DNA of 64,000 nt from a bacterium (GTDB taxonomy: Bacteria > Bdellovibrionota_G > JALEGL01). A program made the translations under genes and the position numbers. The notes below the pieces were generated by a model, which searched no databases, was not told the DNA's origin, and was given only the letters and a program-made list of their open reading frames with translations. Shown piece by piece: positions 1 to 64,000 of this stretch. The stretch spans positions 301,087 through 365,086 of the forward strand of contig JALEGL010000006.1 in NCBI GenBank assembly GCA_022763185.1, written 5' to 3'. Position 1 is the first letter of the stretch; the number at the start of each line of letters is the position of its first letter.

Positions 1-809
1 TGAATAAGCCCTTAAGAATTGTTATTGCTATTTTCCTAGTCAGTTATTTGGGTATTCAAATTATTTCTGTTGGTATACAAAAAAAACAAAGTTTAGGTTT
101 TATAGAAAGAAGCATTGTTTTTATCAGTTTGCCGTTGCAAAAAGCAGCGGAACATATTGTTGATAAGATAGGCTCAACATTTAAATACTATGTTTTTCTT
201 ACTCAAACGGCAAAACAAAATGACGAGCTTAAGAAGAAAATTAACCGTTTACAGGCTAAAATTAAAAAAAATGATGAATTGTTACTTGAGGCAGAAAGGT
301 TACGAGCCCTTTTAAATATTCAGCCATTGAGAGATTATGTCGTTTTGGGTGCAAGAAGAGTGGCATTAGGGGCGTCACCCAATCAGCGGATGATTCGTTT
401 GGCAAAAGGGCGTGCCTATGGTGTAGAAAAAGGTATGCCAGTTGTTCACTCCAAAGGTTTAGTGGGTTTGGTTTTACAAAGCTCTATTCGTCACAGCGAT
501 ATTCTGGTTCTTTCTGATAAAACCAGCGTTGTTGATGTGATTAATCAAAGAACTCGTAGGCGAGCATTGTTAAGAGGCTATAAAATTGATCAACTTAAGT
601 CTGAATATTTTCCTGCAACAGAAGATATAAAAGTAGGAGATATTTTTATTACCTCAGGTCTGGATGATGTTTACCCAAAAGGCCTCCCCATAGGATTTGT
701 TTCACAAGTTCAAGAAAGAAATGATGATTTATTTTTAGATGTGTATGTAAAAACCTATGTTGACTATTTTCATATTGAAGAAGTAGGTATAGTGGTTAGC
801 GAAGAATGA
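1..809 (+). CDS. mreC: Rod shape-determining protein MreC (5' end one base outside window)
   Basis: MreC is the bitopic inner-membrane scaffold of the elongasome; its periplasmic part binds PBP2 and links MreB to wall synthesis. The reading frame is open from the first base, and the window begins with the TG of what is probably an ATG one base outside, giving about 269 residues starting MNKPLRIV. A TTG at 48 is a poorer start because it would cut the membrane helix (about residues 6-20). A charged, coiled-coil-like stretch follows (about residues 65-95), then the beta-rich MreC core. The gene overlaps mreD by 4 bases (ATGA), so the two are translationally coupled. MreB would be expected just upstream. 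Confidence 0.93.
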   Translation, partial: NKPLRIVIAIFLVSYLGIQIISVGIQKKQSLGFIERSIVFISLPLQKAAEHIVDKIGSTFKYYVFLTQTAKQNDELKKKINRLQAKIKKNDELLLEAERLRALLNIQPLRDYVVLGARRVALGASPNQRMIRLAKGRAYGVEKGMPVVHSKGLVGLVLQSSIRHSDILVLSDKTSVVDVINQRTRRRALLRGYKIDQLKSEYFPATEDIKVGDIFITSGLDDVYPKGLPIGFVSQVQERNDDLFLDVYVKTYVDYFHIEEVGIVVSEE

Positions 810-1396
810 AAAATATACTGGCTATCATAGGTATATCTTTATTAGGGTTGGTTGTTCAAACATCAGTCATGCCAAGAGTTGCGCTGCTAATGCAAGATGT
901 GTTTTTTGTAAAAATATTTTTCATGAGTTTTTATTTTAATACAATTATTGTTATTGCTAGTTATTTGGCTTTTACACGTAAGCCTTATGAAGCAATGTTG
1001 TGGAGCTTGTTTTTATTTTCTTTAACCAACGCTTTTGGGATTGCATGGAGCAGCAGTTTAAGCCTTGCATATATTGCATTGGTTTTACTTTGTCTTGTTT
1101 TTCGGCAGAGCATATTTATTTCAGGGTATGGACAAAAGTTTGTGTTATGTTTTATTTTAGGTTTGCTTATGTTTTTATTAGAGCACTGGTTAGGAGGATT
1201 ATTTCAGAGGAAAAGCTCTATGCTAGCGGGAACATTTTTTATGATGATAAGCCAGTGTTTATTGTATGCGGTATGTGCGCCTATAATATTTAATATTATG
1301 ATTTGGCTGGATGCAAAAACATTATCAAAGCTTCAGTTACAAGAACAAAATGTTATTTTTGCTCAACAAAGAGAGGGTCTGATTGCAACTTTCTGA
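806..1396 (+). CDS. mreD: Rod shape-determining protein MreD
   Basis: A 196-residue, strongly hydrophobic protein with about five to six predicted membrane helices. Its sequence is weakly conserved, as is usual for MreD; the assignment rests on size, topology and its place between mreC and the PBP2 gene. MreD works with MreC to activate the PBP2/RodA synthase. It starts in the last four bases of mreC and ends 14 bases inside the PBP2 gene, so the cluster is read as one overlapping operon. The C-terminal 30 residues are polar and probably cytoplasmic. Confidence 0.85.
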   Translation: MKNILAIIGISLLGLVVQTSVMPRVALLMQDVFFVKIFFMSFYFNTIIVIASYLAFTRKPYEAMLWSLFLFSLTNAFGIAWSSSLSLAYIALVLLCLVFRQSIFISGYGQKFVLCFILGLLMFLLEHWLGGLFQRKSSMLAGTFFMMISQCLLYAVCAPIIFNIMIWLDAKTLSKLQLQEQNVIFAQQREGLIATF

Positions 1397-3209
1397 GGAT
1401 AATCGCAAAGAGTTTTTTGAAATACGAATTTATATATGTATTGCTGTATTTGCGTTTTTGTTTTTTATTATTTTAGCGCGTGTTTGGCATCTACAGATTT
1501 TTAATGGTAAGCGTTGGCGAGTTTTTTCAGAAGCCAATAGGATAGAATTAAAAAAAGTTCCTGCTGTACGTGGCAAGATTGTCGATCGCAATGGTGTTAT
1601 TTTAGCAAAAAGCAGTCCATCTTTTGATTTAATGATCAATACCCAAAAAATAGCCAACAGTGATAAGGAGCAAATATTAGATTTTTTAGCAGGTGTGTTT
1701 CAATGGTCGGATAAAAGAAAAGATATCATTAAAGCTAAAGTTGCACATAATAAATATCAGTCTAAGATTACGATTGAACGCAATATTGATTTTGATCAGA
1801 TGAGTAAAGTTCTTACCCATCAATATGAATTGCATGGTGTCAGTATTGGTTATGAACCAACAAGAATCTACCCTTATGGAGTTTTAGCCAGTCATATTTT
1901 AGGTTATTTGGGCGAAATTGGAAAAAAGGAACTGAAGAAAATAAATCTTCAAGATAGTGATAATAATAGCAAGTATGACTTGGGGGACTATTGGGGCGTA
2001 TCAGGTATTGAAAAAAAATATGAGCCTGTTTTAAAAGGTAAAAAAGGAACTTTGCCAGTGGTTGAAGATGCTAGGGGTAGAGAGTTAAGTGATGAAAAAG
2101 CCTATGATTTACTACCGTCTTTTCAAGAGCAAAAGCCCATTTCAGGTGATGATGTAAAGTTAACTATAGATAGTCGTTTGCAGAAAGTTCTTGAAGACGC
2201 TTTTGAAAAACATGATTCAGGATCGGCTGTTTTATTTAACATAGAAACAGGTGAAATTTTAGCTTTGCTCAGTTATCCAAGCTTTAAACCACAAGAGTTT
2301 GCCAGAGGCGTATCAACAAAATATTGGCGACAAATCAATAAAAACAATTTAAACCCAATGTACAATAGAGCTGTAAAAGGTGTTTACCCACCTGGCTCAA
2401 CATTTAAAATGGTTACCGCTCATGCAGCTTTACAAGAAAAAGTTATTGACCCTAAAGAAAAAATATTTTGTCCAGGATATTATCGCTTGGGTAGAGAAGT
2501 TAAACGCTGCTGGAATAGAGGGGGACATGGCTGGATGGATGCAAAAAATGCAATCAAACACTCATGTGATGTTTACTTTTATGAGGTAGGTAAACGACTT
2601 GGGATAGATAAAATTGCTGAATATGCAAGAAGGTATGGTCTTGGCCAAGTGACCGGTATTCAATATCAATCTGAAGCCAAAGGTTTGGTTCCTGATTCAC
2701 AATGGAAACAAAAAGTTTATGAGCAACCGTGGGTGGCCGGTGAAACACTATCAGTGGCTATAGGGCAGGGCTATTTGCAAACATCCGTCTTACAAATGGC
2801 AAGAATGGTTGGGGGACTGGTCAAAGGCTACTTGGTGTCTCCCACATTGGACTATCAAAAGTCTGAGCAAGAAGTGGAAAAGAAAAAGGTTGATCTGCCT
2901 AACGAGATACAGGAAATAATTCTGCAAGGAATGTATGAGGTGGTCAATACCCCGGGTGGAACGGCTTATTGGGGAGGAAGAAGCAGTAAAATAGAAATTG
3001 CTGGTAAAACGGGAACTGCACAAGTGGTCTCCTTCAAAGCAAAAAAGCAGTTAAAAGATCATGCTTGGTTTGTAGCTTATGCTCCAGCTCAAGACCCTAA
3101 AGTTGCTGCTGCAGTTATTGTTGAGCATGGTGGTCACGGAGGAGCTGTTGCAGCTCCGATTATAAGGCAAGTGATGGATGCATATGAGGAGTACTATATC
3201 AATGAGTAA
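1383..3209 (+). CDS. mrdA: Penicillin-binding protein 2 (elongasome transpeptidase)
   Basis: Class B PBP that cross-links peptidoglycan during side-wall growth, partnered with RodA. One N-terminal membrane helix (about residues 15-35) is followed by the dimerisation/pedestal region and a C-terminal transpeptidase domain. The active-site motifs are intact: STFK at 339-342 (nucleophile Ser339), SCD at 394-396 as the SxN-type motif, and KTG at 542-544. The 608-residue length is normal. The start is TTG at 1383, with a GAGAGG ribosome-binding site about 7 bases upstream inside mreD; no ATG lies before the membrane helix. It overlaps rodA by 8 bases. Confidence 0.95.
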   Translation: MQLSEDNRKEFFEIRIYICIAVFAFLFFIILARVWHLQIFNGKRWRVFSEANRIELKKVPAVRGKIVDRNGVILAKSSPSFDLMINTQKIANSDKEQILDFLAGVFQWSDKRKDIIKAKVAHNKYQSKITIERNIDFDQMSKVLTHQYELHGVSIGYEPTRIYPYGVLASHILGYLGEIGKKELKKINLQDSDNNSKYDLGDYWGVSGIEKKYEPVLKGKKGTLPVVEDARGRELSDEKAYDLLPSFQEQKPISGDDVKLTIDSRLQKVLEDAFEKHDSGSAVLFNIETGEILALLSYPSFKPQEFARGVSTKYWRQINKNNLNPMYNRAVKGVYPPGSTFKMVTAHAALQEKVIDPKEKIFCPGYYRLGREVKRCWNRGGHGWMDAKNAIKHSCDVYFYEVGKRLGIDKIAEYARRYGLGQVTGIQYQSEAKGLVPDSQWKQKVYEQPWVAGETLSVAIGQGYLQTSVLQMARMVGGLVKGYLVSPTLDYQKSEQEVEKKKVDLPNEIQEIILQGMYEVVNTPGGTAYWGGRSSKIEIAGKTGTAQVVSFKAKKQLKDHAWFVAYAPAQDPKVAAAVIVEHGGHGGAVAAPIIRQVMDAYEEYYINE

Positions 3210-4299
3210 ATATTTGAGTAAATCTGGACGCTTTGACTGGGGCTTGTTCTCTTTAGTGATGGCATTATTGATTATTTCATTGTTTAATCTCTATAGTGCA
3301 ACTTTGGGCTTGAGTACGGCAAAGTATTTTAAAAGTCAGGTGATTTGGACGGTCCTATCCATAGTGGTTGCAGCCGGTATCGCATTATTCGATTATCGTT
3401 TATGGAGTCGTTATGTTTATCCTATTTATACTGTGACGATATTGATCTTATTGTATGTTTTGTTTTTTGGTAAGACATCCCAAGGTGCACAACGTTGGAT
3501 AAGGGTTGCTGGCATTGCCTTCCAACCTTCTGAATTAGCAAAAATTACTATTGTGTTAACTATGGCAAAGTATTATTCTGAGAAACGTGATTTTGGGGCC
3601 ATGGGGATTATTCATTTGGTTAAGCCATTGCTGCTGATGCTGTTACCGTTTTTGCTTGTATTAAAACAACCAGATTTAGGAACAGCGTTGATTTTAGCCG
3701 GCTCAGGCGTAATTATGACCTTATTTGTTGGTGTAGAGAAAAAAATAATTATAACAACCATCATCTTGATGTTGGCTTCAGGGCCTATTGCATGGAAGTA
3801 TGTATTGCGTCCATACCAGAAAGATAGGGTGATTTCTTTTCTTAATCCTGAAAAGTACCCTTTAAGCAAGGGATATCAAGTGATTCAATCTAAAATTGCC
3901 ATTGGGTCGGGTCAATTTTTTGGTAAAGGGTATTTAAAGGGAACGCAAAGTAAATTACAGTTTTTGCCCAAGCAGCATACAGATTTTGTATTTTCAAATT
4001 TTGCAGAAGAGTTTGGTTTTTTAGGTTCCTTTTTTCTCATTGCTTTGTATACAGCGCTTGGCGTATTGGGCTTTTCAATTGCTTTGCATGCAAGAGACAG
4101 TTTTGGGCTGTTTTTAGCATTGGGCACCACAGCCTTACTGTTAACTCAGACCATCATTAATCTTGGGATGGAAATAGGAATGTTACCGGTTGTAGGTATG
4201 ACTTTACCTTTTTTAAGTTACGGTGGCAGCTCGCTGCTCACAACTTTTGTTGGTGTAGGTATTTTAATGAATGTAAGTCTAAGGCGATATCTATTTTAA
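3202..4299 (+). CDS. rodA: RodA SEDS peptidoglycan polymerase
   Basis: SEDS-family glycosyltransferase that polymerises lipid II in the elongasome together with PBP2. About ten membrane helices are visible, with the family's conserved stretches near AQRWIRV, FQPSELAK, QPDLGTA and the C-terminal LPFLSYGGSS. The chosen start is ATG 3202 (365 residues), which overlaps the end of the PBP2 gene by 8 bases and has a GAGGAG site 10 bases upstream. An earlier in-frame ATG at 3178 would lack that site. This is the last gene of the mreC-mreD-mrdA-rodA unit; the next gene is on the opposite strand. Confidence 0.95.
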   Translation: MSKYLSKSGRFDWGLFSLVMALLIISLFNLYSATLGLSTAKYFKSQVIWTVLSIVVAAGIALFDYRLWSRYVYPIYTVTILILLYVLFFGKTSQGAQRWIRVAGIAFQPSELAKITIVLTMAKYYSEKRDFGAMGIIHLVKPLLLMLLPFLLVLKQPDLGTALILAGSGVIMTLFVGVEKKIIITTIILMLASGPIAWKYVLRPYQKDRVISFLNPEKYPLSKGYQVIQSKIAIGSGQFFGKGYLKGTQSKLQFLPKQHTDFVFSNFAEEFGFLGSFFLIALYTALGVLGFSIALHARDSFGLFLALGTTALLLTQTIINLGMEIGMLPVVGMTLPFLSYGGSSLLTTFVGVGILMNVSLRRYLF

Positions 4300-4363
4300 A
4301 CTGCTTAGCCACCCTAACATAAAAAATATACTTTAGAGGCTATAGTATTAAAGTAAACGTTTA

Positions 4364-4699
4364 TTAAGCCAAGGCTTGATCGAAGGCTGCAGATAGTTTT
4401 TCTTTTACACCGGCAGCTCCCACAATTTGTTCAACGATTTCACCATTTTTAAATAGAATCATGGTTGGGATGCTTCGTATGCCGTATTTGACGGGCACAG
4501 CTTGATTATCACTGGTGTTGAGTTTACAAATGCGAACTTTACCTTTGTATTCTTCAGCTAATTCATCCAATATTGGAGCTATGGCTAAGCATGGGCCACA
4601 CCATTCTGCCCAGAAATCAACCAAAGTAGGAATGGGTGATTGAAGTGCTGCTTTTTCAAAACTGTCATCGGTTATATTGATAATTTCTGCATGTGCCAT
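4364..4699 (-). CDS. trxA: Thioredoxin
   Basis: Small cytoplasmic dithiol oxidoreductase of 111 residues. The active site WCGPC lies at residues 33-37, and the cis-Pro region (SIPTMILF) follows, as in classical thioredoxin 1. The start is ATG at 4699. A TTG at 4756 would extend the frame by 19 residues, but it lies at about the predicted transcription start just below a TATAAT box, so it is unlikely. The gene diverges from the DnaJ/TPR gene and converges on rodA. Thioredoxin is also the usual electron donor for the arsenate reductase type found near 59.4 kb. Confidence 0.96.
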   Translation of the reverse strand: MAHAEIINITDDSFEKAALQSPIPTLVDFWAEWCGPCLAIAPILDELAEEYKGKVRICKLNTSDNQAVPVKYGIRSIPTMILFKNGEIVEQIVGAAGVKEKLSAAFDQALA

Positions 4700-4761
4700 T
4701 TTTTTGGAATAAATTAAAATGCACTGAGTGTCAACTTGGCTTAAAGATTGAAGCAAAATAT

Positions 4762-4790
4762 ATTATACTAAAGGTCAAATGGTGCGTCAT
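4762..4790 (-). promoter_or_regulatory. Probable sigma-70 promoter of trxA
   Basis: On the minus strand, ATGACG (4790-4785) and a perfect TATAAT (4767-4762) are separated by 17 bases, the ideal spacing. The -35 element lies inside the first codons of the divergent DnaJ/TPR gene. The predicted transcription start near 4755 leaves a leader of about 55 bases before the trxA ATG. Confidence 0.5.
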
Positions 4791-6143
4791 TCGAGTCATA
4801 AAGTAACAGCATTAAAAAAAAGTGATTTTTTAGATTTTTTTGCAATAATGGAGAAAAAGGCAATCAGTGCTAATATTGTTTTGGTATCGGGTGAAGTCAA
4901 ATCGTTGTTTTTTTTAAAGCAAGGACGTATTATTGCCCACAAAAGTAATGTAGAACGAGAACATCATTTAAACCAACTTATTGAAAACTTGGATGCAGAG
5001 CAAAGAACATTTATTCAGCATGGTTTAGATCAGTTATCACCCTTTGATCAGTGGGCCTATTTATACAATAAAAATCTTATCAAAGAATCCGCTTACCAGG
5101 ACTTTTTAGAAAAAGATTGTTCATCGATTATTTTGGCGCATTATAGTAGTAAAGAAACAAATGCTTTGAGAGTGTCCAATGTTGAGGCAGAACATCAACA
5201 TATGTTGAGTATTGCGCCTTTTAAAATAGTGTTTGAGGCATTGAAACAAACCATAAAGATTGAAGCTGTAAATCAATATGAACAAGTCAATATCAAGGTT
5301 AAAAAAAAGGATGTATTTGACGCTTATCAAAAGTATGTAAGCCATGAATCTATTGTTTATGACAAAAAAAAAGAGCTTTTTTACGTTATGCACCCTCAAT
5401 CAGAACTGGTTTTAGATTTGTATCTTTTAAAAGAATACCAAGTTGTTGATTTAGAGATGTTTTCTGAAAAAATTGAACAAAAATATAAAATTACAAGTGA
5501 AAAAGATTTGCTTAATAAAAATGCCTTTGAGGTTTTTGGTTTAGATGAAACTGCAAGTGGCGCAATAATAAAGAAAAAGTACATGGAAATGGTGGCCACG
5601 CATCATCCAGATAAAAATGGCAATTTACCTGAAAAAGAGAAAAGAACTATTGAAAAAATATTTTCTCAGATCACACTGGCCTATAAAAAGATTAGTACTG
5701 CTGAACAGAGAAAAGAGTATATAAAAGAACTATCAAAAATAAAAGAAAGTCAAAAAGCACAAAAAAAAGTAAAAGCTGAAACCATTTTTTTTGAAGGTTT
5801 AGCACAGATGAAAAATAAAAACTTTGATGGTGCCTATGAAAAATTTAATGAAAGCAACAAGATCTTACCAGATGAAAAATACCGCATTTATGCTGCGTGG
5901 AGTTATTTTCGTTTAGGAGTAAAAAATAACTCTAGAGCAACCATTGAAGAAGCTAGAGAAAATTTGAAAAAAGAAACTTTAAAAGATATGCCTATGCTAG
6001 AAGCTTTGTTTTACTTAGCCAGTATAGAAAAAAACTTGGGCAACTATAGACAAGCAAAAAAATACTTGTCTCAAGTCGTTGATAGAGATCCATATTTTAT
6101 GAATGCAAAAGTTGAATTAAATTTAATTAACAAGAGAGTATAA
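4779..6143 (+). CDS. DUF4388-like / DnaJ / TPR protein
   Basis: A 454-residue soluble protein without a signal peptide. Residues about 30-125 resemble the DUF4388/PATAN-type domain (pattern G-V-KSLFFL-QGRIIAHKS), which is common in delta-lineage signalling proteins. Residues about 250-315 form a J-domain with its HPD motif at 276-278, so it should stimulate a DnaK partner. The C-terminal about 130 residues contain two to three TPR-like helix pairs. It starts at ATG 4779 with AAGG just upstream, and its stop codon overlaps the next start by one base. Its client or partner is unknown; position suggests expression with the haem genes. The DUF4388 match is by eye. Confidence 0.75.
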   Translation: MVRHSSHKVTALKKSDFLDFFAIMEKKAISANIVLVSGEVKSLFFLKQGRIIAHKSNVEREHHLNQLIENLDAEQRTFIQHGLDQLSPFDQWAYLYNKNLIKESAYQDFLEKDCSSIILAHYSSKETNALRVSNVEAEHQHMLSIAPFKIVFEALKQTIKIEAVNQYEQVNIKVKKKDVFDAYQKYVSHESIVYDKKKELFYVMHPQSELVLDLYLLKEYQVVDLEMFSEKIEQKYKITSEKDLLNKNAFEVFGLDETASGAIIKKKYMEMVATHHPDKNGNLPEKEKRTIEKIFSQITLAYKKISTAEQRKEYIKELSKIKESQKAQKKVKAETIFFEGLAQMKNKNFDGAYEKFNESNKILPDEKYRIYAAWSYFRLGVKNNSRATIEEARENLKKETLKDMPMLEALFYLASIEKNLGNYRQAKKYLSQVVDRDPYFMNAKVELNLINKRV

Positions 6144-6946
6144 TGATGATTGCACAAGGTATATTACTGCTGTCATCGATTATATCTGTTTTTCTGTGCT
6201 TTGGATGTTTTTATCAAATGTCATTTAAACAGCGTAAACGTTGGGGAACTAAAAGTTTACTGGTCATTCAAGCTTTAAGTTTTTATCTCTATGCATGTTT
6301 AAACATACTATCTGGTTATAGAGTGTTTAAGCTGGCTGTAGACTATGTTTTTTTTAGCGCAGTACTTTTTTCAGTTGTTTTTGTTTTTTTATCATTGAGC
6401 ATGCGGTTTCTTATTGGCAAGCTATGCATTGTATTGAATATTTTCTTCTCATGTCTAACAGTGTTTTTTTTACTGTGGTCTCAAAAAGAGCAGTTTTTAC
6501 ATCAAAACTATATACAAGAAACTGTTTGGCTGGTGCATATGTCATCAAATTGTACTGGGGTAATATTTTTAAGTATGTCCTTAATTCTTGGGGCTAATTA
6601 TATACGAAACCAAAATTTAATTAAGCGACATAGTGATTTTAATCAGTTGGATCTTGTAACTTTATCTCTATCAAGGATCGACCATATGATGTCTAAATTA
6701 TTATTTGTGGTATTTGCTGCAATTAATATCAGTTTACTTACAGGCATTGTTTTAGCGCATAGTTTATGGGATAGTTCTTGGTTGAGCAATCCTAAGTTTA
6801 TTGTATCAGCGCTTATGTGGTGGATGTTTGCTATTCTAGTTTGGGGTAGGTTAAAAAAGGGCTGGAGAGGCAAAAAGTTTGTTCAAGGCCTTTTTGCTTG
6901 TGAAGTAGTTTTGGTGGGACTTTTACTATTGTCATTCATAAAATGA
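6143..6946 (+). CDS. HemX/CcsA-like cytochrome c assembly-type membrane protein
   Basis: A 267-residue protein with about eight membrane helices. The C-terminal half resembles the CcsA/HemX family: a conserved His in a helix (WLVHMSSN), then LTGIVLAHSLWDSSW...NPK and MWWMFAILVWGRLKKGWRGKK. CcsA proteins handle haem for cytochrome c maturation, while HemX-type relatives sit beside hemA and influence glutamyl-tRNA reductase levels. The position directly before hemA (4-base overlap, ATGA) fits the HemX type. The full tryptophan-rich CcsA haem-handling motif is not clearly present, so function in haem supply is inferred from position. Confidence 0.7.
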   Translation: MMIAQGILLLSSIISVFLCFGCFYQMSFKQRKRWGTKSLLVIQALSFYLYACLNILSGYRVFKLAVDYVFFSAVLFSVVFVFLSLSMRFLIGKLCIVLNIFFSCLTVFFLLWSQKEQFLHQNYIQETVWLVHMSSNCTGVIFLSMSLILGANYIRNQNLIKRHSDFNQLDLVTLSLSRIDHMMSKLLFVVFAAINISLLTGIVLAHSLWDSSWLSNPKFIVSALMWWMFAILVWGRLKKGWRGKKFVQGLFACEVVLVGLLLLSFIK

Positions 6947-8208
6947 GTTTATTTTATAAAAAATTAGGTTTAATTGGCTTGAGTTTTAAAACAGCCAAAC
7001 TAGCTCTTAGAGAGGCATTTTCATCTGAAGAAAAATTAACTCAATTTATTGATAGACAAATAAGTCAAAAACATATCAAAGGTGGTTTTTCTTTGTGCAC
7101 CTGTAATAGAGTTGAAATTTATTATGAAAAAGAAAATACCGAAAAAAATCTTATCAATGAATTGATCAACTTTTTTTCAGTTGAGATTAATCAAAGTGAT
7201 ATTAATGATGCATTTTACACAAAAGAAAAAGAAGATGTTATAGAGCATGTTTTTAAAGTGGCCAGCAGTTTAGATTCTCTTGTTATTGGTGAGCCTCAAA
7301 TTACTGCGCAGTTAAAAAAATCATATCAACAGGCACATGATGATAGCTTTGTTTCAGGAGAAATGCATAAATTCATTCATAGAGCTTTATCTGTATCTAA
7401 AAAAATAAAATCAAATACAGATATAGGAAAACATGCTGTTTCTATAAGTTATGTTGCCATAGAGCTAATAAAAAAAGTTTTTGATGATTTGAAAAATTGC
7501 AAAGTTTTATTACTAGGTGCAGGAGAAATGGCAGAGCTGTGTTTAAAGCATTTACAGGCAAAGGATGTCAAAAATATCAGCATTGCTAACCGATCACTAG
7601 AGAAAGCAATTAACCTATCTTCTTTATATCAAGCTTCGACAGTAGCATTTGATCAGTTTCATAAAGTAATACACCAGTTTGATATCGTTATTGCTTCTAC
7701 AGGAGCTAGTAAGTTTATTGTGGAATATGAAGATATGAAACATGCCATGGATAAAAGAAAAAATAATCCTGTTTTTATTATTGATATATCGGTTCCAAGA
7801 AATGTAAATCCAAACGTAGAACAACTAAGCGAAGTTTATCTTTATAATGTTGACGATCTTGAAAAGATTTCGATTAATAATCAAAAAATTAGGTCAGATG
7901 AAGCTTTAAAAGCAGATTTGATTATTAGCGATGAAGTGAGTAAATTTATTGATTTACAAGAAAAAGAAGCAAATAAAGAGAGTATCGTTGAGTTAAGAAA
8001 GCACTATAACAAAATTTTTGAACATGAAATGAAAAAAATGTTAAAAACAATAAAATCAGTTAAAGATGATGATGTAGAAAAAATACAAAAAACCTTTGAA
8101 GCTGTACAAAAAAAAATCCTCGCCAATCCAATTAAATATGTTAAAGCAAAACCCAGTAAAGAAAAAATATCAGAACTGAGAAAAATTTTTAATATTGGCG
8201 ATGACTAA
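6943..8208 (+). CDS. hemA: Glutamyl-tRNA reductase
   Basis: First committed enzyme of C5-pathway tetrapyrrole synthesis: it reduces glutamyl-tRNA(Glu) to glutamate-1-semialdehyde using NADPH. The catalytic cysteine is Cys54 in the motif CTCNRVEIY. The following VIGEPQITAQLK segment and the Rossmann motif VLLLGAGEMAEL (about residue 187) are typical, and the C-terminal helical dimerisation domain is present. Length 421 is normal. It overlaps the preceding membrane-protein gene by 4 bases and hemC by 8. hemL, hemB and hemE are not in the window. Confidence 0.96.
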   Translation: MSLFYKKLGLIGLSFKTAKLALREAFSSEEKLTQFIDRQISQKHIKGGFSLCTCNRVEIYYEKENTEKNLINELINFFSVEINQSDINDAFYTKEKEDVIEHVFKVASSLDSLVIGEPQITAQLKKSYQQAHDDSFVSGEMHKFIHRALSVSKKIKSNTDIGKHAVSISYVAIELIKKVFDDLKNCKVLLLGAGEMAELCLKHLQAKDVKNISIANRSLEKAINLSSLYQASTVAFDQFHKVIHQFDIVIASTGASKFIVEYEDMKHAMDKRKNNPVFIIDISVPRNVNPNVEQLSEVYLYNVDDLEKISINNQKIRSDEALKADLIISDEVSKFIDLQEKEANKESIVELRKHYNKIFEHEMKKMLKTIKSVKDDDVEKIQKTFEAVQKKILANPIKYVKAKPSKEKISELRKIFNIGDD

Positions 8209-9145
8209 AAAAAATAAAATAATCGTTGGAACCAGAGCCAGCCTCTTAGCAACCACTCAAACTGAACAAACCTGTAAAATGGTTTTTAACAATGACTGTG
8301 AGTATGAGTTAAAAAAAATTACAACCACGGGGGATGCAGATCAAAATAAGACATTTTCTGAGTTTGGTAGACAAGCGCTGTTTAGTAAGGAACTGGATGA
8401 AGCTTTATTGAATCACGAGTGTGATATTGCTATACATAGTTTTAAAGACCTTACGGGTGAAATTCCACAAGGTCTTAAGTTGCAAATGTTATGCAATCAA
8501 GTCGACTCCAGAGATTGTTTTGTTTCAGACAAATTTAAAAAAATTGATGATTTGCCACCGGGCGCAGTTGTTGGAACTTCGAGTATTCGCCGATATACAA
8601 TTTTAAAAAAACACTTTCCGCATTTAAAAGTGAAACCTATTAGAGGCAATATAGATACAAGAATATCCAAAATGCAAAAAGGTGATTATGATGCGATTTT
8701 ATTGGCAAAAGCTGGCCTGATAAGACTGAATAAGCAAAAAATAATAGCATCTAGTTTGGATGAAAGTATTTTTACACCGCCTTTAGGTCAAGGCTTGATT
8801 GCGATTGTTACCAGAAATAATGAAGATGTATTTCAATATCTAAATAAAGATAAAAATATCAACTATTTTGATGCGGTGATGTGTCTAAAAAAAATTATTT
8901 CTAGTTATGAAGGTGGGTGTTCACTGCCATTTGGTTTGGATATTCAAGTGAACGGTTATAAGCTGTGTTTTAATGTATACCTTGGAAATGCTGTAGAGGG
9001 TACAGAAGTTAGATTTTCTGTGTTGTATGACAATGATGGTTTAAGTGTATTAGAAGAAAAGTTCCGAAATATGATGGATAAAAATAACGCTTTATCAATC
9101 TGTAATGCCATGAAAAATTTTGCTATACCTTATGAAACAGATTGA
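8201..9145 (+). CDS. hemC: Porphobilinogen deaminase (hydroxymethylbilane synthase)
   Basis: Polymerises four porphobilinogens into hydroxymethylbilane in the cytoplasm. The N-terminal VGTRASLLA, the substrate-binding region SSIRR and RGNIDTR, and the dipyrromethane-cofactor cysteine (Cys240 in EGGCSLPFG) are all present. Length is 314 residues. The start is ATG 8201 (MTKKNK), overlapping hemA's end by 8 bases; a TTG two codons upstream is less likely. It overlaps hemD by 14 bases. The GGD-type loop is replaced by TTGDADQN, as usual for this family. Confidence 0.95.
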   Translation: MTKKNKIIVGTRASLLATTQTEQTCKMVFNNDCEYELKKITTTGDADQNKTFSEFGRQALFSKELDEALLNHECDIAIHSFKDLTGEIPQGLKLQMLCNQVDSRDCFVSDKFKKIDDLPPGAVVGTSSIRRYTILKKHFPHLKVKPIRGNIDTRISKMQKGDYDAILLAKAGLIRLNKQKIIASSLDESIFTPPLGQGLIAIVTRNNEDVFQYLNKDKNINYFDAVMCLKKIISSYEGGCSLPFGLDIQVNGYKLCFNVYLGNAVEGTEVRFSVLYDNDGLSVLEEKFRNMMDKNNALSICNAMKNFAIPYETD

Positions 9146-9893
9146 AATTATTTTTACTGGAAAAGTAGATTCACAGTATATTGATAAAATTTTAAAAACT
9201 TATAATGGCATTGATGTTAAGCAATTTGATCTTCTTCAGTTTTCACCGGTAATCAATAGTAGTAATGTACATAGTTACGCTGACCTTATTCAGAAATCTA
9301 CAATTATTTGTATAACAAGTAAAAAAACAGTAGAAATAATTTCACAGTACCCTGAAATTGCTCATGATTTATCAAAAAAAAAACTAGTGGTCTCAGGTGT
9401 TAAAGTTGCTAATTTTCTTAAAAAACAACTTAAAATAAACTCTTATTATTCAGAAAAATACCAAGGTCAACGTGGAGTGATGGATGTTTTATCAAAAATA
9501 GTTAAAGGTCGGGATTGGGTTGTTTATTTGCATTCAAATAGAGCTGAAGATCACATAAAAAAATATTTTAATGACATGAATATTCAAGGGCAATGTAAAG
9601 TTGTTTATGAGACAAACGGTAATGAGATCGTATCACAAAGCTTATTACAACATCTTAAAAATGATACCATAAAGCAAAAAGTTGTATTTTTTGCATCACC
9701 ATCAGCAGTTCATATTTATAACGAGAAGGTTATAAAGAAGACCAATATAAAAGGGATGCATTATTTGGCATTTGGCCAATCAACTCAACAAGCCTGCAAT
9801 GACTTAGCTATTAGATGCTTTTTTGAAGAAAATAGTAAAGATTACTTTGAAACAGTGGTTAGATTTTTAGAAAAATATGATGTTTCAGGGTGA
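9132..9893 (+). CDS. hemD: Uroporphyrinogen-III synthase
   Basis: Cyclises hydroxymethylbilane with inversion of ring D. HemD is among the least conserved haem enzymes. The call rests on a 253-residue length, a bilobed alpha/beta pattern, family-like pieces (FTSPSAV equivalent at VFFASPSAVHIYNEK, and AFGQSTQQACNDL), and its place right after hemC. The start is ATG 9132, inside the hemC end; a TTG four codons earlier is less likely. It converges on purD with a 9-base overlap of the two 3' ends, leaving no room for a separate terminator. Confidence 0.82.
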   Translation: MKQIEIIFTGKVDSQYIDKILKTYNGIDVKQFDLLQFSPVINSSNVHSYADLIQKSTIICITSKKTVEIISQYPEIAHDLSKKKLVVSGVKVANFLKKQLKINSYYSEKYQGQRGVMDVLSKIVKGRDWVVYLHSNRAEDHIKKYFNDMNIQGQCKVVYETNGNEIVSQSLLQHLKNDTIKQKVVFFASPSAVHIYNEKVIKKTNIKGMHYLAFGQSTQQACNDLAIRCFFEENSKDYFETVVRFLEKYDVSG

Positions 9894-11174
9894 TTTTTTT
9901 TCGTTCATAATAGCTTGTCCACCCACATCTGTTCTATACTGCATACCATTAAAGTTTATATGTTCTTTAACACAGCTGTATGCGATTTGAGCTGCATTTT
10001 GATAGCTATCACCTAAGCTAGCAATAGAAAGAACTCTCCCACCACTGGCCATTAATTCATCATGGATGAATTCTGTGCCGCAGTGATAAACTCTACAGTT
10101 ATTTGGAATAGGCTGTAATATTGAAATAGCTTGTGGTGAAGAAGGTTGATAAGGGTAATTTTTTGAAGCAAGCGTTAAGACAAAAGACTTTTTGTTGTTC
10201 CAGGTTATGGATAGATTTTCTTGGGCTAAAACTGACATACAGAGCTGTGCAAAAGGTGTTTGTAACCTGTGCAACAAACATTGAGCTTCAGGATCACCCA
10301 AACGTACATTAAACTCTAAAACTTTAGGACCATTTTCTGTTAAAATTAAGCCAACATATAGAAAGCCTGTATAGGGAGTATCATCTGTATCTAATTGATT
10401 GAGCAAAGGCTGTACAATGTTTTGTTCTATTTCTTCTTTTAACGGTTTATTCATGAAGTGTGTAGGGGTGTATGCCCCCATGCCGCCAGTATTTGGACCT
10501 TCATCATTATCAAGTAATCTTTTATGGTCTTGTGCATCACCAAAAAAATAAAAACTTTTTTCATGACAAAGTGCAAAATATGAAAGTTCAGGGCCAACAA
10601 GGAACTCTTCAAAAATAATAGCACTTGGGTTTTCACCAAAGATAAGTTGGTTGAAGACTTTATCACAAAAATCCAACGACTCTTGTTTTGATTGGCATAT
10701 AACTACACCTTTTCCTGCAGCTAAACCGTCATACTTTAGTGCTTGCGGGTAAGTTTCATTGTGTTGAATATATTTTTTGGCTTCTTGGTAGTTTGTTGCT
10801 GTTTCAAAAGCACCTGTAGGTATATTGGCTTTTTGCATTATTTTTTTTGCAAAATATTTTGATGACTCAAGCTGAGCGGCTTCTTTACTTGGACCGAAAA
10901 TTTTTAAATTATACTTTTTGAAAGTATTGACTATGCCATTGTTTAAAGGGTCTTCAGGGCCAACAATGGTCAAGTCGATATTATTTTTTTTAGCCCATAA
11001 GGCTAGATCTTGATGGGATGCAGGCTCATTGATATCAACTTTTTTAGACTTATCTAATTCAAAGATAGCATGACTTCCAGGGTATGCATAAACAGTGCTA
11101 ACACAAGGGTCATCATTGACTGCCCAGCATATGGCATGTTCTCGCCCCCCCTTACCAATAACCAAGATCTTCAT
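9885..11174 (-). CDS. purD: Phosphoribosylamine-glycine ligase (GAR synthetase)
   Basis: ATP-grasp enzyme of de novo purine synthesis that joins 5-phosphoribosylamine and glycine. The N-terminus (MKILVIGKGGREHA) is diagnostic and fixes the start at 11174; the frame stays open 29 codons further, but without family similarity. ATP-grasp elements include the PQALKYDGLAAGKGV lysine region, EFLVGPELSYFAL, NTGGMGAYTPT and LEFNVRLGDPE. Length is 429. It is the third gene in a minus-strand run after purH and a TPR gene, 56 bases downstream of the latter. Confidence 0.96.
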   Translation of the reverse strand: MKILVIGKGGREHAICWAVNDDPCVSTVYAYPGSHAIFELDKSKKVDINEPASHQDLALWAKKNNIDLTIVGPEDPLNNGIVNTFKKYNLKIFGPSKEAAQLESSKYFAKKIMQKANIPTGAFETATNYQEAKKYIQHNETYPQALKYDGLAAGKGVVICQSKQESLDFCDKVFNQLIFGENPSAIIFEEFLVGPELSYFALCHEKSFYFFGDAQDHKRLLDNDEGPNTGGMGAYTPTHFMNKPLKEEIEQNIVQPLLNQLDTDDTPYTGFLYVGLILTENGPKVLEFNVRLGDPEAQCLLHRLQTPFAQLCMSVLAQENLSITWNNKKSFVLTLASKNYPYQPSSPQAISILQPIPNNCRVYHCGTEFIHDELMASGGRVLSIASLGDSYQNAAQIAYSCVKEHINFNGMQYRTDVGGQAIMNEKKSP

Positions 11175-11230
11175 GGATTTTCTTTTAGGTGAAAGCATGT
11201 ACGAAGTCAAAACAAAATGAAAATACGCTA

Positions 11231-13180
11231 TTAAAACTCTATAATATTGAGTGTGTGCCAAGCACTAAAATGCTTAGGGTCAAGTTGTAGCAATGTTCCC
11301 AATATGGATAGAGCTTTTGCATATTGCTTTCTTTCGATGAGAATAAGTGCAAGAAGATTTGTTGCCGGCCATTGCCAAGTTTTATTATACTTTAACTGAT
11401 TTAGTTTTTTTTCGGCAAGAATGTTTTTTTGTGTGGCAAGATTGTTTTTTGCAAACCAAAATAGAATATTACTATCATTCTCCTGTAACGCATAACTTTT
11501 ATTTAAATAACGATTGGATGCTTGAATATTATTTTTATAATGAAAAAGAATACCCAAAAACAAATATGTTTTTCCATGTGTGCTTATTCTGCCAATAGCT
11601 TTTTTTAAATGAAATTCTGCATTATTTAGTGCGTTTTTATGGTTGTGTTTCATATGGCTAATAAGATAATTCAAGCCAATATATGAAGAAACAATACTAG
11701 ACTTTGAGATGTTAGGATTTTTACGTCTTACTTGCTCTAAGAGTCTTAAGCTTTTTAACAAGTAAAGTGAGTCATACGGTATATCTTGAGGGTATATGTG
11801 ATAGGAACTGATAGGTTGACCGTAAATAAACTTATTAGCAAAGTCTACGGCTTTTTTATTTTTATTTTGTTGAACCAAGTACACCATATAAAAAACATGT
11901 GCGCTTACAAATTGAGGGTTATTTTCAATAAGATTGATGATTGTTTTTTCAAAAGCATCGAATCTATTTTTTGAGTAGTAATGTTTAGCTAAAATGAATT
12001 GTGCTAAAGTTTTTTCTGCATTGGGAAGTTTTTGCTCTTGAAGGGCTATAATAAGTTTGGCGGGCAAGGATTGATTTAAAAGGTCATAATTTAAAGCAGA
12101 GTAAAGATTGACCTGATTGATATCATAAAAAGAAGACTGTTTCATGGCTTTAATCAGCTGAGCAGCTTTATTCGATTGCTGTTGTTTTAAAAAGTAAAAT
12201 AAGCGTTGAAACTGAGCATCAGCAACGAGCTGAGGATTGTTCATTTGATATTGGTTACCAGCCAGTTTTTGGTAAATAGCCAAGCACTTTTGTGTTTCTT
12301 GATAAAAACAAAGCAGTTTAGCATGCATCGATTGTATTGATGCATAGCGCGGGTTTAAGAGTTTGTTATTTAAAGCATGCTCAAATACTTTGAGACTCTG
12401 GCCTTTCTTTAAGATATGACCGATTTGATTTTGTCCCCAATAGTCCTTTGGAAATTGCAGCAAGCGCTCATTTAAAATAGGTTTTGCAGCAAAATAGTTA
12501 CCTGATCTAATTTGCAACTCATACTGCATCATATGGTAAAAAGGAATTAGCGATGGGTGTTTTTTTATTTGATCAAGCTTATCAAGCAATATTTTTTGGG
12601 GCTGTTGTGAATCATTGAAGTTAATTTTAAGATCTAAAATTGCAGATAGTTCATGTTTTGATGAAATGTTAGAAAAATGTTTAACTGCTTGAATTGTATT
12701 ATTTTTATTGAGTTCTAATGCGCTCAAAAGTGCATGTCCAGGGTTACTTTTTTTATGTTTTGCAATTAAATCTTGGGCAAGACTTTCTAAGTTACTGTGG
12801 TAGCTATGGCTGCTTTCAATTGGGATTCTAAAGAGATAGCTTTTGATAAGATCTGGTATAAATTGCATGCCTTTTGGACTGTGAGCTACAGCGCGTTCAA
12901 ATATTTGACTTGCCATTGCCATATGTTCATATCTGACATGCTTAAGAATCTCTTTAGCTTTACTTATATCTTGTTCAGACGGCTTGAGTTTTGTTGAGGA
13001 ATGCTGTGTTTGACAGTAAGATATAAGCGTTTGAAAGCGATACTGTTGAATTGATTGATCAACTTGTAAATAGATGAGTGATGCAAAAAAAATAAATATC
13101 AACAAAATGACAGTTCGCAAGTAAGCTCGAAAACTTAAAATGTTTTTTATGTTTATACTGCGAAATTTATTTTTGAACAT
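11231..13180 (-). CDS. Membrane-anchored TPR-repeat protein
   Basis: A protein of 649 residues from ATG 13180; a TTG at 13219 would add 13. A short basic N-terminus is followed by one membrane helix (about residues 22-41) and then an almost continuous series of degenerate TPR-like helix pairs to the C-terminus, with no other domain visible. With the helix as an anchor, the repeats are probably periplasmic. It lies between purH and purD on the same strand, so it is probably co-transcribed with purine genes, though nothing in it suggests an enzyme. I do not recognise a named family. Confidence 0.7.
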   Translation of the reverse strand: MFKNKFRSINIKNILSFRAYLRTVILLIFIFFASLIYLQVDQSIQQYRFQTLISYCQTQHSSTKLKPSEQDISKAKEILKHVRYEHMAMASQIFERAVAHSPKGMQFIPDLIKSYLFRIPIESSHSYHSNLESLAQDLIAKHKKSNPGHALLSALELNKNNTIQAVKHFSNISSKHELSAILDLKINFNDSQQPQKILLDKLDQIKKHPSLIPFYHMMQYELQIRSGNYFAAKPILNERLLQFPKDYWGQNQIGHILKKGQSLKVFEHALNNKLLNPRYASIQSMHAKLLCFYQETQKCLAIYQKLAGNQYQMNNPQLVADAQFQRLFYFLKQQQSNKAAQLIKAMKQSSFYDINQVNLYSALNYDLLNQSLPAKLIIALQEQKLPNAEKTLAQFILAKHYYSKNRFDAFEKTIINLIENNPQFVSAHVFYMVYLVQQNKNKKAVDFANKFIYGQPISSYHIYPQDIPYDSLYLLKSLRLLEQVRRKNPNISKSSIVSSYIGLNYLISHMKHNHKNALNNAEFHLKKAIGRISTHGKTYLFLGILFHYKNNIQASNRYLNKSYALQENDSNILFWFAKNNLATQKNILAEKKLNQLKYNKTWQWPATNLLALILIERKQYAKALSILGTLLQLDPKHFSAWHTLNIIEF

Positions 13181-13266
13181 GAATGCATCATATCTTACTA
13201 AGAGAATAGAATAGGTCAATATTATTGCTCTTTAGCTGACCTTAAGTTGCGCAGGGTTGTTTTTAT

Positions 13267-14856
13267 TTAATGGTAGAAGTGTCTTACTCCTGTGAATAAC
13301 ATAGACATGTCGAGCTGATTGATAGCATCAATTACTTCTTCATCTCGAATAGATCCACCCGGCTGAATAATGCTTTGGATGCCCATTTTTGCTAAAGTTT
13401 CAACACCGTCTTTAAAGGGGAAAAATGCATCCGAAGCAGCAACCAAAATATCTTTGTTGGCTTTGCATTTTTGGGCGTTGTTCATGGCTATATGGCATGA
13501 GTCAACTCTACTGGTTTGACCAGCGCCAACGCCTAGAATTTGGTTTTCATTGCATATAACAATAGCATTGGATTTGATGTGTTTTACAGCTTTCCAAGCC
13601 AAGGATAGTGCTTTTAAATGTTGTTTTGAAGGTTGTTTTTTGCTGACACACTTACTTGTACTCAAATCAAAACTTTTAAGATCTTGTTCCTGAATCAGAA
13701 AACCTCCCAAAGCGGTTTTAATATTGTTTTGCTGTAATAAGGCTTTGAGGTGCTCTTGCGAGTAACGTAAACGGCGCAGGTTTTTTTTATTCTTAAGTAA
13801 GGCTTCTGCTTCTGGAGTAAAATCAGGAGCCACGACCAACTCGGTGAATGTTTTTAACATGACTTCTGTGGTCGGGCCATCTAGAGGTTTTGAAAAGGCC
13901 ACAATGCCGCCAAAAGCAGAGACTGGGTCACCAGACAAAGCTTTTTCATAAGCATCTAAAATAGAATGATTGCCGGAAACACCCAAGCCACAAGGATTGT
14001 TGTGTTTAAAAATGGCACAAGCTGTATCATCTTGAAAGTCAGCAATAAGCTTTAAAGCTGCATGCAAATCTAAGATATTATTGTAGGAAAGAGTCTTGCC
14101 TGAGATATCTTGCTCTAAAATAGAGCTTTGGCTGTTGACAGAAGTAAAAAAGCCTGCAGACTGGTGTGGGTTTTCACCGTAGCGTAGGGTGTATTTTGTG
14201 CGTAAGTTTAGTTGAATATCTTTTGTGTCTGAACTTAGCTCAGAAGTTTTTGATTTAGTTTGAATTGATTGAAAATAGGTGCTGATGGCTTGATCATAGC
14301 GTTGAGTGAGTGCAAAGGTTTCACCTGACATGGCTTGCCTAAAAGCTGGACTTATTTCTCCTTTGTGTTCATCAATATGCTTCATGAAGGGTTCATAATA
14401 GTCGACACCCGGCAAAACACAGACATGTTTAAAGTTTTTTGCAGCTGATCTGAGCATGCTTGGACCACCAATATCAATGTGTTCTATAACCTGGCTGGGA
14501 CTCAGATCCGGGTTGCAGGCATGTTTTTCAAAGGCATACAAATTAACCACGAGCAAATCAAACATCAAAATATTGTGTTCATGGGCTTGTTGCATATGTG
14601 TTTCATTCTCACGTAAAGCCAAAAGTCCACCATGAATTTTTGGGTGTAAGGTTTTGACTCTACCAGACATGATTTCAGGAAAGTCGGTGTATTGGCTAAC
14701 TTCTACAGCCTTAAAACCAAGACTTTCTATGTGCTTACGAGTTCCACCCGAAGAATAAATTTCATAATTATAGCGCTGAAGTACAGTGCATAATTGATCT
14801 AACTTTGATTTATCGGTGACGCTGATTAAAGCACGTTTTTTTGAGTTATCTTGCAT
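13267..14856 (-). CDS. purH: Bifunctional AICAR transformylase / IMP cyclohydrolase
   Basis: Catalyses the last two steps of IMP synthesis. The N-terminal MGS-like cyclohydrolase domain (about residues 8-200) carries SVTDKSKL, SSGGTRKHI and GGLLALR. The C-terminal transformylase domain carries the catalytic Lys284-His285 pair in KHNNPCG and the SDAFFPF and QPGGSIRDEEV motifs. Length 529 is normal. It is the first gene of the minus-strand run purH-TPR-purD and diverges from the M32 peptidase gene across a 169-base spacer that should hold both promoters. Confidence 0.97.
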   Translation of the reverse strand: MQDNSKKRALISVTDKSKLDQLCTVLQRYNYEIYSSGGTRKHIESLGFKAVEVSQYTDFPEIMSGRVKTLHPKIHGGLLALRENETHMQQAHEHNILMFDLLVVNLYAFEKHACNPDLSPSQVIEHIDIGGPSMLRSAAKNFKHVCVLPGVDYYEPFMKHIDEHKGEISPAFRQAMSGETFALTQRYDQAISTYFQSIQTKSKTSELSSDTKDIQLNLRTKYTLRYGENPHQSAGFFTSVNSQSSILEQDISGKTLSYNNILDLHAALKLIADFQDDTACAIFKHNNPCGLGVSGNHSILDAYEKALSGDPVSAFGGIVAFSKPLDGPTTEVMLKTFTELVVAPDFTPEAEALLKNKKNLRRLRYSQEHLKALLQQNNIKTALGGFLIQEQDLKSFDLSTSKCVSKKQPSKQHLKALSLAWKAVKHIKSNAIVICNENQILGVGAGQTSRVDSCHIAMNNAQKCKANKDILVAASDAFFPFKDGVETLAKMGIQSIIQPGGSIRDEEVIDAINQLDMSMLFTGVRHFYH

Positions 14857-15025
14857 GCTTGCGTGTATAACTGCTTGCCAATAAAAACTAAAGAATTATT
14901 TTTACTAAGAAGAGTAATTATTGCGCTATACCAGGGCCTCGTTTATATTATTTTAAAATCATGGCTACAAGTTTTATATTTAGCTTAATTTTTCATTACT
15001 ATAAACAGCTTGAGAGGTAATAAAT

Positions 15026-16522
15026 ATGGCAAAAGCATATCAACAACTGCATGAACATTTTGAAACAATATCTGCCTATGGGCATGCTTTATCTATATGT
15101 AGTTGGGATGAGCAGGTAAATATGCCTGTTAAAAGTCATACACAACGGGCAAAGTCTATTTCCAAGTTGCAACAGGCAAGACACAGCTTAATGATTGACC
15201 CTAGAGTTAAGGATTGGATAGATCAAGCCAGTACAGAAGATCTTAATCATTGGCAGCAAGCCAATATTAGAGAAATAAAACGGGTATGGCAAAATGCAAC
15301 ATGTTTAACGCCCAAGCTTATTGATGCTCAAATTAAAGCAACTTCTAATTGTCAGCAAGCATGGAAACAGATGCGTGGTGAAAACAATTGGCAAGATTTT
15401 GCCCCCCTGTTGGATGAAGTGATTAAGGTAACTAAAGAAGAAGCAACAATGAGGGCACAAGTCACTGGAACGAGCCCTTATCAAGCTTTGGTTAATTTAT
15501 ACGATCCAGGTCAGAGTGTTGAAGAAACAAAAGATGTCTTTGATCAATTAAAAAGCTTCCTTCCGCAGTTTATTCAAACCGTGATGGAGAAACAAAAAAG
15601 TGAGGCATGTATTCAACCCAATGGAACCTTTACCACTAAAGATCAGAAACAACTTTGCCTTGAGCTGATGAAGGTTTTTGGTTTTGATTTTGATCATGGT
15701 CGTTTAGATGTGAGTCATCATCCTTTTTGTGGTGGGGTACCCAGTGATGTCAGAATAACAACACGCTATCAGGAGACTGACTTTGTTGAAAGCGTTATGG
15801 GAGTTATTCATGAAACAGGTCATGCTTGCTATGAGCAAGGTCTACCCAAAGAATGGAATGGTCAGCCTGTTGGTAAAGCTTTAGGAATGAGTATCCATGA
15901 AAGTCAGAGCTTGTTTTTTGAAATGCAGGTGGCCAGGAATCCTGCAACTTTGCAATATCTAGCACCTTTATTTAAAAAGTACTTGGGTGACGGACAAAAA
16001 CAAGATGACTTTTGGGCTATAGCAAATATTATTAAACTGTACAGTAGAGTGAAACCAGACTTTATTAGAGTGAGTGCTGATGAAGTTACCTATCCATTGC
16101 ATGTTATTTTAAGGTTTGAGCTTGAGCAAGAGATTATTGAAGGAGATTTAAAGACTAAAGATATTCCTGCAGCCTGGGATGAAAAAATGCAAAGTTATTT
16201 AGGCGTAAACACCAAAGGTAACTATAAAGATGGTTGTATGCAAGATGTTCATTGGCCAAGTGCGGGATTTGGTTATTTTCCATCCTATACTTTAGGGGCA
16301 ATGACAGCCGCGCAACTGTTCCATGGCTTAAAGATGAGTTGTCCTAATGTTGATCAAGACTTTTCACAAGGAAAGTTTGATGCTGTTAGAGATTGGTTGA
16401 AAAAGAATGTTTGGCAGCAAGCATCTTTAAAATCAAAAAAAGATCTATTATTAAATGCAACAGGGGAAGTTTTAAATGCGGATTACTTTATCAAGCATTT
16501 AAAGCAAAGATATGCAGCATAA
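15026..16522 (+). CDS. M32 family metallocarboxypeptidase (Taq type)
   Basis: Zinc carboxypeptidase that removes C-terminal residues from peptides; cytoplasmic, with no signal peptide. The zinc site HETGH is at 262-266 and the downstream third-ligand glutamate is in IHESQS. Other family signatures are DVRITTRY and IRVSADEVTYPLHVILRFELE. Length 498 matches the family. GAGAGG about 9 bases before ATG 15026 fixes the start. It overlaps pldA by 11 bases, so they are probably co-transcribed although the functions are not obviously linked. Confidence 0.95.
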   Translation: MAKAYQQLHEHFETISAYGHALSICSWDEQVNMPVKSHTQRAKSISKLQQARHSLMIDPRVKDWIDQASTEDLNHWQQANIREIKRVWQNATCLTPKLIDAQIKATSNCQQAWKQMRGENNWQDFAPLLDEVIKVTKEEATMRAQVTGTSPYQALVNLYDPGQSVEETKDVFDQLKSFLPQFIQTVMEKQKSEACIQPNGTFTTKDQKQLCLELMKVFGFDFDHGRLDVSHHPFCGGVPSDVRITTRYQETDFVESVMGVIHETGHACYEQGLPKEWNGQPVGKALGMSIHESQSLFFEMQVARNPATLQYLAPLFKKYLGDGQKQDDFWAIANIIKLYSRVKPDFIRVSADEVTYPLHVILRFELEQEIIEGDLKTKDIPAAWDEKMQSYLGVNTKGNYKDGCMQDVHWPSAGFGYFPSYTLGAMTAAQLFHGLKMSCPNVDQDFSQGKFDAVRDWLKKNVWQQASLKSKKDLLLNATGEVLNADYFIKHLKQRYAA

Positions 16523-17297
16523 GGCTAAGAAACAGCTCTTCTTTATTTGTTTTAAGTTGAGTTTGTTTTTTCTACTAAGCCAACACACCGTTGCTTTTTC
16601 TTTGGATAGAGATGATTCACCTTTAAGCTTATATAAAAACAATTTTTTAGTTACTGGAGTTGAAAATTCACCCTATTCAAAAAATGTTGTGTTTAAATTC
16701 CAACTAAGTGCAAAATTACAAATTCTCGAGTCACCTTTTTTCTTTGCTTATACTCAGCGATCTTTTATGGATATCGCAAGCTATTCGTTTCCGTTTTATG
16801 ACCATAATTATCGTCCTGAGTTATTTTATATTCAAGCAATCGCGGGGAAAACAATGCTTCAGGCGATGCAGCTGGGGTTTTTACATTCATCCAATGGTAA
16901 AGATGGCGATAACTCAAGAGGATGGAATTATTTTTATTTAAAGCTTTATTTTTCAAAAGGAGGTTTTTATTTTGAACCAAAATTAATCGCGGCTTTTTTA
17001 CTCGACCAAGATAATAATCCTGATCTTAGGCAGTATTATGGTCCTTTAAAGCTAAATCTGGGCTATCGATGGTCCAACGATGTTGAGTGGTCGGCTGTGG
17101 TTCATCCAGGAATAAAGTTTGATAAGTACTCTGTAGAGACGCACTTTAATATTCCATGGAAAGTGTTTTTTAAACACCTAGAAGATAAAACCGTGACGTC
17201 ACTTTGGTTGCAAGCATATTATGGCTTTGGAGAAACCCTACTGGGCTACAATCAAATTACGCAATCCATTTCCTTGGGGTTTGGTATTCGTCCTTAA
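16512..17297 (+). CDS. pldA: Outer-membrane phospholipase A (PldA/OMPLA)
   Basis: Outer-membrane beta-barrel lipase that hydrolyses phospholipids misplaced in the outer leaflet. A signal peptide covers about residues 1-29. The catalytic motif H-x-S-N-G is at residues 125-129 (His125, Ser127), followed by the family's NSRGWNYFYLKL stretch; the amphipathic strand pattern continues to the end. Length 261 is slightly shorter than the E. coli enzyme (289). The C-terminus ends in RP rather than the usual aromatic residue. Its stop overlaps by 4 bases the convergent mlaD gene, which encodes part of the other system for outer-membrane lipid asymmetry. Confidence 0.88.
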   Translation: MQHKAKKQLFFICFKLSLFFLLSQHTVAFSLDRDDSPLSLYKNNFLVTGVENSPYSKNVVFKFQLSAKLQILESPFFFAYTQRSFMDIASYSFPFYDHNYRPELFYIQAIAGKTMLQAMQLGFLHSSNGKDGDNSRGWNYFYLKLYFSKGGFYFEPKLIAAFLLDQDNNPDLRQYYGPLKLNLGYRWSNDVEWSAVVHPGIKFDKYSVETHFNIPWKVFFKHLEDKTVTSLWLQAYYGFGETLLGYNQITQSISLGFGIRP

Positions 17298-18679
17298 AAT
17301 GCTGCACCCATGGCTGGAATAAAGGATTTAAGATCACTGTCAGTAAATCGGACACCGGCGCCAAAAAATAGATTTTGTCTATCTTGTTCTGATAAAATAT
17401 CATCCATCCCCGCAGTTAACATGAAATGTTTGTAAAGATACAATGATCCATAGGCTCTAAATTGGAGGGCGTCGTTTTGTCTTGAAGCATTAAATAATTC
17501 ACTGGACAATACAAACTGATTGTTCAGTAAATGTAAATCCATACCCAAACCACCTGTATTTCTAAAGAGACCGGCTCTAAATGTGACATTCCATAAGCGT
17601 TTGGCCAACTGAACATTGAAAACCAAATTATCACTTTGATTGACTGTTTGAGTACTGCTGATAACGTTGCCACCGGAGCTGACCGTGGTTGTGTTTCTTC
17701 GAATATTGCCAACAGGTGAATCTACAACTTCAAACATTAAATATTTATCTGGACTTGGTGCAATAGCAATAGCCACTAAGTTTTGAAGTTCTTTGTCTGA
17801 TTGTAAAAATTCAGCTCTATAGCGAATACCCAACTGCATTTTTCTAAATAAACCTATCGTATCATTGACACCATCAATCGTATCGTTGATTTTATTGATG
17901 GTGCTTTCATCATTAACAAGCTTACCAATGGTTCCTTCTCCTTCTTCAATTTTACTCATAATTTTATTCAAGGAAGCAAGAGCCTCAGTGAGTTCCCCGT
18001 TTTCTCCAAAAGTTTCCTGTACGGATGAGAGTGTGTCAGAAATGGCCTGTTTATTGTCTCGCATCACCATAGCCAAATCTTTTGAGAAAGAATCAACGCT
18101 GTCAACGATGGCATTGACTTGTTTTTGGTTGGCTTCCATAATTGCATTTAAACGTTCGGTTGTATCTCTTAAATTGACCAAAGTCTCGCCTAAAGCACCT
18201 TGAGGATTATCTGATGATAAGAGCTCTTTGATAATGACTGCGGTTTCTTTAACGGTAGAAGTTAATTCATCAAAGTCACTTTTAGAAGAGGTGTTTTTGA
18301 TAAAAGCTTCATCTTTTAGTAATCCAGCTTCAGGGGTACCTTGTGAAATAGCTAAATATTTGTCGCCTAAAACGCCTCTGTCTTTAATAGAAACATGCGC
18401 GTCATTATACAGTTTCATTTTACGTTGAACTCTTAGGGTCGCTTTAGCTTTTTGACCATCAAGCTCAATTTTTTCTACGTAACCCACCATAATTCCAGCA
18501 ATTTCTATCGGGGTTCGGTCAACCAAACCGGAAACAGATTCAAAGTGTGCGTAATACGTTTTGGCATTGGCACCGAGTTTTCCTTTATCGTTAACTTCTA
18601 AAGATAAGAAAATAATAACCAGAAGAGCAATCAGTACAAATAAACCAACACTAAAGTCAGATGTTAAATTATTTTTCAT
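17294..18679 (-). CDS. mlaD: MlaD-type MCE protein with C-terminal barrel-like domain
   Basis: Lipid-binding component of an Mla ABC transporter. There is one N-terminal membrane helix (about residues 9-26), an MCE domain (about residues 38-115, with GLVDRTPIEIAGIMVGYVEKI), then a long helical region (about 130-270). The last about 180 residues show alternating strands and turns and end in a terminal Phe, like an outer-membrane beta-barrel. Length 461 is far above E. coli MlaD (183). The architecture suggests a single chain reaching from the inner towards the outer membrane. It overlaps mlaF by one base (TAATG). The barrel reading is by pattern only. Confidence 0.88.
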   Translation of the reverse strand: MKNNLTSDFSVGLFVLIALLVIIFLSLEVNDKGKLGANAKTYYAHFESVSGLVDRTPIEIAGIMVGYVEKIELDGQKAKATLRVQRKMKLYNDAHVSIKDRGVLGDKYLAISQGTPEAGLLKDEAFIKNTSSKSDFDELTSTVKETAVIIKELLSSDNPQGALGETLVNLRDTTERLNAIMEANQKQVNAIVDSVDSFSKDLAMVMRDNKQAISDTLSSVQETFGENGELTEALASLNKIMSKIEEGEGTIGKLVNDESTINKINDTIDGVNDTIGLFRKMQLGIRYRAEFLQSDKELQNLVAIAIAPSPDKYLMFEVVDSPVGNIRRNTTTVSSGGNVISSTQTVNQSDNLVFNVQLAKRLWNVTFRAGLFRNTGGLGMDLHLLNNQFVLSSELFNASRQNDALQFRAYGSLYLYKHFMLTAGMDDILSEQDRQNLFFGAGVRFTDSDLKSFIPAMGAAF

Positions 18680-19422
18680 TATTTATGGTTCTCCATGTTG
18701 ATATGTGCCTCTAAAAAATTCTGAACAAAAGGATGTTTTGACTTTTTCAATTCTTTTGGCGTGCAGTATTCCACAATTTCTCCCTTATAAAGCATTGCGA
18801 CTTTATCAGCAACTTTGTAAGTTAATGCCAAGTCATGATTAATCATGAGAACAGTAGCATTTCTTTTTCTTTGAGTTTTTAAAATTAAATCCCCAATTTG
18901 TGAGGTGGTAATTGGATCAAGGCCAGTTGTTGGTTCATCAAATAAAATAATTTTGGGATTCAGCATTAATGCACGTGCTAGACCAACTCGTTTTCTCATT
19001 CCACCGGAAAGTTCACTGGGAAGTTTTTCATTGATATCAGACAAACCGACCTCAGAAAGTTTTTCTTTGACTTGATCTTTAATCTTTTCTTCGGGTAGAT
19101 TGGTATGCTCAAACATGGGGAAACTTACATTTTGATAAATATTGAGGTAGTCAAACAACGCAGCATCTTGAAATAGCATGCCAATTTTTTTTCGTATCTT
19201 TTTTATCTCACTGTAAGAAATTTCATTGATATTTTGTCCATCAATAATGACTTCTCCGGAGTCAGGTTTTAATAAACCCATCAGTAATTTTAACGATACA
19301 GACTTACCTACTCCACTGGGTCCCATAATAATGGTGATTTCACCTTTTTTTGCTTCAAGGTTTAAGTTTTCTAGAACAACTTGGTCTCCAAAGGCTTTAT
19401 TTACATTTTTAAAATAAATCAT
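18679..19422 (-). CDS. mlaF: Mla ABC transporter ATP-binding protein
   Basis: ATPase that powers phospholipid movement by the MlaFEDB-type complex. It has Walker A GPSGVGKS (about residue 36), the Q-loop MLFQDAALFD, the signature LSGGMRKRV, Walker B IILFDEPTTGLDP and the H-loop MINHD. Length is 247. The signature SGGM rather than SGGQ is normal in MlaF proteins. It sits between mlaE (18-base gap) and mlaD (1-base overlap). No mlaB or mlaC gene is nearby; the MlaB STAS subunit is absent from this cluster. Confidence 0.95.
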   Translation of the reverse strand: MIYFKNVNKAFGDQVVLENLNLEAKKGEITIIMGPSGVGKSVSLKLLMGLLKPDSGEVIIDGQNINEISYSEIKKIRKKIGMLFQDAALFDYLNIYQNVSFPMFEHTNLPEEKIKDQVKEKLSEVGLSDINEKLPSELSGGMRKRVGLARALMLNPKIILFDEPTTGLDPITTSQIGDLILKTQRKRNATVLMINHDLALTYKVADKVAMLYKGEIVEYCTPKELKKSKHPFVQNFLEAHINMENHK

Positions 19423-19440
19423 TGTCTTCTTTCCAATACT

Positions 19441-20265
19441 CTAGAAAAAGATTGCAGTTAAGAAGTAATCTGCCACTAAAATAGCAACAGATGAAATAAC
19501 CACGGCTTCTGTTACTTTTTGACCTACGTCAGCTGCGCCTCTTCGAGCTGAACTTCCTTTATAACAACAGACCATCGCCATGATAAGACCAAAAAAAATA
19601 GATTTAAATAAGCCTTGGACATAATCTGGAACATCCGTGTAGTAACGAATTTTTTCAACAAAACTACCTTCATCAATACCCAATAAATAAATTCCTACAA
19701 GATAGGCACCAGCAAGACCAACAAAGTTAAAAATTGAAGTTAGAAAAGGCATCACAATAACAGATGCTGCCAAACGAGGTGCAATCAAATAGTCGGTGGG
19801 GCTAACGGCCATAGCTCTTAAAGCATCAATCTGTTGAGTCACTTGCATGGTACCGAGTTGTGCTGCCATGGCTGATCCAGCACGAGCAGTAACCATTAAA
19901 GCAGTTAATGTCGGGGCAATTTCACGAGACAGAGTCAGGGCAACAACGGAACCAGTTAAGGATTCAGCGCCAAAGTAAGCAAAAGAACGGCCACTTTGTA
20001 AAGCAAACACCATTCCCGTAAAAGCTCCGGTTAAAACCACAATAAATAAAGAGTTGACCCCAACAAATTTCATTTGGTTCATGAGTTCACGCCAGCGAAT
20101 AGGCGGCTTAAACAGATAAAGCATAGACTTATAAAAAAGGATGCACATTGCTCCTGCTTGTGAAAGAGGAGGTACAAAGTAATGCAGTAGCAACTTTACT
20201 TGCTGGCCAAACATAGCCACCAAGCGATATAAAATATTTTGATGATATTTTTCTGATGTATTCAT
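19441..20265 (-). CDS. mlaE: Mla ABC transporter permease
   Basis: MlaE-family (DUF140) permease of 274 residues with about five to six membrane helices and the characteristic GAFTGMVFALQSG, LSREIAPTLTALMVTARAGSAMAAQLGTMQVTQQIDAL region, which is nearly invariant in this family. It pairs with MlaF to move phospholipids to or from the MCE protein. It starts 4 bases after the end of alr, so translation of the two is probably coupled even though alanine racemase acts in wall synthesis. Confidence 0.95.
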   Translation of the reverse strand: MNTSEKYHQNILYRLVAMFGQQVKLLLHYFVPPLSQAGAMCILFYKSMLYLFKPPIRWRELMNQMKFVGVNSLFIVVLTGAFTGMVFALQSGRSFAYFGAESLTGSVVALTLSREIAPTLTALMVTARAGSAMAAQLGTMQVTQQIDALRAMAVSPTDYLIAPRLAASVIVMPFLTSIFNFVGLAGAYLVGIYLLGIDEGSFVEKIRYYTDVPDYVQGLFKSIFFGLIMAMVCCYKGSSARRGAADVGQKVTEAVVISSVAILVADYFLTAIFF

Positions 20266-20269
20266 AAGG

Positions 20270-21370
20270 TTAATTTGATGTAGCTTCTCTTACCACTCTT
20301 TTACCAATAGAGCTGAGTATTTCATATACGCTTTTATTGCTTTGTTGACTTAAATGCAAGGTATCATTGCTTTTTTTTTCTGAAATTAAAAACACTTCTT
20401 CGCCGGGCTGAGCACTTGGACAATGGCTTAAATCAATCATACACATGTCCATACATATGTGTCCTAAAATCGGACAGGCTTGATCTTGGTAGTAAATAGG
20501 GTGTTGATGGTAGGCTTTAAAAAAGCCATCACCATAGCCTACACTAATAACGCCTATTCGCATTGCCGTTGAAGCCTTAAAGTTTTGATTGTAGCCAACA
20601 GTTTCTCCAGCCAAAATGTCTTTGATTTGAATAATTTTAGCTTTCCAGGATAAAACGGGCTTGATGTTTGAAATGTTCTGATAAGGGTAACCATATAGGG
20701 CAATGCCCGGTCTAATCCAATCAAAAGACTCGACCAAAGACGGGAGGCTTTGCAGTGGAGAACTGCTGGCACAATGACTGATTAAAGGTTTTTGAAGTGC
20801 CCGTTCAAACAATGCTTTTCCTTGAGCAAACTCTGTGACTTGACGTTGACTGTGTTCAAAGTCTAGCTGATCACTGTCAGATAAGTGGGTAAAAATTCCT
20901 TTAACTGCGTGAGCAAGGTCATATTCATGGATGAGGTCTAAAGCTTTTTGCCATTGAGAGTGTTTAAAACCAAGCCGGTTCATGCCAGTATCGAGTTTAA
21001 TATGTAAGTTGAGTTGTTTTTTGAGTTTTTGCGATGTTTTTCCTAGGTAAACAATGTCATCATCAGTAAACACGCTTAAAATCACTTTTTGTTGAATACT
21101 TTCATGCAAGAGGGTGGGGTCAATATAGCCAAAGTTAAAGCAGGGTGTTTTAAGCTTGAGCTGACCAATTTCAAGGGCTTCACTGAGCTCTGCCACACCA
21201 AATGCAATGGGATTTAAATAATCTAAAGTCTTTGCAACAATAGATACGTCATGACCATAGGCATTGGCCTTCAGGACGGGCATAACTTGATAAGCAGGCT
21301 TACGCATTTGGCTTAAAGCCATATAATTTTCTTTGAGTTGGGTGGTGTTAATGAGGGCTCGGGTACGCAT
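20270..21370 (-). CDS. alr: Alanine racemase
   Basis: PLP enzyme that makes D-alanine for peptidoglycan. The Schiff-base lysine is Lys34 in VLKANAYGH. Other family pieces include HIKLDTGMNRLGF, RPGIALYGY, AGETVGYNQNF and GHICMDMCMIDL, which carries the usual MCMID active-site loop. Length is 366. It starts 6 bases after the kinase stop and ends 4 bases before mlaE, so kinase, alr and mla genes form one minus-strand unit. Confidence 0.96.
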   Translation of the reverse strand: MRTRALINTTQLKENYMALSQMRKPAYQVMPVLKANAYGHDVSIVAKTLDYLNPIAFGVAELSEALEIGQLKLKTPCFNFGYIDPTLLHESIQQKVILSVFTDDDIVYLGKTSQKLKKQLNLHIKLDTGMNRLGFKHSQWQKALDLIHEYDLAHAVKGIFTHLSDSDQLDFEHSQRQVTEFAQGKALFERALQKPLISHCASSSPLQSLPSLVESFDWIRPGIALYGYPYQNISNIKPVLSWKAKIIQIKDILAGETVGYNQNFKASTAMRIGVISVGYGDGFFKAYHQHPIYYQDQACPILGHICMDMCMIDLSHCPSAQPGEEVFLISEKKSNDTLHLSQQSNKSVYEILSSIGKRVVREATSN

Positions 21371-21376
21371 AAGGGC

Positions 21377-23623
21377 TTACAGTTGAATTGATGTTAAATA
21401 TTCTTGCATTTGGGCAATGGTTTGAAAACGATTTTCTTGTTTTTTTTCCATGCAGGTTAAAATAAATCGATCCAAAGCTGCTGGGATAGCTTTATTTTTT
21501 AAAGATGCTTTTGGCGCTGGCGTATGGATATGGTGGTATCCCAAGTCACCTTTATTAAAGGGTAACTGAAGGGTTAATATTTCATAGAGCAAAATGCCCA
21601 AAGAGTAAATATCAGTTCTATGGTCTATAGGGTCTCCCAGTGTTTGTTCTGGAGACATAAAAGAAGGCGTCCCTCCAATAATAGATTGTTCATTAAGGAG
21701 ATCTTTGACCAATTTTGCCAAACCAAAGTCCATCACTTTAATGTTCTCATGCTGAGATAGCATAATGTTTGTACTGCTTAGATCACGGTGAATAATACCT
21801 TGCGTGTGAGCATAAGCCAGGGCATCAAGCATTTGTTTGAAAAGTTTTAAAGCATAAGCAATATCCACTCTTTTGGACTGTCTGATGTAGTCTTTTAAAG
21901 TTTTTCCAACAACAAACTCCATGGCTATATAGTACTCGCCTTTTTGAATACCAAAGTCATAGACAGTCACGATATTGGGATGATTGAGTAAAGCCGCAGA
22001 TTTAGCTTCTCTAAAGAAAGTATCTATACTTTTTTGGTTGGTTTTAAAGTTTGGAGAAAGGATTTTTAAAGCCACTGTTCGCCCCAAAACTGAATCGGTG
22101 GCTTTATAAATTAACCCCATGCCCCCTCGGCCAATTTCTTCTACCTTTTGATATCGAACAGCATTGGCATGCATAGACGGATGGTTTGGATACTGATTGA
22201 TCATGATTTCCAAACTGGGCATTTCTTTTTCTGGGAGTTGATCAACGCTGCTCAATTCCAGAGCACTTTTTAATTGTTTAGCACGGCTGATTAAGTTATC
22301 TTCAATCGATTGTTTATTAATTCTGTTGCTGAGATACGCTTGAATCACACTTTGGTATTGCTTGTCTTGGCTTAGACGCGTGAGATTATCAAGGTCAATT
22401 TTTGCCAGCGTATGACTTGATTGCTGCAGTTGTTTTAAAACATCAACAGCCAAATTGTTCTGCCCACTTAATAGGTAGGCTTTCATTTTTAAAGGGAGTG
22501 ACTTTTGATAATGTGGAGATGTGGGGGTGATTTGACCTAAAATATCCAGTGCTTTAGTGACTTCTTGCATGTCAATATAGCGTTTTGCGATACCCAGGTA
22601 ATCACCAATTTGTGTTCTTAAAAAAATTTCTTTATCAAATTGTGGTGTCAGTTGGTAGCAGGCAATGGCTTCTGTAAAATTTTGACTTTGCTCATAAAGA
22701 GTTGCCGCTTTTTCATAACGTCCTAAAAGTTTGTAACAGTGAGCAGCCAAACGCCACTGTTTGGCTTTCTCATACAAGCTGGCCGCTTTTGTGACATCAT
22801 TGAGCTCCAGATACAAGTCGGCAGCTCTGGAAAGTTCATTGGCCGCTAAAAACTTTTTAGCAGCGTCTAGAAGCTTTCCTCTTTTGGCCAAGCGTTCGGC
22901 ATCAAACTTTTGATATTGACTCAAGTTTCCTGCCAGTTTCCAGTATACAGCAGCGTTATCATAGTCTTGCATCATTTCTGAAAGTTTAGCTGCGGCTTCA
23001 TAGTCCTTAAGTTGACTAAAACAAATCAAAGCTTCCTGTTGATAATCTAAGTCAATATAAAGTTTAGCGGCTTTTTGATACTGCTGAGTGAGTTTGAGTA
23101 AGTTGGCCAGGTTAAGACCAATTTTTTTGAGTTTTTCTAGATTTTCTTGGGTGTTGGCTTTTTTTTGCCAGTAAGCGTAAGCTTTTTGTAAGGAAACGCT
23201 AGCTTCATAAAGCTTATCTGCTTTGAGTAAAGCTTTGGCTGCCTGCTCATAATTGTTTCCATCTAAAAAGGCTTTGGCTGCTTGCTCATACGATTCAATA
23301 GAAAAATAACGTTCTCCAAGCAATTTCAATTGATCATGCTGACGATAGATTTTTTCCGCCTGCTCAAAGTCTCCGTGTTCAAAAAAAATATCTGCGGCTT
23401 TGATTGGCTGATTTTCTCGCAAATAAATCTGTGCCGCATCTAGCCATTGATCTGTTTTTAGATAGGCTTGTGCTAATTTTTCTAAATGCTGACCTTCTTT
23501 AAATGCTGCTATGGCTTTTTTAGGTAGGTTCAGTTCCATATATGCTTGACCGGCTTCCAAAAATTGCTGATTTTTTAGAAGCTTTTCTATGTGCTTGTAT
23601 TTCGGATGAAAAAGCTTAAGCAT
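21377..23623 (-). CDS. TPR-repeat protein with C-terminal Ser/Thr protein kinase domain
   Basis: A 748-residue cytoplasmic protein. Residues about 1-420 are tandem TPR-like units rich in EKAAxLYxxxxxFxxAAxCY patterns. A Hanks-type kinase fills about 490-748: G-loop GRGGMG, VALK lysine, HRDLSSTN catalytic loop, DFG and the GTPSFMSPEQ activation segment. The catalytic-loop Lys of HRDLKPxN is replaced by Ser, but Asp and Asn are kept, so activity is plausible. The domain order (repeats first, kinase last) is the reverse of most bacterial PknB-type kinases, and no membrane helix is seen. It heads the alr-mla unit; its substrates are unknown. Confidence 0.88.
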   Translation of the reverse strand: MLKLFHPKYKHIEKLLKNQQFLEAGQAYMELNLPKKAIAAFKEGQHLEKLAQAYLKTDQWLDAAQIYLRENQPIKAADIFFEHGDFEQAEKIYRQHDQLKLLGERYFSIESYEQAAKAFLDGNNYEQAAKALLKADKLYEASVSLQKAYAYWQKKANTQENLEKLKKIGLNLANLLKLTQQYQKAAKLYIDLDYQQEALICFSQLKDYEAAAKLSEMMQDYDNAAVYWKLAGNLSQYQKFDAERLAKRGKLLDAAKKFLAANELSRAADLYLELNDVTKAASLYEKAKQWRLAAHCYKLLGRYEKAATLYEQSQNFTEAIACYQLTPQFDKEIFLRTQIGDYLGIAKRYIDMQEVTKALDILGQITPTSPHYQKSLPLKMKAYLLSGQNNLAVDVLKQLQQSSHTLAKIDLDNLTRLSQDKQYQSVIQAYLSNRINKQSIEDNLISRAKQLKSALELSSVDQLPEKEMPSLEIMINQYPNHPSMHANAVRYQKVEEIGRGGMGLIYKATDSVLGRTVALKILSPNFKTNQKSIDTFFREAKSAALLNHPNIVTVYDFGIQKGEYYIAMEFVVGKTLKDYIRQSKRVDIAYALKLFKQMLDALAYAHTQGIIHRDLSSTNIMLSQHENIKVMDFGLAKLVKDLLNEQSIIGGTPSFMSPEQTLGDPIDHRTDIYSLGILLYEILTLQLPFNKGDLGYHHIHTPAPKASLKNKAIPAALDRFILTCMEKKQENRFQTIAQMQEYLTSIQL

Positions 23624-23652
23624 TACACAACAGTATTAACAGATAAGTCAGG

Positions 23653-23689
23653 TGCTTGTAAACGAAAGCCAACAAATGATTTACAAGCA
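23653..23689. repeat. 10-bp inverted repeat upstream of the kinase gene
   Basis: TGCTTGTAAA (23653-23662) and TTTACAAGCA (23680-23689) are perfect inverted copies 17 bases apart. The site is about 30 bases upstream of the kinase ATG, within the 243-base divergent spacer shared with ssb. It could be a repressor operator or an mRNA 5' hairpin of the kinase-alr-mla unit. Confidence 0.45.
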
Positions 23690-23866
23690 AGATCAATGAA
23701 GGTAAGGGATACCCAGGAGCGCCGCAATGTCGCGATCTAATATGGGTTAAATATTGCGTTCAAGTAGAGTTTTGGCTCCGTTTATGCATATTTTTATAGG
23801 TATTCTCATATTGGGAATAATCTGATACAGGTTTTTTAGTTAAGCATTCAATGAAAGGAATAAATT

Positions 23867-24316
23867 ATGGCTGGAGGAAGTGTCAATAAAGTGATTTTGA
23901 TTGGTCGGTTGGGAGCTGATCCAGAAGTAAAGTATACGCAAACCGGAGCGGCAGTTGCCAATTTGAGCCTTGCAACCAATGAATATTGGAAAAACAAAGA
24001 TGGCCAAAAAGAAGAAAAAACCGAGTGGCACAGAGTAGTCCTCTGGTCTAAACTTGCTGAGTTGGCCAGCCAATATTTAAGCAAAGGGAAACAAGTATAC
24101 ATTGAAGGACGTTTACAAACCCGTTCATGGGAAGACCAAAACGGTCAAAAGCGTTATACAACGGAAGTTGTTGGCAACTCAATGCAGTTTTTATCGCCTG
24201 TATCTGAAGGTGTTCAAAACAGCAGCAGCCAATTACCACCAGATTTACCGCCTCCAACAGATGTGCCTATGGGTGGAAGCAGTCAAAACGACGTTGATGA
24301 CGATATCCCTTTTTAG
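23867..24316 (+). CDS. ssb: Single-stranded DNA-binding protein
   Basis: Tetrameric OB-fold protein that coats single-stranded DNA in replication, repair and recombination. The N-terminal OB domain (residues about 1-110, with [23 protein letters not shown] and [10 protein letters not shown]) is followed by a short Gln/Ser/Pro-rich linker and the conserved acidic tip DDDIPF that binds partner proteins. Length is 149. GAAAGGAA upstream of ATG 23867 is a good ribosome-binding site. A strong terminator follows, so it is probably monocistronic. Confidence 0.97.
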
Positions 24317-24352
24317 GCAAAAATCAAAAGCATGATGATATAACTTTAATTA

Positions 24353-24377
24353 AGAGGGGCAAAGCCCCTCTTTTTTT
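24353..24377 (+). terminator. Rho-independent terminator of ssb
   Basis: Perfect 8-bp GC-rich stem AGAGGGGC / GCCCCTCT with a 3-base AAA loop, followed by a run of seven T. It lies 37 bases after the ssb stop. Confidence 0.93.
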
Positions 24378-24380
24378 ATT

Positions 24381-24926
24381 TTAATATTCATCAGACGTAA
24401 AAGGATAAAAATTGATGATGGAATCACCGTATTGTTCTTTTAAAGTTTCTAAAAAGTTATCTTGGTATTTTAAGTATGGGTTTTGATGGGGGGTATAGTT
24501 TGGGTGTTGTTGTGGAGAGCCAAAATAAATCACGATCGAGTCAAAAGCATTGATGATTTCCAACCATTGGTCTGTGGGCTCATTATTTGGAGCATAGCGA
24601 GCTTTTAAGTTTTTGTATTTTTCTTGTAAAAAAATAAGCGCTAAATATTTTTGATAAGGTTGCCAGCAAGTATCATCGCCAACAAGACCAACCCATTTAA
24701 TATCTAAAACATAACCTTGAAAAAAGTTGAGTAGTTTGTTTTCTTCGTGATGTATTCTTGTTTGTGCAAAATCGTTTTGTTTGGCTGTGATAAATGAGGA
24801 TTCATTGTTGTAGTCAGAAAAGTTTTTGTTATTAGGCGTTTGGGCGAAGGCGCTGTTAAGAATTAAGAACAATAAAAGAATGCTGCTAAAAATATTTCCC
24901 CACATAATGGAAGGGGCACATTTCAA
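24381..24926 (-). CDS. Secreted protein of unknown function
   Basis: A protein of 174-181 residues with an N-terminal signal peptide (hydrophobic core SSILLLFLILNSAFA, cleavage probably after AFA). The mature part is polar, with an Asn/Gln-rich start and no family I recognise. Two starts are possible: TTG 24926, with AAGGAT about 9 bases upstream, or ATG 24905, without a clear ribosome-binding site. It is the last of three minus-strand genes for exported proteins. Its stop lies only 4 bases beyond the T-run of the ssb terminator. Confidence 0.6.
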   Translation of the reverse strand: MKCAPSIMWGNIFSSILLLFLILNSAFAQTPNNKNFSDYNNESSFITAKQNDFAQTRIHHEENKLLNFFQGYVLDIKWVGLVGDDTCWQPYQKYLALIFLQEKYKNLKARYAPNNEPTDQWLEIINAFDSIVIYFGSPQQHPNYTPHQNPYLKYQDNFLETLKEQYGDSIINFYPFTSDEY

Positions 24927-24968
24927 AAATCCGTATCCTTGTCAAAAAAAAATTGTTTTAAATCAATT

Positions 24969-25358
24969 CTATAGTTTTTTTAAGTCACTGAGAAACCAAT
25001 TTTTTCTTGAACTAACATACTCCCATTGAGCTTGCCATAGACTTTGCTGAATTGTTACATCATTTACACCGTGCCACTGAAGGGTGAGAGTAATAAGAGC
25101 TGTATTGTTATCCGAATTTTTTTCCATACTTAAAGTAGAAACATCAATGATTTTATTGTTTTGTAGGTATTCATTCAAATGCAAACTGAGTTGCGCGTGC
25201 TTGTCTTTTTTAAAAAAAACTTGAATTGTTTTTAAATCATTCCATATCAACTGTTGGCTAAAGCGACGGTTTTGTTGGTTTAAGCTTTCAGTATTAGACG
25301 GTGAACAGGCAAGCATAAACAGACCGCATAAAAAAAGCCCCGCAATTTTATTAAACAT
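24969..25358 (-). CDS. Small lipoprotein of unknown function
   Basis: A 129-residue protein whose signal peptide ends in the lipobox LACS (Cys about residue 18). The mature part, about 110 residues, has an alpha-plus-beta pattern and a C-terminal LQWHGVNDVTIQQSLWQAQWEYVSSRKNWFLSDL that loosely resembles NTF2-like folds; this is only a guess. It lies 42 bases upstream of the secreted-protein gene and 54 bases after the larger lipoprotein gene on the same strand. Confidence 0.62.
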   Translation of the reverse strand: MFNKIAGLFLCGLFMLACSPSNTESLNQQNRRFSQQLIWNDLKTIQVFFKKDKHAQLSLHLNEYLQNNKIIDVSTLSMEKNSDNNTALITLTLQWHGVNDVTIQQSLWQAQWEYVSSRKNWFLSDLKKL

Positions 25359-25412
25359 AGCTTTAATATGGCATGCTTTTTTTAATTTGGCTAAAAAGAG
25401 TTTTGTAAGAGA

Positions 25413-26819
25413 CTATTTTTTTGTTTGAGTAGAAGAAGATGAGCGAATAGGAATTTCAATATAGCCTTCACCTGGAACTTGTCCATGTGCATGTTTAAAA
25501 CGGTCAAATAAGTCCTTAGGGCTTAAGGAAAGGGTATCTGAAGCATCGTCCTGATTTTCATCCGATGAAGATATTTCTGTATCAGAATTGTCAGGTTTTT
25601 GTTCAGGCTCAGAGGCGCTGATTTCGTCAGTTTCTTCTGGTTCTTGAGTATCAGAGCTTTGCTCTTTTGATTCAGAAGTTATATCTGGAGCCAATGTAGA
25701 TATGATAAGATCGTCGTCAACCATCATAAAACTATGGACTTGATTGCTGAGTGAAATGTTTTCTTTGCTGTCGCCAAAGGGATACAAAACTTTGATTTGG
25801 TAAGGGGTGTTTAATTTTAAGGCGCCTCCAGAAATAGTAAAGTAAGCATAGTTAGACAAAGTATATTTTCCGTCTTCAGAAAAAGAGAGGTCTTCAATCA
25901 TCCTAACTTGTAAACCTTGAACTGGGTTACAGTCTTGATTGTTTTTAGTGATATAATTGTTCTTATTATCATTCCCTTCATTGATTTGAGGTGTTTTTAA
26001 AATTTCACATACACTGATGCTATCATGCACTTTTCTTGGGTCGGCTAAAAAAGCATCATCTGGCATACCTTGTTTGGCAAATTTGAATAGAGGTGAAAAA
26101 GTTTTCGAGGCTAAATGATGAACAGGCAATAAGTAATTTTCTTGTTGTTGATCATCTGAAGGAATGTATGGCATAGGAAAGCTAAGTTCAAAAAAATCAG
26201 GGTCTGAGTATTTTGGCCCAGAATATTCATTATTGGGGCTTGTTTTTTTGCCCACAGTATCAAATTCAAAAGTAAAGGCTTGTGTGATTTCGCTTAAATC
26301 TTTGGTTTGTTTGTACATGGGCTGTACAGTTAAACAGAAATGCTCTCCCGGAGCTAAAGCTTCAGGCATAATGTAAATGTGTTGTCTAACTCTGTTATCA
26401 GAAAGCGTTTCATAACCTTCAGTGGGGATAATAAATAAGGGTATGGGAGTTCCAGAAAGCTCGGTAGATAGATTGATTTCATCTTCTTTATCTTGGCTTT
26501 GGTCGGGCGATGAGTTTTCTGCACTTTTTTCAGATTGATTTGTGCTTAAGCTACTGCTGGTCTGACTTGGCGCACAATTGCCCAGGAGCGAGTAATTTTC
26601 TTTGTTGTGTAATTCATCCAATTTAATGGGTGTGGTCCCTTCGTAAATAAGTGGGATGACAACGTTTAAGGGAATATTATGTTGACTATTGAAATTGACA
26701 AAGAACTCAGTATTTTCAAAACAGGATTGCAACAATAGAGAAAAAGCACAGACCATGCTAAGTCCAGTGATACGAAAGTATCGCTTATGTAAGGTTTTGA
26801 TTTTATACAAATAAAGCAT
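25413..26819 (-). CDS. Lipoprotein with acidic Ser/Glu/Asp-rich linkers
   Basis: A 468-residue protein with a signal peptide and lipobox LLQSC (Cys about residue 33), so it should be lipid-anchored. Two low-complexity acidic stretches (about residues 85-115 and about 385-430, rich in Ser, Glu and Asp) flank beta-rich regions. One of these (YFTISGGALKLNTPYQIKVLYPFG) resembles bacterial Ig-like (Big_5) repeats. I do not recognise a specific function; surface adhesion or structural roles are guesses. It is the first gene of the three-gene exported-protein run. Confidence 0.62.
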   Translation of the reverse strand: MLYLYKIKTLHKRYFRITGLSMVCAFSLLLQSCFENTEFFVNFNSQHNIPLNVVIPLIYEGTTPIKLDELHNKENYSLLGNCAPSQTSSSLSTNQSEKSAENSSPDQSQDKEDEINLSTELSGTPIPLFIIPTEGYETLSDNRVRQHIYIMPEALAPGEHFCLTVQPMYKQTKDLSEITQAFTFEFDTVGKKTSPNNEYSGPKYSDPDFFELSFPMPYIPSDDQQQENYLLPVHHLASKTFSPLFKFAKQGMPDDAFLADPRKVHDSISVCEILKTPQINEGNDNKNNYITKNNQDCNPVQGLQVRMIEDLSFSEDGKYTLSNYAYFTISGGALKLNTPYQIKVLYPFGDSKENISLSNQVHSFMMVDDDLIISTLAPDITSESKEQSSDTQEPEETDEISASEPEQKPDNSDTEISSSDENQDDASDTLSLSPKDLFDRFKHAHGQVPGEGYIEIPIRSSSSTQTKK

Positions 26820-26950
26820 GTTGTTGGGTTAAATTAAGAGCAAAAATCATGCCTGGCTAAGCTGCTGAAAAGTAAGGTTTATTATTTAGTATGACCTTCA
26901 CAGAGGAGTCAATAATGGGACAATGTTGGTTCATTGTAAAGCGCATGAAG

Positions 26951-27187
26951 CTATTCTAGTATTTCTAGGATATATTTTTTTTTATCTCTTCCTCCACAGG
27001 CGTCCAATAAGGTCCGAATGGCATTGGCATGGCTGCCTTTTTTACCAATCACTTTGCCAATATCATCTTTATGGACACTAAGCTCTAATATACAGGTGCT
27101 AGAACCGTCATGTTGTTCAATATTGACTGCGTCAGGTTGGTCAACGATGGCACAAACAATGGTTTCTAGAAGTGATTTCATGAACAT
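26951..27187 (-). CDS. khpA: KH-domain RNA-binding protein KhpA
   Basis: A 78-residue single KH domain with the RNA-contacting loop GKVIGKKG, matching the KhpA/YlqC family, which usually pairs with KhpB/Jag and affects cell elongation and RNA fate. It most often lies beside rpsP/rimM, but here it stands alone between a lipoprotein gene and divergent ftsY. ATG 27187 or ATG 27181 (two codons later) could be the start; neither has a strong ribosome-binding site. Confidence 0.87.
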   Translation of the reverse strand: MFMKSLLETIVCAIVDQPDAVNIEQHDGSSTCILELSVHKDDIGKVIGKKGSHANAIRTLLDACGGRDKKKYILEILE

Positions 27188-27306
27188 AATCTAGCATATT
27201 GGGCGTTTTTAAAAAATAAAATAATGCAATCAGAATCAGGTGATTATTGTAGCCTTCTGGCGGGTATTTCTTGCTTGTATGTCGGGGCTGTTTTATACCA
27301 GAGCAC

Positions 27307-28164
27307 ATGTTTGATAATCTTAAAGCCAGTCAGTGGAAGCAAAAAATCAGACAGGTTTTTTCTAAAATTGAATTTGATGAAGAACAGTTTGAAGCGCTAT
27401 TGTTTCAAGCAGACTTTTCTTACGATGTTATTGAAAGTGTACTGCAAGAATTGAAAGCCTGTAAGGTTAGTCATGCCAATGACTACATTCAAAATCTTAA
27501 AGAAATTCTGTTTAAAAAAATTGAAACTTTACATGCCCAGCCAATCAAAATTCATAAGCCTTTTTGCGTGTTATTGGTCGGAATCAATGGTGTAGGTAAA
27601 ACAACAACTGCCGGTAGGCTTGCGCATTTTTGGCAAAAGCAGGGACATCATATTACTTTAGCCGCTGCTGACACCTTTAGAGCCGGTGCTGTTGATCAAA
27701 TTAAGCTGTGGTCAGAACGGGCGAGTGTTGATTTGATTTCTCAAGGGATGGGCGCGGATCCGGCCTCTGTGGTTTATGATGCCTGGGTAAACACTTTAAA
27801 TAAAGGTGGCATTATGTTGGCAGATACAGCCGGTAGAATGCATACCAAAGAACCTTTGATGCAGCAGTTGGATAAAATGATCAGAGTTTTAAAAAAACAT
27901 GACGAGCATTTACCGCATGAAACCTTACTGGTTCTTGATGGCACCACCGGTCAGAATGCCGTATTGCAATCGCAAGCCTTCGCCCAAACAACAAGGTTAA
28001 CTGGCATTGTAGCCACAAAGATGGATGGTAGTGCCAAAGGCGGCGCTATTTATTGCAGCGCTTTAAATATGAACTTGCCCATTCGTTTTGTTGGCGTAGG
28101 TGAGAGCATGGAAGATCTTAAGCCCTTTGATGCCAAAAGTTTTGTTGATGCCATGTTTGACTGA
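27307..28164 (+). CDS. ftsY: Signal recognition particle receptor FtsY (short, NG domain only)
   Basis: SRP-receptor GTPase that docks ribosome-nascent chains at the inner membrane. It has the G1 motif GINGVGKTTT, the insertion-box segment AADTFRAGAVDQIKLW, DTAGRMHT, the TKMDGSAKGG motif and the C-terminal GVGESMEDLKPF. The start is ATG 27307 (285 residues); a TTG 12 codons earlier adds nothing family-like. It lacks the long acidic A domain of E. coli FtsY and starts almost directly with the N domain, so membrane binding must rest on the N-terminal amphipathic helix. Confidence 0.95.
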   Translation: MFDNLKASQWKQKIRQVFSKIEFDEEQFEALLFQADFSYDVIESVLQELKACKVSHANDYIQNLKEILFKKIETLHAQPIKIHKPFCVLLVGINGVGKTTTAGRLAHFWQKQGHHITLAAADTFRAGAVDQIKLWSERASVDLISQGMGADPASVVYDAWVNTLNKGGIMLADTAGRMHTKEPLMQQLDKMIRVLKKHDEHLPHETLLVLDGTTGQNAVLQSQAFAQTTRLTGIVATKMDGSAKGGAIYCSALNMNLPIRFVGVGESMEDLKPFDAKSFVDAMFD

Positions 28165-28199
28165 TCTTTGGTTTTATAAGTTAAGGCTTTGGTTTTTGC

Positions 28200-28228
28200 A
28201 TGCATGGCCATATAACATGACCATGCAT
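28200..28228. repeat. Inverted repeat between convergent ftsY and tkt
   Basis: ATGCATGG (28200-28207) and CCATGCAT (28221-28228) are perfect 8-bp arms with a 13-base loop, located between the convergent 3' ends of ftsY and tkt. No T-run follows on either strand, so it is not a classical terminator; it may serve as a shared 3' end hairpin. Confidence 0.4.
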
Positions 28229-28254
28229 TGAGTTCTAAAGCTTGTTGCTTTGTT

Positions 28255-30231
28255 TTAATGCTGCCAAGTTTTTATTTTCTCAAGAATACCTTCTTTATCA
28301 AAACCAAAATGTTTGGCCACCGCCTGACCAGGTCCACTGGCACCAAAACTTTGCATGTCTATAACCAGATTGGGTCGGCCAATGGTTTTATGCCAAGCAT
28401 CGGCATTGGCAGCTTCAATAACCACTGTAGGGCATGTAGTTGGGAATAGTTTTTCTTGTTCAGGTTTCTTTAAAGCTTGTAAACGATCCAAGCATGGAAC
28501 CGATATCAGTTTGATATTGGCATAATCATTTTTGATGGTGTCAAAAACCTCATGCGCCAAATGCAACTCAGAGCCACTGGCAGCAATAATAAGGTGCTTA
28601 TCTTGTGCAATGCTTTCATCACTGTGCTGCGCAAAAATATAAGCACCTCGGTCAGAAACAGGCTCAGACAAAGAAGCTTGCATGGGTAGATTTTGTCGAC
28701 TGAGACAGAAAACACTAGGTGTAGCTTTGTCTGCCAAGGCTTTGTCCCAAGCCCATTGGGACTCTTCAATATTGGCCGGTCGGTACACATTAACATTAGG
28801 AATGCATCGCATAGCATTGATATGTTCTATGGGTTGGTGAGTTGGGCCATCTTCACCGACATGAATACTGTCGTGGGTAAGGGCATAAATCACTTGCAGA
28901 CCACTTAAAGCAGATAATCTTAATGAGGGTTTAAGATAATCTGAAAAAACTAAAAAGGTAGAAATGACAGGGATATGACCACCATGCAAGACCATACCAT
29001 TGGCAATGGCCGCCATGGCATGCTCACGAATACCAAAGGCAATGTTTTTTGCGCTGAAGTCTTCTTTGCTCACATAAGCACTATCTTTGAAAATTGCTTT
29101 GGTTGAGCCAGCCAAGTCTGCAGAACCTGCACACAGGTTAGAGATTTTTTTGCCTAAGTATTGCAGGATTTGCCCATTAATGCTGCGAGTGGCATCGGTA
29201 TCTTTTTGAATGTCATCATGATTGACATCAAACTTTTTTTGATTGAAATTTTGGTAATTTTCATATCCTTCTGGGTCAGAACTTTTGAAAGCAGCATGCT
29301 GTTCTAACCAATTTTTTTTTGCATTTTGTTTTTGTTCAAGAGCTGTTTGACAGTGTTGATGCACCACCTCAGGTACGGTGAATTCAGGGTAGTCCCAATC
29401 TATCAGCTGTTTAAAAGCAGCTATTTCTTCTTGACCCAAAGGTGCACCATGCGAACCACTGGTGCCTTGTTTGTTTGGCGCACCATGGGCAATAATTGTT
29501 TTGGCTATAATGAGTGATGGTTTAGACTTTTCATTTTTTGCCTCTGTGAGGGCTTCTCTAATTTCAGAATGTAGGTGCCCGTCAATTTCTTGAACATGCC
29601 AGCCTTGTGCTTCAAAGCGCATACGAATATTTTCATCAAAAGTGATGTCAGTAGAGCCGTCAATACTGATATTGTTGCTATCGTAAATATAATTCAAATT
29701 GCCCAAGCCTAAATGCCCGGCCAAAGAAGCAGCTTCAGAAGAAATCCCTTCCATTAAATCCCCATCACTCACAATGCCATAGATGGTGCTTTCTAAATGT
29801 TTTTGTTTGAATTGACTGCTTTGCATTTTAGCGGCTAAAGCCATACCAACACCGTTGGCAAAACCTTGACCTAAGGGCCCTGTGGTTACTTCAACGCCTT
29901 CAGTATGTTTGTATTCTGGATGCCCAGGTGTTAGGCTACCAAGTTGTCTAAAGTGCTTGATATCATCCATAGAAAGTTTATAGCCATAAAGGTGTAAGAG
30001 TGCATATTGCAGCATGGAACCATGGCCAGCAGAAAGGATAAAGCGATCTCTTCCCTCCCAATGGGGTTGAGACGGATCAAAGTTTAAAAAATCATTCCAT
30101 AAAATATAGGCACAGTCAGCCATACCCATGGGCATGCCTGGATGCCCTGATTGAGCTCTTTCAACAGCATCTATACTTAAACATTTAATGGTATTTACAC
30201 ATAATTGATCAATATTTGCAGCTTTGTTCAT
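28255..30231 (-). CDS. tkt: Transketolase
   Basis: Thiamine-diphosphate enzyme of the pentose phosphate pathway; 658 residues, as expected. The N-terminal SGHPGMPMGMADCAYILW, the ThDP motif SDGDLMEGISSEAASLAGHLGLGNL with Mg-binding Asp and Asn, and the second-domain EHAMAAIANGM and HDSIHVGEDGPTHQPIEH are all intact. It converges on ftsY and diverges from the cyclophilin gene across a 107-base spacer. Confidence 0.97.
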   Translation of the reverse strand: MNKAANIDQLCVNTIKCLSIDAVERAQSGHPGMPMGMADCAYILWNDFLNFDPSQPHWEGRDRFILSAGHGSMLQYALLHLYGYKLSMDDIKHFRQLGSLTPGHPEYKHTEGVEVTTGPLGQGFANGVGMALAAKMQSSQFKQKHLESTIYGIVSDGDLMEGISSEAASLAGHLGLGNLNYIYDSNNISIDGSTDITFDENIRMRFEAQGWHVQEIDGHLHSEIREALTEAKNEKSKPSLIIAKTIIAHGAPNKQGTSGSHGAPLGQEEIAAFKQLIDWDYPEFTVPEVVHQHCQTALEQKQNAKKNWLEQHAAFKSSDPEGYENYQNFNQKKFDVNHDDIQKDTDATRSINGQILQYLGKKISNLCAGSADLAGSTKAIFKDSAYVSKEDFSAKNIAFGIREHAMAAIANGMVLHGGHIPVISTFLVFSDYLKPSLRLSALSGLQVIYALTHDSIHVGEDGPTHQPIEHINAMRCIPNVNVYRPANIEESQWAWDKALADKATPSVFCLSRQNLPMQASLSEPVSDRGAYIFAQHSDESIAQDKHLIIAASGSELHLAHEVFDTIKNDYANIKLISVPCLDRLQALKKPEQEKLFPTTCPTVVIEAANADAWHKTIGRPNLVIDMQSFGASGPGQAVAKHFGFDKEGILEKIKTWQH

Positions 30232-30338
30232 ACCTTCTCTTTAATGCAAAGAAAAAAAGATGTCGATCAATATTATTGCTCAGTTTATAAAGTAGCTTTT
30301 GCTTGGCAAATAAGCTGCTATTGGTTAAGTGTGCAAAT

Positions 30339-30911
30339 ATGAAATTTAAACAAATAGCTACATTCAGTTTGATATTCAGTCTGGTATTGTTGATTGGGTG
30401 TGACAAAAAAGGAAAGGGTAAAGCAGTGTCTGAACATTCTAAAGCAATCATGGAAACAACAATGGGAACCATAGAGTTGGAGTTCTTCCCAGATAAAGCT
30501 CCTAAGCATGTTGAAAACTTTATTAAGCTTGCTCAAGATGAATTTTATGATGGAACCCGTTTTCATCGAGTGATTCCAGGTTTTATGATTCAAGGCGGAG
30601 ACCCCAACAGTAAGCTGGACGATAAGAGTAAGCACGGCACAGGTGGCCCTGGCTACACAGTAGATGCCGAGTTTAATGATACCAAGCATGTTAGAGGTGT
30701 TTTGTCTATGGCTAGAAGCTCAGACCCTGATAGTGCTGGGAGCCAATTTTTTATCATGGTTGATGATGCGTCACATTTAGATGGACAATATACAGCCTTT
30801 GGTCGAGTGACGGATGGTATGGATGTTGTGGACAAGATTGTTGCTGCTGAACGTGACGCTAGAGATAATCCCCTAGAAAAAATTGAGATTAAAAACATTA
30901 CCATTAAGTAA
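30339..30911 (+). CDS. Cyclophilin-type peptidyl-prolyl isomerase, lipoprotein
   Basis: A 190-residue PPIase with a lipoprotein signal: lipobox LLIGC, Cys at about residue 21, so it is anchored in the envelope and acts on periplasmic clients. The cyclophilin core is clear: FHRVIPGFMIQGGDP with the catalytic Arg, then GVLSMARSSDPDSAGSQFFI and FGRVTDGMDVVDKI. The start is ATG 30339, which gives a normal signal peptide; an upstream frame extension lacks one. No Asp follows the lipid Cys+1 Lys rule strictly (DKK), so the final membrane is uncertain: Asp at +2 would favour inner-membrane retention. Confidence 0.93.
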   Translation: MKFKQIATFSLIFSLVLLIGCDKKGKGKAVSEHSKAIMETTMGTIELEFFPDKAPKHVENFIKLAQDEFYDGTRFHRVIPGFMIQGGDPNSKLDDKSKHGTGGPGYTVDAEFNDTKHVRGVLSMARSSDPDSAGSQFFIMVDDASHLDGQYTAFGRVTDGMDVVDKIVAAERDARDNPLEKIEIKNITIK

Positions 30912-30921
30912 TAATGATAGA

Positions 30922-30946
30922 AGAGTAGGGGGCTTTCCCCCCTCTT
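30922..30946. terminator. Hairpin between convergent cyclophilin and PilZ genes
   Basis: AGAGTAGGGGG and CCCCCCTCT form an imperfect GC-rich stem around a CTTT loop, located 11 bases after the cyclophilin stop and just before the 3' end of the convergent PilZ gene. There is no clear T-run, so terminator efficiency is uncertain; it may act on both strands. Confidence 0.5.
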
Positions 30947-30949
30947 CAC

Positions 30950-31360
30950 CTAAGCGTATGCGTGCAGCATGATTTTTGCTTGCAGGAAGCGTTGTTTTAA
31001 ATAAGAAAGAATGGTTCTTTTTGACTCAAACCCATGGCTATAATCAATATTTAAACCACAGCGCAGCCAATAAGGGCTTGCTTCTGGAGATGTTTCAATG
31101 CGAGTCCATTTAACCACAACATCTACTGGAATAATGCCATAAGGTTCTAGGTTGAGATAAATTTTCAATTTTTGGCCAGGAACCAAACTATTGGCGCATA
31201 CAATTTGTAAGCCGTGCGCAGAAAAGTTTTTAGTTTGTGCCTGGAAAAGCTGACCATCCTGCTCTTGAGCAGTAATGTCAGCGTTTTTAGTGAAATGCAA
31301 TGCTGAACTGTACTTCAATCGAAGGTTTTGTCGTGCATTGTTTTGAGGTGCTAAAGTCAT
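30950..31360 (-). CDS. PilZ-domain protein (distal of tandem pair)
   Basis: A 136-residue single-domain PilZ protein. The c-di-GMP-binding elements are present: RQNLR as RxxxR at about residues 10-14, and NFSAHG as the (D/N)xSxxG motif at about 44-49, followed by a beta-barrel-like stretch and a C-terminal helix. It probably responds to c-di-GMP in control of motility or envelope functions. GGAGG 4 bases before ATG 31360 supports the start. It lies 32 bases downstream of a second PilZ gene. Confidence 0.85.
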   Translation of the reverse strand: MTLAPQNNARQNLRLKYSSALHFTKNADITAQEQDGQLFQAQTKNFSAHGLQIVCANSLVPGQKLKIYLNLEPYGIIPVDVVVKWTRIETSPEASPYWLRCGLNIDYSHGFESKRTILSYLKQRFLQAKIMLHAYA

Positions 31361-31392
31361 AAAGCCTCCAAAAAAATTAGTCTATTTGTAAA

Positions 31393-31797
31393 CTAAAAGG
31401 AAATTTCTTCGCCAAAGAAATCTTCAGGTGTGTCGGCAAATGAGCCAGGATCATGTGGAAGTTTCCATGGATTGGGCATAGGCTTGACAAATCGGACACC
31501 AATTTCGTAAACAGGCTTTTCTGAGGTGTCTAAAGCATCGCTGTCATGTTTCCAAACAACTTGACCTAGCATTTGCAAGGGAAGTTGGTTGTGAGCAATG
31601 AAGACTTTTACAGAAACACGTTGTCCTACATAAATATCCAAAGAGGTTTCCATAGCAAGACCTTGCGAGCTTAAGTCAGTGCAAATGGAAGATAAATCAG
31701 CCTCTTTGCCAATTTGAGCTGGGAGTTGGACTGGGAATCTGGGGATGCGGCGTTTTTCAAATTTGTCTGCGGATACTTGTTCTTTAAATGAAGCCAT
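31393..31797 (-). CDS. PilZ-domain protein (promoter-proximal of tandem pair)
   Basis: A 134-residue PilZ protein with RRIPR (RxxxR) near residue 16 and DLSSQG (DxSxxG) near residue 40, both intact, so c-di-GMP binding is likely. The C-terminus is acidic and Pro-rich. ATG 31797 has AGGAA 6 bases upstream; the ATG two codons earlier (31803) directly abuts that site and is less likely. It diverges from htrA across about 250 bases. Confidence 0.85.
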   Translation of the reverse strand: MASFKEQVSADKFEKRRIPRFPVQLPAQIGKEADLSSICTDLSSQGLAMETSLDIYVGQRVSVKVFIAHNQLPLQMLGQVVWKHDSDALDTSEKPVYEIGVRFVKPMPNPWKLPHDPGSFADTPEDFFGEEISF

Positions 31798-31979
31798 ATA
31801 CATTTCCTATTACTAAAGGGTTAAAAATACAAGATAAAATTAACTTCAGTTGTTTTTTACAGTTTGAAACGCTAGGTAAACCGCCCTTCATAAAACAACC
31901 ACAGGAATATCATCTATCCAATTTCAATTAATTATAACACAACGCATTATTTGTCAAGATATCTTCTTGTTGCTCAGTA

Positions 31980-32007
31980 TTGACGAAGTAAGATAAATGT
32001 CTATGAT
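31980..32007 (+). promoter_or_regulatory. Probable sigma-70 promoter of htrA-cvpA
   Basis: TTGACG (31980-31985), a 16-base spacer and TATGAT (32002-32007) lie 43 bases before the htrA start. A perfect 10-bp palindrome AAGATATCTT (31956-31965) sits just upstream and could be an activator or repressor site. No sigma-E-type consensus was obvious. Confidence 0.55.
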
Positions 32008-32049
32008 CATTTAGGTTTAATTATGTGGATGCTCGATAAGGAGAAAACA

Positions 32050-33492
32050 ATGAAGAATATATTTAAGGTGGGGCTTGCCTGTACTTTAATTGGATTACAT
32101 AGCGCACAAGCTGCTTTTTGGCATAATGGTCAAGATCATCGTGATCGCTTGGTGAATAAGGATTTAAAAAACCTATCTCCCAAAGCTTATGTCAATGTTG
32201 CCAAAGCCAATGCCAATGCAGTGGTTAATATTAGAGTTGAAAAGCTCGTTAGCAATGGCCAAGGCAATATCAAGTCATTTGGCCCCAATCTCAATCAAGA
32301 ATTTTTTGAGAAATTTTTTGGTTTTAAAAACCCGCAAGAGATGCCAAAGCAAGAACAACGAGGCTTAGGGTCCGGTTTTGTGATCAGTGAGCAAGGCTAT
32401 GTTGTGACCAATAATCATGTGGTTAAGGGTGCCAATAGAGTTGTTGTTATTTTTTCTGATGAAAAAGAATATGAAGCAAAAGTGATTGGACAAGATGCTA
32501 AAACCGATTTAGCGCTTTTAAAAATCACAGATCAGAAAAGAAAGTTTCCTGCAGTGGTTTTGGGAGACTCAGATCAGTTAGAAGTAGGTGATGTGGTTGT
32601 TGCTATAGGTAATCCTTTTGGTTTGTCGCATACGACTACACAAGGTATTGTCAGCGCCAAAGAGCGTTCCATTGGTATCAGTGAATATGATGATTTAATC
32701 CAAACCGATGCATCCATTAATCCAGGAAACTCAGGAGGTCCTTTGCTCAATATTCATGGTGAAGTCGTAGGGATCAATACAGCCATCATTGCTTCTGGGC
32801 AGGGACTAGGTTTTGCTATCCCCATTAATATGGCCAAAACCATTCTATTAAGTTTAAAAGAAACAGGAAAAGTGGAAAGAGCTTGGTTGGGTGTACAAAT
32901 TCAACAGTTGACGCAAGACCATGTTAAAGCCATGCGTCTCAAAAGTAATCAAGGTGCTCTGATTGCGGAAGTAATTAAGGGGAGTCCAGCAGAAAAAGCC
33001 GGTTTAAAAGCGGGTGATGTTGTGGTTAAATTTGGCAATAAAACCATAGAAAAATGGACGCAGTTGAGCGCCGTGGTGGCAACATCAAGTACAAATAAAA
33101 AAATAACAATGAAAATTATTCGTGATGGCCGAGTCGTGTTTCCCAAGGTTAAACTTGAAAAACGCAAAGAAGACCTGAAACCACAGAGCAGCGTTGAGAA
33201 GTCTGTAAAACAAGGTTATGATGCTTTGGGCTTGGTTGTTGAGCCTTTAAATAAAGGGGCAAAAGAAAAAGGCTTAAAAATTGTAAAAGTTAAACCAAAT
33301 AGCCAAGCCTTTAAAGAAGGCTTAAGGAAAGGGGATATTATTTTACAGCTTAATCAGCAAAACATGACCAGCACTGAAAAATATGCAAAACTGATTAAGG
33401 ATATACGTCCTGGAGATTATATTTTAATGCGTGTTCAAAAACAGCAAAGAGCCTTGTTTATTGCATTTCGTTTTGAAGGAGAAAAAGATTAG
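32050..33492 (+). CDS. htrA: HtrA/DegP-type periplasmic serine protease
   Basis: Envelope quality-control protease and chaperone of 480 residues. A signal peptide (residues about 1-20) precedes a trypsin-like domain with the triad His123, Asp153 and Ser228 (GNSGGP), then two PDZ domains (about residues 270-360 and about 385-475). AAGGAG 6 bases before ATG 32050 sets the start. It overlaps the CvpA-family gene by one base, so the two are coupled. Confidence 0.95.
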   Translation: MKNIFKVGLACTLIGLHSAQAAFWHNGQDHRDRLVNKDLKNLSPKAYVNVAKANANAVVNIRVEKLVSNGQGNIKSFGPNLNQEFFEKFFGFKNPQEMPKQEQRGLGSGFVISEQGYVVTNNHVVKGANRVVVIFSDEKEYEAKVIGQDAKTDLALLKITDQKRKFPAVVLGDSDQLEVGDVVVAIGNPFGLSHTTTQGIVSAKERSIGISEYDDLIQTDASINPGNSGGPLLNIHGEVVGINTAIIASGQGLGFAIPINMAKTILLSLKETGKVERAWLGVQIQQLTQDHVKAMRLKSNQGALIAEVIKGSPAEKAGLKAGDVVVKFGNKTIEKWTQLSAVVATSSTNKKITMKIIRDGRVVFPKVKLEKRKEDLKPQSSVEKSVKQGYDALGLVVEPLNKGAKEKGLKIVKVKPNSQAFKEGLRKGDIILQLNQQNMTSTEKYAKLIKDIRPGDYILMRVQKQQRALFIAFRFEGEKD

Positions 33493-34097
33493 TGGCACAA
33501 CTTGATCTGTTATGTCTGGTAATTTTAGCTTTGTTTGCCATCTATGGGTTTTTTAAAGGCTTCTTTACGCAAGCCATGAGCCTTTTGGCAATTGTATTTG
33601 CTTATATTGGAGCGCCTAAGCTTTCTCCAGGAATAGAGCATTTCATCAACGGCTTTGTAAAATTACCGGATATAGTTGGCTCTCGAATAGCTTTACTGAT
33701 AGCAGGTTTGGCTATCTTTATGGGGGTACAACTTTTTTCTAAGCTGGTTCACAACCACGTCATTAACTCCTTAAGTATTACAAAATATGCCAACCGATTT
33801 CTTGGTTTTTTAACAGGTATCGCCAAAGGTGTTTGCGTTATTTATCTGCTATACGTCCTTATTTCATGGCATCCTGACGCCAATAATATTTACGCCAATA
33901 CCCAAGTTATGACTTGGATTGAGCATTCACCCCTACAAAGAAGGTTTGCAAAGCCAGTAATTTCTAAAGCCAAACAAAAGACCATCCAAAAAAAAGTTGT
34001 TGAAGGTAGAGAAAAAGTAGAAAAAAAAGTCACTGAGCACATTCAATCGGAGTTGGCCAATCAGTCTTTAGATCAACTTCTTGAAACTATGGATTGA
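33492..34097 (+). CDS. CvpA-family inner-membrane protein
   Basis: A 201-residue protein with four predicted membrane helices in the first about 130 residues (pattern LDLLCLVILALFAIYGFFKGFFTQ at the start, typical of CvpA) and a basic, helical C-terminal tail (about 150-201). CvpA proteins are linked to envelope homeostasis and colicin V export, with unclear biochemical role. GTG 33492 overlaps the htrA stop by one base; pairing with htrA hints at a common envelope-stress role. Confidence 0.87.
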   Translation: MAQLDLLCLVILALFAIYGFFKGFFTQAMSLLAIVFAYIGAPKLSPGIEHFINGFVKLPDIVGSRIALLIAGLAIFMGVQLFSKLVHNHVINSLSITKYANRFLGFLTGIAKGVCVIYLLYVLISWHPDANNIYANTQVMTWIEHSPLQRRFAKPVISKAKQKTIQKKVVEGREKVEKKVTEHIQSELANQSLDQLLETMD

Positions 34098-34111
34098 AGT
34101 TAAGTCCCGGA

Positions 34112-34975
34112 TCAAAATTTAAATGAAATAACAAAATTATGCATCGGTCTACTCTGTTTTTGAAATTGTAAGACCTGTTGATTCATTTCCTGATCTATTT
34201 TATCGTTGTACCGTTCAACGGAAAATGGAGCGTCGGCAATATCGGCAATATAAGAAAACAGTCCAATGAGAAAGCCAGTGACTTGTGTTGATCTAGAGTC
34301 ATCATAGTAGCCTTTAACAAAAAGTCCAATGCCTGCAACTCTTAATCCTGTAAAGATGCCTGCAGGGATATAGTCTTCTGTATACCAATGGCCCATGCCA
34401 GGAACAACAATTCCAGCAGTCGTTGCTAAGGTCATGGCGCGCTTAGGGTCTTTGTATGGTAAGTTTTTAGCTACGAGAGTATCTTGTTGAGCAATGCCAA
34501 CATTAACAGGGGGTTGAGGTTTGGAGGCTTTTTCCCGTTCTTGTAATTTTTTTAAATTGTATTGTGCATCTTTAAGGTAAATAGAATGCGGATTTTCATC
34601 AATAAACTGCCGCCATAGTTGAATTTTTTCTGTTAAGGAGAGGGTCTTTGCTAAACCTTGAGCTTTAAAAAATAACGCAGTATCTTTGGCTTTTTGGTTT
34701 TCCTGATTTTCTAAGCTTTCTTTGGGTACTAGCTGTTGAAGTGATGCAATGTTATGTTCAAGCTCTTTTTTGTACAGACTGTTGGGGTTTTCTTTGAGGT
34801 AGGTTTCTAAAGCTTCTAGACGTTTTTCAAGACTTAAGTCTCGCATGTTGATTAGCATGTTACTGTAGGCCGTTGTGTCATCATAGGCAAATACAGTCAA
34901 TGGACCAGATAAAAGCATGGCAATAAGTAACAGAAACATAAGCTTGTTTTGACGCATAAGTGCGTATTCTAACAT
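34112..34975 (-). CDS. Exported protein with TPR-like N-terminus and hydrophobic C-terminal domain
   Basis: About 287 residues from ATG 34975; ATG 34957, six codons later, is equally possible. A signal peptide (MFLLLIAMLLSGPLTVFA) is followed by helical repeats typical of TPR-like segments (ENPNSLYKKELEHN and ENPHSIYLKDAQYN are two copies of one unit). A Gly/Pro-rich hydrophobic domain near residue 200 carries VVPGMGHWYTEDYIPAG, which resembles DUF5683-type membrane proteins. It ends in an aromatic residue. It is convergent with the cvpA-like gene; function unknown. Confidence 0.65.
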   Translation of the reverse strand: MLEYALMRQNKLMFLLLIAMLLSGPLTVFAYDDTTAYSNMLINMRDLSLEKRLEALETYLKENPNSLYKKELEHNIASLQQLVPKESLENQENQKAKDTALFFKAQGLAKTLSLTEKIQLWRQFIDENPHSIYLKDAQYNLKKLQEREKASKPQPPVNVGIAQQDTLVAKNLPYKDPKRAMTLATTAGIVVPGMGHWYTEDYIPAGIFTGLRVAGIGLFVKGYYDDSRSTQVTGFLIGLFSYIADIADAPFSVERYNDKIDQEMNQQVLQFQKQSRPMHNFVISFKF

Positions 34976-35351
34976 AATTTTTTCCAAGACAAAATGATTA
35001 CAGTAACTATAAATTGAGGGTGGTGCTTTATTATCCTCAAAACACAGAAAATGAAGAGCTTTGAATAATCATAAGAAGCTTTAGTTAAGCACTGGCTGTA
35101 GATTTTTTTCCGAAGCAGGTCTTTCATATCGAAGAATAAAATATAAAACAGTTGCTTTTATATTATTTTTTGATTAAAGGTGCTTTGTAGATCTTGTGAT
35201 GGATTTGATAATCCTGCAAGCGTCTCGCCTCTGTAAAAGTATTCCAATACATTGTGTAAATGGCCACTGTGGCAAATGAGGTAAACAGTTCAATCATTAA
35301 ATTTTGATGGTAAAAAGTTAATTGAATATAAATAATTGATATGGGGTTATT
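34976..35351. other. Intergenic region upstream of rho
   Basis: 376 bases without a convincing gene. AT-rich, with several TATAAA-like boxes (for example 35142-35147) but no well-spaced -35. rho genes often have autoregulated leaders; a leader here is plausible but not shown. The last 12 bases hold the GGGG-type ribosome-binding site of rho. Confidence 0.4.
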
Positions 35352-36599
35352 GTGAATTTACGTGAATTAAAAGAGAAAAAAGTAAGTCAGTTGAACGAGT
35401 TGGCTGAGGAACTTAAAGTTGACGGCGCAGGTGCGTTAAGAAAACAAGAGTTGATTTTTGCTATATTGCAAGCAGCATCAGCAAAAAAAGAAGCCATTGA
35501 TGCTGAAGGCGTATTAGAAATTTTGCCTGATGGATTTGGTTTTTTACGTTCAGCGGATTGTAATTATATCCCTGGCCCCGATGATATTTATGTGTCCCCA
35601 GCACAGATTAAGCGCTATCATATTAAAACAGGGGATACCATTACCGGCACTATTCGTCCGCCAAAAGATTCTGAGCGTTATTTTGCACTGCATAAATTAG
35701 AAACAATCAATGGTGATAAACCGGAGAAGTTTAGAAATAAAGTGCACTTTGATAATCTTACACCCCTTTACCCAGAAGAAAGAATTCAACTTGAATCCAA
35801 TCCAAAAAATTACTCTACACGAATCATGGATATGATGTGTCCTATTGGTAAAGGACAACGGGGTTTAATTGTGTCACCACCAAGATCAGGTAAAACAACT
35901 ATTTTACAAGATATAGCCAAGTCTATCAGTAAGAATCACCCTGAAGTTGAGTTATTGGTGCTGTTGATTGATGAGCGTCCTGAAGAAGTGACCGACATGA
36001 AGCGTACAGTTAAAGGTGAGGTTGTTAGTTCTACCTTTGATGAGCCAGCTCAACGCCACGTGCAAGTTGCTGAGATGGTGATTGAAAAAGCAAAGCGTCT
36101 GGTGGAGCACAAAAAAGATGTGGTTATCTTATTAGACTCTATTACACGTCTAGCACGAGCATACAACTCTGTTGTTCCTGCATCTGGAAAAATTCTCTCC
36201 GGAGGTGTTGATTCTAATGCCTTGCATAGACCTAAACGGTTTTTTGGTGCTGCAAGAAATGTTGAAGATGGCGGTAGTTTGACCATTATGGCTACAGCTT
36301 TAATTGATACCGGTTCAAGAATGGATGAAGTCATTTTTGAAGAATTTAAAGGTACCGGTAACATGGAAATTGTTTTGGATCGCAAGATTGCAGATCGTAG
36401 AATTTATCCTGCAATTGATATCAACCGTTCTGGAACCAGAAAAGAAGAGTTGTTGTTGGAAGAAACAACACTAAATAGAGTTTGGGTGTTAAGAAAACTT
36501 TTGCAGCCACTTAATGGAGTGGATGCCATGGAATTTATTTTAGATAAAGTCAAAAAAAGTAAGTCTAACGAAGAGTTTTTGGAATCGATGAACCAGTAG
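35352..36599 (+). CDS. rho: Transcription termination factor Rho
   Basis: Hexameric RNA helicase that ends transcription at Rho-dependent sites. It has an N-terminal Rho_N helical domain (residues 1-40, [19 protein letters not shown]), a cold-shock-like RNA-binding domain (about 48-125, [12 protein letters not shown]), the ATPase domain with Walker [10 protein letters not shown], the Q- and R-loop segments ([20 protein letters not shown]) and a normal C-terminus. Length is 415. GTG 35352 is the start, with ATGGGG just upstream. Confidence 0.98.
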
Positions 36600-36997
36600 T
36601 CGTCTTTAAAATATAACACGAGTAAAACTTTTCTCATCGCTGGAGTTTTTAGAAAAAACTTTAGGAAGTAAGTGGAAGGTTTTTCTGTCCAAATTTAAGC
36701 GCTATTTTTGGTCAATGACAATCTGGATTTATTTTTTATAAAACCTTTAAAAACTAGAATTTAACTTTTTAGCTTGCTTTGAAAAAAATTATAAGAACGT
36801 TATTGTAATGATTGAGCTTGTGGTTAGCCTTGCGCAGCGACAGCTCCAGATTGGTCAAAATAATACCCTTGCGTTGCTCACACTGTTTTGTGCTGATGCA
36901 TATCAGGAAGTTGACCCAATAAATAATTTTTCTTTTGATATCAGGGGCTTATTGTGTCATTATAGAAAAAGTAAAGAAGATTGCGAAAGAAGGGTGC
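36600..36997. other. Intergenic region between rho and ihfB
   Basis: 398 bases, AT-rich. A short inverted repeat AGTTTTT / AAAAACT lies about 45 bases after the rho stop. The only open frame (36808-37011) runs into ihfB out of frame and looks non-coding. The 3' part carries the probable ihfB promoter. Confidence 0.45.
36911..36939 (+). promoter_or_regulatory. Possible promoter of ihfB
   Basis: TTGACC (36911-36916), a 17-base spacer and TTTGAT (36934-36939), located 58 bases before the ihfB start. The -35 is good; the -10 matches four of six positions. Confidence 0.35.
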
Positions 36998-37315
36998 ATG
37001 ACAAAATCTGATTTAATAGAGAATCTATCTGAAAGAATTAACCTTCCCAAACGTCAAGCGGAAATGATTGTTGAGTTGATATTTGACTCAATGATAGAGG
37101 CTTTACAAAGCGGTGATCGTATTGAAATTAGAGGTTTCGGTAGTTTCAAAATAAAAGATTATAAGGCTTACATGGGTCGCAATCCAAAAACAGGTGAGAA
37201 AGTTTCTGTTAAACCTAAAAAGCGGCCATTCTTTAAAGTCGGCAAAGAACTTAGAGAAGCTGTTAACGAGGCTTATTTAGAGAGCTTAAAGTCAGAGGTA
37301 TCTGAAGACTTTTAG
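36998..37315 (+). CDS. ihfB: IHF/HU-family DNA-bending protein
   Basis: A 105-residue histone-like protein: helical N-terminus (MTKSDLIENLSERINLPKRQAEMIV), then GDRIEIRGFGSFKI and the DNA-intercalating arm GRNPKTGEKVSVKPKKRPFFK. The arm and the MTKSDLIE start are most like IHF-beta, but HU cannot be excluded without alignment. ATG 36998 has AAGGG just upstream. A short acidic tail (SEVSEDF) follows the fold. A weak terminator hairpin overlaps the stop codon. Confidence 0.88.
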   Translation: MTKSDLIENLSERINLPKRQAEMIVELIFDSMIEALQSGDRIEIRGFGSFKIKDYKAYMGRNPKTGEKVSVKPKKRPFFKVGKELREAVNEAYLESLKSEVSEDF

Positions 37316-37322
37316 TCTTTTT
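37305..37322 (+). terminator. Possible weak terminator of ihfB
   Basis: AAGACT / AGTCTT stem with a TTT loop, overlapping the ihfB stop and followed by a T-run. Only two of six pairs are GC, so it may be inefficient. Confidence 0.45.
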
Positions 37323-37434
37323 AATAGGCTATCAGTGACAAGCTGGCTGACGACTTAGGATCTTCCTTATAAAATTATAAAATAAAAATAGTTTTTTTTG
37401 TGGTTTTTCTCAATTATTTGTTACACTTAAAGCT

Positions 37435-37851
37435 ATGAGGTTTTTTACACAATTAAGTTTTGCGTTTGTTCTATGTGGGTTAGCACTTTTTATTAATGGA
37501 TGTTCATCTAAAACCAGCGGTGGTATTCAAGGTGGTTCAAGATCACAGGCAGAAAAATTATGGGGAAATGAGCGAGTATGCTTACCCTGCCATGCTTTTC
37601 AACAACCTATTGCACGTAGACATAGCTATCGTTGTGACACATGTCACTTGGGTAACCCTTGGGCTGAGGAAAAAGATGATGCTCATGATGGTTTGATTCG
37701 TAACCCACAAGCTCCAGAAAACATTGATCAAACATGCAACAATTGTCATCAAAAGGTGCTCGGTAGAGACGTGCCTTACAGTTCAGAGTTTATTCGTGAT
37801 GTTGTAGTTTCGCATAAACGTCAGCCAGGAGATTCATTAGAATGGGAATAA
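37435..37851 (+). CDS. Multihaem (three CxxCH) cytochrome c lipoprotein
   Basis: A 138-residue protein with a lipoprotein signal peptide (lipobox INGC, Cys about residue 23) and three haem-attachment motifs, CLPCH, CDTCH and CNNCH, plus additional His residues for distal ligands. It should be a small lipid-anchored c-type cytochrome in the envelope and needs a cytochrome c maturation system; the CcsA-like gene at 6.1 kb may contribute. No redox partner is adjacent: the next genes are an SH3-like lipoprotein (10-base overlap), a beta-barrel and a large TPR protein. Confidence 0.85.
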   Translation: MRFFTQLSFAFVLCGLALFINGCSSKTSGGIQGGSRSQAEKLWGNERVCLPCHAFQQPIARRHSYRCDTCHLGNPWAEEKDDAHDGLIRNPQAPENIDQTCNNCHQKVLGRDVPYSSEFIRDVVVSHKRQPGDSLEWE

Positions 37852-38453
37852 AAAGATTTTTTTCAGGTGTTTGTTTTTGTCTTGCAGTCAGCTTATTACT
37901 AACGTCTTGTTCGGGAAGTAAAGGCGGCGCAGCTGTTGGAGGCTTAGAAGGTATTCCAAGTGATAGGCCTGTTGTTAAAGCATTGATCAGTGCCAGAGAA
38001 GTTGATGTAACCGGTGATGACAACTCACTGCTGCCAGACAGACTAGGTTTGCAAGATGTGGTTTATGTTATAACCAACCCTCGCGGCGGAAATAGAAAAG
38101 GTTGGGTTAAAATTAGTAGAAACCCATCAGATACGGAAGGCTTTGGCTGGGTCGAGCGTAAAAATATACGGATTTTAACCAATTACACTCAGGCAGGCGC
38201 TGGAGCGTCATTGCCCGCTGATAACGGTGGGTTTTCTGATGTGCCTATTGAAAACTCTGGCTTTGATGCCGATCAAGCACCACCTCCAGCTGATGATTTT
38301 TCTGATCCTAGCATAGACGATGGTTTTGATGCGGGAGAAGAAAGTGGCTTTGATGACTTTTCTGATGATTCAAGTGGCGATATTTTTGATGATGCGGGTG
38401 GATCAGGTGAAGAAGATTTATTTTCTGAAGAAGACTTGTTTGGAGATGAGTAA
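37842..38453 (+). CDS. SH3-like lipoprotein with long acidic tail
   Basis: A 203-residue protein with lipobox LTSC (Cys about residue 23). Residues about 40-108 resemble a bacterial SH3 fold (GNRKGWVKISRN...GFGWVERKNIRIL). The last about 90 residues are low-complexity, dominated by Asp, Gly, Ser, Phe and Glu with repeated FDD/FSD units, so probably disordered. It overlaps the cytochrome lipoprotein gene by 10 bases and lies 14 bases before the beta-barrel gene, so the three are probably co-expressed. Peptidoglycan contact is possible through the SH3 part. Confidence 0.72.
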   Translation: MGIKRFFSGVCFCLAVSLLLTSCSGSKGGAAVGGLEGIPSDRPVVKALISAREVDVTGDDNSLLPDRLGLQDVVYVITNPRGGNRKGWVKISRNPSDTEGFGWVERKNIRILTNYTQAGAGASLPADNGGFSDVPIENSGFDADQAPPPADDFSDPSIDDGFDAGEESGFDDFSDDSSGDIFDDAGGSGEEDLFSEEDLFGDE

Positions 38454-38467
38454 ACCGGTTTGTTAAC

Positions 38468-39352
38468 ATGAAGCCTTCGTTATTGAAGATTTGTTACGGC
38501 TTGTTTTTTTGTAGCTATGTTTCCTTAGGACTGGCTCAAGGTATTTCTGAAACATCTTTAGTAAAAAACTTTTTTTACAATCCAGATAGCTTATCGTTTG
38601 GAGGAGCTGGAAGAGCAACCTATTCTTCTGGTCAAAATATGATTCTAAACCCTGCGATGATAGCAAGGCATAAAAACAAAGTGAGTTTTGGTGCTTCTTA
38701 CATGTCAGCAGGTGTAACGGATTCTTCTCCAATTTCATTGTTTGCAACAGATTATAGAGCAACTCAAGCAGTTTCTTTTGGGGCATACTATGGTTATGAG
38801 AAAGCTACGGTTGAAGGTACAGAAGCTAAAATTAACTATGCAGCCATTGCAATAGCCAAAGACATTAGCCCACAGCTTTTTGTAGGCACCAGTATAAAAG
38901 GCTATAAGACCAAATACTCAGGAATGGAGACAGGTGGTCCAGATGGGATAGATGCTGATTTGGGTATCCAATTTAAGCCATCCGAATACATCACCTTGGC
39001 TTTTGCCATGAATCATATTTTCCAAGGCAGAAACTTTGAAGAGTTTCCGTTATTGGTTGCTGGAGGAATTGCTTTAGAACTCGAAGGTACGGGTAAATTA
39101 CTGGTAGATTTAGAAAAAGATGTTTCAAAACCTAATGAAAATAGTTTTAATGCCTACTTTGGTGGAGAAGTTTTATTAACGGATGGGTTTTTTTTAAGAG
39201 GAGGCTTTGGGATTGATAATGTTAGAGAAGCTGATTTTTTCAGTGCCGGTTTGGTTTTGCAAGGGCCTAAGATAAATTTGGTGGGTGTGTATTCACAGAC
39301 AGTTAATCCAGTAGATAAAACATTTGGCGTTAGCGCAGATATTCTTTTTTAG
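38468..39352 (+). CDS. Outer-membrane beta-barrel protein (PorV/UPF0164-like)
   Basis: A 294-residue protein with a signal peptide (about 1-23). The mature N-terminus, LSFGGAGRATYSSGQNMILNPAMIAR, follows the pattern (glycine-rich start, then LNPA) of FadL/PorV-related barrels. Amphipathic strands repeat to the C-terminus, which ends in Phe. The exact family is uncertain. It lies between the SH3-like lipoprotein and the large TPR gene, 8 bases before the latter, and is probably part of the same envelope assembly. Confidence 0.75.
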   Translation: MKPSLLKICYGLFFCSYVSLGLAQGISETSLVKNFFYNPDSLSFGGAGRATYSSGQNMILNPAMIARHKNKVSFGASYMSAGVTDSSPISLFATDYRATQAVSFGAYYGYEKATVEGTEAKINYAAIAIAKDISPQLFVGTSIKGYKTKYSGMETGGPDGIDADLGIQFKPSEYITLAFAMNHIFQGRNFEEFPLLVAGGIALELEGTGKLLVDLEKDVSKPNENSFNAYFGGEVLLTDGFFLRGGFGIDNVREADFFSAGLVLQGPKINLVGVYSQTVNPVDKTFGVSADILF

Positions 39353-39360
39353 GTGCAAAG

Positions 39361-42300
39361 ATGGGTGATTTTGAAGATTTTTTTGAAGATGATGAGCTTT
39401 TAACCGAAGACAATGAAAAAGAAACGGCAGCAAAGAATAAGCAAGAAAAACCCAAGCAGCCAGAACAAGTTCAGAAAACAGAAGCCGTAGCCAAAGATAA
39501 AACTGATGATGACGATATGTCTCCTGGAATGATAGACCTGGAAGCCATTGAAGCTACTGGGGGCTACTCTTTTGATGAAGATGATAACGAAAATGTTGAA
39601 AATGCTGCAGATGCAAGCCCTGACCAAAAAGAACTTGAATCTACCCAAAATAATATTTCTTTTGATGAAGAAGACAGCACCTCTATAGAGGAAACTGCCA
39701 GTATGGCGCAAGTTGATTTTTCTTCAGATGATCAGTCTGAAGAGCAGGGGCAGGAAACAAAAACCTTTAAGCATATAGAGCATGATGAAGAAGATATTGA
39801 CCTTAAAGAAGTTCCACAGCATGAGCAGTTGGATGAGAATTCAAGTGTAATTAAACAATCTTTGAAGTTAAGCGAAGAAGAAAAACAACAAAGAATCAAT
39901 TCTGTATTAGAAAAATCAGCTCAATCAATTTTAAGTCAAGCTCAAAATGAAAAGGCACAAGAGAAGAGTCCTGAAACGACAAATAACTTGTTTGTTAATT
40001 TAGATGAAAGTGAGCTGTTCAGCAATATAGAAACTTTAGATACAGAGCCGTCAAACACTTCTAAGAAAGACAGTCAAGGTATAGATTTTGGTGATGATGA
40101 AAAAGAAGATTTAGTATCGGATGAAACTAAGGACAATATCAATCAAGTTAAGCAAGATGACACATCAACCGTAGTTGGCGTAAGTTCAGGTGGTAAAGCA
40201 GAAGATTTTGATGCTTTTGAAAGCTTCTTAAAAGAGGAGCTTGAACAGGAGGAACAAGAAGATCCAATTTCTGAGATCGTGGAAGATTTGGCTGAGCAGA
40301 AACTAAAGTTTGAGTTGCCAGCATGGTTAAGTCAGATTTCGATGCCCAAGATACCGATTTGGCCAGTTGTTGCATTGATTGTGGCATCTTTAATAACGGT
40401 CACTTTTTTCTATAGAAAAACGATTGAACAAGTGGTGTTTAATCGTACTCCGTATAGTCCGCCAACAGAAACACAACTTCAAAAAATATCTATTATTACA
40501 AGCAAAGCAAAACAAGAGTACCTGTATGATCATGTACTTTCACAAAAAAAGGCGATCTCGTACCTTAATGAAAGTCTGTTGATTGATCCGAGACATAAAG
40601 AGACATTATATCTCAAAGCTCTGGTCGAAGCGCAAATGCTTATTGATGAGGCAGTAGTAAAAAAGACAGTTAAAAATGGTAATGCTTTGGTTGTATTGGA
40701 TGAGTTTTTTCCTGATAGTGAGCAGTTTTTAATTGCAGAAGCTTATTCACTGCTGGCTTCTGAACAAATAGAAAAAAGTTTGGCTCAGTTTAAAAAATTA
40801 AAAAAGATTTACCCAAAAAACATAGACCTAAGCATGGGGTACGCAGAGGCCTTAGTTAGAGAGGATAAGTATGATGAAGCCTATCAAGTCTTAGCATCAA
40901 TCAATTCAGGCCACAGAAGAGTCCACTTTTTAAAAGCATTTTGTCTCAGTCAGCTTGATACAAAAAGAGCTTATGAGATTTATATGAAATCAATTGATAA
41001 TATAAGTTCATACCATCCCAAGTTAGAATTTTTAAAACTTAAAATGCAGCATAATAATGAATTGTTGGACAATGAATTGATCAGCAAATTTGAAAATAAT
41101 TTAAAAAATAATACAGCAAAGTATCCATCGTCATTATTGGCTGCAAGTTATGTTATTTTATCTGAAGTTTTTCTTGAAAACCAAGACATAGAAAAAGCGG
41201 TACTATTGTTAAAAAATGCTACAAAAAATTCAACAGATGACAAAACCTTTTTTAAGATGGCGCTTCTACAGAAAAAAATAGGAGATACAAAGGGAGCGAT
41301 TGCTTCATTTCAAAAAGCCTATGAGCTGTCATCCAATAATGAAAAGTATCTCATTGAATATTTATATGCGCTGAGAAAATCAGGAGAGTATAAAAAAGCG
41401 ATTAACCTTGCAGATGAAAATAGTGAAAAATATAAACAGTCAGGACACTTTTTATATGAATATGCATTGATTAAAAAAGGTTTACTAAGAACAGATGAAG
41501 CACTTGAACACCTAGAACAAGCAAAAGAAATAAGTGATAAAATTGAGTATGATATTGCAATTGCAACGATTTATATGGAAAAAGATGATTATGATCAAGC
41601 CTATAAAACAATTGGAAAAATTTTAGAAAAAGATAGTCAAAATGAGTTGGCTCTCATCTATAAGGGCAAAATCTTAACAGCGTATCATGTTTTTGGTTTA
41701 GCAGAGAAAAGCTTAACATCAATAAAAAAACCATATGTTAATGCTTATCAAGTTTATCAGGCCTTTGCAGATTATTATTTGGCAACTGATAAGAAGACAG
41801 ACTTAACCGGTCTAATGCGTGAAGTAGAAAAGACAGACCTCAATGCTTATGAAAAAGATATGTTGTTGAGTAAAGAATTATTGGAAAACAAAAAATATGA
41901 AGAAGCCTTAGAGCGTTTAAAAAGCCATCAACTAAAAGATAAAAAAGACATTGAACTGAATGCCTTGCTTGGTCAAATCTATTTTGCAAGCAACAACCCA
42001 AAACAGGCTATAGCAGTTTTAGAAGAATCAATGAAAATTAACCGAGGTGATTTTGAAACCTTATTTTTACTAGGAAAAGCTTTGATTGATATTGGACAGT
42101 TGGATGCCGGAATAGAAAAATTATTGTTGGCCAGTGAAATTCAAAGTAAAGTACCCAATATCTGGTTTGAGTTACAAAAGGCGCACATTGCCAAGGATAA
42201 TCAAGAAAAAGTAGCATTTTATTTTAAACAAGCCATAGATAAAAATGCGCAATATTTACCTGCCTATATCAGTATGGCGGATTATTATTTTTCGTCCAAC

Positions 42301-42720
42301 TTGTATAGCAAAGCTAAACCTCTTTATACGAAAGTTATACAAATAGAACCAAAAGCAGAGCAGGCATATTATAACTTAGCAGTTATTGAAAAGTTTAATC
42401 GCAATACAGATAAAGCTAAAAGCTACTTTAAGAAAGCAATTCAGTTGAATAGAAAAAATAGTCAAGCCTATATTGCACTGGGTATTTTAGAGGAAGAAGG
42501 CAGAAATGTTTCTGTTGCACAAAGACTATTTGAAAAAGCAAAGCAAGTAGATCCCAATAATCCAGAGCCTTACTATTTATTAGGTCTATCGTATAGACAA
42601 TCAGGACGTTATCAAAGAGCAATACAACATTTTCAAAAATATTTGGATTTAAATCCCAATGCTAAGGATAAGCAAGCCATTGAAGATGAGATTACTTTTC
42701 TTAGAAAAAATATGAATTAG
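39361..42720 (+). CDS. Large TPR protein with acidic cytoplasmic domain and one membrane helix
   Basis: An 1119-residue protein. Residues 1 to about 310 are highly acidic and low in complexity, with repeated FDED/FDEE motifs, and are probably disordered and cytoplasmic. One membrane helix (about 335-352, PVVALIVASLITVTFF) precedes about 750 residues of TPR units; the last ones (AYYNLAVIEKFNRNTDKAKSYFKKAIQLN, AYIALGILEEEGRN) are canonical. With a single helix and a positive-rich flank, the TPRs should be periplasmic. It probably scaffolds the neighbouring barrel and lipoproteins; no enzyme domain is seen. It ends 36 bases before serS. Confidence 0.8.
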   Translation: MGDFEDFFEDDELLTEDNEKETAAKNKQEKPKQPEQVQKTEAVAKDKTDDDDMSPGMIDLEAIEATGGYSFDEDDNENVENAADASPDQKELESTQNNISFDEEDSTSIEETASMAQVDFSSDDQSEEQGQETKTFKHIEHDEEDIDLKEVPQHEQLDENSSVIKQSLKLSEEEKQQRINSVLEKSAQSILSQAQNEKAQEKSPETTNNLFVNLDESELFSNIETLDTEPSNTSKKDSQGIDFGDDEKEDLVSDETKDNINQVKQDDTSTVVGVSSGGKAEDFDAFESFLKEELEQEEQEDPISEIVEDLAEQKLKFELPAWLSQISMPKIPIWPVVALIVASLITVTFFYRKTIEQVVFNRTPYSPPTETQLQKISIITSKAKQEYLYDHVLSQKKAISYLNESLLIDPRHKETLYLKALVEAQMLIDEAVVKKTVKNGNALVVLDEFFPDSEQFLIAEAYSLLASEQIEKSLAQFKKLKKIYPKNIDLSMGYAEALVREDKYDEAYQVLASINSGHRRVHFLKAFCLSQLDTKRAYEIYMKSIDNISSYHPKLEFLKLKMQHNNELLDNELISKFENNLKNNTAKYPSSLLAASYVILSEVFLENQDIEKAVLLLKNATKNSTDDKTFFKMALLQKKIGDTKGAIASFQKAYELSSNNEKYLIEYLYALRKSGEYKKAINLADENSEKYKQSGHFLYEYALIKKGLLRTDEALEHLEQAKEISDKIEYDIAIATIYMEKDDYDQAYKTIGKILEKDSQNELALIYKGKILTAYHVFGLAEKSLTSIKKPYVNAYQVYQAFADYYLATDKKTDLTGLMREVEKTDLNAYEKDMLLSKELLENKKYEEALERLKSHQLKDKKDIELNALLGQIYFASNNPKQAIAVLEESMKINRGDFETLFLLGKALIDIGQLDAGIEKLLLASEIQSKVPNIWFELQKAHIAKDNQEKVAFYFKQAIDKNAQYLPAYISMADYYFSSNLYSKAKPLYTKVIQIEPKAEQAYYNLAVIEKFNRNTDKAKSYFKKAIQLNRKNSQAYIALGILEEEGRNVSVAQRLFEKAKQVDPNNPEPYYLLGLSYRQSGRYQRAIQHFQKYLDLNPNAKDKQAIEDEITFLRKNMN

Positions 42721-42735
42721 TTTGACCAATCTTAA

Positions 42736-44046
<1,311 letters not shown>

Positions 44047-44074
44047 GGGGCATCTAAGCTCTTAATTTTTAAGC

Positions 44075-44164
44075 GGAGGATTGGCCGAGTGGTTGAAGGC
44101 ACCGGTCTTGAAAACCGGCAAACGGGCAACTGTTTCGGGGGTTCGAATCCCTCATCCTCCGCCA
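44075..44164 (+). tRNA. tRNA-Ser(UGA) with encoded CCA
   Basis: A complete type II tRNA: acceptor stem GGAGGAT / ATCCTCC, anticodon stem CCGGT / ACCGG with loop CTTGAAA (anticodon TGA), a long variable arm, T-arm with GGTTCGAATCC, discriminator G and an encoded CCA at 44162-44164. Located directly behind serS. Confidence 0.97.
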
Positions 44165-44200
44165 TAAAAATTTGATCCCTTTAGGGATGAAATTTTTATG
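44163..44200. repeat. Near-perfect palindrome at the 3' end of tRNA-Ser(UGA)
   Basis: Two 18-base arms (44163-44180 and 44183-44200) are inverted copies with one mismatch and only two bases between them; the arms begin CATAAAAATTT and end in AGGGAT. The first two bases are the CA of the tRNA CCA end. It may act as tRNA terminator or processing signal, or as a cruciform-forming site. Confidence 0.75.
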
Positions 44201-44237
44201 TTGAGTTGTTTGAGATTTGAACGCATATCCCGGGTTA

Positions 44238-44332
44238 GGAGGAACAAAAAGCACTGCTTTTTGTGACGGAATGCTGGGAGGTTTGCCGAAGAGGCAAACC
44301 GAGACAGTGCGAAAATCCCTCATCCTCCGCCA
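44238..44332 (+). repeat. tRNA-like element: degenerate tRNA-Ser copy with two hairpins and CCA end
   Basis: GGAGGA (44238-44243) can pair with TCCTCC (44323-44328), followed by discriminator G and CCA (44330-44332), copying the acceptor end of the tRNA-Ser(UGA) upstream. The last 17 bases (TCCCTCATCCTCCGCCA) are identical to the tRNA 3' end. The body is not a tRNA: it holds hairpins ACAAAAAGC/GCTTTTTGT (44244-44264, 3-base loop) and GGTTTGCC/GGCAAACC (44280-44300, 5-base loop). No anticodon arm is visible. It may be an attachment-site remnant or a transcribed tRNA mimic. Confidence 0.6.
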
Positions 44333-44642
44333 CTTTTTCACCTCAAAATTGTAGTAAGGGTAAGTTCGGTTGTTCTTAGTAGATTGTGCTTGGATTCGAA
44401 CCCAGCTCCCTCTGGTCGCGGTTCGTCTATTTTTTGTGTGGGCTCCGCCCACATGGCTCATCCTCCATTGTTGCCAAATGATAGTAGTGATTGTTATACT
44501 GTAATGCTATCCAAGATAAAGAGTTAGCTGAGGTGCCAGGCATATTTTGTAACCAGCGTTCGCCTATAATGAGCTTGAATGCAGTTATCAGATACTAAAA
44601 CTTAATCGTTGACAGAAACAACGCATGGGTTATTGAAAGCGG
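44333..44642. other. Decayed spacer with further tRNA-derived repeats, upstream of dut
   Basis: 310 bases without a gene. It contains a minus-strand T-arm motif (GGATTCGAACCC at 44392-44403), a 7-bp hairpin TGTGGGC/GCCCACA with a TCC loop (44437-44453) and a third copy of the tRNA-Ser(UGA) 3' segment CTCATCCTCC (44457-44466). The 3' part carries the dut leader. A long antisense frame across this region is not a real gene. Confidence 0.6.
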
Positions 44643-45059
44643 ATGAATGTTAAGATTAAGAAATTAACCAATGAAGCTGTGATCCCTGCTTATGCCAAAG
44701 AAGGTGATGCCGGGATGGATTTAACTTGTGTGTCTGTTGATCAAACAGAGATGTTTGTTGAGTACGGTACGGGTTTGGCCTTGGAAATACCTACCGGCTA
44801 CTGTGGTCTTTTGTTTCCCCGCAGCAGTGTTTCTAAAACGGGTCAATCTTTATGCAACTCTATTGGATTGGTGGACTCCGGTTATAGAGGTGAGCTGCGT
44901 TTACGCTACTATGCACGCAACACAGATATAACGTATAAACTAGGGGATAAAGTAGGGCAATTGTTGATTATGCCTTACCCATCAATCCAATTTGAAGAGG
45001 TCTCTGAATTAAGCAGTTCTGAACGTGCTCAAGGGGGCTTTGGTAGCACGGGTAACTAA
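44643..45059 (+). CDS. dut: dUTP diphosphatase (dUTPase)
   Basis: Trimeric enzyme that hydrolyses dUTP to dUMP and keeps uracil out of DNA. The five family motifs are visible: AGMDL, PRSSVSKTG, the GLVDSGYRGEL substrate motif, KVGQLLIMP and the C-terminal GGFGSTG that closes over the active site. Length is 138. The dipeptidase gene begins one base after its stop, so the two are coupled. Confidence 0.95.
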   Translation: MNVKIKKLTNEAVIPAYAKEGDAGMDLTCVSVDQTEMFVEYGTGLALEIPTGYCGLLFPRSSVSKTGQSLCNSIGLVDSGYRGELRLRYYARNTDITYKLGDKVGQLLIMPYPSIQFEEVSELSSSERAQGGFGSTGN

Positions 45060-45060
45060 C

Positions 45061-45672
45061 ATGAATAATGGAAAAGAACATTTTGTTGCTTTGGACACAT
45101 TGGATACAGATATTCAATGTGAGTTACGCTACCATAGCACGGACAATTTCACCGGTGAAAAAGTGCCTGGCTATGAAGCCTCGCGCTGTTTTTTAAGTAA
45201 AGCTGCAGCGCAAGCTCTATTAAAAGTTGAAAAAGACTTAAAAAAACAGGGGCTGGGTTTAAAAATTTTTGATGCCTATAGACCACAAACTGCGGTCAAT
45301 CACTTTATTGCCTGGTCAAAACAAGATGATAAAAATGATATGAAGCAACGCTTCTACCCTAAGCTTGAAAAAAAAGATCTTTTTAATGGTTATCTTTCCT
45401 GCAAGTCTGGACATAGCCGTGGGAGCAGTGTGGATTTGACTTTAATCAACAGTCAAGGCCAAGAATTGGACATGGGCACAGAGTTTGATTATCTCGATGA
45501 GCAATCACACACGCATAACCCTAACATATCTGAACAAGCGCAAAACAATCGTTTGATTTTAAAGCAAGCCATGGAAAAACACGGTTTTGAAAATTATCAC
45601 CGAGAATGGTGGCACTTTTCTTTAGTTGATGAGCCGCATCCAGATACCTATTTTGACTTTGTCATTAAGTGA
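45061..45672 (+). CDS. ddpX: VanX/DdpX-type D-Ala-D-Ala dipeptidase (M15D)
   Basis: A zinc dipeptidase of 203 residues. The zinc-binding SGHSRGSSVDLTL (His and Asp ligands) and the C-terminal HREWWHF (catalytic Glu and third His) are both intact, as is the DAYRPQ arginine motif. In vancomycin-resistant cells VanX removes D-Ala-D-Ala; here there is no vanH/vanA, so recycling of wall dipeptides is more likely. No signal peptide: cytoplasmic. ATG 45061 follows the dut stop by one base. Confidence 0.9.
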   Translation: MNNGKEHFVALDTLDTDIQCELRYHSTDNFTGEKVPGYEASRCFLSKAAAQALLKVEKDLKKQGLGLKIFDAYRPQTAVNHFIAWSKQDDKNDMKQRFYPKLEKKDLFNGYLSCKSGHSRGSSVDLTLINSQGQELDMGTEFDYLDEQSHTHNPNISEQAQNNRLILKQAMEKHGFENYHREWWHFSLVDEPHPDTYFDFVIK

Positions 45673-45684
45673 TTGTAACTTTAC

Positions 45685-46023
45685 TTAAGGAAATTGAATG
45701 CTGACGGTGATTTCACCGTTTTCATTGCTTTGGCAGCTGTAGCCTTCAAAACGCTGGCTCTGCTCTAGACATTCGCAGCTGTAACTTTCTACACAGAGTT
45801 CAGGCAAGCCTTGACAGCTGTAGTTTGTGGGAGAAGGATTGGCGCCGCCGGTTGTGGCTTCGCAAACCGGAAGAAACACGTTGCATGTGGCTGACCCTCC
45901 GCAATCAAAACTAAGGTTGCTTGGTACCGGAACTTGCAAAAAACCGTCGTCTCCCGAGCAGTGAATCAGGGTAATCAAACAAAGAGCAAATAACAAGTGC
46001 GTTATTAATCTACTATTCATCAT
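45685..46023 (-). CDS. Cysteine-rich lipoprotein
   Basis: A 112-residue protein: signal peptide with lipobox LIHC, then a mature domain with eight further cysteines, an even number that suggests four disulphides, as in small secreted EGF-like or knottin-type folds common in myxobacterial lipoproteins. No named family recognised. Start is ATG 46023 or 46020; neither has a clear ribosome-binding site. It converges on the dipeptidase gene with 12 bases between stops. Confidence 0.65.
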   Translation of the reverse strand: MMNSRLITHLLFALCLITLIHCSGDDGFLQVPVPSNLSFDCGGSATCNVFLPVCEATTGGANPSPTNYSCQGLPELCVESYSCECLEQSQRFEGYSCQSNENGEITVSIQFP

Positions 46024-46074
46024 GATCAACTATAGCAAAGCTTTACAATAGGTCAAAGCTTGACCTTATATAAA

Positions 46075-46761
46075 TTATATTTGCCAAAACGAAGGGTAAG
46101 GGCTCTGAAACGTCATGTTTTCTGATTTATCAGGAACGGGCACGGTAATTTGCCAGGCATGCAAGTGCATAGGAGGCGAGGGCTCTGTACTCTCTATCAA
46201 ACTTAAATAAAAATCATCACCTAAATCGTAAATAGGGTCTCCAACAATAGGACAACCCAAGTGTGCCATATGCACGCGCAATTGGTGACGACGTCCGGTT
46301 TTTGGGTAAAGTTTGACATAGCTGTACGGGGCATCAGTTTTAACAGTTTCAAAATGGGTTACAGCATTTTGCCCTTCTTGAGCCACTTTGCGTTTGATTT
46401 TTACCGTACTTTCTAGATCATCAGCCAAAAAATTATCTAAAGTTCCTTTATCTTGTTCAAGAAGACCCTTAAGTTGAGCAAGATAGATTTTTTCTAGACG
46501 GGCAGTGGAAAAAACTTTGCCATAAAAGCGTGCGGTTTCAATGTTTTTAGCTAAAATAACTGCACCAGAAGTTAGGCGATCTAGGCGGTGGACTGGTCGT
46601 ATTTCTGGATCATCTAGTTGCTTTTTAAAAAAATCAACCAGGTTATCTTGTCCAGGTTTGCCGGCAGGATGCACCAACATGCCAGAAGGCTTATCGACAA
46701 CCAAAATATTTTGGTCTTGATAAAGGGTATCGACATGATTGAATGTGTGTATGTAACTCAT
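46075..46761 (-). CDS. RluA-family pseudouridine synthase
   Basis: A 228-residue RNA-modifying enzyme. The catalytic motif RPVHRLDRLTSGA contains the essential Asp; the N-terminal LVVDKPSGMLVHPAG and the C-terminal TGRRHQLRVHMAHLGCPIVGDPIYD are typical. There is no S4 domain, so it is closest in shape to the short TruC/RluA types; the exact RNA target (tRNA or rRNA uridine) cannot be read from the sequence. Divergent from the GST gene. Confidence 0.9.
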   Translation of the reverse strand: MSYIHTFNHVDTLYQDQNILVVDKPSGMLVHPAGKPGQDNLVDFFKKQLDDPEIRPVHRLDRLTSGAVILAKNIETARFYGKVFSTARLEKIYLAQLKGLLEQDKGTLDNFLADDLESTVKIKRKVAQEGQNAVTHFETVKTDAPYSYVKLYPKTGRRHQLRVHMAHLGCPIVGDPIYDLGDDFYLSLIESTEPSPPMHLHAWQITVPVPDKSENMTFQSPYPSFWQI

Positions 46762-46821
46762 GAGTAAATTATCATTTCAGCTTGCAAGTTGTTAATGCAC
46801 AGCTTATAAGGGCTATAGATC

Positions 46822-47442
46822 ATGGATGCAACAAAAAAAATAACAGTTTTTTCTTACCGGCGCTGTCCTTTTGCTATGCGGGTGCGTATGACGCTGCATG
46901 AAAAAGGGATTGCTTTTGAGACACGAGAAGAAAAATGGGGCGCCTTTTCTCAAGAGTTAAAAGAAAAACATCCAGAAGCCAAAGTACCGGTTTTGGTGCA
47001 TGGGGACACGGTTATTTATGAGTCTGCTATTATTACCGAATACATTGAAGATGCTTTTCCCAAGCATGCTTTGTTAAGTCAAGATCCCAGCCAGAGGGCC
47101 CAGATGCGCCTTTGGACTTATTGGTGTAATCATGTGTTTAAGCCGCATGTAGATCATTACAAGTACGGAACAGCCAGGTCAAAAGCAGAAGATGTTGAAC
47201 AAGCACCAGAAAATCTAAAAAAAGACCTGCATAAACTTGAAGCAACGCTAAGTCAGCAGCATTACCTACTGGGAGATAAATTAAGTTTAGCGGATATTCA
47301 TGTATTTCCATTTTTAAGGCAGCTTAATAAAGTTACCCCCAGATTAAGTTACTTGGATGATTGCCCAGCTACGTTAAAGTGGTTAGAAAAACTATTGGCA
47401 CGTCCAGCATTTGAAAAAACCATGGAGAAAAAAAATGCTTAA
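46822..47442 (+). CDS. Glutathione S-transferase family protein
   Basis: A 206-residue GST: thioredoxin-like N-domain with the cysteine motif CPFA (about residue 16, omega-like rather than the Tyr/Ser types), cis-Pro KVPVLVH, ESAIITEYIED for glutathione binding, and a helical C-domain with LSLADIHVFPFLRQL. The CPFA motif suggests thiol-transfer or dehydroascorbate-reductase-like chemistry more than conjugation. It overlaps trhO by 8 bases. Confidence 0.88.
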   Translation: MDATKKITVFSYRRCPFAMRVRMTLHEKGIAFETREEKWGAFSQELKEKHPEAKVPVLVHGDTVIYESAIITEYIEDAFPKHALLSQDPSQRAQMRLWTYWCNHVFKPHVDHYKYGTARSKAEDVEQAPENLKKDLHKLEATLSQQHYLLGDKLSLADIHVFPFLRQLNKVTPRLSYLDDCPATLKWLEKLLARPAFEKTMEKKNA

Positions 47443-48391
47443 ATACATGCACAACATGAAAGAAAGAGAAGAGCTTGAACAATCTCTTGCAGCAGAAAAT
47501 TTTGCGCGTATTCCAGCTTCTTTTTACAAGTATGGAAAAATAGAGAATCCACAAGACTTCCGCAATGATTTGTATAAATTCTGGTATCCCATGCGTGTTT
47601 TTGGCAGGGTTTATGTTTCTAAAGAAGGTATTAATGCGCAAGTGAGCGTGCCAGAGTTTTTATGGAATGAGTTTGTAGAAACAGTTCACTACTTTCCTCT
47701 TCTTAAAAAAACCATGGTGAATCGTTCGAGAGATCAAGGCAATGATGCTTTTTTAAAACTGGATATTAAATTGCGTGAGAAAATTGTAGCAGACGGAATC
47801 AAGGGTAATTTATTTGATGAAGTGACTCCAGGCGAGCATTTATCGCCAAAAGATTTTCATGAAAAATTAGAGCGTGGTGATGTTGTTCTTATTGATACGC
47901 GCAATGACTATGAGTGTGAAACTGGCCATTTTGAAGGGGCTTATTGCCCAGAATCCAAAACCTTCAGTCAGGTTTTACCGGAAATTAAGACCAAGTTTGC
48001 CAAAGATAAAGATAAAACTGTTTTGATGTACTGCACTGGTGGCATTCGCTGTGAAAAAGCCAGTGCTTATATGAAAAAAGAAGGCTTTAATCACGTCTAT
48101 CAACTTAAAGGTGGGATCATCAATTACCTTAATACGGTCGAGCGTGAAGGTAAAGATTCTAAGTTTAAAGGTAGTCTATTTGTGTTTGATGGCAGAATGG
48201 CTGAACCAACTGTAAATGAAGTTTTAAGTCACTGTCATCAATGTGATGCAGCTTATGATGTTCATAGCGATTGTGCTAATGTTAAATGTCACAGCTTGAT
48301 GATTCAATGTCCGAGTTGCGCAGAAAAATTTTCTGGGTGCTGCAGTGAACAATGTCAAAATATTATTTTAGGAGAAAAAGTTCATGTTTGA
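47435..48391 (+). CDS. trhO: tRNA uridine-34 hydroxylase TrhO (rhodanese family)
   Basis: Oxygen-dependent enzyme making 5-hydroxyuridine at the wobble base of several tRNAs. An N-terminal acylphosphatase-like UPF0176 domain (FYKYGKIENPQDFRND...GRVYVSKEGINAQVS) is followed by a rhodanese domain with the catalytic Cys200 in YCTGGIRCEKA and a C-terminal Cys-rich segment (CHQCD...CPSCAEKFSGCCSEQC). Length is 318. ATG 47435 overlaps the GST gene and has GGAG 7 bases upstream; it overlaps pyrE by 8 bases. Confidence 0.94.
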   Translation: MLKYMHNMKEREELEQSLAAENFARIPASFYKYGKIENPQDFRNDLYKFWYPMRVFGRVYVSKEGINAQVSVPEFLWNEFVETVHYFPLLKKTMVNRSRDQGNDAFLKLDIKLREKIVADGIKGNLFDEVTPGEHLSPKDFHEKLERGDVVLIDTRNDYECETGHFEGAYCPESKTFSQVLPEIKTKFAKDKDKTVLMYCTGGIRCEKASAYMKKEGFNHVYQLKGGIINYLNTVEREGKDSKFKGSLFVFDGRMAEPTVNEVLSHCHQCDAAYDVHSDCANVKCHSLMIQCPSCAEKFSGCCSEQCQNIILGEKVHV

Positions 48392-49049
48392 TCAAAACGC
48401 ATTTATTGATTTTATGTTAAAACATAAAGTGGTGGGGACTTTTGATGAAGCCATACAACTCAATTCAGGGCGCTACTCCAATTGGTATGTCAACTGGAGA
48501 GATATTGCTGCTGATGCCTATGCATTAGATTTGCTTTGCGATCAAGTCTTGGCTTTTTGCCAAAGCCAGGATTTGCAAGTGGATACATATTATGGCGTTC
48601 CAGAGGGAGCGAGTAAACTTGGTTTTTTATGTCAGTACAAATATGCTAAGCAATCCAGCAACTTTGCTCCAGGGTCGCATGTCTTATCTATGGGCAGAGG
48701 AAAAGTAAAAGCGCATGGAAGTCCTAAGGATCAATTTTTCTTAGGTGTTCCTAAAGGACGCACCCTGGTCATTGAAGATGTGACTACAACTGGCATGTCT
48801 TTGGTTCTCGCCATAAAAAAACTAAAAGAAGCGCAAGTCGATGTTATTGGAGCCATTGCCTTAACCAATAGAATGGATGATCCTAATATAGATGTTGAAA
48901 AAGAATTGGCCACATTAAATGTCCCTTATCTGTGTTTAAGTACAGGGAAAAGCATAGCTCAAAACATGTTGCATAGACATAAAGAGGGTCAATTAGACCT
49001 TTCTAAAGCTAGTCTTCAAGAGTTTGAGACTCTTGCTCAAAGCAATTAG
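48384..49049 (+). CDS. pyrE: Orotate phosphoribosyltransferase
   Basis: PRPP-dependent enzyme of pyrimidine synthesis, joining orotate and ribose phosphate. The PRPP-binding motif TLVIEDVTTTGMS is intact and the N-terminal SGRYSNWYVNWRDI and YYGVPEGASKLG are OPRT-like. Length 221 is close to the family. It is the last gene of the overlapping GST-trhO-pyrE unit. A hairpin-like stretch TTTTTGT / ACAAAAA follows about 40 bases downstream. Confidence 0.85.
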   Translation: MFDQNAFIDFMLKHKVVGTFDEAIQLNSGRYSNWYVNWRDIAADAYALDLLCDQVLAFCQSQDLQVDTYYGVPEGASKLGFLCQYKYAKQSSNFAPGSHVLSMGRGKVKAHGSPKDQFFLGVPKGRTLVIEDVTTTGMSLVLAIKKLKEAQVDVIGAIALTNRMDDPNIDVEKELATLNVPYLCLSTGKSIAQNMLHRHKEGQLDLSKASLQEFETLAQSN

Positions 49050-49184
49050 TATCACTGTAGATAAATAATTATTTAAAATAAGTCCCTGTTTTTGTTGCGT
49101 GCGACAAAAAGGCGCTTGTGTATCAGTGATGCGGTATAATACGTTGCATTAAAATTAATTTTAAGGTTTTTTCTAGGGGGAAAT

Positions 49185-50066
49185 ATGAAAAATCTAAACT
49201 TAATGCACCTTATTGCATTAATTATGTTTGCAATTACGCTTAATGTTTATGGGCAAGAACCTGATTTTAAACAGGTAGATGCAGATGTAGAAACATATCA
49301 TGTCGGTTTAGAATATAACGTGAGTTACTTAAAGACGGCACAGCAAAACTATGTTTTTGCTGTAAGATGTTCAAATGAAACTGAAAAGTGTTCTCTGCAC
49401 TTTAAAATTACTGATAACAAGGGCCAACTGTTATTTGATATCTTGTTTGCCGATCAAAACGAACCCATGCTTAACAGCTTAGACTTGTTCAGCGACCAGA
49501 CGGGGCACCGCTTGGAAGAGGTTTTACCAGAAATCAGCAGTTGTAAGGAGTTGGACACTTTATTTGCCAGTATGTACAATTCATACTTACGCTTTTCTGA
49601 AGATATTAAATTTGATGAAGCCAGCAATAGCTATGAAGGCTTTGAATATCATCATGCCACACCTTTGGTTTTTTTAACAAAATCAGTGTTACAATTGTCA
49701 TTGCGACTTAAAGAAAAAGCTGATGGATCCATAGATGATTGTCAAAGAGAACATCAATTGGGAGATGTGCCGGTTTTATTTTGGAATATGGAAATGTGCC
49801 CCATAGCAAAAATCAGTAATGCTTTAGCGACTTTAAGAGGAGCTTCATCACTTTTAGGCATAGAATATCAAATGGCATGCGCAAAAAACTACAACGGTAC
49901 ATCAACCAGTAGGCCTATGTTAATGGGAGATGATGGAAGAGAAGTTTACCCAGCATCATCATCTGGTGGATGCGGAGGCTATAGTATAGGCCATAAGTTA
50001 CGTCAATACGCAAACTTATACGAAAGCGCCCAAAAACAGTACCAAGAGGCTTGGTATTCAAAGTAA
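49185..50066 (+). CDS. Secreted protein of unknown function
   Basis: A 293-residue protein with a signal peptide (about 1-23, cleavage near VYGQ). The mature part has paired cysteines (RCSNETEKCSLHF, SCKELD, CQRE, MCPIAKI, ACAKN) and a Gly/Ser-rich C-terminal stretch (ASSSGGCGGYSIGH). No family recognised. A perfect TATAAT at 49135-49140, 45 bases upstream, may be its -10 box, although no good -35 is seen. GGGGG about 6 bases before ATG is a usable ribosome-binding site. Confidence 0.62.
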   Translation: MKNLNLMHLIALIMFAITLNVYGQEPDFKQVDADVETYHVGLEYNVSYLKTAQQNYVFAVRCSNETEKCSLHFKITDNKGQLLFDILFADQNEPMLNSLDLFSDQTGHRLEEVLPEISSCKELDTLFASMYNSYLRFSEDIKFDEASNSYEGFEYHHATPLVFLTKSVLQLSLRLKEKADGSIDDCQREHQLGDVPVLFWNMEMCPIAKISNALATLRGASSLLGIEYQMACAKNYNGTSTSRPMLMGDDGREVYPASSSGGCGGYSIGHKLRQYANLYESAQKQYQEAWYSK

Positions 50067-50092
50067 AAGCAGGGTTGACGTAAAGTAAACGA

Positions 50093-50527
50093 TTATGCTT
50101 TTTTAGCCCAGGTGCTGCACCATCCCTTAGCTGGAACATAACCATCAGGTAAAAGTGTGCATTTACCGTAAGTTTTACCTGCCTCAGGTGTGTAGAAACT
50201 GCAGTTTGAGCACAATTGATCTTTGCTCTCTACATCTCCACGCTTAATTCTAAGAGCTGGGTCTGCATTTTTGGCATCTTCAACATACTTTAGGTTGACT
50301 GCCATTTTACTTTGCGGGTCTACATATTGGACAGAATCTTTAGGTGCTCCTGAGGGAACAGCTTCTGTGGCTTTTGCCTCAGGCGTTGCTTCTGTATTTG
50401 AGGTGTTTTTTTGTGGTTCAGTTGTTTGTTTAGGAAGCTCTTTTTTTTCAGAACTCGTACACGCACTTAAAAAAAATGCACCAAAACTTGCAAAAAAACT
50501 TTTTTCTATAAAATCACGTCTATTCAT
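50093..50527 (-). CDS. High-potential iron-sulfur protein, Tat-type lipoprotein
   Basis: A 144-residue protein. The N-terminus has a twin-arginine motif (NRRDFIEKSFF) and a lipobox (LSAC, Cys about residue 23). A Thr/Glu/Ala/Pro-rich linker follows, then a HiPIP core with four [4Fe-4S]-binding Cys in the order CSNC-x14-C-x14-C within about residues 107-140, ending in GWCSTW. It should carry electrons in the periplasm after export in folded form. Most HiPIPs are soluble; the lipid anchor is a variation. No photosynthetic genes are nearby. Confidence 0.9.
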   Translation of the reverse strand: MNRRDFIEKSFFASFGAFFLSACTSSEKKELPKQTTEPQKNTSNTEATPEAKATEAVPSGAPKDSVQYVDPQSKMAVNLKYVEDAKNADPALRIKRGDVESKDQLCSNCSFYTPEAGKTYGKCTLLPDGYVPAKGWCSTWAKKA

Positions 50528-50624
50528 AATGTTTGCCTATATAACTCAAAATAGAGCATTTGATAATATATTTTACTGGATTAGATGCTTTTTAAGAGAC
50601 AGCTCCTCTGGCCCAAATAGGGTT

Positions 50625-51173
50625 TTAAGCATAAATATCTAAGAGTGAAATGGGAGGGGTTTTTTTACAGTGTTGTAAAATAATTTGAGCTCTTTTAGCC
50701 AGAGGCATTTTTTTCACTTGAGTCAGTGGATAGTGTGCGTCTAAATAAAGTTGCTGAATGTGTTCACCAATGGTTTTGGCTTGCTCAAAGTTTTCAATTC
50801 TTGCATAATCTTGCTGAAAGTTAAGGGATTGTAAAAAGAAAATATGTTGGTATCTAAACTTGGATGCAGAATTGATATCATCAATGGGTAAACCATAAGC
50901 AGCACAGTCTAAAAGACCACGCTCAATAAAAACAAACTCTTTGGGGTCAAGTTGACTTTCTATATGTGTCTGAAATTTAACAATATCGCGTTCAAATTCA
51001 ACTTGATCTTCACGTAAAGTTTGAGTGCTCAAACTTTGACTGTTTCCAATATCAATAAGACCTCTAGCAACTTCTGGGATAACCTTAAAACCCATTAAAC
51101 GTAAGTAGTTCCCTAAGCTTGTTATCCCGGAGCTAGGAGCACCGGTAATGATATGCCAGTTGGTCTCAATCAC
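50625..51173 (-). CDS. AAA_28/NadR-like P-loop protein with altered Walker A
   Basis: A 182-residue AAA_28-family ATP/GTP-binding protein, similar to the kinase domain of NadR and to Ttd14. It keeps the N-terminal IITGAPSSG loop, EVARGLI and FIERGLLDCAAYGLP (Walker B-like region), but the Walker A lysine is replaced by Ile17 (codon ATA where AAA would give Lys), so the motif reads GAPSSGITS. The rest of the fold is uninterrupted. Loss of nucleotide hydrolysis is expected, or the Lys is supplied elsewhere. It stands alone between HiPIP and the Cds1-like gene. Confidence 0.8.
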   Translation of the reverse strand: MIETNWHIITGAPSSGITSLGNYLRLMGFKVIPEVARGLIDIGNSQSLSTQTLREDQVEFERDIVKFQTHIESQLDPKEFVFIERGLLDCAAYGLPIDDINSASKFRYQHIFFLQSLNFQQDYARIENFEQAKTIGEHIQQLYLDAHYPLTQVKKMPLAKRAQIILQHCKKTPPISLLDIYA

Positions 51174-51378
51174 AGTAGAGTTTTCTTATCTGAATCAGGG
51201 TTTAAATAAAAATATTTAAGGTAAAAACAAAATTTTACTGTAAAAAAAGAGTGCTTTTATAGAGTTTTTTTCTTTTTGTTAGATAGATATAGAGATGCTT
51301 CTGTAAAGTTTATGAGTTCAAAGTTGCGACCTTAAATTTTGTCTTTTGAAATTTTGAAAAATCAGATAGATAAGCTGC

Positions 51379-52446
51379 ATGCAATGTAGAACATGGGTTT
51401 GTGAAGCGATTAAAACAATTGAGCAAGACTTTCAACGCTCAGCAGACACGCATTTATTTAAATTGAGTATTCCTAAATTAGAAAATATCCACTTATACTT
51501 TAAGGATGAGTCGATTCACCCTACCGGGAGCCTAAAACACAGATTAGCACGGTCTTTATTTTTACATGGCATATGCAATGGCAAAATTACTGCAAATACT
51601 ACTGTTGTAGAGGCCTCTTCAGGAAGCACCGCGGTATCAGAAGCTTACTTTGCTCGTTTACTCAATTTAAAATTTATTGCGGTGATGCCCAAAAGCACCT
51701 CGGTAGAAAAAATTGAACAAATCAAGTTCTATGGTGGAGAATGTTTTATGGTGGATGATCACCGGGAGATTTATACCCAAGCGGAGCAATTGGCGCAAAA
51801 ACTGAATGGCCATTATATGGATCAATTTACCTATGCCGAACAGGCTACCGATTGGCGAGGCAACAATAACATTGCAGACTCTATTTTTGAACAAATGGAA
51901 AAAGAAGATTTTCCTGAACCTACCTGGGTGGTTGTAGGCGCCGGAACGGGCGGAACATCAGCAACCATAGGCCGTTATATTCGTTATCTGTCAAAAACAA
52001 CCAAGCTGTGTGTGGTAGATCCGGAAAACAGTGTGTTTTATGATTATTATAAAACCGCAGACAAATCACTGTGTTCTGAACATGCTTCGGGGATTGAGGG
52101 CATTGGCCGGCCAAGAGTAGAACCCTCATTTATTGCCAGCGTTATTGATGAGATGATTAGAGTGCCCAATGCAGCTTCAATTGCCGGGATTCATTTTTTA
52201 GAAAAGTTACTGGGCAAAAAGTATGGTGGATCAACGGGAACCAACCTTTTTGGCATGATTCACTTGGCCCATCAAATGTATAAAAATAAACAACAAGGCT
52301 CTATTGTAGGTCTGATGTGTGACAATGGCGATCGGTATTTACAAACCTACTACAACCCAACTTGGCTTAAACTCAAGGGTTATGATATTAATCAATGGTA
52401 CAAGGCCTATGAAAATTTTTATCATAAATTAACCTGGTTAAAATAA
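51379..52446 (+). CDS. Cds1-like PLP enzyme (cysteine synthase / desulfhydrase family)
   Basis: A 355-residue fold-type II PLP enzyme. The Schiff-base lysine is Lys53 in HPTGSLKHRLA; EASSGSTAVSEAYFA and VVGAGTGGTSATIGRYIRY (phosphate-binding glycines) follow. The SLKHR motif and overall shape are closest to Cds1-type L-cysteine desulfhydrases rather than CysK, which would have SVKDR. It probably cleaves cysteine to sulfide and pyruvate; this is by similarity only. A hypothetical gene begins 2 bases after its stop. Confidence 0.8.
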   Translation: MQCRTWVCEAIKTIEQDFQRSADTHLFKLSIPKLENIHLYFKDESIHPTGSLKHRLARSLFLHGICNGKITANTTVVEASSGSTAVSEAYFARLLNLKFIAVMPKSTSVEKIEQIKFYGGECFMVDDHREIYTQAEQLAQKLNGHYMDQFTYAEQATDWRGNNNIADSIFEQMEKEDFPEPTWVVVGAGTGGTSATIGRYIRYLSKTTKLCVVDPENSVFYDYYKTADKSLCSEHASGIEGIGRPRVEPSFIASVIDEMIRVPNAASIAGIHFLEKLLGKKYGGSTGTNLFGMIHLAHQMYKNKQQGSIVGLMCDNGDRYLQTYYNPTWLKLKGYDINQWYKAYENFYHKLTWLK

Positions 52447-52448
52447 AG

Positions 52449-53066
52449 ATGGTTAATATTAAAAAACTCAAGTCTTATGAAAAACAGTTTTTTATGTGTT
52501 ACCCTGGCGGTTTTGAAAACCCAGAAATGCAAGAAATTGCTAAAAAACATAAAATGCCAAAAACCATCGATTATGTGCAAACAGCATTCACTAAAAAAAG
52601 TTTTGATGATGTAGACCTATTGATGAGCAATTTTGCTAAGCTTGTTGGGAAATCCAGTATGGTTTCGGTTTTTGAAAAAGCAAAATTAAGAGACCATTTA
52701 AAAAGCATATACCAGGAAGATAAACAAAATTTATGTCAAGGCTTGTATGAACTCATCCATGGTAAGATGCAATTGGGTTTTGAAATCATTGTAGACCAAC
52801 TGGTTAAAGCCAAGCTTGCCAAATGGACAATTATAACGGTTTTGCCCGTGTATTATAAACCCAAAAAAGAATACTTTATCAAGCCAACAACGGTGAAAAA
52901 AATTATACAGAATTTTGACTTAGATCTGATTTATAAGCCTTTGCCCAATTGGGCATTTTATAAAGCCATGCGCGGTGAGTTAGATCAAATGAAAAAAAAC
53001 GTTGATCCAAGGCTGGCACCCAGCAATGCCGCCTTTACGGGTTTTTTAATGATGACCATGGAATAA
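52449..53066 (+). CDS. Conserved-looking protein of unknown function
   Basis: A 205-residue cytoplasmic protein, basic and helical, starting MVNIKKLKSYEKQFFMCYPGGFENPEM. A central segment (LCQGLYELIHGKMQLGFEIIVDQLVKAKLAKWTIITVLPVYYKP) mixes helices and a strand. I do not recognise a family. It starts 2 bases after the Cds1-like enzyme, so it is very probably co-translated and may serve sulfide or cysteine handling. No signal peptide or metal motif is evident. Confidence 0.68.
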   Translation: MVNIKKLKSYEKQFFMCYPGGFENPEMQEIAKKHKMPKTIDYVQTAFTKKSFDDVDLLMSNFAKLVGKSSMVSVFEKAKLRDHLKSIYQEDKQNLCQGLYELIHGKMQLGFEIIVDQLVKAKLAKWTIITVLPVYYKPKKEYFIKPTTVKKIIQNFDLDLIYKPLPNWAFYKAMRGELDQMKKNVDPRLAPSNAAFTGFLMMTME

Positions 53067-53077
53067 ACTTATGGTTC

Positions 53078-53893
53078 TTAGAGCGTTTCACCCAAGCCAT
53101 ATTTTTTTGCGGCTTGTTGGTAGTAATGTTTTGCATCGGGCAAAAGTCTTTTGATTGTGTTTATTCGTGTTATCCCGGCTGGGTGCGTTGACAAAAATTC
53201 AGGAGGAGCTTGTCCACCAGCTTGAGAGAACCTCTGCCAAAAGCGAAGCGCTTCTTCTGGGTTATAGCCAGCTTTGGCCATGTACTTTAAACCAACAACA
53301 TCTGCTTCAGTTTCACTTTCCCGGCTGTGCGGCAGTGCAAAAGCAACATTTGATCCAGCACCAAAGATAGCCATGATTTGATCATGGGCTTGTGGGTTAT
53401 TAAACAGGCCTGAGGTTGCTCCACTGAGGAGACCCAAGCCAAGCTGTTGTTTCATCTGCTGAGAAATACGTTGGCCAGAATGTCTTAACACCGCATGCGC
53501 AACCTCATGCCCCATGACGGTAGCCATGCCGGCTTCATTTTTGAGATAAGGAAAAATACCGGTGTAAAAAGCCACTTTACCGCCGGGCATACACCAGGCA
53601 TTGATTTGTTCTGATTCAATAATTTTAAATTCCCAGTTAAAATTAGGCTGAGAGGCTTCTTGGGCAATGTTGTAACCCACGCGTTTTAAAATAGTATTGA
53701 GCCTTGGGTTTTTATTGATTTTTTCTTTTTGCATGACTTCAGCATAGGCTTGTTCACCCATTTTCTTTTCTTCAGCGGGTGTGGTGAGCATTAAGGTTTT
53801 TTCACCCGTTTCTGGAATCTCAACGCAGGAAGTGACAAAAAAACTAAAAATTAAAAAAAGAATGGTTTTCTGGATAGGTAACTTTTTGTACAT
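53078..53893 (-). CDS. M48-family metalloprotease, lipoprotein (LoiP/YcaL-like)
   Basis: A 271-residue periplasmic zinc protease with lipobox VTSC (Cys about residue 23). The HEVAH zinc motif (about residue 129), the downstream ESETEADVVGLKYMAKAGYNP glutamate-ligand region and the C-terminal STHPAGITRI are typical of LoiP/YcaL/BepA relatives that clear damaged outer-membrane proteins. No C-terminal TPR domain, so it is nearer LoiP than BepA. Convergent with the hypothetical gene upstream, 11 bases apart. Confidence 0.94.
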   Translation of the reverse strand: MYKKLPIQKTILFLIFSFFVTSCVEIPETGEKTLMLTTPAEEKKMGEQAYAEVMQKEKINKNPRLNTILKRVGYNIAQEASQPNFNWEFKIIESEQINAWCMPGGKVAFYTGIFPYLKNEAGMATVMGHEVAHAVLRHSGQRISQQMKQQLGLGLLSGATSGLFNNPQAHDQIMAIFGAGSNVAFALPHSRESETEADVVGLKYMAKAGYNPEEALRFWQRFSQAGGQAPPEFLSTHPAGITRINTIKRLLPDAKHYYQQAAKKYGLGETL

Positions 53894-54115
53894 GAAGCTT
53901 AATTAGCAAAAAAAAACAATCTGGTCATGTTTTGTGTTGATGAGCGGAATATAAAAAATAGAACTAAATGTTGAATGTAAATAACTAATATATAAATTTA
54001 CTAAGCATTTCTTGCTGAGAATCAATAATGAATGTTTATTTCAATAAATATTTTTATTGCAGTGCAGTGTTTTTTTTTGTATATGCAAATAAAATCTACT
54101 CAGGGGAAATTATCG

Positions 54116-55090
54116 ATGAAAAAATACACACTTCACTTACTCTTCACTTTAATTTTATGTTTTTTTGTTTCGGATGCATTTGCTGGTCTTAGAGTCAAGT
54201 GTGACTACAATGTCGTAACAGGTGACTTGCAATCCCATATATTTGGTGGAGGTCCTGGGCAGTCTTTTTTCATGTCGTATATGAACGACCAAAGGTATGA
54301 TAGCTATTATTTTCCAAGTTTTCCTTCCCATTATGCAAATAAGAACATTGCTTGTAAAGCAATCTGTAAAGCTTTTGGGGTGTATAGATCAATAGAAATG
54401 AGCCGGTTAACTGGTCAACACTTTGTTTTCTCAGGTGAGGTGACATCGTGTGAAGATTGCAATGATGGGGATACTCCATCTAGAAGCCTCATAGTAGACA
54501 AAGAGACAAGCTCTTTTCAGAGACCGGCTGAATTTTACGACTGGGAGAGCATAGAAAAATATCTGAACTACAATACAGCTCCTTATTTTATAGGTTTAGC
54601 GGCAGCAATACATTTAAACTTAAAAGAGGCTTTAAGATTAGACTTGATAGAGATTGACGCAAAACAGTCTCTCATTGTAACCGGCGTTGGTGCGGGTACT
54701 TTAGCAGTTTTATCTGCCAGAAGTGGTCTAAGATCTCTATTGTTTTCATCAATATCAAAATCAAAAGGATTTTTACCTGGAGTTGCTTTGACCTTATTAA
54801 CGGCGCCATTACAAGGAAGTTCTCATCCCATGAATCATGTAAGGGAAAAGCCATGGATATTTCCTGATTTATCTTTGGATCAACAAAGGTCCATCATTGA
54901 AAGCCATCCTGATGTTGCTAAAATAGTAACAACATTTAATGAAGACCTTAAAAATATGATTTCCACATATAAAGCGGAAAGACAGTTAAATTGTTCTCTT
55001 TTAGGTGTTGATGAGGGTAACCTTGAACTTATCAAGGCAACAATATGTCCTGAAGATGCTGAAGAATATGAACTAGAAATTAGATATTAA
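54116..55090 (+). CDS. Secreted protein of unknown function with hydrophobic hairpin
   Basis: 324 residues from ATG 54116, which has GGGG upstream and gives a clean signal peptide (MKKYTLHLLFTLILCFFVSDAFA); the frame is open 28 codons earlier without that site. The first half is polar with paired cysteines (CDYN, CKAICKAF, SCEDCNDGD). Residues about 185-250 are hydrophobic: two Gly/Ala/Leu-rich segments separated by a basic Ser/Lys stretch. The C-terminus is acidic. No family recognised. A strong terminator follows. Similar architecture is seen in the secreted proteins at 55.8 and 56.6 kb. Confidence 0.6.
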   Translation: MKKYTLHLLFTLILCFFVSDAFAGLRVKCDYNVVTGDLQSHIFGGGPGQSFFMSYMNDQRYDSYYFPSFPSHYANKNIACKAICKAFGVYRSIEMSRLTGQHFVFSGEVTSCEDCNDGDTPSRSLIVDKETSSFQRPAEFYDWESIEKYLNYNTAPYFIGLAAAIHLNLKEALRLDLIEIDAKQSLIVTGVGAGTLAVLSARSGLRSLLFSSISKSKGFLPGVALTLLTAPLQGSSHPMNHVREKPWIFPDLSLDQQRSIIESHPDVAKIVTTFNEDLKNMISTYKAERQLNCSLLGVDEGNLELIKATICPEDAEEYELEIRY

Positions 55091-55158
55091 CATCTCTTAA
55101 AAGCAGTCGTATAAAAATTATGCGACACTATATTAAAATCTAAATTGATTTTAAAATG

Positions 55159-55191
55159 CCGGAATCTTTATTGAAAGTTCCGGTTTTTTTT
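55159..55191 (+). terminator. Rho-independent terminator of the 54.1-kb gene
   Basis: CCGGAA / TTCCGG stem (55159-55164 and 55178-55183), extended inward by CTTT / AAAG across a one-base bulge, followed by eight T. It lies about 70 bases after the stop codon. Confidence 0.85.
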
Positions 55192-55251
55192 ATCAACACT
55201 TAATAGAGTGTACACATTTTTACAATTTAGCATTAAGATTTAGGTGTGTTT

Positions 55252-55410
55252 TTAATGGACAACTTCTTTGGGTTCAACTGAAAGCTTAAGACCAATTGAA
55301 CCAAGCAAGATGTGCAAGGTTTTAATTTTTGGGTTGTCTGTTTTTGAAAGGCTTTTATACAAATTTTCTCTGCTAAGAGATGTTTTGTTGTTACTCTCAA
55401 CATTATAAAA
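55252..55410 (-). pseudogene. HigA/COG3636-type antitoxin remnant
   Basis: A minus-strand frame that begins after a stop and has no start codon reads, in part, SLSRENLYKSLS, then NPKIKTL and GLKLSVEPKEVVH before its stop at 55252. This is the C-terminal half of the putative addiction-module antidote family (helix-turn-helix; usual pattern GLSRExLYKxLSxxGNPxxxTL and GLKLSV). The N-terminal half and any toxin gene are missing, so it is a decayed toxin-antitoxin module. Confidence 0.65.
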
Positions 55411-55660
55411 CTATGCCCATCGTACAATCCTCCCCGCTATACGCTTCTCTGACCGCATGACCTATATTTTCAAGATAATTGCTGTGCGTGACTTTGATGG
55501 GGCTAAAGTTTATAGTGAAAGTTATCATATCTCCATATTTCGTTTTAAAGGATTACTCCCCTGGAACCTGCTCCATCAGTAAGAACTCACCGTCCGTGCA
55601 ATTTTCCAACGTAGTGATTATAGTTCTCAGATAAAATATATTACCAATTACAAGCGGCTA
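55403..55660 (-). pseudogene. Decayed minus-strand coding fragments next to the antitoxin remnant
   Basis: Two further short frames on the same strand read like protein pieces: one of 41 codons from ATG 55528 to the stop at 55403 (contains NIGHAVREAYSGED), and one without a start that ends at 55553 (contains TDGEFLLMEQVPGE). Neither matches a family I can name. Local base composition is richer in G+C than the flanks. With the antitoxin fragment they suggest one acquired segment that has eroded. Confidence 0.35.
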
Positions 55661-55684
55661 TAAGTAGAGTATTTAAAACAGAAA

Positions 55685-55718
55685 AAGGCCCATAGTAAGT
55701 GAATGTACTATAGGCCTT
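55685..55718 (-). terminator. Terminator of the 55.8-kb secreted-protein gene
   Basis: AAGGCC-C-ATAGTA (55685-55697) and TACTAT-A-GGCCTT (55706-55718) form a 12-bp stem with one mismatch and an 8-base loop; on the minus strand it is followed by TTTC. It lies 37 bases beyond the stop of the gene ending at 55755. Confidence 0.75.
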
Positions 55719-55754
55719 CATTTAATTTTTCGATTTTAATTATCGAAGAAATTT

Positions 55755-56459
55755 CTAATTATTGCAAAACTGATTTGCTATAAGGTTAAGCGAAGCTTTT
55801 ACCTTGTTAAAAGAGTATAGCGCTCCCGCGTCAGTATCTTCTAAAGATTCTAATCTCGCTATTTCTTCTGTTATTAGAGGGTTGTCTTGATCAGTAGTAT
55901 TTGAATTCAAAACTTTTAACTCGCTTGGGATAATATTCTTGGATTGGCGTCTAATGAATTCATCCCTAGCTTCACTGCTAGCATATTTATTAATAGACAT
56001 ATCTAATATATCTACGTTCCCGACAAAGCTTGCTTTATCAGCCCATTCAAGGCTAGCGCCAAGAAAAATCCCTGCAATTCCTACGGCTCTCCAGATTTTT
56101 GTTGCACTTATTTGATTTTTTGCTGCCGTATATTCTTGCATTGGCTTGTTTCCATAGACTGGTACATCTGAATCTTGTATCACTTGGTGAAAAATTTCAT
56201 ATGCTGGATTAGCTTGAACTTTAGCTTGAACTTGAGAGCTAGCACTTCTAACAATACGGTGATTGTGATAAGCGGTAATTGCGCCAGCTACTACTAAACC
56301 AGTTCCTATATAATAAGTATGACTTGTGCAATCTAATGCTCGATCTAATTCATTTCTTGCTTCCAGAAATGCAATGCTCATTTCATTAATATTCTGTGAA
56401 AAAGACAATGTGGTAAAACACGTCATTAGAAAAGCTATACAAAAATTTAATTTTTTCAT
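55755..56459 (-). CDS. Secreted protein of unknown function with two hydrophobic segments
   Basis: A 234-residue protein: signal peptide (about 1-21, cleavage after SFS), then a helical region with two hydrophobic segments (YYIGTGLVVAGAITAYH at about 49-65 and WRAVGIAGIFLGASLEW at about 120-136) separated by a polar linker. The C-terminal 90 residues are polar and helical. There is no family match that I can see. It diverges from the 56.6-kb secreted protein across 118 bases. An orphan lineage-specific protein is likely. Confidence 0.58.
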   Translation of the reverse strand: MKKLNFCIAFLMTCFTTLSFSQNINEMSIAFLEARNELDRALDCTSHTYYIGTGLVVAGAITAYHNHRIVRSASSQVQAKVQANPAYEIFHQVIQDSDVPVYGNKPMQEYTAAKNQISATKIWRAVGIAGIFLGASLEWADKASFVGNVDILDMSINKYASSEARDEFIRRQSKNIIPSELKVLNSNTTDQDNPLITEEIARLESLEDTDAGALYSFNKVKASLNLIANQFCNN

Positions 56460-56577
56460 CGTTTCCCTCTACTTGGTTAAATTTTTATGTGTCGCAATTA
56501 CTGCGATGCAAAACATTTGTCAATGTTTTTATTGTAATAATTACCGCGTTGTGTTATTAAGCTGTTTGAGGAAATGA

Positions 56578-57744
56578 ATGGTGAAAAAACATTTTATCTT
56601 GTTGATATTTTTATTATCTTTTTTTGGGCCGCTTCTTTATGCTCAATCCGAAGAACAATTTGATTGGGACAAAACCTTTGAATCTATTCTGGCAGTGAGT
56701 TCAAATTCAACGCTGCCTGATGGAATTTTTCCATATAATTGGGACCATGATTCTACATATTTGCACAGGCAAGCTTCTTATATTACGCCAGATGTAGCTC
56801 ACCGTTACGGTGCTTGTACATCAAAAATGATCGATGGAAATAGAGTTTTTTTTCGGGATAATGCTTTTAACGAAACAGAAGTTGTTGATGGTGTTGTTGT
56901 TGAAACAGATTCTAACGGATTGAAGTGTAGAAGGTTTTTAGGTGACGCTTATTTGGAATTTTCGGACAGTACCGACCTAATTTTCGATTTGCCTCTAACT
57001 CAAAGTCTTGCAGTGGTTGTTACAAAACATGCGATTATTTTTATACCTGTCGGTGGAATATCATTAGCTGCTGGTAAGATTATATCAATAGCCGGAGTTT
57101 ATTTTGTTAAAATAGGTTCTAAAATTTTAAGGTATGCAGGCGTTACTCAAAAGGTACAGTGGGTAAGCAATGGGCTACCTTCGGTTTTTGCTTTTGTAGG
57201 GGGTATAGCTACTGCGATACCGGTATTTATCATGGTAGAAGACGAATATCAGGAGAGCGTTAATGCTCATATGGAAAATAATAGTTATGAACAAAATTAC
57301 ACGCTCAGTGAATTGCTTAATCCTGATTTTTATTTGAATGGAGGAGAGTACTTCTCAAGAGAAGTCTTAGCTGGTGTTGCAGCGAAACGAATATTTTTAG
57401 ATGATGTTTCTATCAAAGCCTACCTTAGAAAATTGGATGGATACTTTGGCAATAAAAACCTAGTTCCTTCAAGTATCAACATTCAATATAGATTAATTAA
57501 TTATCCAGAGAATGAGTTATCGAATAGATATATTTCCAATGAAACAACTAGCTTTACAGATTTCGCTCCCTATGAGCATTATATCGTAGAAACATATATA
57601 GATTCTATACCAGTTTGGTTGCGCTGGTCACCATTGACCTGGGGGGTTAGGGCTAGGGAGTATGGAATGGAAAATAAAGTAGATAAGCCTTTCTTATATG
57701 AGCAACTAAAGCGGACACGACCAAGTGTTACAGTAAACCATTGA
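56578..57744 (+). CDS. Secreted protein of unknown function with central hydrophobic hairpin
   Basis: A 388-residue protein with a signal peptide (about 1-23, cleavage after LYA). After a polar N-terminal half, residues about 140-220 contain two long hydrophobic stretches (HAIIFIPVGGISLAAGKIISIAGVYF and PSVFAFVGGIATAIPVFIMV) around a basic linker. The C-terminal 165 residues are polar and end RPSVTVNH. GAGGAA before ATG 56578 is a good ribosome-binding site. No family recognised; the layout resembles the 54.1- and 55.8-kb proteins and could be membrane-inserting. Confidence 0.6.
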   Translation: MVKKHFILLIFLLSFFGPLLYAQSEEQFDWDKTFESILAVSSNSTLPDGIFPYNWDHDSTYLHRQASYITPDVAHRYGACTSKMIDGNRVFFRDNAFNETEVVDGVVVETDSNGLKCRRFLGDAYLEFSDSTDLIFDLPLTQSLAVVVTKHAIIFIPVGGISLAAGKIISIAGVYFVKIGSKILRYAGVTQKVQWVSNGLPSVFAFVGGIATAIPVFIMVEDEYQESVNAHMENNSYEQNYTLSELLNPDFYLNGGEYFSREVLAGVAAKRIFLDDVSIKAYLRKLDGYFGNKNLVPSSINIQYRLINYPENELSNRYISNETTSFTDFAPYEHYIVETYIDSIPVWLRWSPLTWGVRAREYGMENKVDKPFLYEQLKRTRPSVTVNH

Positions 57745-57979
57745 GTTTTCTATATGGAGTGCAACTTAAAAACCAGATAGAACTGATTAGTCCAAAAATT
57801 GTCTATCCCCCATTTTTCGCAAGAAAGAAATAACCAGTTCTTAGCCAGAAAGTAGCCTAGTTGTGTGATGCTGTATGTTTTTGTTGACGCTTCTTACGGA
57901 GTGATTCAGCTAAGTTACATAAACCTTTAAGTTATTATTTGAGCTACTTATGGCTTTTTCGTTTCAACTTTCAAAATCA

Positions 57980-57995
57980 AATGGCGGAGAGAGGG
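57980..57995 (-). repeat. Copy of the tRNA-Ser(GGA) 3' end (left boundary of ars island)
   Basis: AATGGCGGAGAGAGGG is identical to the 3' end of the intact minus-strand tRNA-Ser(GGA) gene at 61269-61284 and lies in the same orientation 3289 bases away. This is the pattern left by a site-specific integrase acting on a tRNA 3' end. After this point the similarity to the tRNA stops abruptly. Confidence 0.7.
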
Positions 57996-57999
57996 CCAT

Positions 58000-58058
58000 G
58001 CTCGCGTAGCGAGCCAAATAGACAAACAAACCGCGCCAAAGGCGCGAGCTTCGAATCC
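58000..58058 (+). repeat. Hairpin/T-arm repeat, copy A
   Basis: Two perfect 6-bp hairpins, GCTCGC/GCGAGC (58000-58014, GTA loop) and CGCGCC/GGCGCG (58032-58046, AAA loop), followed 3 bases later by the T-arm sequence TTCGAATCC (58050-58058). The second hairpin and T-arm recur almost unchanged at 61174-61200. With the tRNA 3' end copy at 57980, the minus strand could fold as AGAGGG ... CCCTCT with both hairpins inside and end in CGCCA. Confidence 0.6.
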
Positions 58059-58129
58059 CTCTAAAAAGATTGAAGCGCGTAGCTAAGTAATTTGATTGAA
58101 TATTGAATAGGGTTAGTGAAAAAAATGGC

Positions 58130-58173
58130 GGTGTATTGACCCCCTTTGGGGTTCGAATCCTCTACACCTACCA
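58130..58173 (+). repeat. Hairpin/T-arm repeat, copy B (tRNA-like)
   Basis: GGTGTA (58130-58135) can pair with TACACC (58163-58168), and CCA follows at 58171-58173. Between them lie a CCCC/GGGG hairpin with a TTT loop and, immediately after it, TTCGAATCC (58152-58160). This looks like a tRNA reduced to acceptor stem, one hairpin and T-arm; D-arm and anticodon arm are missing. Confidence 0.5.
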
Positions 58174-58290
58174 TTGAGTTGCAACAATAATCGTCCTGAA
58201 AGATAACAAAATCAAGGTTTTTGTTGCTACGGTACTGACGGTTCGCACCTTTAATACTGGGTAGCATTAACCCTTTAATGCAAGCTGATA

Positions 58291-58316
58291 CGGTACCATA
58301 CCGCAGGTTCGAATCC
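58291..58316 (+). repeat. Hairpin/T-arm repeat, copy C
   Basis: CGGTA/TACCG hairpin with a CCA loop (58291-58303), then 4 bases and TTCGAATCC (58308-58316). The flanking GCAA and TTGC could close it. It sits 26 bases beyond the acr3 stop codon. Confidence 0.45.
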
Positions 58317-58341
58317 CGTTTGCCTTCATTGGAAACAACTA

Positions 58342-59379
58342 TTACTTAAAATAACCTCGTGTTCGGTTAGCAAAAGCGACCAATGATAACATCATAGGCA
58401 CTTCTACCAGTACGCCAACCACTGTGGCAAGAGCTGCGCCGGAGTTCAGGCCAAACAGACTGATGGCAACCGCGACGGCGAGTTCAAAGAAATTCGATGT
58501 GCCGATCAGCGCAGCAGGTGCAGCAGTGCTGAATGGCACGCGCCACAAATACGCCCATCCATATGCGATGGCAAAAATGCCGTATCCTTGTATCAACAAA
58601 GGTACAGCGATCAACGCAATGACCAGAGGTTTGTCGATAATCGTTTCCGCTTGAAAACCGAAGAGCAAGACGACTGTAGCTAATAACCCCATAATCGAGA
58701 ACGGCTTGATCTGCGCGGTAAATTTATCAATGCGTTCGTGGTTACCCGAACCATCGAACTTCTTGCGTGTCACATAGCCAGCTGTCAATGGGATCAGCAC
58801 ATAAAGCGCAACTGAGAGCAGTAGCGTTTCCCAAGGCACGATAATATCCGTCACACCCAGCAGCAGCGCCACCAGCGGCGCAAAGGCAAAAATCATAATG
58901 ATGTCGTTAATAGACACCTGCACCAGCGTGTAATTGGCATCACCCTTTACAAGCTGACTCCATACAAACACCATCGCTGTACAAGGTGCAACACCAAGCA
59001 GGATCATCCCCGCAATATATTCCTTGGCATCTTGTGGATCGATTAGCCCGGCAAAGATATATTCGAAGAATAGAATGCCAAGCGCTGCCATAGTGAAGGG
59101 TTTAATCAGCCAGTTCACAACCAGCGTAATGCACAGTCCCTTAGGCTTCTTGCCCACATCTTTGATGCTGGCAAAATCGACATTCACCATCATCGGGTAA
59201 ATCATCACCCAGATAAACACAGCAACGACCATATTGACGCTGGCATATTCAAGGGATGCGATGGTTTGGAATGCGCTTGGCACAAGTAAACCAAGTCCAA
59301 CCCCAGCGGCGATACATAAGCCAACCCAAACGGAAAGATAGCGTTCGAAGATACCCATAGGAGATGGTTCTGTACTCAT
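58342..59379 (-). CDS. acr3: Arsenite efflux transporter Acr3
   Basis: A 345-residue member of the ACR3/BASS family with about ten membrane helices that exports As(III) by proton antiport. The conserved catalytic Cys lies in [15 protein letters not shown], and the following [17 protein letters not shown] is typical. It overlaps arsC by 4 bases as the last gene of an acr3-arsC-DUF6428-arsR minus-strand operon. In two 60-base stretches counted here (58441-58500, 58861-58920) G+C is 31 and 30, against 15 of 60 in 56581-56640, so the operon is probably acquired. Confidence 0.96.
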
Positions 59380-59786
59380 AGTAATTCACTTTCTATTCTT
59401 GCCTTTAGTTTGTCGTAAGCCTCGTCAAATGCGGCGTTTATTTCTTCTTCGTTACCAGTTACTGCAGCAGGATCAGGCGTACTCCAATGCAACTTTTCGT
59501 GCTTGCCCAGAAATACTGGGCAGCTCTCGGCGGCAGCGGCATCACAAACCGTAATCACCAGATCAAAATTTGTACCTTCAAATTCATCCCATGATTTGCT
59601 ACGCGGACTTCCCACTTCAATTCCATGGCGCTTGAGCGTTTCTATGGATTTAGGGTGCACATAACCTGCGGGCTTGCTACCGGCACTTACGGCTTTATAT
59701 TGTCCTGCGCCAAGGCTATTGATTAACGCTTCGGCCATGACCGAACGGCATGAATTACCAGTGCAGAGGAAAAGGACGTTTTTCAT
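59376..59786 (-). CDS. arsC: Arsenate reductase, LMW-phosphatase (thioredoxin-coupled) type
   Basis: Reduces As(V) to As(III), which Acr3 then exports. It is a 136-residue protein with P-loop LCTGNSCRS (nucleophile Cys8) and the resolving pair in [16 protein letters not shown], matching thioredoxin-dependent ArsC rather than the glutaredoxin-coupled plasmid R773 type. It starts directly after the DUF6428 stop and overlaps acr3 by 4 bases. The electron donor could be the TrxA encoded at 4.4 kb. Confidence 0.95.
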
Positions 59787-60239
59787 TTAGCAACATCCGC
59801 TCTTTGCTGAACAACATGAGTCCTGAACTTGATCTTCTTTTTCAGGAATGCCACACGCATCTTTGGCTAAGCAGTCTGTTTGTTTATTCACCAGAATAAA
59901 ATCAGTGCCATCAAACATGAGACCAAATTTGCCGATAGTAGATTGCTGATATTCTACTTCAATGTCGAGATCATCGGCATCGCCAATCACTTTTTTAGAG
60001 ATATCAAGAATGCTTAGGAACTTTTGTGGGGCAATACGGTGGTCATAGTCACCAGCTTCCCATAGCTGAAAGTTCACAACCGTTTCTTTACGCTCCACAC
60101 CACCGCAATCAATAAAAAGCTTAGTAACAAGACCAACTTCGGTCACATGAAAATGCTGCGGCACATAGCTGCCATCGGGTAATTTGAAACTAACGGCTGA
60201 CAATTCGGATAATACTTTTTTAACGTCTGATAATTTCAT
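59787..60239 (-). CDS. DUF6428-type protein of ars operon, Cys-rich tail
   Basis: 150 residues from ATG 60239, which has AAGGAA about 7 bases upstream. The body (LSDVKKVLSEL...LPDGSYVPQHFHVTEVG...LWEAGDYDHRI) matches small proteins recurrent in ars operons (DUF6428); their function is not established. The C-terminal about 30 residues contain six cysteines, including two CC pairs (SCCSAKSGCC), a possible arsenite-binding tail. It lies between arsR (14-base gap) and arsC (no gap), so it is an operon member. Confidence 0.85.
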   Translation of the reverse strand: MKLSDVKKVLSELSAVSFKLPDGSYVPQHFHVTEVGLVTKLFIDCGGVERKETVVNFQLWEAGDYDHRIAPQKFLSILDISKKVIGDADDLDIEVEYQQSTIGKFGLMFDGTDFILVNKQTDCLAKDACGIPEKEDQVQDSCCSAKSGCC

Positions 60240-60253
60240 GATGATTTCCTTTT

Positions 60254-60583
60254 CTAACAACAGGTTTTCTCTTTGATTTCAATGCGGCAAGTCATATCGC
60301 TTTCTTTACAGCAATTATCGGTTAGGTATTGAATGGTCCCTACCAAGACATCGTAATTTGCACGATAGATGGTTGCCCGGCCCTGCTTTTCGTTTTCGAC
60401 CAAACCTGACTGGCGCAACTTATCCAAATGAAATGACAATGTTGCATGGGGTAGTCCAAGCTTGTTTCCAATTGCACCCATCATGATGCCATCAGGCCCT
60501 TTCTCCACCAGCAAGCGAAAAATATCCAAACGGCTTTCCTGAGCCAGCGCATCTAATGTATTTATAACATTCAATTTATCCAT
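60254..60583 (-). CDS. arsR: ArsR-family arsenite-responsive repressor
   Basis: A 109-residue winged-helix repressor. The helix-turn-helix (AIGNKLGLPHATLSFHLDKLRQSGLVENEKQGRATIYR) is complete. Near the C-terminus, CC-x5-C (NCCKESDMTC) has the same spacing as the As(III)-binding Cys95/Cys96/Cys102 of the Acidithiobacillus ArsR, and a second CC ends the protein. The start is ATG 60583, within a perfect palindrome that is probably its operator; a TTG 12 codons upstream is less likely. First gene of the ars operon. Confidence 0.93.
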   Translation of the reverse strand: MDKLNVINTLDALAQESRLDIFRLLVEKGPDGIMMGAIGNKLGLPHATLSFHLDKLRQSGLVENEKQGRATIYRANYDVLVGTIQYLTDNCCKESDMTCRIEIKEKTCC

Positions 60584-60602
60584 ATAACTAGATATATGGA
60601 TA
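60577..60602. promoter_or_regulatory. Probable ArsR operator overlapping the arsR start codon
   Basis: TATCCATATA (60577-60586) and TATATGGATA (60593-60602) are perfect inverted copies 6 bases apart. The left arm includes the arsR ATG. A bound repressor here would block its own operon. The promoter itself was not clearly identified. Confidence 0.65.
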
Positions 60603-60714
60603 TTTGAAGTGTGAGTCAATGAAAAGTATAATTGCCGTAGAAAATGCGATTAATTAAGGGTGTTATTCACCGCATAGCAACTGAATAACTATTTTGTAGA
60701 GGTCAGCAATATGC

Positions 60715-61023
60715 TCATGCAAATGCTTGAGTATACTCATCCAGCCAGCAAAATGTATTGACTAATTTCATCTGCTTAAAGTGTTGCAGGGGGATTTCCA
60801 GCAGCTTGGGGTTGGAAATAACCAGCGCATCAAACTGGCTGTCTGTTAGCGGCACGTTAATCAAGAACAGAACAGCACGCTCTGCAATCTGAGCATCTTG
60901 GCGCAGTAATTCCTCAGCCTTTGTTTCATCGATGTCTGCTGCAAAGTCCTCGTCGTTTCTGACAACTTGACCGTAACCGATTGTGGGATAACCCGCCGGA
61001 CAAAAATAAACAGTCCAATTCAT
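60715..61023 (-). pseudogene. Phage-type lysozyme (GH24) remnant
   Basis: A 102-codon frame that matches the middle of phage endolysins: FCPAGYPTIGYGQVV, then EAxxLLRQDAQIAERAV-type helix (KAEELLRQDAQIAERAV) and VPLTDSQFDALV. The N-terminal catalytic-Glu region and the C-terminal GGxxxxGLxxRR region are missing or unrecognisable, and the frame degrades after QFDALV. It lies inside the arsenic island, between arsR and the tRNA-Ser repeat, and points to a phage or phage-like source. It could be annotated as a short lysozyme CDS, but activity is unlikely. Confidence 0.6.
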
Positions 61024-61173
61024 TTCCTGTGATAGGTTTCACTTTTCAGTGTTCTTATAACTTTGAGATTTTTGCTTCCATATTCAAAAACGCCATGGTT
61101 TTGTTCATGCTTGAGGTCTTTCTGCGCATGATTATCAGCGTAAAGACTTCAAAGCCATATTGCTTGAACGAAT

Positions 61174-61200
61174 CGCGCCTTAGGCGCGAGGTTCGAATCC
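61174..61200 (+). repeat. Hairpin/T-arm repeat, right copy
   Basis: CGCGCC/GGCGCG (61174-61188, TTA loop), 3 bases, then TTCGAATCC (61192-61200). It matches copy A at 58032-58058, and the similarity continues into the following TCT-rich stretch. It lies 71 bases before the tRNA-Ser(GGA) 3' end. Confidence 0.6.
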
Positions 61201-61270
61201 GTCTCTAGAAAGGTTTGAGGCTTAGGGATTAGTCGTTAAAGGCCATTGAAACGGAACGTCCATGTTTCAA

Positions 61271-61365
61271 TGGCGGAGAGAGGGGGATTCGAACCCCCGA
61301 AACGGAGGTTCTCTCCGTTTACTCGCTTTCCAAGCGAGCTCCTTCGGCCACTCGGACACCTCTCC
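61271..61365 (-). tRNA. tRNA-Ser(GGA) with encoded CCA
   Basis: A complete type II tRNA on the minus strand: acceptor GGAGAGG with complement near the 3' end, anticodon stem CTCGC / GCGAG with loop TTGGAAA (anticodon GGA), variable arm CGGAG / CTCCG, T-arm GGGGGTTCGAATCCCCC, discriminator G and encoded CCA (61271-61273). Its 3' end is duplicated at 57980. Confidence 0.97.
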
Positions 61366-61509
61366 AATTTTTTGCTTGAGCTATATACAACAGTCAGTAA
61401 ATTTGAGCAAGTTCCCTGATTGGAAGTCTAAAGAGATGGGGGTGAAAATAGTATATACATAAATAAATTATTTGCATCCAGTCCTTAACTATGTAATTCG
61501 ATACATAGA

Positions 61510-62499
61510 GTGAGGGAAAACTATCTATTAAAACAAAATATTTTTAAATCAATACTGTACTTTGGTTTGTTATTTTCATTTATAGCTTTGGCTCAAGCAC
61601 CTGCTATCCATAGTATGGCGAGAATGCATCATAAGAAAAATCTTGTTCGATCATTTTTAGATGGTAGCTTAAAGGGTTGGCGACAACATTGTGATATTGA
61701 CGTTATCAAGGACAATAACACACATATAAAAGCAATGGCTGATAAATATGGCGTTCTTGCAGATTCTGGACGTTATATTTTATGCTACGAATACTATGAT
61801 GATGAAATTAAAGATTTTGCGCAAGACTGGTTAGCTGAGCATAGGTTGCTACCCCTTGGAATAAAAGGCTTTTTTCCTAATCTCGATAAAAAAAATGTCG
61901 GTCCAGATGCTTTTATACATACGCCACTTTTTGTTGCTCAAGATAAGTACGATCGTTCAGAAGCTATTGCTAATCGTGATTTAGCTTATTTTTTTCAAAT
62001 ATTTCAAGAAAACAGAGTTTTAGAAAAAGACGGTCAACAACCCGATAATGCACCCCGCAATGGCAGAGATCACTGGATATTTTCAACCGTAGGTATAGCT
62101 GAATTTGGTCTTTTTACAGCTTTGAGTTTTGTAATCGATGGCTATGTGAACAACCCAGACATTGTCAAGGCATTTCAAAACTCATCTGGACAATGGGATC
62201 TAAATAATGTTGCTCAAACTTTGGTTAAGAATGAAAAGTATACAATTGAAATACTTTTTGCCAGAATTAAACGGTCTCGAGATGTCTATATGGAGTATGC
62301 CAATAAAGATATTCTTTATAGCTTTAGTACGATTTTGCAGTTGCATACGATGGGTTATTTTAAATATCATGCTTTGCAACGTCAAAACAATTTAAAATCT
62401 GAAGAGTTGCCAGAGGATGTTTTAGATTGTTTAAGTCCAGATTCTACGTTTGATTCAGATTGCGTTCCGCTGAGCATGGGCCAGCAACGAAGAGAATAG
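61510..62499 (+). CDS. Secreted protein of unknown function
   Basis: A 329-residue protein starting at GTG 61510 with a signal peptide (hydrophobic core ILYFGLLFSFIALAQA, cleavage probably after AQA or APA). The mature part is mixed, with HCDIDVIKDNN, ILCYEYYDDE and a hydrophobic segment near 195-210 (FGLFTALSFVIDGY). A DCLSPDSTFDSDC pair near the C-terminus may form a disulphide. No family recognised. The ribosome-binding site is weak, so a different start cannot be excluded. Confidence 0.6.
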   Translation: MRENYLLKQNIFKSILYFGLLFSFIALAQAPAIHSMARMHHKKNLVRSFLDGSLKGWRQHCDIDVIKDNNTHIKAMADKYGVLADSGRYILCYEYYDDEIKDFAQDWLAEHRLLPLGIKGFFPNLDKKNVGPDAFIHTPLFVAQDKYDRSEAIANRDLAYFFQIFQENRVLEKDGQQPDNAPRNGRDHWIFSTVGIAEFGLFTALSFVIDGYVNNPDIVKAFQNSSGQWDLNNVAQTLVKNEKYTIEILFARIKRSRDVYMEYANKDILYSFSTILQLHTMGYFKYHALQRQNNLKSEELPEDVLDCLSPDSTFDSDCVPLSMGQQRRE

Positions 62500-62692
62500 T
62501 TTGTGTGGCTCACTGGCTTGTGTTTTTTTCGCTGTATGATTGCAGACTTATACTGACCTGATTTAGATGATACTGTTGGATAATCGGTCACTGGATTGCT
62601 GTTTAGATGCCAAGAGTTGTCTTAATACTTCAAGCAACCATGGTATAAAAATTGAATACTCTTTAAAAATTGAAAAATTTAAGGAGGATAAA

Positions 62693-63007
62693 ATGAAAGT
62701 AAATAACGTATCATTGTTGGCTTTGTTGGCCTTAACACAAATGTTTCAAGACCCTATAGTTCTGGGGCAAAATACAGAGTCCATTAAACCGGCTAAAGTG
62801 TTAAAGCAGAAAAAAATGTTAATTAACCTGAACACAGCAAGTTTAAAAGATTTGGAGTATTTACCAGGTATTGGAAAAACTTTAGCGATACGTATTATTG
62901 AACGTCGCAAAATAAAACCTTTTCAATCCATCAATGACCTTAAATATGTTGATGGCATTGGAGAGAAAAAATTCAGTAAAATTAAAACCATGATTGCTGT
63001 GAAATAA
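62693..63007 (+). CDS. ComEA-like helix-hairpin-helix DNA-binding protein
   Basis: A 104-residue protein with a hydrophobic N-terminal signal (LLALLALTQMFQDPIVLG), then a double helix-hairpin-helix domain: NTASLKDLEYLPGIGKTLAIRIIERR and INDLKYVDGIGEKKFSKI. This matches periplasmic ComEA proteins that bind incoming DNA during transformation; here only the HhH part and a signal are present. AAGGAGGA 5 bases before ATG 62693 is one of the strongest ribosome-binding sites in the window. No other competence gene is nearby. Confidence 0.87.
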   Translation: MKVNNVSLLALLALTQMFQDPIVLGQNTESIKPAKVLKQKKMLINLNTASLKDLEYLPGIGKTLAIRIIERRKIKPFQSINDLKYVDGIGEKKFSKIKTMIAVK

Positions 63008-63122
63008 GGCTAAAAGCTGAATGGTTTTTAAAGGTATTTGACAACTTGCTCAGTTTAAGAAGCTTGAGGAATTGCAGAGCTTGTTTGATATAACAATAGA
63101 CATGGAGTATAAGGTTTGAACC

Positions 63123-64000
63123 ATGCGCATAGGCATTGCCCAAATCAATACACGTGTAAATAACTTGGCTTTTAACAAAGACGCAATACTGTCTATGCTG
63201 GAGAAGGCGCACAGTCAAAATGTTGATTTATGTATTTTTCCTGAATTAAGTTTGACTGGCTATCCTCTGACAGATGCAAGGTTTTCCTCTGGCTTTTTAA
63301 GAGAGCTTGAATTGCATTTAGAAAGCTTGGCCAAAAACAGTGGAGACATGTGGTTTATTGTAGGGGCACCCCATAAAACTTCTTCTGCAATTTATAACGC
63401 TGCGTATGTTATGGGTGAAGGAAAAATTCAGCATATTGCGCATAAAAGCTTACTACCTAATTATGATGTGTTTGATGAACGGCGTTACTTTTCGCCAGAT
63501 CATACGCAACCTTTGGTATTCAACTACAAAGATCAAAAAATAGCCGTTTTGATTTGCGAAGATATCTGGGAAGATTTTGTGGAAGAAGAGCACTTTAAAT
63601 ATGAGAGTGACCCATTGGATCAATTGCAAGAAAACAAAGTTGATTTATTGGTGAATATATCGGCATCACCCTATTACGTGGGTAAAGAAAAACTTCGCCA
63701 GCAGGTCCTGCACAGAGCTGTAAAACAACTGAATTGCCCCATGGTTTATGTGAACTTGGTGGGAGGTAATGATGAAATACTTTTTGACGGGGAGAGTACA
63801 GTTATGTCTGCCCAGGGGGAGGTGTTACACCGTTCGTCAAAGTTTAGCGAAGATTTTTCAAGTTATGATCTAACACAAGAAAATGTAGCTTTAACGCAAA
63901 CGAGCTCTCAGCAAGCTGTGGCCTTGCTATGGCAGGCCTTATGTATGGGCTTAAAAGACTTTTTTGTTAAAACCCATCAATCCAAAGCCATTATTGGCTT
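63123..64000 (+). CDS. nadE: Glutamine-dependent NAD+ synthetase (3' end outside window)
   Basis: The N-terminal glutaminase (nitrilase-type) domain is visible: catalytic Glu in IFPELSLTGYP, Lys in HKSLLPNYDVFDERRYF and Cys in LICEDIWEDF. Family pieces SASPYYVGKEKLR and VYVNLVGGNDEILFDGES follow. The frame remains open to the last base, so the ATP-dependent synthetase domain lies beyond the window. It converts NaAD to NAD+ using glutamine nitrogen. The start is ATG 63123. Confidence 0.93.
   Translation, partial: MRIGIAQINTRVNNLAFNKDAILSMLEKAHSQNVDLCIFPELSLTGYPLTDARFSSGFLRELELHLESLAKNSGDMWFIVGAPHKTSSAIYNAAYVMGEGKIQHIAHKSLLPNYDVFDERRYFSPDHTQPLVFNYKDQKIAVLICEDIWEDFVEEEHFKYESDPLDQLQENKVDLLVNISASPYYVGKEKLRQQVLHRAVKQLNCPMVYVNLVGGNDEILFDGESTVMSAQGEVLHRSSKFSEDFSSYDLTQENVALTQTSSQQAVALLWQALCMGLKDFFVKTHQSKAIIG

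Follow-up and report, generated by a model that had tools for sequence, protein, structure and literature searches.

The closest described counterparts of the element reported here are the RtT repeats, which have been known from E. coli for three decades and are still viewed mainly as by-products of tRNA operons. Three 178-bp repeats lie behind E. coli tyrV, each closing with AATCCTTCCCCCACCACCA, the last 19 bases of tRNA-Tyr; RtT is annotated as a small RNA processed from the tyrT transcript, and the annotated 3′ end of RttR lies exactly at the CCA of the tRNA-end copy. Within the repeat, an inner segment (GGGGAAGGATGAGAAGCTTCGA) corresponds without gaps to the inverted T-arm region of tRNA-Tyr, apart from a changed loop. 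We found RtT matches in 61 of 296 Enterobacterales genomes, with up to 11 copies per genome. The 30 loci that were read lie mostly behind tRNA-Tyr, tRNA-Pro, tRNA-Ser (four kinds) and tRNA-Lys, nearly all of them carry an 18–19-nt copy of the end of their own host, and in 20 of 22 cases the inverted segment was a better match to its own host than to other hosts. Some RtT copies have been linked to BIMEs (PMC2965389), and an effect of RtT on the stringent response has been reported (PMC4986893).

Here we analysed a 64,000-nucleotide stretch of a bacterium of the Bdellovibrionota_G (the window; contig JALEGL010000006.1 of assembly GCA_022763185.1, positions 301,087 to 365,086), in which tRNA-Ser(UGA) is followed by a 168-bp hairpin-rich unit (module A) and, in tandem, by a second one (module B). 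With a probability of roughly 0.72, the segment at 44238–44332 represents the 3′ part of an RtT-like repeat, namely a non-autonomous element that inserts at tRNA 3′ ends and that would yield a CCA-ended RNA if transcribed. Other known systems share some of its traits. Integrative elements of tyrosine recombinases (attL/attR) also show a direct repeat of the tRNA 3′ end, whereas the window module is about 165 bp long, lacks an integrase and is found at many dissimilar tRNAs. MITEs and other small non-autonomous mobile repeats are similarly small, dispersed, hairpin-rich and non-coding, but the modules lie strictly at tRNA 3′ ends and no terminal inverted repeats were seen by eye at the module ends. 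A duplication of 19–21 bp also exceeds the usual length for bacterial transposons. Archaeal casposons target tRNA 3′ ends with target duplication, as proposed for the modules, but they are large and carry Cas1 and terminal inverted repeats.

A repeat unit directly behind tRNA-Ser(UGA)

The host gene lies between serS (42757–44046) and a dUTPase-like gene (44643–45059; gene names by inspection). The initial annotation had marked a 95-base segment behind it, and this segment is present, starting with GGAGGA at 44238, after 73 bases from the end of the tRNA, and closing with TCCTCCGCCA at 44332. The duplication of the tRNA 3′ end with its CCA also held, except that the shared block comprises 19 exact bases (AATCCCTCATCCTCCGCCA, 44314–44332) and not 17, and the two strong hairpins described in its body are real. 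The extent of the element had been drawn too short: the natural unit is 44165–44332, because a third hairpin immediately at the CCA end forms the start of the repeat family. The features of the locus are as follows.

44075–44164 (+): tRNA-Ser(UGA), host gene, CCA encoded (ARAGORN; Rfam RF00005, 60.9 bits)
44165–44332 (+): module A, complete RtT-like repeat unit of 168 bp, with copies behind eight other tRNA/tmRNA genes
44163–44200 (+): hairpin H1, terminator-like, abutting the tRNA 3′ end, its pairing beginning at the CA of CCA (refolding, scan)
44212–44222 (+): GAGATTTGAAC, similar to the inverted T-loop (GGATTCGAAC), weak in module A (copy alignment, inspection)
44244–44264 (+): hairpin H2, 9 bp with a 3-nt loop (fold, pair counts)
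44280–44300 (+): hairpin H3, 8 bp with a GAAGA loop, sequence varying with compensatory changes (fold, pair counts)
44314–44332 (+): 19-nt exact copy of the tRNA-Ser(UGA) 3′ end, A58 to A76 (standard numbering), CCA included

Folding of the 95-mer at 44238–44332 gave −37.8 kcal/mol (z −4.2 compared to shuffles). H1 refolded in 6/6 copies despite quite different sequences (z −4.5 to −7.7) and contains a terminator-like scan match at 44175–44188, while four of the eight pairs of H3 are changed on both sides, that is, the sequence differs and the pairing is kept. Taking H2, H3 and the closing stem together, 94.7% of cells were paired and six pairs were changed on both sides; none of 500 shuffles reached this covariation, and slid controls were 37–49% paired. 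Based on eight related sequences, the covariation is indicative, and it supports a structured RNA (or single-stranded DNA). A candidate pseudoknot between a loop and the 3′ part (CACTG/CAGTG) was dropped, as the hairpin closes over it.

One body behind at least nine tRNA and tmRNA genes

The check suggested in the initial annotation, a search behind the other tRNA genes, proved decisive and was positive. A whole-genome search with the Ser(UGA) flank (BLAST, ARAGORN) returned related DNA at seven other places, adjoining tmRNA (two matches), Ser(GCU), Cys, Leu(UAA), Arg(UCG) and Leu(GAG), and reading of the tRNA flanks added a divergent copy behind Gly(GCC) and one cut short behind Val(UAC). The family thereby adjoins at least nine different tRNA/tmRNA genes of this genome, Ser(UGA) included. 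Most copies start right after the encoded CCA (the Leu(GAG) copy has no left part), complete copies are 163–169 bp long, and they have in common a core running from TAGGAGGAACAAAAAGCAYYGCTTTTTG to GAGACAGTGC, of which a divergent version is found behind Gly; a model of this core (R1) detected eight loci in the genome.

The right ends track the host gene, reading AATCCCTCATCCTCCGCCA behind Ser(UGA), AATCCCCCCGCCTCCACCA behind tmRNA and CAAATCCCTTCTCCCGCTCCA behind Gly. End copies are exact over 19 nt for Ser(UGA), 19 nt for tmRNA and 21 nt for Gly, and imperfect for Leu(UAA) (one mismatch) and Cys (one deletion); the Arg and Leu(GAG) copies are decayed, and those behind Ser(GCU) and Val are cut short. 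When the ends of other tRNAs were compared to the module A flanks, the best match was 14/17. Overall, the body is conserved behind nine or more tRNA/tmRNA genes, and the intact copies end in the 3′ end of their own host.

Modules B and C

Two further modules share this position. Module B occurs twice in the window, once in tandem after module A and once in decayed form.

44333–44466 (+): module B, in tandem after module A, aligning best to the tRNA-Ser(UGA) flank of the relative G003
44392–44403 (+): inverted T-arm of module B, GGATTCGAACCC
44420–44425 (+): direct GGTTCG of module B
44437–44453 (+): hairpin of module B, followed by ATGGC
44457–44466 (+): tRNA-end copy of module B, 10 nt, CTCATCCTCC
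61160–61270 (−): decayed module B behind tRNA-Ser(GGA) (61271–61365), inverted T-arm kept, right end lost

Elsewhere in the genome, module B follows tmRNA (two in tandem), Leu(CAA), Asp, Glu (two), Phe and fMet. Its plan consists of an inverted T-arm, a direct T-arm half, a hairpin, (C)ATGGC and, where intact, an end copy of 10–15 nt. Module C, behind fMet, is 152 bp long with a 21-nt end copy. At the tmRNA locus (contig C6, 424430–425250), a module A is followed in tandem by two modules B; A and the first B carry a complete or almost complete copy of the tmRNA 3′ end, and the last unit is decayed. Counted from the reading of the tRNA flanks, about 15 of some 36 tRNA/tmRNA genes are followed by at least one module.

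Two minor observations concern module B. Its minus strand gave a match to GA-cis RNA (window 44393–44467) of 22.9 bits, under the cut-off of 34.7 (E 0.027), which probably arose by chance from the T-arm-like hairpin. On the minus strand behind tRNA-Ser(GGA) and the decayed module B lies a lysozyme-like, phage-type ORF (60715–61023, by inspection), possibly an island remnant.

Comparison with RtT

The window element and RtT/RttR (RF00391) follow the same plan, with a unit of 150–180 bp directly behind a tRNA gene that is hairpin-rich, occurs in tandem and uses several tRNA hosts. In both, the right end repeats 18–19 nt of the host tRNA 3′ end, and the copy begins with the same T-loop base (AATCC…CCA, 19 nt, in module A as in RtT), and an inverted T-arm segment is clear in RtT and module B and weak in module A. 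Like RtT, the window element lies directly 3′ of a tRNA gene and has a 3′ end formed by the copied host end with its CCA. Differences include the phylum and the occurrence of the window family behind tmRNA as well. An Rfam scan detected no family above cut-off for the window element, and the RF00391 covariance model (membership threshold 45 bits) had no match in the window at the gathering score and none up to E = 10 in 43900–44700. The element was therefore filed as working like RtT and not as a member of the family. Based on the common plan, the common start of the copy and the matched ends behind several tRNAs, we classify it as a new relative of RtT in kind, although unrelated to it in sequence.

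Relatives, controls and wider scans

Four relatives were compared, three of the same order and one more of the phylum (G001 to G004). Flanks with a tRNA-end copy (score ≥12) numbered 5/35 in G001, 1/16 in G002, 2/18 in G003 and 10/45 in G004, compared to 7/35 in the genome itself; these counts for the relatives are score-based with part of the matches inspected, and the Arg(ACG) match of G004 may be due to chance. The same flanks tested with the ends of other tRNAs gave at most 0.8%, and three genomes outside the phylum had tRNA-end copies in 0/52 flanks. The module bodies of the relatives differ from module A and are mostly unrelated, with the same anatomy; the R1 core model found no locus in the four relatives, and G003 carries module B behind at least nine tRNAs. 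When 84,980 genomes were scanned for exact matches to the pattern of the conserved hairpin, six were obtained, none of them near a tRNA. Viral contigs gave none, plasmids gave no match, and phages gave only 24-base matches at chance level. A literature search returned no description of such elements outside RtT.

Two variants of the anatomy were observed. Behind Thr(CGU) of G001 (L077:1730–1759), the duplication reaches further into the tRNA, spanning anticodon arm to CCA, and hairpins precede it. At L056, L072, L151, L156 and L160 of G004, the tRNA genes have no encoded CCA and the modules open with a long hairpin; its 3′ arm repeats the tRNA 3′ end in inverted orientation, and a direct copy follows later.

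Empty-site comparison

In G003, tRNA-Ser(UGA) is followed directly by module B, without module A. The window DNA after the module A copy aligned best, among the 18 G003 flanks, to precisely this flank (score 22, mean 10.7), which fits an insertion that placed module A between the tRNA and module B and duplicated the tRNA end. As the gene order at the tRNA-Ser locus differs in G003, the comparison has no shared landmarks beyond the tRNA and module B. The corresponding comparison for fMet gave no specific signal; we thus regard the evidence for insertion as moderate. Among the E. coli strains examined as an empty-site test for RtT, no clean unoccupied site was present. Unit number varies among strains, with one in SCU-316 and three behind tyrV in K-12, and in some strains other genes lie right behind tRNA-Tyr.

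Proposed mechanism and alternative explanations

At the DNA level, we propose that the repeat integrates precisely behind the CCA of a tRNA gene, duplicating the terminal ~19–21 bp of that gene, such that the tRNA would stay intact and the duplicated end would become the right end of the module; inserted units could then multiply in tandem. At the RNA level, H1 would end or protect most tRNA transcripts, and read-through transcripts would be cut by the tRNA 3′-processing enzymes at the CCA of the copy, yielding a folded, CCA-ended RNA of roughly 130–168 nt, as for RtT/RttR in E. coli. Because H1 is terminator-like in several hosts, the module body may rarely be transcribed. No RVT_1 protein was found in the genome that could point to a reverse transcriptase as the mover, and tyrosine recombinases are few. 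The host-matched inverted segments of module B and RtT units need more than target duplication, either compensatory evolution or template switching. Only tentatively, and with the odds against it, we suggest that mobile repeats specific for tRNA 3′ ends form a widespread class with RtT as the sole named member, which would target any tRNA/tmRNA, leave a copy of ~14–23 bp and have its inverted segment re-templated to each new host.

The units could instead be functional RNAs, that is, co-transcribed and processed small RNAs or attenuators under selection that were spread by gene conversion and not by transposition. The covarying hairpins agree with this, as do the annotation of RtT as a tyrT-derived small RNA and its reported stringent-response effect (PMC4986893), but the truncated or decayed copies behind Ser(GCU), Val, Arg and Leu(GAG), together with families that differ between genomes to the point that R1 is silent in all four relatives, make this explanation less likely than not.

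Far less probable is the remnant attachment site considered in the initial annotation, here taken as an attR left by an integrative element that used tRNA-Ser(UGA) and has since been excised or has decayed. Tyrosine integrases do recombine at tRNA 3′ ends, and integrase genes lie right behind two tRNA-Pro genes of this genome. A single island does not account, however, for one conserved ~165-bp body behind nine tRNA/tmRNA genes with unlike 3′ ends, and the modules, at 168 bp and with many targets, carry no integrase gene. Campbell-type integration at a new tRNA would moreover bring along the 3′ end of the old one and damage the gene, and therefore cannot alone give a differently matched end at every tRNA. 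A CCA-ended duplicate of a tRNA end near a tRNA gene is no proof of an integrated island.

The same annotation had alternatively read GGAGGA and TCCTCC as a rebuilt acceptor stem, making the segment a transcribed tRNA mimic for RNase P, RNase Z or the CCA enzyme. This pairing does form in the Ser(UGA) copy, yet GGAGGA is also found behind Cys, Leu(GAG) and Arg(UCG), whose tRNA ends do not match it, and reads GGAAGA behind Leu(UAA), with no match at this position in the divergent Gly copy. As a constant of the family, GGAGGA pairs with TCCTCC coincidentally and specifically for tRNA-Ser, which leaves the acceptor-stem mimic highly improbable, and in a search for a cloverleaf in the segment ARAGORN and RF00005 detected the true tRNA-Ser(UGA) only. 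What survives of the claim is the CCA-ended RNA, plausible by analogy to RttR, whose annotated end is the CCA of its copy. Chance similarity or a partial tRNA pseudogene, to which the sequence match alone might point, has a negligible probability given a 19-nt exact copy (~2e-9 expected in 450 nt) within a recurrent family whose copies match their own host tRNA.

Elements of the RtT plan in another phylum, unrelated in sequence and matched to each host tRNA, point to tRNA-linked repeats as a general kind and make the origin, movement and processing of such units testable.

Separately, at two contig ends, tRNA-Pro(UGG) and tRNA-Pro(GGG) are each followed, at a distance of ~260 bp, by a tyrosine-integrase gene read towards the tRNA (contig C7, 53870–54289; contig C8, 202748–203167); the two integrase genes are very similar and represent one integrative element at two tRNA genes. 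In the window, a spurious 130-aa ORF (44069–44461, minus strand) runs antisense to tRNA-Ser(UGA) and modules A and B; owing to the tRNA-end copy, WRRMRD occurs in it twice, and it is of the kind stored in databases as a hypothetical protein.
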